This document shows positions 1-6,357 of a stretch of 6,357 nt of DNA, piece after piece. This DNA is from B21-G16 sp003644825 [NCBI: Candidatus Zhuqueibacterota bacterium]. GTDB taxonomy: Bacteria > SM23-31 > B21-G16. The notes beneath the pieces are model-generated. The model had not been told where the DNA came from. It worked only from the letters and a program-made list of their open reading frames with translations, and did not search any database. The first letter of the stretch is position 1, and each line of letters opens with the position of its first letter. The translations under genes were made by a program, and so were the position numbers. Location: the NCBI GenBank assembly GCA_003644825.1, contig QNDJ01000108.1, positions 1 through 6,357 of the forward strand. Reading direction: 5' to 3'.

Positions 1-31
1 CCTTTATATAGATTTCCAGAACATATTTACC

Positions 32-56
32 ACTACCAGAATTCAATTCTGGTAGT
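32..56. repeat. Perfect 12-bp palindrome, ACTACCAGAATT-C-AATTCTGGTAGT
   Basis: The two arms (32-43 and 45-56) are exact reverse complements around a single C, so in RNA they fold into a strong hairpin. It is followed by a short T run (59-63), so it may terminate a gene lying left of the window. Its core ACCAGAAT...ATTCTGGT is shared with the palindrome at 6260-6282 on the other side of the operon, which suggests a dispersed genomic element rather than a one-off terminator. Confidence 0.7.
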
Positions 57-427
57 CACTTTTATGATAATTAAATAAACTCAATTTGCCTCTTTTATCA
101 GGTTTCAAATGCCACTGTGAAGTTCATCATCCACTTTCCCTTCTGCTGGTAATATATCACAATTAAGGGTATGTAAGAACACCTGTTATAACTATTAGAT
201 TAAATAAGAGTTTAAAATAATACGGATATAAAAATCAATATTATGGTTAATAAGAAATTAGGTCTTTAAAAATTGGGGTTATTTAAGAATGTAAATTAAC
301 TATAATAATAAGAATAAGATAAACCAGCAAAAATCGGCAATTAAAATATAATTCATCAGAGTTCCTGCCTGAAAAATCATTTCTGTATTTTGTCCATCAA
401 TGTATAAGGAATGTTTATATTTTTATA

Positions 428-549
428 TATATTATAAAAATTGAAATATCTATAATATATATTATAATATTAATAAATTAATTATTATAGCAATTTGTTT
501 AATAAATATTGATTTTGTATAAAATATGATTATATTATAAAAATTGAAA
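428..549. repeat. 19-bp direct repeat in the leader (428-446 and 531-549)
   Basis: The string TATATTATAAAAATTGAAA occurs exactly twice, with starts 103 bp apart, about 170 and 67 bp before the first start codon. It is low-complexity AT sequence, so part of the match could be chance, but 19 identical bases is more than expected even here. It could be a duplicated promoter segment or a pair of regulator sites; nothing in the sequence decides which. Confidence 0.5.
495..523 (+). promoter_or_regulatory. Candidate sigma-70-type promoter (TTGTTT, 17 bp, TATAAA)
   Basis: TTGTTT (495-500) and TATAAA (518-523) are separated by 17 bp and lie about 90 bp before the first start codon, a workable place for the operon promoter. 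The surrounding sequence is so AT-rich that similar pairs occur by chance, and a lineage with a divergent primary sigma factor would use a different consensus. This is a weak call. Confidence 0.25.
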
Positions 550-615
550 ATTGATTATTTTTAATAAATTATCGTTAATCATTGTTATACATCTGAGTAT
601 TTACAGGAACAATTT

Positions 616-1926
616 ATGAACAGATATATTAAAGAAATATTTATTTTCATATTTATTTTCTCTATATATTTTCTAATAAGTTGCTCAGAGAAGTATCCAT
701 CACCGGAGAGTAAATTTTCTAAAATAAAGGAATCAGGGTGTACTTACTGTCATCTGGATGCAGAGCTTCTTAAAAAAGTGGCTGAACCTCTTCCACCATC
801 AGAAGACGATGAAGGAGAAGGGTGAGGCGGTGCAGTGCCTCAGTTAGAGGCCTGGCAAATGGTTCTTGTTAAAGATAATTTTTTTAAAACGACTCACGGT
901 AAAATAGAATGTATTACCTGTCATAAAGGAGATAAGGATAAATATGAAAAAGATAAAGCCCATAAAAATATTATAGCATTCCCCAGCGAAGAACTTGAAG
1001 AATCCTGTGGCGGTTGTCATGGAGAAATAATGTCCAATTTTAAGACAGGTCTACATTTTACTTTATCCGGATATTTAAAAAGAATTGAAAATCGTTTAGG
1101 ATACAGCATAGCCGATAATCCTGATTTGATGGAACATTTTAACAATGAGTGTTATAAATGCCACGCAAGCTGTGGGCAGTGCCATATATCCAGACCAGCT
1201 TCCGTAAATGGAGGATTTTTAAAGGGGCATGTCTTTCAAAAAAAGCCAAGCCAATTGCTGAATTGTACTGCCTGTCATGGAAGTAGAGTCGGCAATGAAT
1301 ATCTTGGGCAGAATGAAGGATATAAAGCAGATGTTCACAGAATACCACTTGCAAAACAGTGTACAGATTGCCATACTGACAGGGAAATGCACAGCAGCGG
1401 GAATTTAGCTACACATAGGTATCAAGACAGGGATATGGTAAGATGTGAAAACTGTCATTTAAATGCTAAAGATAAAAATAAATACCATAAAGCACACTGG
1501 GGAAATTCCAGTAATCCCGAGTTATCCTGTCAGGTTTGTCATTCGCAACCCTATAAAAATTGTAATGCCTGCCATACCGGTGGAGAGGGAATTACAGGTT
1601 CCTCTTACTTCACTTTTAAGATAGCTAAAAATTATTTGAAATCTCCTGACCGAAATTACGATTATATTACAGTAAGACATATTCCCATAATTCAGGATAC
1701 CTATAAAAGCTGGGGAATTTCTGATTTACCAGATTTCTCATCAGAACCAACCTGGAAATATACAACCCCACATAATATTCAACGGTGGACACCCCAGACC
1801 GATACCACAGGAACTGAGGGCTCCTGTTTTGCAAAATGTCACAACTCAAATTATTATCTTACTGAAGAAGACCTTAAAAATTATGAAAAAGATGCAAATA
1901 AAAACATAATTATGAAAATAAAATGA
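616..1926 (+). CDS. Multiheme c-type cytochrome lipoprotein, probable selenoprotein (UGA at 823-825 read as Sec)
   Basis: Read through its single in-frame UGA, this is a 436-residue exported cytochrome. Residues 1-23 form a lipoprotein signal with lipobox LISC (Cys23). The next residue is Ser, not Asp, which would favour the outer membrane under the E. coli rule. The first heme site is CTYCH at 42-46. An acidic stretch (EDDEGEG) leads to position 70, the UGA, followed by GGAVPQLEAWQ. Nine further CxxCH sites start at residue 99, and a final CxxxCH site starts at 404, giving 11 possible hemes. AGGA at 605-608 lies 7 nt before the ATG. A standard caller would split this into a 69-residue fragment (616-825) and a GTG-started 363-residue fragment (835-1926). 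The latter lacks any signal peptide, so its hemes could not be matured alone. UGA also ends this gene at 1924-1926, and no other gene has an internal UGA. A recent nonsense mutation (GGA to TGA) or a sequence error is the alternative. No catalytic function can be assigned. Confidence 0.75.
823..825 (+). other. In-frame UGA, probable selenocysteine codon (residue 70)
   Basis: The UGA separates two pieces of one reading frame, giving the local peptide GEG-U-GGAVPQLEAW. Both sides look coding: heme sites and a lipoprotein signal upstream, heme sites immediately downstream. No Cys lies within the next 28 residues, so Sec would not form a CxxU-type redox pair locally. The stem-loop at 833-854 supplies the expected recoding signal. 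Whether the genome has selA, selB, selC and selD cannot be seen here. Confidence 0.7.
833..854 (+). promoter_or_regulatory. Bacterial SECIS-like stem-loop after the UGA
   Basis: CAG (833-835) pairs with CTG (852-854), T836 is bulged, GCCTC (837-841) pairs with GAGGC (847-851), and the loop is AGTTA (842-846). The loop begins 16 nt after the UGA and has G as its second base. Both match the general rule for bacterial SECIS elements: loop 16-37 nt from UGA, with a G among its first two bases. A bulged U below the apical stem and a GU in the loop are also SelB-recognition features of the E. coli fdhF element. The upper stem here is longer than in fdhF. The fold was found by eye, not by energy calculation. 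Confidence 0.65.
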
Positions 1927-1957
1927 GCCAATATAATTATTAAATGGAGGATGTGTT

Positions 1958-3022
1958 ATGTTAAAGAAACTTGCTGTATATGTTGTTGTTCTATTGTTCG
2001 TAATACCATCAGTTTTTAATTGCGGTAAAGAGAGCCCAACAAAACCTGAAGGTGTTAATGAATTTGACCTTGTCGCCAGTGTAGGAGATGATTATTTCAC
2101 CAGTTATACTACCCCTTCGGGAAATCCTGTTAACACTACAATCTCCAATGTATTTACTATTTTAACTGATGGTGATGATTCAAATGACCCCTATATTATT
2201 GATTATCGTTCTGCATCCGATTTTGCATCCGGTCACATTAAAGGTGCTGTTAATATGTCCCTGGGTAGTTTAATAAGTAATATTGAAAATGGCAAAATAC
2301 CAAAAAATAAAACCATTTTGAATGTATGTTATACAGGGCAAACTGCAAGCCACGCAACGGCTGTTTTAAATATGCTTGGTTATGATGCACAAAATTTATT
2401 ATTCGGGATGTGTGGTGTTACTACTTCCAGTGAAGTGAATGGAACAGACAAATGGTCAAAACAAATTGCTACTGATGAATATGCAACTCAATTAGTTTCC
2501 ACACCTTCAACACCAACAAAGGTATATGATTTCCCTAAAATAAATACCGGTAAGAAAACCGCTGAAGAAATCATTAAAGCAAGATTTACTGCATATCTTA
2601 ATTCTAAGGGTGGAAGCTGGGCTAATATAACCGCTGACCAGGTTTTCGAAGACCCATCCAGTTATTTTATAATTAACTACTGGCCTGAAAGTGATTATAA
2701 CAACCCTGGACATATACCCGGTGCATATCAGTTCACTCCAAAATCTTCTCTGAGAAAAGACCAGAAACTAAAATACTTACCCACAGATAAAGAAATTGTT
2801 GTATATTGTTATTCAGGCCAGACATCGGCTCAGGTTGTCGCTTATCTTCAAATCCTTGGATATGATGCATATAGTTTACTTTTTGGTGTAAATGGTTTCG
2901 CTTATAATTCACTTTCTGCCCACAAATATGTGGCACCCGTTACTGATTATTCTTCAATTTTGACAACATCTAAACCTGAACTAAAACTGGTATTATTCAT
3001 TAAAGATATTTTTCAATTATAA
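1958..3022 (+). CDS. Tandem-rhodanese lipoprotein (ExtH-like)
   Basis: This 354-residue protein starts with a lipoprotein-type signal (MLKKLAVY..., hydrophobic 5-20) ending at Cys22. Its lipobox, VFNC, is unusual because of the Asn before Cys. Two rhodanese domains follow. Domain 1, about residues 65-155, has DYRSASDFASGHIKGAVN and active-site loop CYTGQTA with Cys124. Domain 2, about 215-310, has NYWPESDYNNPGHIPGAY and loop CYSGQTS with Cys284. Both catalytic Cys are kept, whereas in many tandem rhodaneses one domain is inactive. Each domain ends in a matching LGYDA..LLFG segment, showing an internal duplication. GGAGG at 1946-1950 sits 7 nt before the ATG, making it the best ribosome site in the operon. 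Rhodaneses move sulfane sulfur (or selenium) through a Cys persulfide. An extracytoplasmic lipid-anchored form beside cytochromes and a porin resembles ExtH of Geobacter ext clusters. Its substrate is unknown. Confidence 0.88.
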   Translation: MLKKLAVYVVVLLFVIPSVFNCGKESPTKPEGVNEFDLVASVGDDYFTSYTTPSGNPVNTTISNVFTILTDGDDSNDPYIIDYRSASDFASGHIKGAVNMSLGSLISNIENGKIPKNKTILNVCYTGQTASHATAVLNMLGYDAQNLLFGMCGVTTSSEVNGTDKWSKQIATDEYATQLVSTPSTPTKVYDFPKINTGKKTAEEIIKARFTAYLNSKGGSWANITADQVFEDPSSYFIINYWPESDYNNPGHIPGAYQFTPKSSLRKDQKLKYLPTDKEIVVYCYSGQTSAQVVAYLQILGYDAYSLLFGVNGFAYNSLSAHKYVAPVTDYSSILTTSKPELKLVLFIKDIFQL

Positions 3023-3035
3023 TACAGAGAAGTAG

Positions 3036-4238
3036 ATGAATAAAAAAATAGCAATTACAAATTCCGGGATTCTGATATTATTCTTTTTATGTATAAAACT
3101 TTATGCGCAGGGGATTGAATTTCACGGTAGAACTACAAATTCTATTTATACCTATGAAACTGATAAGCTCCATACCAGAGCTTATCAGTTTATAAGGTTT
3201 GAATTGAAACACAAAAGTTACAGAAACATTTGCTTGAATACATCTATGCGATTCCTAACAGATATGAATCAGAACCTGTCAAGCGACTTAAGATATAAAA
3301 TGTATGTTCTAAATCTGAGTCTTAAAAAACTCCTTAACAATCGGATGGATCTGGTAATAGGAAGACAGTTTTTACATCCTGGAACGGTCCTTGGAGGTCT
3401 TGATGGAGTTTTTACTAAATTTACTGTTTCAAAACATATATCCCTGAATCTGTATGGTGGGGTAGAATCCCATCTTCTCAGAAGTATGAAAATATATAAA
3501 ACGAATGATGCTCTTACTATCGGAGGTTTATTCCAGATACAAAAAATATTTTCTTCAAAACTTCAGCTGCTGTATTTACAGAAAAACAGTAATAATGGAG
3601 CATACTGGCAAATCGCTGGTATTAACTTTGAAAACAGGATTCTGCCCCATATTCAATTTACAATTCAATCCCATTATGACCTGATAAATTCCAGATTTCA
3701 TAGATTACTTTTTTCAGCAAAATATTACCTTGCCAGGAAAATGTTTTTTTCTCTTGGTTATAAAAGTCAGTACCCTCAGGTATATTCTAATTCATTTTTT
3801 ACCATTTTTGAGCCCGAGGCTTACAGACAATATAAACTTTCCTGCTCATATAAAATTCTTAAAGATTATTTTGTTAGCGGTCAATTTCAGTTTATCAAAT
3901 TTGACACCGAAACTGCCAACCGGCTTTTTTTAACGCTGTACAATAATAATGGCAGCATCGGGTGCATTCTTGAGAGTGGGTATGCAGGAAGTCAACTGGG
4001 AGTAATGTTCGATTATTTGTATGAATTAACTCCAGATTTGATTGCCTCTGTTAATGTAGATTATTCAAGATACAGGCTGGAAAAAGTATATCAATTTGAA
4101 AACCAGGTCTCTAACGCAGCACGTTTAACATATAAATTCAATAGAATGCTACAGTTCGTTCTGGAATATCAATGGCTTACAAATAGATATAAAAAACAGG
4201 ATTCCAGATTACTGAACCATATTCACTTTAGCTGGTAA
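3036..4238 (+). CDS. Porin-like outer-membrane beta-barrel protein (ExtI-like by context)
   Basis: This 400-residue protein has an N-terminal signal peptide (hydrophobic core 10-22, likely cut after LYA at residue 24). It then runs in alternating polar/hydrophobic stretches rich in Tyr, Phe, Ser and Arg, such as HISLNLYGGVES and LFSAKYYLARKMFFSLGYKS, as expected of transmembrane beta-strands. It ends in LNHIHFSW, with a terminal aromatic residue typical of Bam-assembled barrels. It has no CxxCH motif and contains few Cys. The start is 13 nt after the rhodanese stop, with a modest AGAGAAG ribosome site at 3026-3032. Placed between a rhodanese lipoprotein and multiheme cytochromes, it most likely forms the outer-membrane sheath of an electron conduit or an oxyanion channel, as proposed for ExtI. 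I assign it by architecture and context; I cannot confirm sequence homology to ExtI by eye. Its early coding part contains a perfect 14-bp hairpin (3157-3191). Confidence 0.75.
   Translation: MNKKIAITNSGILILFFLCIKLYAQGIEFHGRTTNSIYTYETDKLHTRAYQFIRFELKHKSYRNICLNTSMRFLTDMNQNLSSDLRYKMYVLNLSLKKLLNNRMDLVIGRQFLHPGTVLGGLDGVFTKFTVSKHISLNLYGGVESHLLRSMKIYKTNDALTIGGLFQIQKIFSSKLQLLYLQKNSNNGAYWQIAGINFENRILPHIQFTIQSHYDLINSRFHRLLFSAKYYLARKMFFSLGYKSQYPQVYSNSFFTIFEPEAYRQYKLSCSYKILKDYFVSGQFQFIKFDTETANRLFLTLYNNNGSIGCILESGYAGSQLGVMFDYLYELTPDLIASVNVDYSRYRLEKVYQFENQVSNAARLTYKFNRMLQFVLEYQWLTNRYKKQDSRLLNHIHFSW
3157..3191 (+). repeat. Perfect 14-bp inverted repeat inside the porin-like gene
   Basis: AAACTGATAAGCTC (3157-3170) and its exact complement GAGCTTATCAGTTT (3178-3191) flank a 7-nt loop, CATACCA. 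The hairpin sits about 120 nt into the gene and encodes residues in the stretch ETDKLHTRAYQF. Only a three-base T run follows, so it is a poor intrinsic terminator. It could act as an mRNA stability or pausing element, or be a chance coding palindrome. Confidence 0.7.
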
Positions 4239-4254
4239 TTAAAGGACTTATGGT

Positions 4255-5142
4255 ATGAAAAAGGGATTAAATGTAATATCAATTTTTATTCTGACAGCGG
4301 CAGTAATTGTGTTTTCAAAACCTCCAGGAACAGACCTAAAGTTTTCACATAAGTATCATATTGTTGAAGTAGAGGTTGAATGCAGCGACTGCCACAGTGC
4401 TGCTGATACAAGTTTGCTTTCCACTGATAATTTACTACCGGACCATAAAACCTGTAGCGAGTGCCATGAAATTGAAGATAACTGCAAGTTGTGCCATAAG
4501 AATGAAGAAACTGCTTCTGCTGTTCCAAGAATACAGAACTATATTGCTAATTTCCCTCACATAAAACACAAGAGTGATAAACTTTCCTGTGAAAAGTGCC
4601 ATTCCCGTATAAAAGAAAGTGAAAGTATTGCCGAAAAACATCTACCGAAAATGTCTGTTTGCACGGATTGCCATAATGATGTTTCCAGGACTGATTATTG
4701 TTTTACCTGTCATTCAAAAGGGGAGAACTTAACTCCTCCAGACCACGAACTTGCCTGGAAAAAGCAGCATGGAATCGCTTCTTATATGAGTTCTAATAAT
4801 TGTGCAGAGTGTCACACTAAAAATTTCTGTATTGACTGCCACAGAAAGGACAATCTGGACCATAAAACCCACCCTCTTAATTATGTAAATATTCACGGAA
4901 TATATGCCAAGGGTAATAAAGATAATTGTTATACCTGTCACGAGGAATTATCATTCTGTATTGACTGCCATAGACAGAAAATGGTAATGCCCCGAAACCA
5001 CGCATCAGCAAACTGGTCAAATAGAACTACAGGTGGTGCTCATGCCAGAGCTGCTAAGCTTGACCTGGACAGTTGTATAGGGTGTCATTCCGATATTAAT
5101 GGAAATCCAGTATGCATTGAATGTCATGAATCTAAGAAATAG
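4255..5142 (+). CDS. Periplasmic dodecaheme c-type cytochrome
   Basis: This 295-residue protein has a signal peptide (hydrophobic 7-20, no lipobox; likely cut near residue 21), so the mature protein should be soluble in the periplasm. It carries 12 CxxCH sites, from CSDCH at residue 43 to CIECH at 287, about one per 20 residues. Extra His residues suited as distal axial ligands occur throughout, including FSHKYH before the first heme, FPHIKHK and NIHGIYAK. This FSHKxH...CxxCH arrangement is typical of small-heme-spacing cytochromes of the c7/c3-like multiheme families. AAGGA at 4242-4246 lies 8 nt before the ATG, which is 16 nt after the barrel gene stop. The likely job is to pass electrons between inner-membrane quinol oxidases and the outer-membrane complex, or to serve as the inner half of the conduit. 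It is comparable in position to the multiheme ExtK/ExtL proteins. No enzyme motif is visible. Confidence 0.88.
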   Translation: MKKGLNVISIFILTAAVIVFSKPPGTDLKFSHKYHIVEVEVECSDCHSAADTSLLSTDNLLPDHKTCSECHEIEDNCKLCHKNEETASAVPRIQNYIANFPHIKHKSDKLSCEKCHSRIKESESIAEKHLPKMSVCTDCHNDVSRTDYCFTCHSKGENLTPPDHELAWKKQHGIASYMSSNNCAECHTKNFCIDCHRKDNLDHKTHPLNYVNIHGIYAKGNKDNCYTCHEELSFCIDCHRQKMVMPRNHASANWSNRTTGGAHARAAKLDLDSCIGCHSDINGNPVCIECHESKK

Positions 5143-5151
5143 AGGATTTAA

Positions 5152-5886
5152 ATGAAAACAGTTTACTTGACATTGGTTTTTTTAACAGTTAGTGGATTAG
5201 TTATACTCTGTTGTTCCAGAGATAAAGAACCTCTTGTAAGTTATACTCATCCCTCCAGCTGGATGAATGTTAAATCGGATGAATTTCACGGTAAAAAAGT
5301 TGTTGAAATTTCTTATAGCTCCTGCAAAAGCTGTCATGGCACTAGCTTAGATGGTGGTAAGAGCGGGGTTTCTTGCTTTAAATGTCATCAGATATACCCC
5401 CATTCTTCAAAATGGGTTGAGCTTGCAAGTGCTGGTTTTCACGGAAACTATATCAGAGGTGAGAACTGGAGCATGCAAGACTGTAAACCTTGCCATGGTA
5501 ATGATTACAGAGGTGGACAGAGTCAAAAATCCTGTTATGATTGTCATACTGGTAGTCAGGGACCCGAAACCTGTAACGTCTGTCACGGCAGTCAGGCAAA
5601 TGCTGCCCCACCTGAAGACCTAAATAATAGAACCTCAACTTCAGAAATAACCATCGGTGCTCATCAGATAATGATTTCAAATTTCGTTGCTACAAATGAA
5701 AACCTTACTATAAAAAATGTATGCAGTGTCTGTCATCAACTTCCCGGCTCTATTTCTCAGGCAGGGCATATAGATACAACACCTCACGCCGAAGTTTTAT
5801 CCAGCCTGGGATGGGACAGAAATAAACGAACTTGTGCAAATAGCTGCCACGGTGAAGAAGAGCATGTATGGAATAATTTTAAATAG
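5152..5886 (+). CDS. Heptaheme c-type cytochrome lipoprotein
   Basis: This 244-residue protein starts with a lipoprotein-like signal ending in a Cys pair (LVILCCS, Cys20/Cys21); which Cys is lipidated is unclear. Six CxxCH sites, the first at residue 58, are followed by a CxxxCH site (CANSCHG) at 228, giving seven possible hemes. The first half is an internal repeat of about 55 residues: FHG..., CKSCHGTSLDGGKSGVSCFKCH, then FHG..., CKPCHGNDYRGGQSQKSCYDCH. The shared pattern is CxxCHGxxxxGGxSxxSCxxCH, which is common in exported metal-reducer cytochromes. AGGA at 5143-5146 is 5 nt before the ATG and immediately follows the preceding stop codon, favouring translational coupling. The lipid anchor suggests an outer-membrane position, on either the periplasmic or the surface side. 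It may be the partner of the first-gene lipoprotein cytochrome across the barrel, but that is inference. Confidence 0.87.
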   Translation: MKTVYLTLVFLTVSGLVILCCSRDKEPLVSYTHPSSWMNVKSDEFHGKKVVEISYSSCKSCHGTSLDGGKSGVSCFKCHQIYPHSSKWVELASAGFHGNYIRGENWSMQDCKPCHGNDYRGGQSQKSCYDCHTGSQGPETCNVCHGSQANAAPPEDLNNRTSTSEITIGAHQIMISNFVATNENLTIKNVCSVCHQLPGSISQAGHIDTTPHAEVLSSLGWDRNKRTCANSCHGEEEHVWNNFK

Positions 5887-6126
5887 TTCTTTTTTAATTA
5901 TAAATAATATTTCCATTTAAAATTTCTTACCTTTTAACTAAAATAAATCTATAATTAATGAAATACTAATTATTATAACCTTTATAATTGCTATCCTTAA
6001 GCCTGTAGCTTTGTAAAAAATCTAATTTTATATACTTTCTCGGTTGGGAAAAGATATTCAAATTACAATTCACTAATTCATTAAATCCGTTGAACTTGTA
6101 CTTGTTAATAAATATTTTTCACATAG

Positions 6127-6164
6127 CCGGGAGATTGATTCGTCCATACGGACAAGCAATGACA
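6127..6164. repeat. Dispersed-repeat-like element, GGGAGATTG...GTCC-ATAC-GGAC...CAATGACA
   Basis: GCCGGGAGATTGATTCGTCC is followed by ATAC, GGAC (6150-6153) and AGCAATGACAGG. GTCC (6142-6145) and GGAC form a small hairpin. The outer GAGATTG and CAATGACA words match a palindromic repeat that is widespread in intergenic regions of many bacteria (form GAGATTGCTTCGTC...CAATGACA). I recognise the pattern from memory; the copy number in this genome is unknown. Confidence 0.55.
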
Positions 6165-6182
6165 GGTATGGTTTTAATTGAA

Positions 6183-6224
6183 AGCTCTATCAGGAGCGGG
6201 ATGTGATTTTAAAAGTCTATAAAC
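6183..6224. repeat. Dispersed-repeat-like hairpin, GCTC-TATCAG-GAGC followed by GGGATGTG
   Basis: GCTC (6184-6187) and GAGC (6194-6197) form a short stem, followed by GGGATGTG and later AGTCTATAAA. This resembles intergenic repeats of the form GCTC...GGAGCGGxATGT...TATAG that occur in many copies in some Bacteroidota-like genomes. The match is partial and from memory, so the call is tentative. Confidence 0.35.
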
Positions 6225-6259
6225 AATAAAACTAAGGATATATTATTTAATTCTTTTCC

Positions 6260-6282
6260 GCACCAGAATCGAATTCTGGTGC
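6260..6282. repeat. 10-bp palindrome, GCACCAGAAT-CGA-ATTCTGGTGC
   Basis: The arms 6260-6269 and 6273-6282 are exact reverse complements around CGA. The core ACCAGAAT...ATTCTGGT is identical to that of the palindrome at 32-56, differing in the central bases and outermost pairs. No T run follows on either strand, so terminator function is not supported here; a repeated extragenic palindrome is more likely. Confidence 0.65.
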
Positions 6283-6300
6283 TGGAATAATTCATTGGTA

Positions 6301-6316
6301 AGTCATTAAAATGACT
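6301..6316. repeat. Short inverted repeat AGTCATT-AA-AATGACT
   Basis: Seven-base arms (6301-6307 and 6310-6316) surround AA, followed by GTTTC. It could fold as a 6-bp stem with a TAAA loop. It is too short and AT-rich to assign a role; a weak terminator or operator is possible. Confidence 0.3.
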
Positions 6317-6357
6317 GTTTCAAAGGTATTATAACTTTATCGTTAAAAATAAAAAAC

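Follow-up and report, generated by a model that had tools for sequence, protein, structure and literature searches.

The DNA analysed here, called the window, is a stretch of 6,357 nucleotides that makes up the entire contig C108 of a 2.48 Mb assembly (493 contigs, 83.6% complete). On its forward strand an open reading frame at 616-825 ends with TGA and the next one in the ORF list, 835-1926, is in register with it, as an earlier note on this DNA had proposed when it placed both sides of the UGA at 823-825 in one frame. When this TGA is translated as selenocysteine (Sec), positions 616-1923 specify a protein of 436 amino acids with U at residue 70, in the context ...DDEGEGUGGAVPQLEAW..., followed by a TGA stop at 1924-1926. 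Judging from the reading frames, the translation and a motif count, the product of 616-1926 would be a lipoprotein c-type cytochrome bearing 11 heme sites and Sec70. A lipoprotein signal peptide can be read from the translation at 616-684, with the lipobox LISC and its Cys23 at 682-684. Heme site 1, CTYCH (residues 42-46; 739-753), lies upstream of the UGA and is invariant in the family alignment (A2), and ten more heme sites, nine CxxCH and one CxxxCH (residues 404-409), are found downstream of it at 910-1842. The earlier note had given the upstream piece a lipoprotein signal and one heme site and the downstream piece ten heme motifs without an export signal. This description holds, the count of ten requiring that CxxxCH be included, and no signal peptide is seen on the downstream piece despite its ten heme sites. 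The Sec cytochrome would be exported and anchored by a lipid.

All 23 cysteines of the window protein are used by the 11 heme sites and the lipobox, so that Sec is the only other chalcogenol in it. Several relatives have additional cysteines, some of them within CX4CH motifs. The AlphaFold model of the cytochrome is of moderate quality (71.3) with a pLDDT below 50 in the Sec loop, and a contact between Sec and heme is therefore not seen in the model. A Foldseek comparison of the model with the PDB returned two matches, neither with E <0.001, and an Rfam scan of the window gave no match.

The genes downstream (1958-5886) are on the same strand as the Sec cytochrome gene, with spacings of 9-31 nt. 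The nearest, at 1958-3022, encodes an exported protein, probably a lipoprotein, with two rhodanese domains (Pfam PF00581, 5e-24); Cys284 in its second domain is invariant in 10 aligned sequences, the window's included. The gene at 3036-4238 encodes a predicted outer-membrane beta-barrel with a signal helix and 22 strands (model pLDDT 74.8, pTM 0.62), for which the Foldseek matches are porins at E about 1e-8 with TM-scores of only 0.3-0.45. It is followed by an exported cytochrome with 12 CxxCH motifs at 4255-5142 (PF14522), probably periplasmic, and by a probable cytochrome lipoprotein at 5152-5886, in which six CxxCH and one CxxxCH were counted. Two palindromes with 89% identity (35-53 and 6262-6280) flank the gene run near both contig ends; they are perhaps terminators, or else a dispersed repeat that broke the assembly.

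Known porin-cytochrome conduits include the Pcc, Mtr and ext types. The window locus resembles them in that a barrel gene, here a predicted one, and exported multiheme cytochromes are encoded together in one gene run. It differs from them in its predicted 22-strand barrel, which has no NCBIfam match at E<=1, and in its core of Sec cytochrome and rhodanese. Gene order and predicted structure suggest that the Sec cytochrome, the rhodanese, the barrel and the two further multiheme cytochromes probably constitute an outer-membrane electron conduit.

A protein search of 386 diverse genomes gave matches in 20 genomes at E<=1e-6 and none in the other 366. The matches in four of the 20 (L034-L037) are distant, weak cytochromes and were left out of all counts. 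In 14 of the remaining 16 genomes, the window's own included, an in-frame TGA stands at the aligned place, and the other two, G310 and G025, are without it. A 15-member profile was then matched by 16 of the 40 genomes in the class of genome G348 at E<=1e-20, and this class contributed, beyond G348 itself, 15 new UGA genes in 14 genomes together with one Cys gene. The total is 29 UGA genes in 28 genomes (the window's own included) and 12 numbered families, with TGA at the same aligned GU position. Identity to the window protein ranges from 33 to 52%, and certain members are close to one another. The Cys homologue (L047, genome G404) is a single uninterrupted reading frame with the codon TGT at the UGA position. 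In G310 the GxGUGG segment is missing and the homologue is a continuous reading frame; in G025 the copy also lacks the loop and its frame runs on, split over two contigs. Aligning homologues across the UGA, the check that the earlier note had put forward, thus finds U in 29 genes, Cys in one and a missing loop in two genomes, with no other residue among those compared.

Genome G397 has two Sec cytochrome genes that differ from each other (L044 and L056). The gene was not found in the five other sampled genomes of the window's own phylum, nor was a further member seen among six other genomes of the phylum of G319, and the distribution of the family is patchy. Genes present in more than one stretch were counted once: L039 with L029, L040 with L022, L107 with L023, L087 with L047, L088-L090 with L041, L046 and L053, and the genes in L071-L082 and L084 with those of L019-L030 and L032. 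The cut gene of L055 is included in the counts and is not in alignment A2. The sole match in a search of the own-genome contigs (L010) lacks the Sec loop; as an ordinary cytochrome it was left out.

A profile search found a rhodanese gene adjoining 26 of the 29 UGA genes and the Cys gene, and none beside either loop-less gene. As G310 and G025 belong to one family, the joint loss of loop and rhodanese was probably one event. Ten of the neighbours themselves went into the profile, and 17 of the 26 matches are genes outside it. The three misses (L048, L052 and L054) have a downstream contig end 1-127 nt away and lack a rhodanese on their upstream side. Scores are lowest for L075, with 60.6 bits, and for L077, with 49.7 bits for a match that lies at a contig end. 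Across the 20 larger stretches (L071-L090, 276 kb) every rhodanese match adjoins the cytochrome, the rhodanese lying downstream of most UGA genes and upstream in the G348 group. Matches to the barrel profile were found near 13 of the 29 UGA genes, several of them cut by the end of the stretch. The constant core is the Sec cytochrome with the rhodanese, and the barrel is found near fewer than half of the genes. Two of the rhodanese reading frames beside the Sec cytochrome (L072, 8547-10559, 671 aa; L081, 7799-10249, 817 aa) are about twice the usual length and perhaps carry extra domains. The run of G109 has HmcB-, HmcC- and NrfH-like proteins in its vicinity, as well as a multiheme protein that contains a cytochrome-b-like domain; none of them reaches the NCBIfam cut-off for the corresponding name, and they are likely quinol-side partners.

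Directly after the UGA the RNA can form the hairpin GCCUC-AGUUA-GAGGC (837-851), the SECIS-like stem-loop that the earlier note had described, with a 5-bp stem and a loop that starts 16 nt past the UGA. According to a 2026 review, bacterial SECIS elements have a stem of 4-16 bp and a loop of 3-9 nt with a G within the first two places, mostly 16-37 nt past the UGA (PMC13188914), and the window hairpin agrees with the constraints given there. The loop of the best hairpin is at the window's distance, give or take a base or two, in 25 of the 29 UGA genes and elsewhere in the remaining four (L021, L026, L044 and L046). When the UGA genes are set in a common register of six pairs (L030 and L032 after a manual shift of one base), pairs form in 142 of 174 cells, and sliding one side by 1-4 leaves no more than 97. 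Compared with synonymous recoding, the 29 UGA genes have a mean z of -1.19, with p<0.05 in 7 of them; the mean is -0.22 for 200 control windows taken from these genes, and the Cys gene has -0.02. The selD gene of the same genome also has a hairpin after its UGA, with the loop at the same distance as in the window gene. The hairpin is well supported at the level of the family and modestly so in individual genes.

Of the Sec genes that the earlier note had named for the source genome, selA, selB and selD were found and a tRNA-Sec was not. On contig C279 a selA of 479.8 bits precedes a selB of 349 bits that is truncated where the contig ends, and selD (379.9 bits; L013, contig C14) has its own UGA within an AGUAAK motif. 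All 110 tRNA-Sec candidates of the genome were scored and none was over the cut-off in this 83.6% complete assembly; the best of them are ordinary Arg, Asn and His tRNAs. The selD gene, itself a selenoprotein gene, comes after a gene whose translation resembles a cysteine desulfurase, perhaps a selenium supplier.

Across the family, 35 genomes were searched for selB, and the 26 in which it was over the cut-off all carry UGA genes. The nine in which it was not found are the three non-UGA genomes (G025, G310, G404), the UGA genomes G329 and G395, and four added class members without the family. A tRNA-Sec was over the cut-off in 22 of 31 genomes, all with UGA genes (22 of 28) and including G329 and G395, with at most 96 candidates scored per genome; ordinary tRNAs may account for some of the weaker calls, such as those at 47-50 bits in G036. 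The six UGA genomes in which no tRNA-Sec was found, the own one included, have selB (for the others again with at most 96 candidates scored per genome). At least one of selB and tRNA-Sec was therefore found in each of the 28 UGA genomes, and neither was found in the three that have no UGA gene. As a plain table this corresponds to 1 in 4,495, although the genomes are not independent by descent and one family accounts for two of the non-UGA three. Together with the 29 TGA genes and the one TGT (Cys) gene, this machinery supports the decoding of UGA 823-825, in its GEGUGG loop, as Sec at residue 70, much as the earlier note had supposed.

Three readings that would remove the novelty or the Sec itself can be weighed against these data. 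One reading takes the UGA for an ordinary stop that separates two operon proteins, or for the mark of a sequencing error or broken gene, and it is highly improbable. The downstream piece does have its own GTG start at 835, and the same doubt was printed for GSU2937/2936 in PMC1914089; yet TGA occupies the same residue in 29 genes, the Cys homologue and a loop-less homologue are each one reading frame, the downstream piece combines ten heme sites with the lack of a signal peptide, and selB or tRNA-Sec separates every UGA genome from the three non-UGA ones. A changed code, with UGA read as Gly or Trp throughout the genome, would fit the glycine residues on either side of U70 in this glycine-rich loop. 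It is nonetheless close to negligible, since the same gene stops at TGA 1924-1926, the genome has selA, selB and selD, and the homologue from the genome where selB was not found has Cys rather than Gly. Membership in the known ExtKL/MccSep selenocytochrome family is suggested by the shared character of a multiheme Sec cytochrome near rhodanese and porin genes (PMC5877670), and is equally hard to credit as the ordinary stop: the NF040886 model matches neither the window protein (E<=1) nor the 15 members (0.001), and the window protein has one heme before Sec and ten after it, against five followed by UGA in ExtKL and a late U325 in MccSep.

The comparison with the ExtKL type bears on the mention in the earlier note of suggested selenoprotein multiheme cytochromes near Geobacter extK/extL. 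The kind of protein, a multiheme c-type selenocytochrome, is indeed the same, and the ExtKL cluster also has a rhodanese (ExtH) and a porin (ExtI); the family is a different one, with no match to NF040886 (cut-off 250 bits) and another layout. In ExtKL (GSU2937-2936) the UGA comes after five heme motifs (PMC1914089), and two further papers describe its homologues as pentaheme or 7-8-heme cytochromes (PMC11976967, PMC10553843). MccSep (PDB 9wt8, 9wt9) has U325 within GHxIPDGUPT in the later part of the protein, scores only 18.3 bits with the family profile and from its layout appears to be of the ExtKL type. Sec thus stands between heme sites 1 and 2 of 11 in the window protein and after five hemes in ExtKL and MccSep.

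Four loci with ExtM over the cut-off (L064-L067) have genes placed and sized like extH, extI and extJ ahead of extM, and no ExtKL gene was seen between these ext-like genes; of their ExtH-like proteins the profile confirmed a single one, that of L067, as a rhodanese. Orthology of the window's rhodanese and barrel with ExtH and ExtI was considered and set aside, the rhodanese profile matching one of the four ext clusters (47 bits, weak) and the barrel profile none. As the profiles of the locus catch one ExtH-like and no ExtI-like protein, the ext cluster and the window locus look like parallel assemblies of similar components. Another cytochrome of the own genome (contig C239, 77-913) matches the ExtKL model weakly (45.8 bits) and has no in-frame stop.

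The best solved relative of the family profile is an octaheme cytochrome c (1sp3, 43.8 bits), which we take to be the octaheme tetrathionate reductase OTR. The same structure is the best row of a structural second look, with Z 6.4 and an rmsd of 5.4 over 232 aligned residues, where a Z below 8 may reflect a common arrangement. The window protein differs from OTR in its 11 heme sites, its Sec loop and its rhodanese partner, and its score with TIGR04315, the model of that reductase family, is 17.8 bits where the cut-off is 375. The table of the 2026 review (PMC13188914) includes a Sec form of TIGR04315 that carries this annotation in GenBank. The likeness to 1sp3 is suggestive of chalcogen chemistry, at a level below what would show a common function.

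The comparison of homologues supports a decoding of UGA 823-825 as Sec by SelB, directed by the hairpin just downstream. The cytochrome may act outside the cell as a reductase of sulfur or selenium compounds. In the scheme proposed here, the rhodanese would accept sulfane sulfur of the polysulfide, thiosulfate or tetrathionate type, or else selenium in reduced form, would hold it as a persulfide and would pass the chalcogen on to the Sec selenolate. Electrons from the heme wire would then split the Se-S(e) bond, with release of sulfide or selenide; the direction of electron flow through the conduit is one that we infer. That the rhodanese loads the selenolate is suggested by the co-occurrence of the Sec/Cys loop with the rhodanese and by the absence of both at the loop-less genes, which amount to about one event. 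On its own, this transfer to the selenolate followed by heme reduction is a possible mechanism offered with reserve.

Two other functions compete with it, both of them conceivable though on balance unlikely. Sec may be non-catalytic, acting as a heme ligand or as a redox switch that gates the flow of electrons, for example to metal oxides. Its place in a loop of Gly and acidic residues that separates heme 1 from heme 2, with a pLDDT below 50 in the model, would suit such a role, as would the lack of a resolving Cys in the window protein; what this leaves unexplained is the rhodanese beside every Sec or Cys copy with a readable flank and its absence beside the loop-less ones. Alternatively, the system may serve selenite or tellurite reduction, as proposed for the ext cluster, rather than sulfur reduction. 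PMC5877670 reports the same kinds of partners (the rhodanese ExtH, the porin ExtI and the selenocytochrome ExtKL) in a cluster of G. sulfurreducens and describes an impaired reduction of selenite and tellurite on loss of ExtI, and against this the partners are not detectable orthologues, since the rhodanese profile finds one of four ext clusters (47 bits) and the barrel profile finds none. Taken as a whole, a selenoprotein at 616-1926 is very probably the best explanation, the operon-like run being probably a conduit and the action of the rhodanese on Sec the least certain part. The narrower proposal, an undescribed selenoenzyme family of Sec-dependent sulfane-sulfur or selenium reductases, wired through the outer membrane and built independently of ExtKL, is put forward tentatively.

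The window protein reaches no NCBIfam cut-off, no Sec-family model was found in the 15 members and no prior report of the family appeared among the matches listed for the open-licence PMC literature, which together point to a novel type among the known multiheme selenocytochromes. Neither PMC1242214 nor PMC12013277 mentions cytochromes, and no paper on MccSep was found in the open-licence PMC literature. Few selenocytochromes are on record, and none has a settled function, among the matches listed for that same literature. Gene finders that stop at UGA would yield a short lipoprotein and a cytochrome without an export signal. The family provides a second selenocytochrome architecture, with 12 families, natural Cys and loop-less forms and a near-constant rhodanese partner, and it is through this partner that the question of why selenium is placed in a heme wire becomes a testable one of chalcogen transfer. 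If the proposal is true, the combination of Sec, a rhodanese and a heme wire would be a recurrent design for chalcogen respiration or detoxification outside the cytoplasm.
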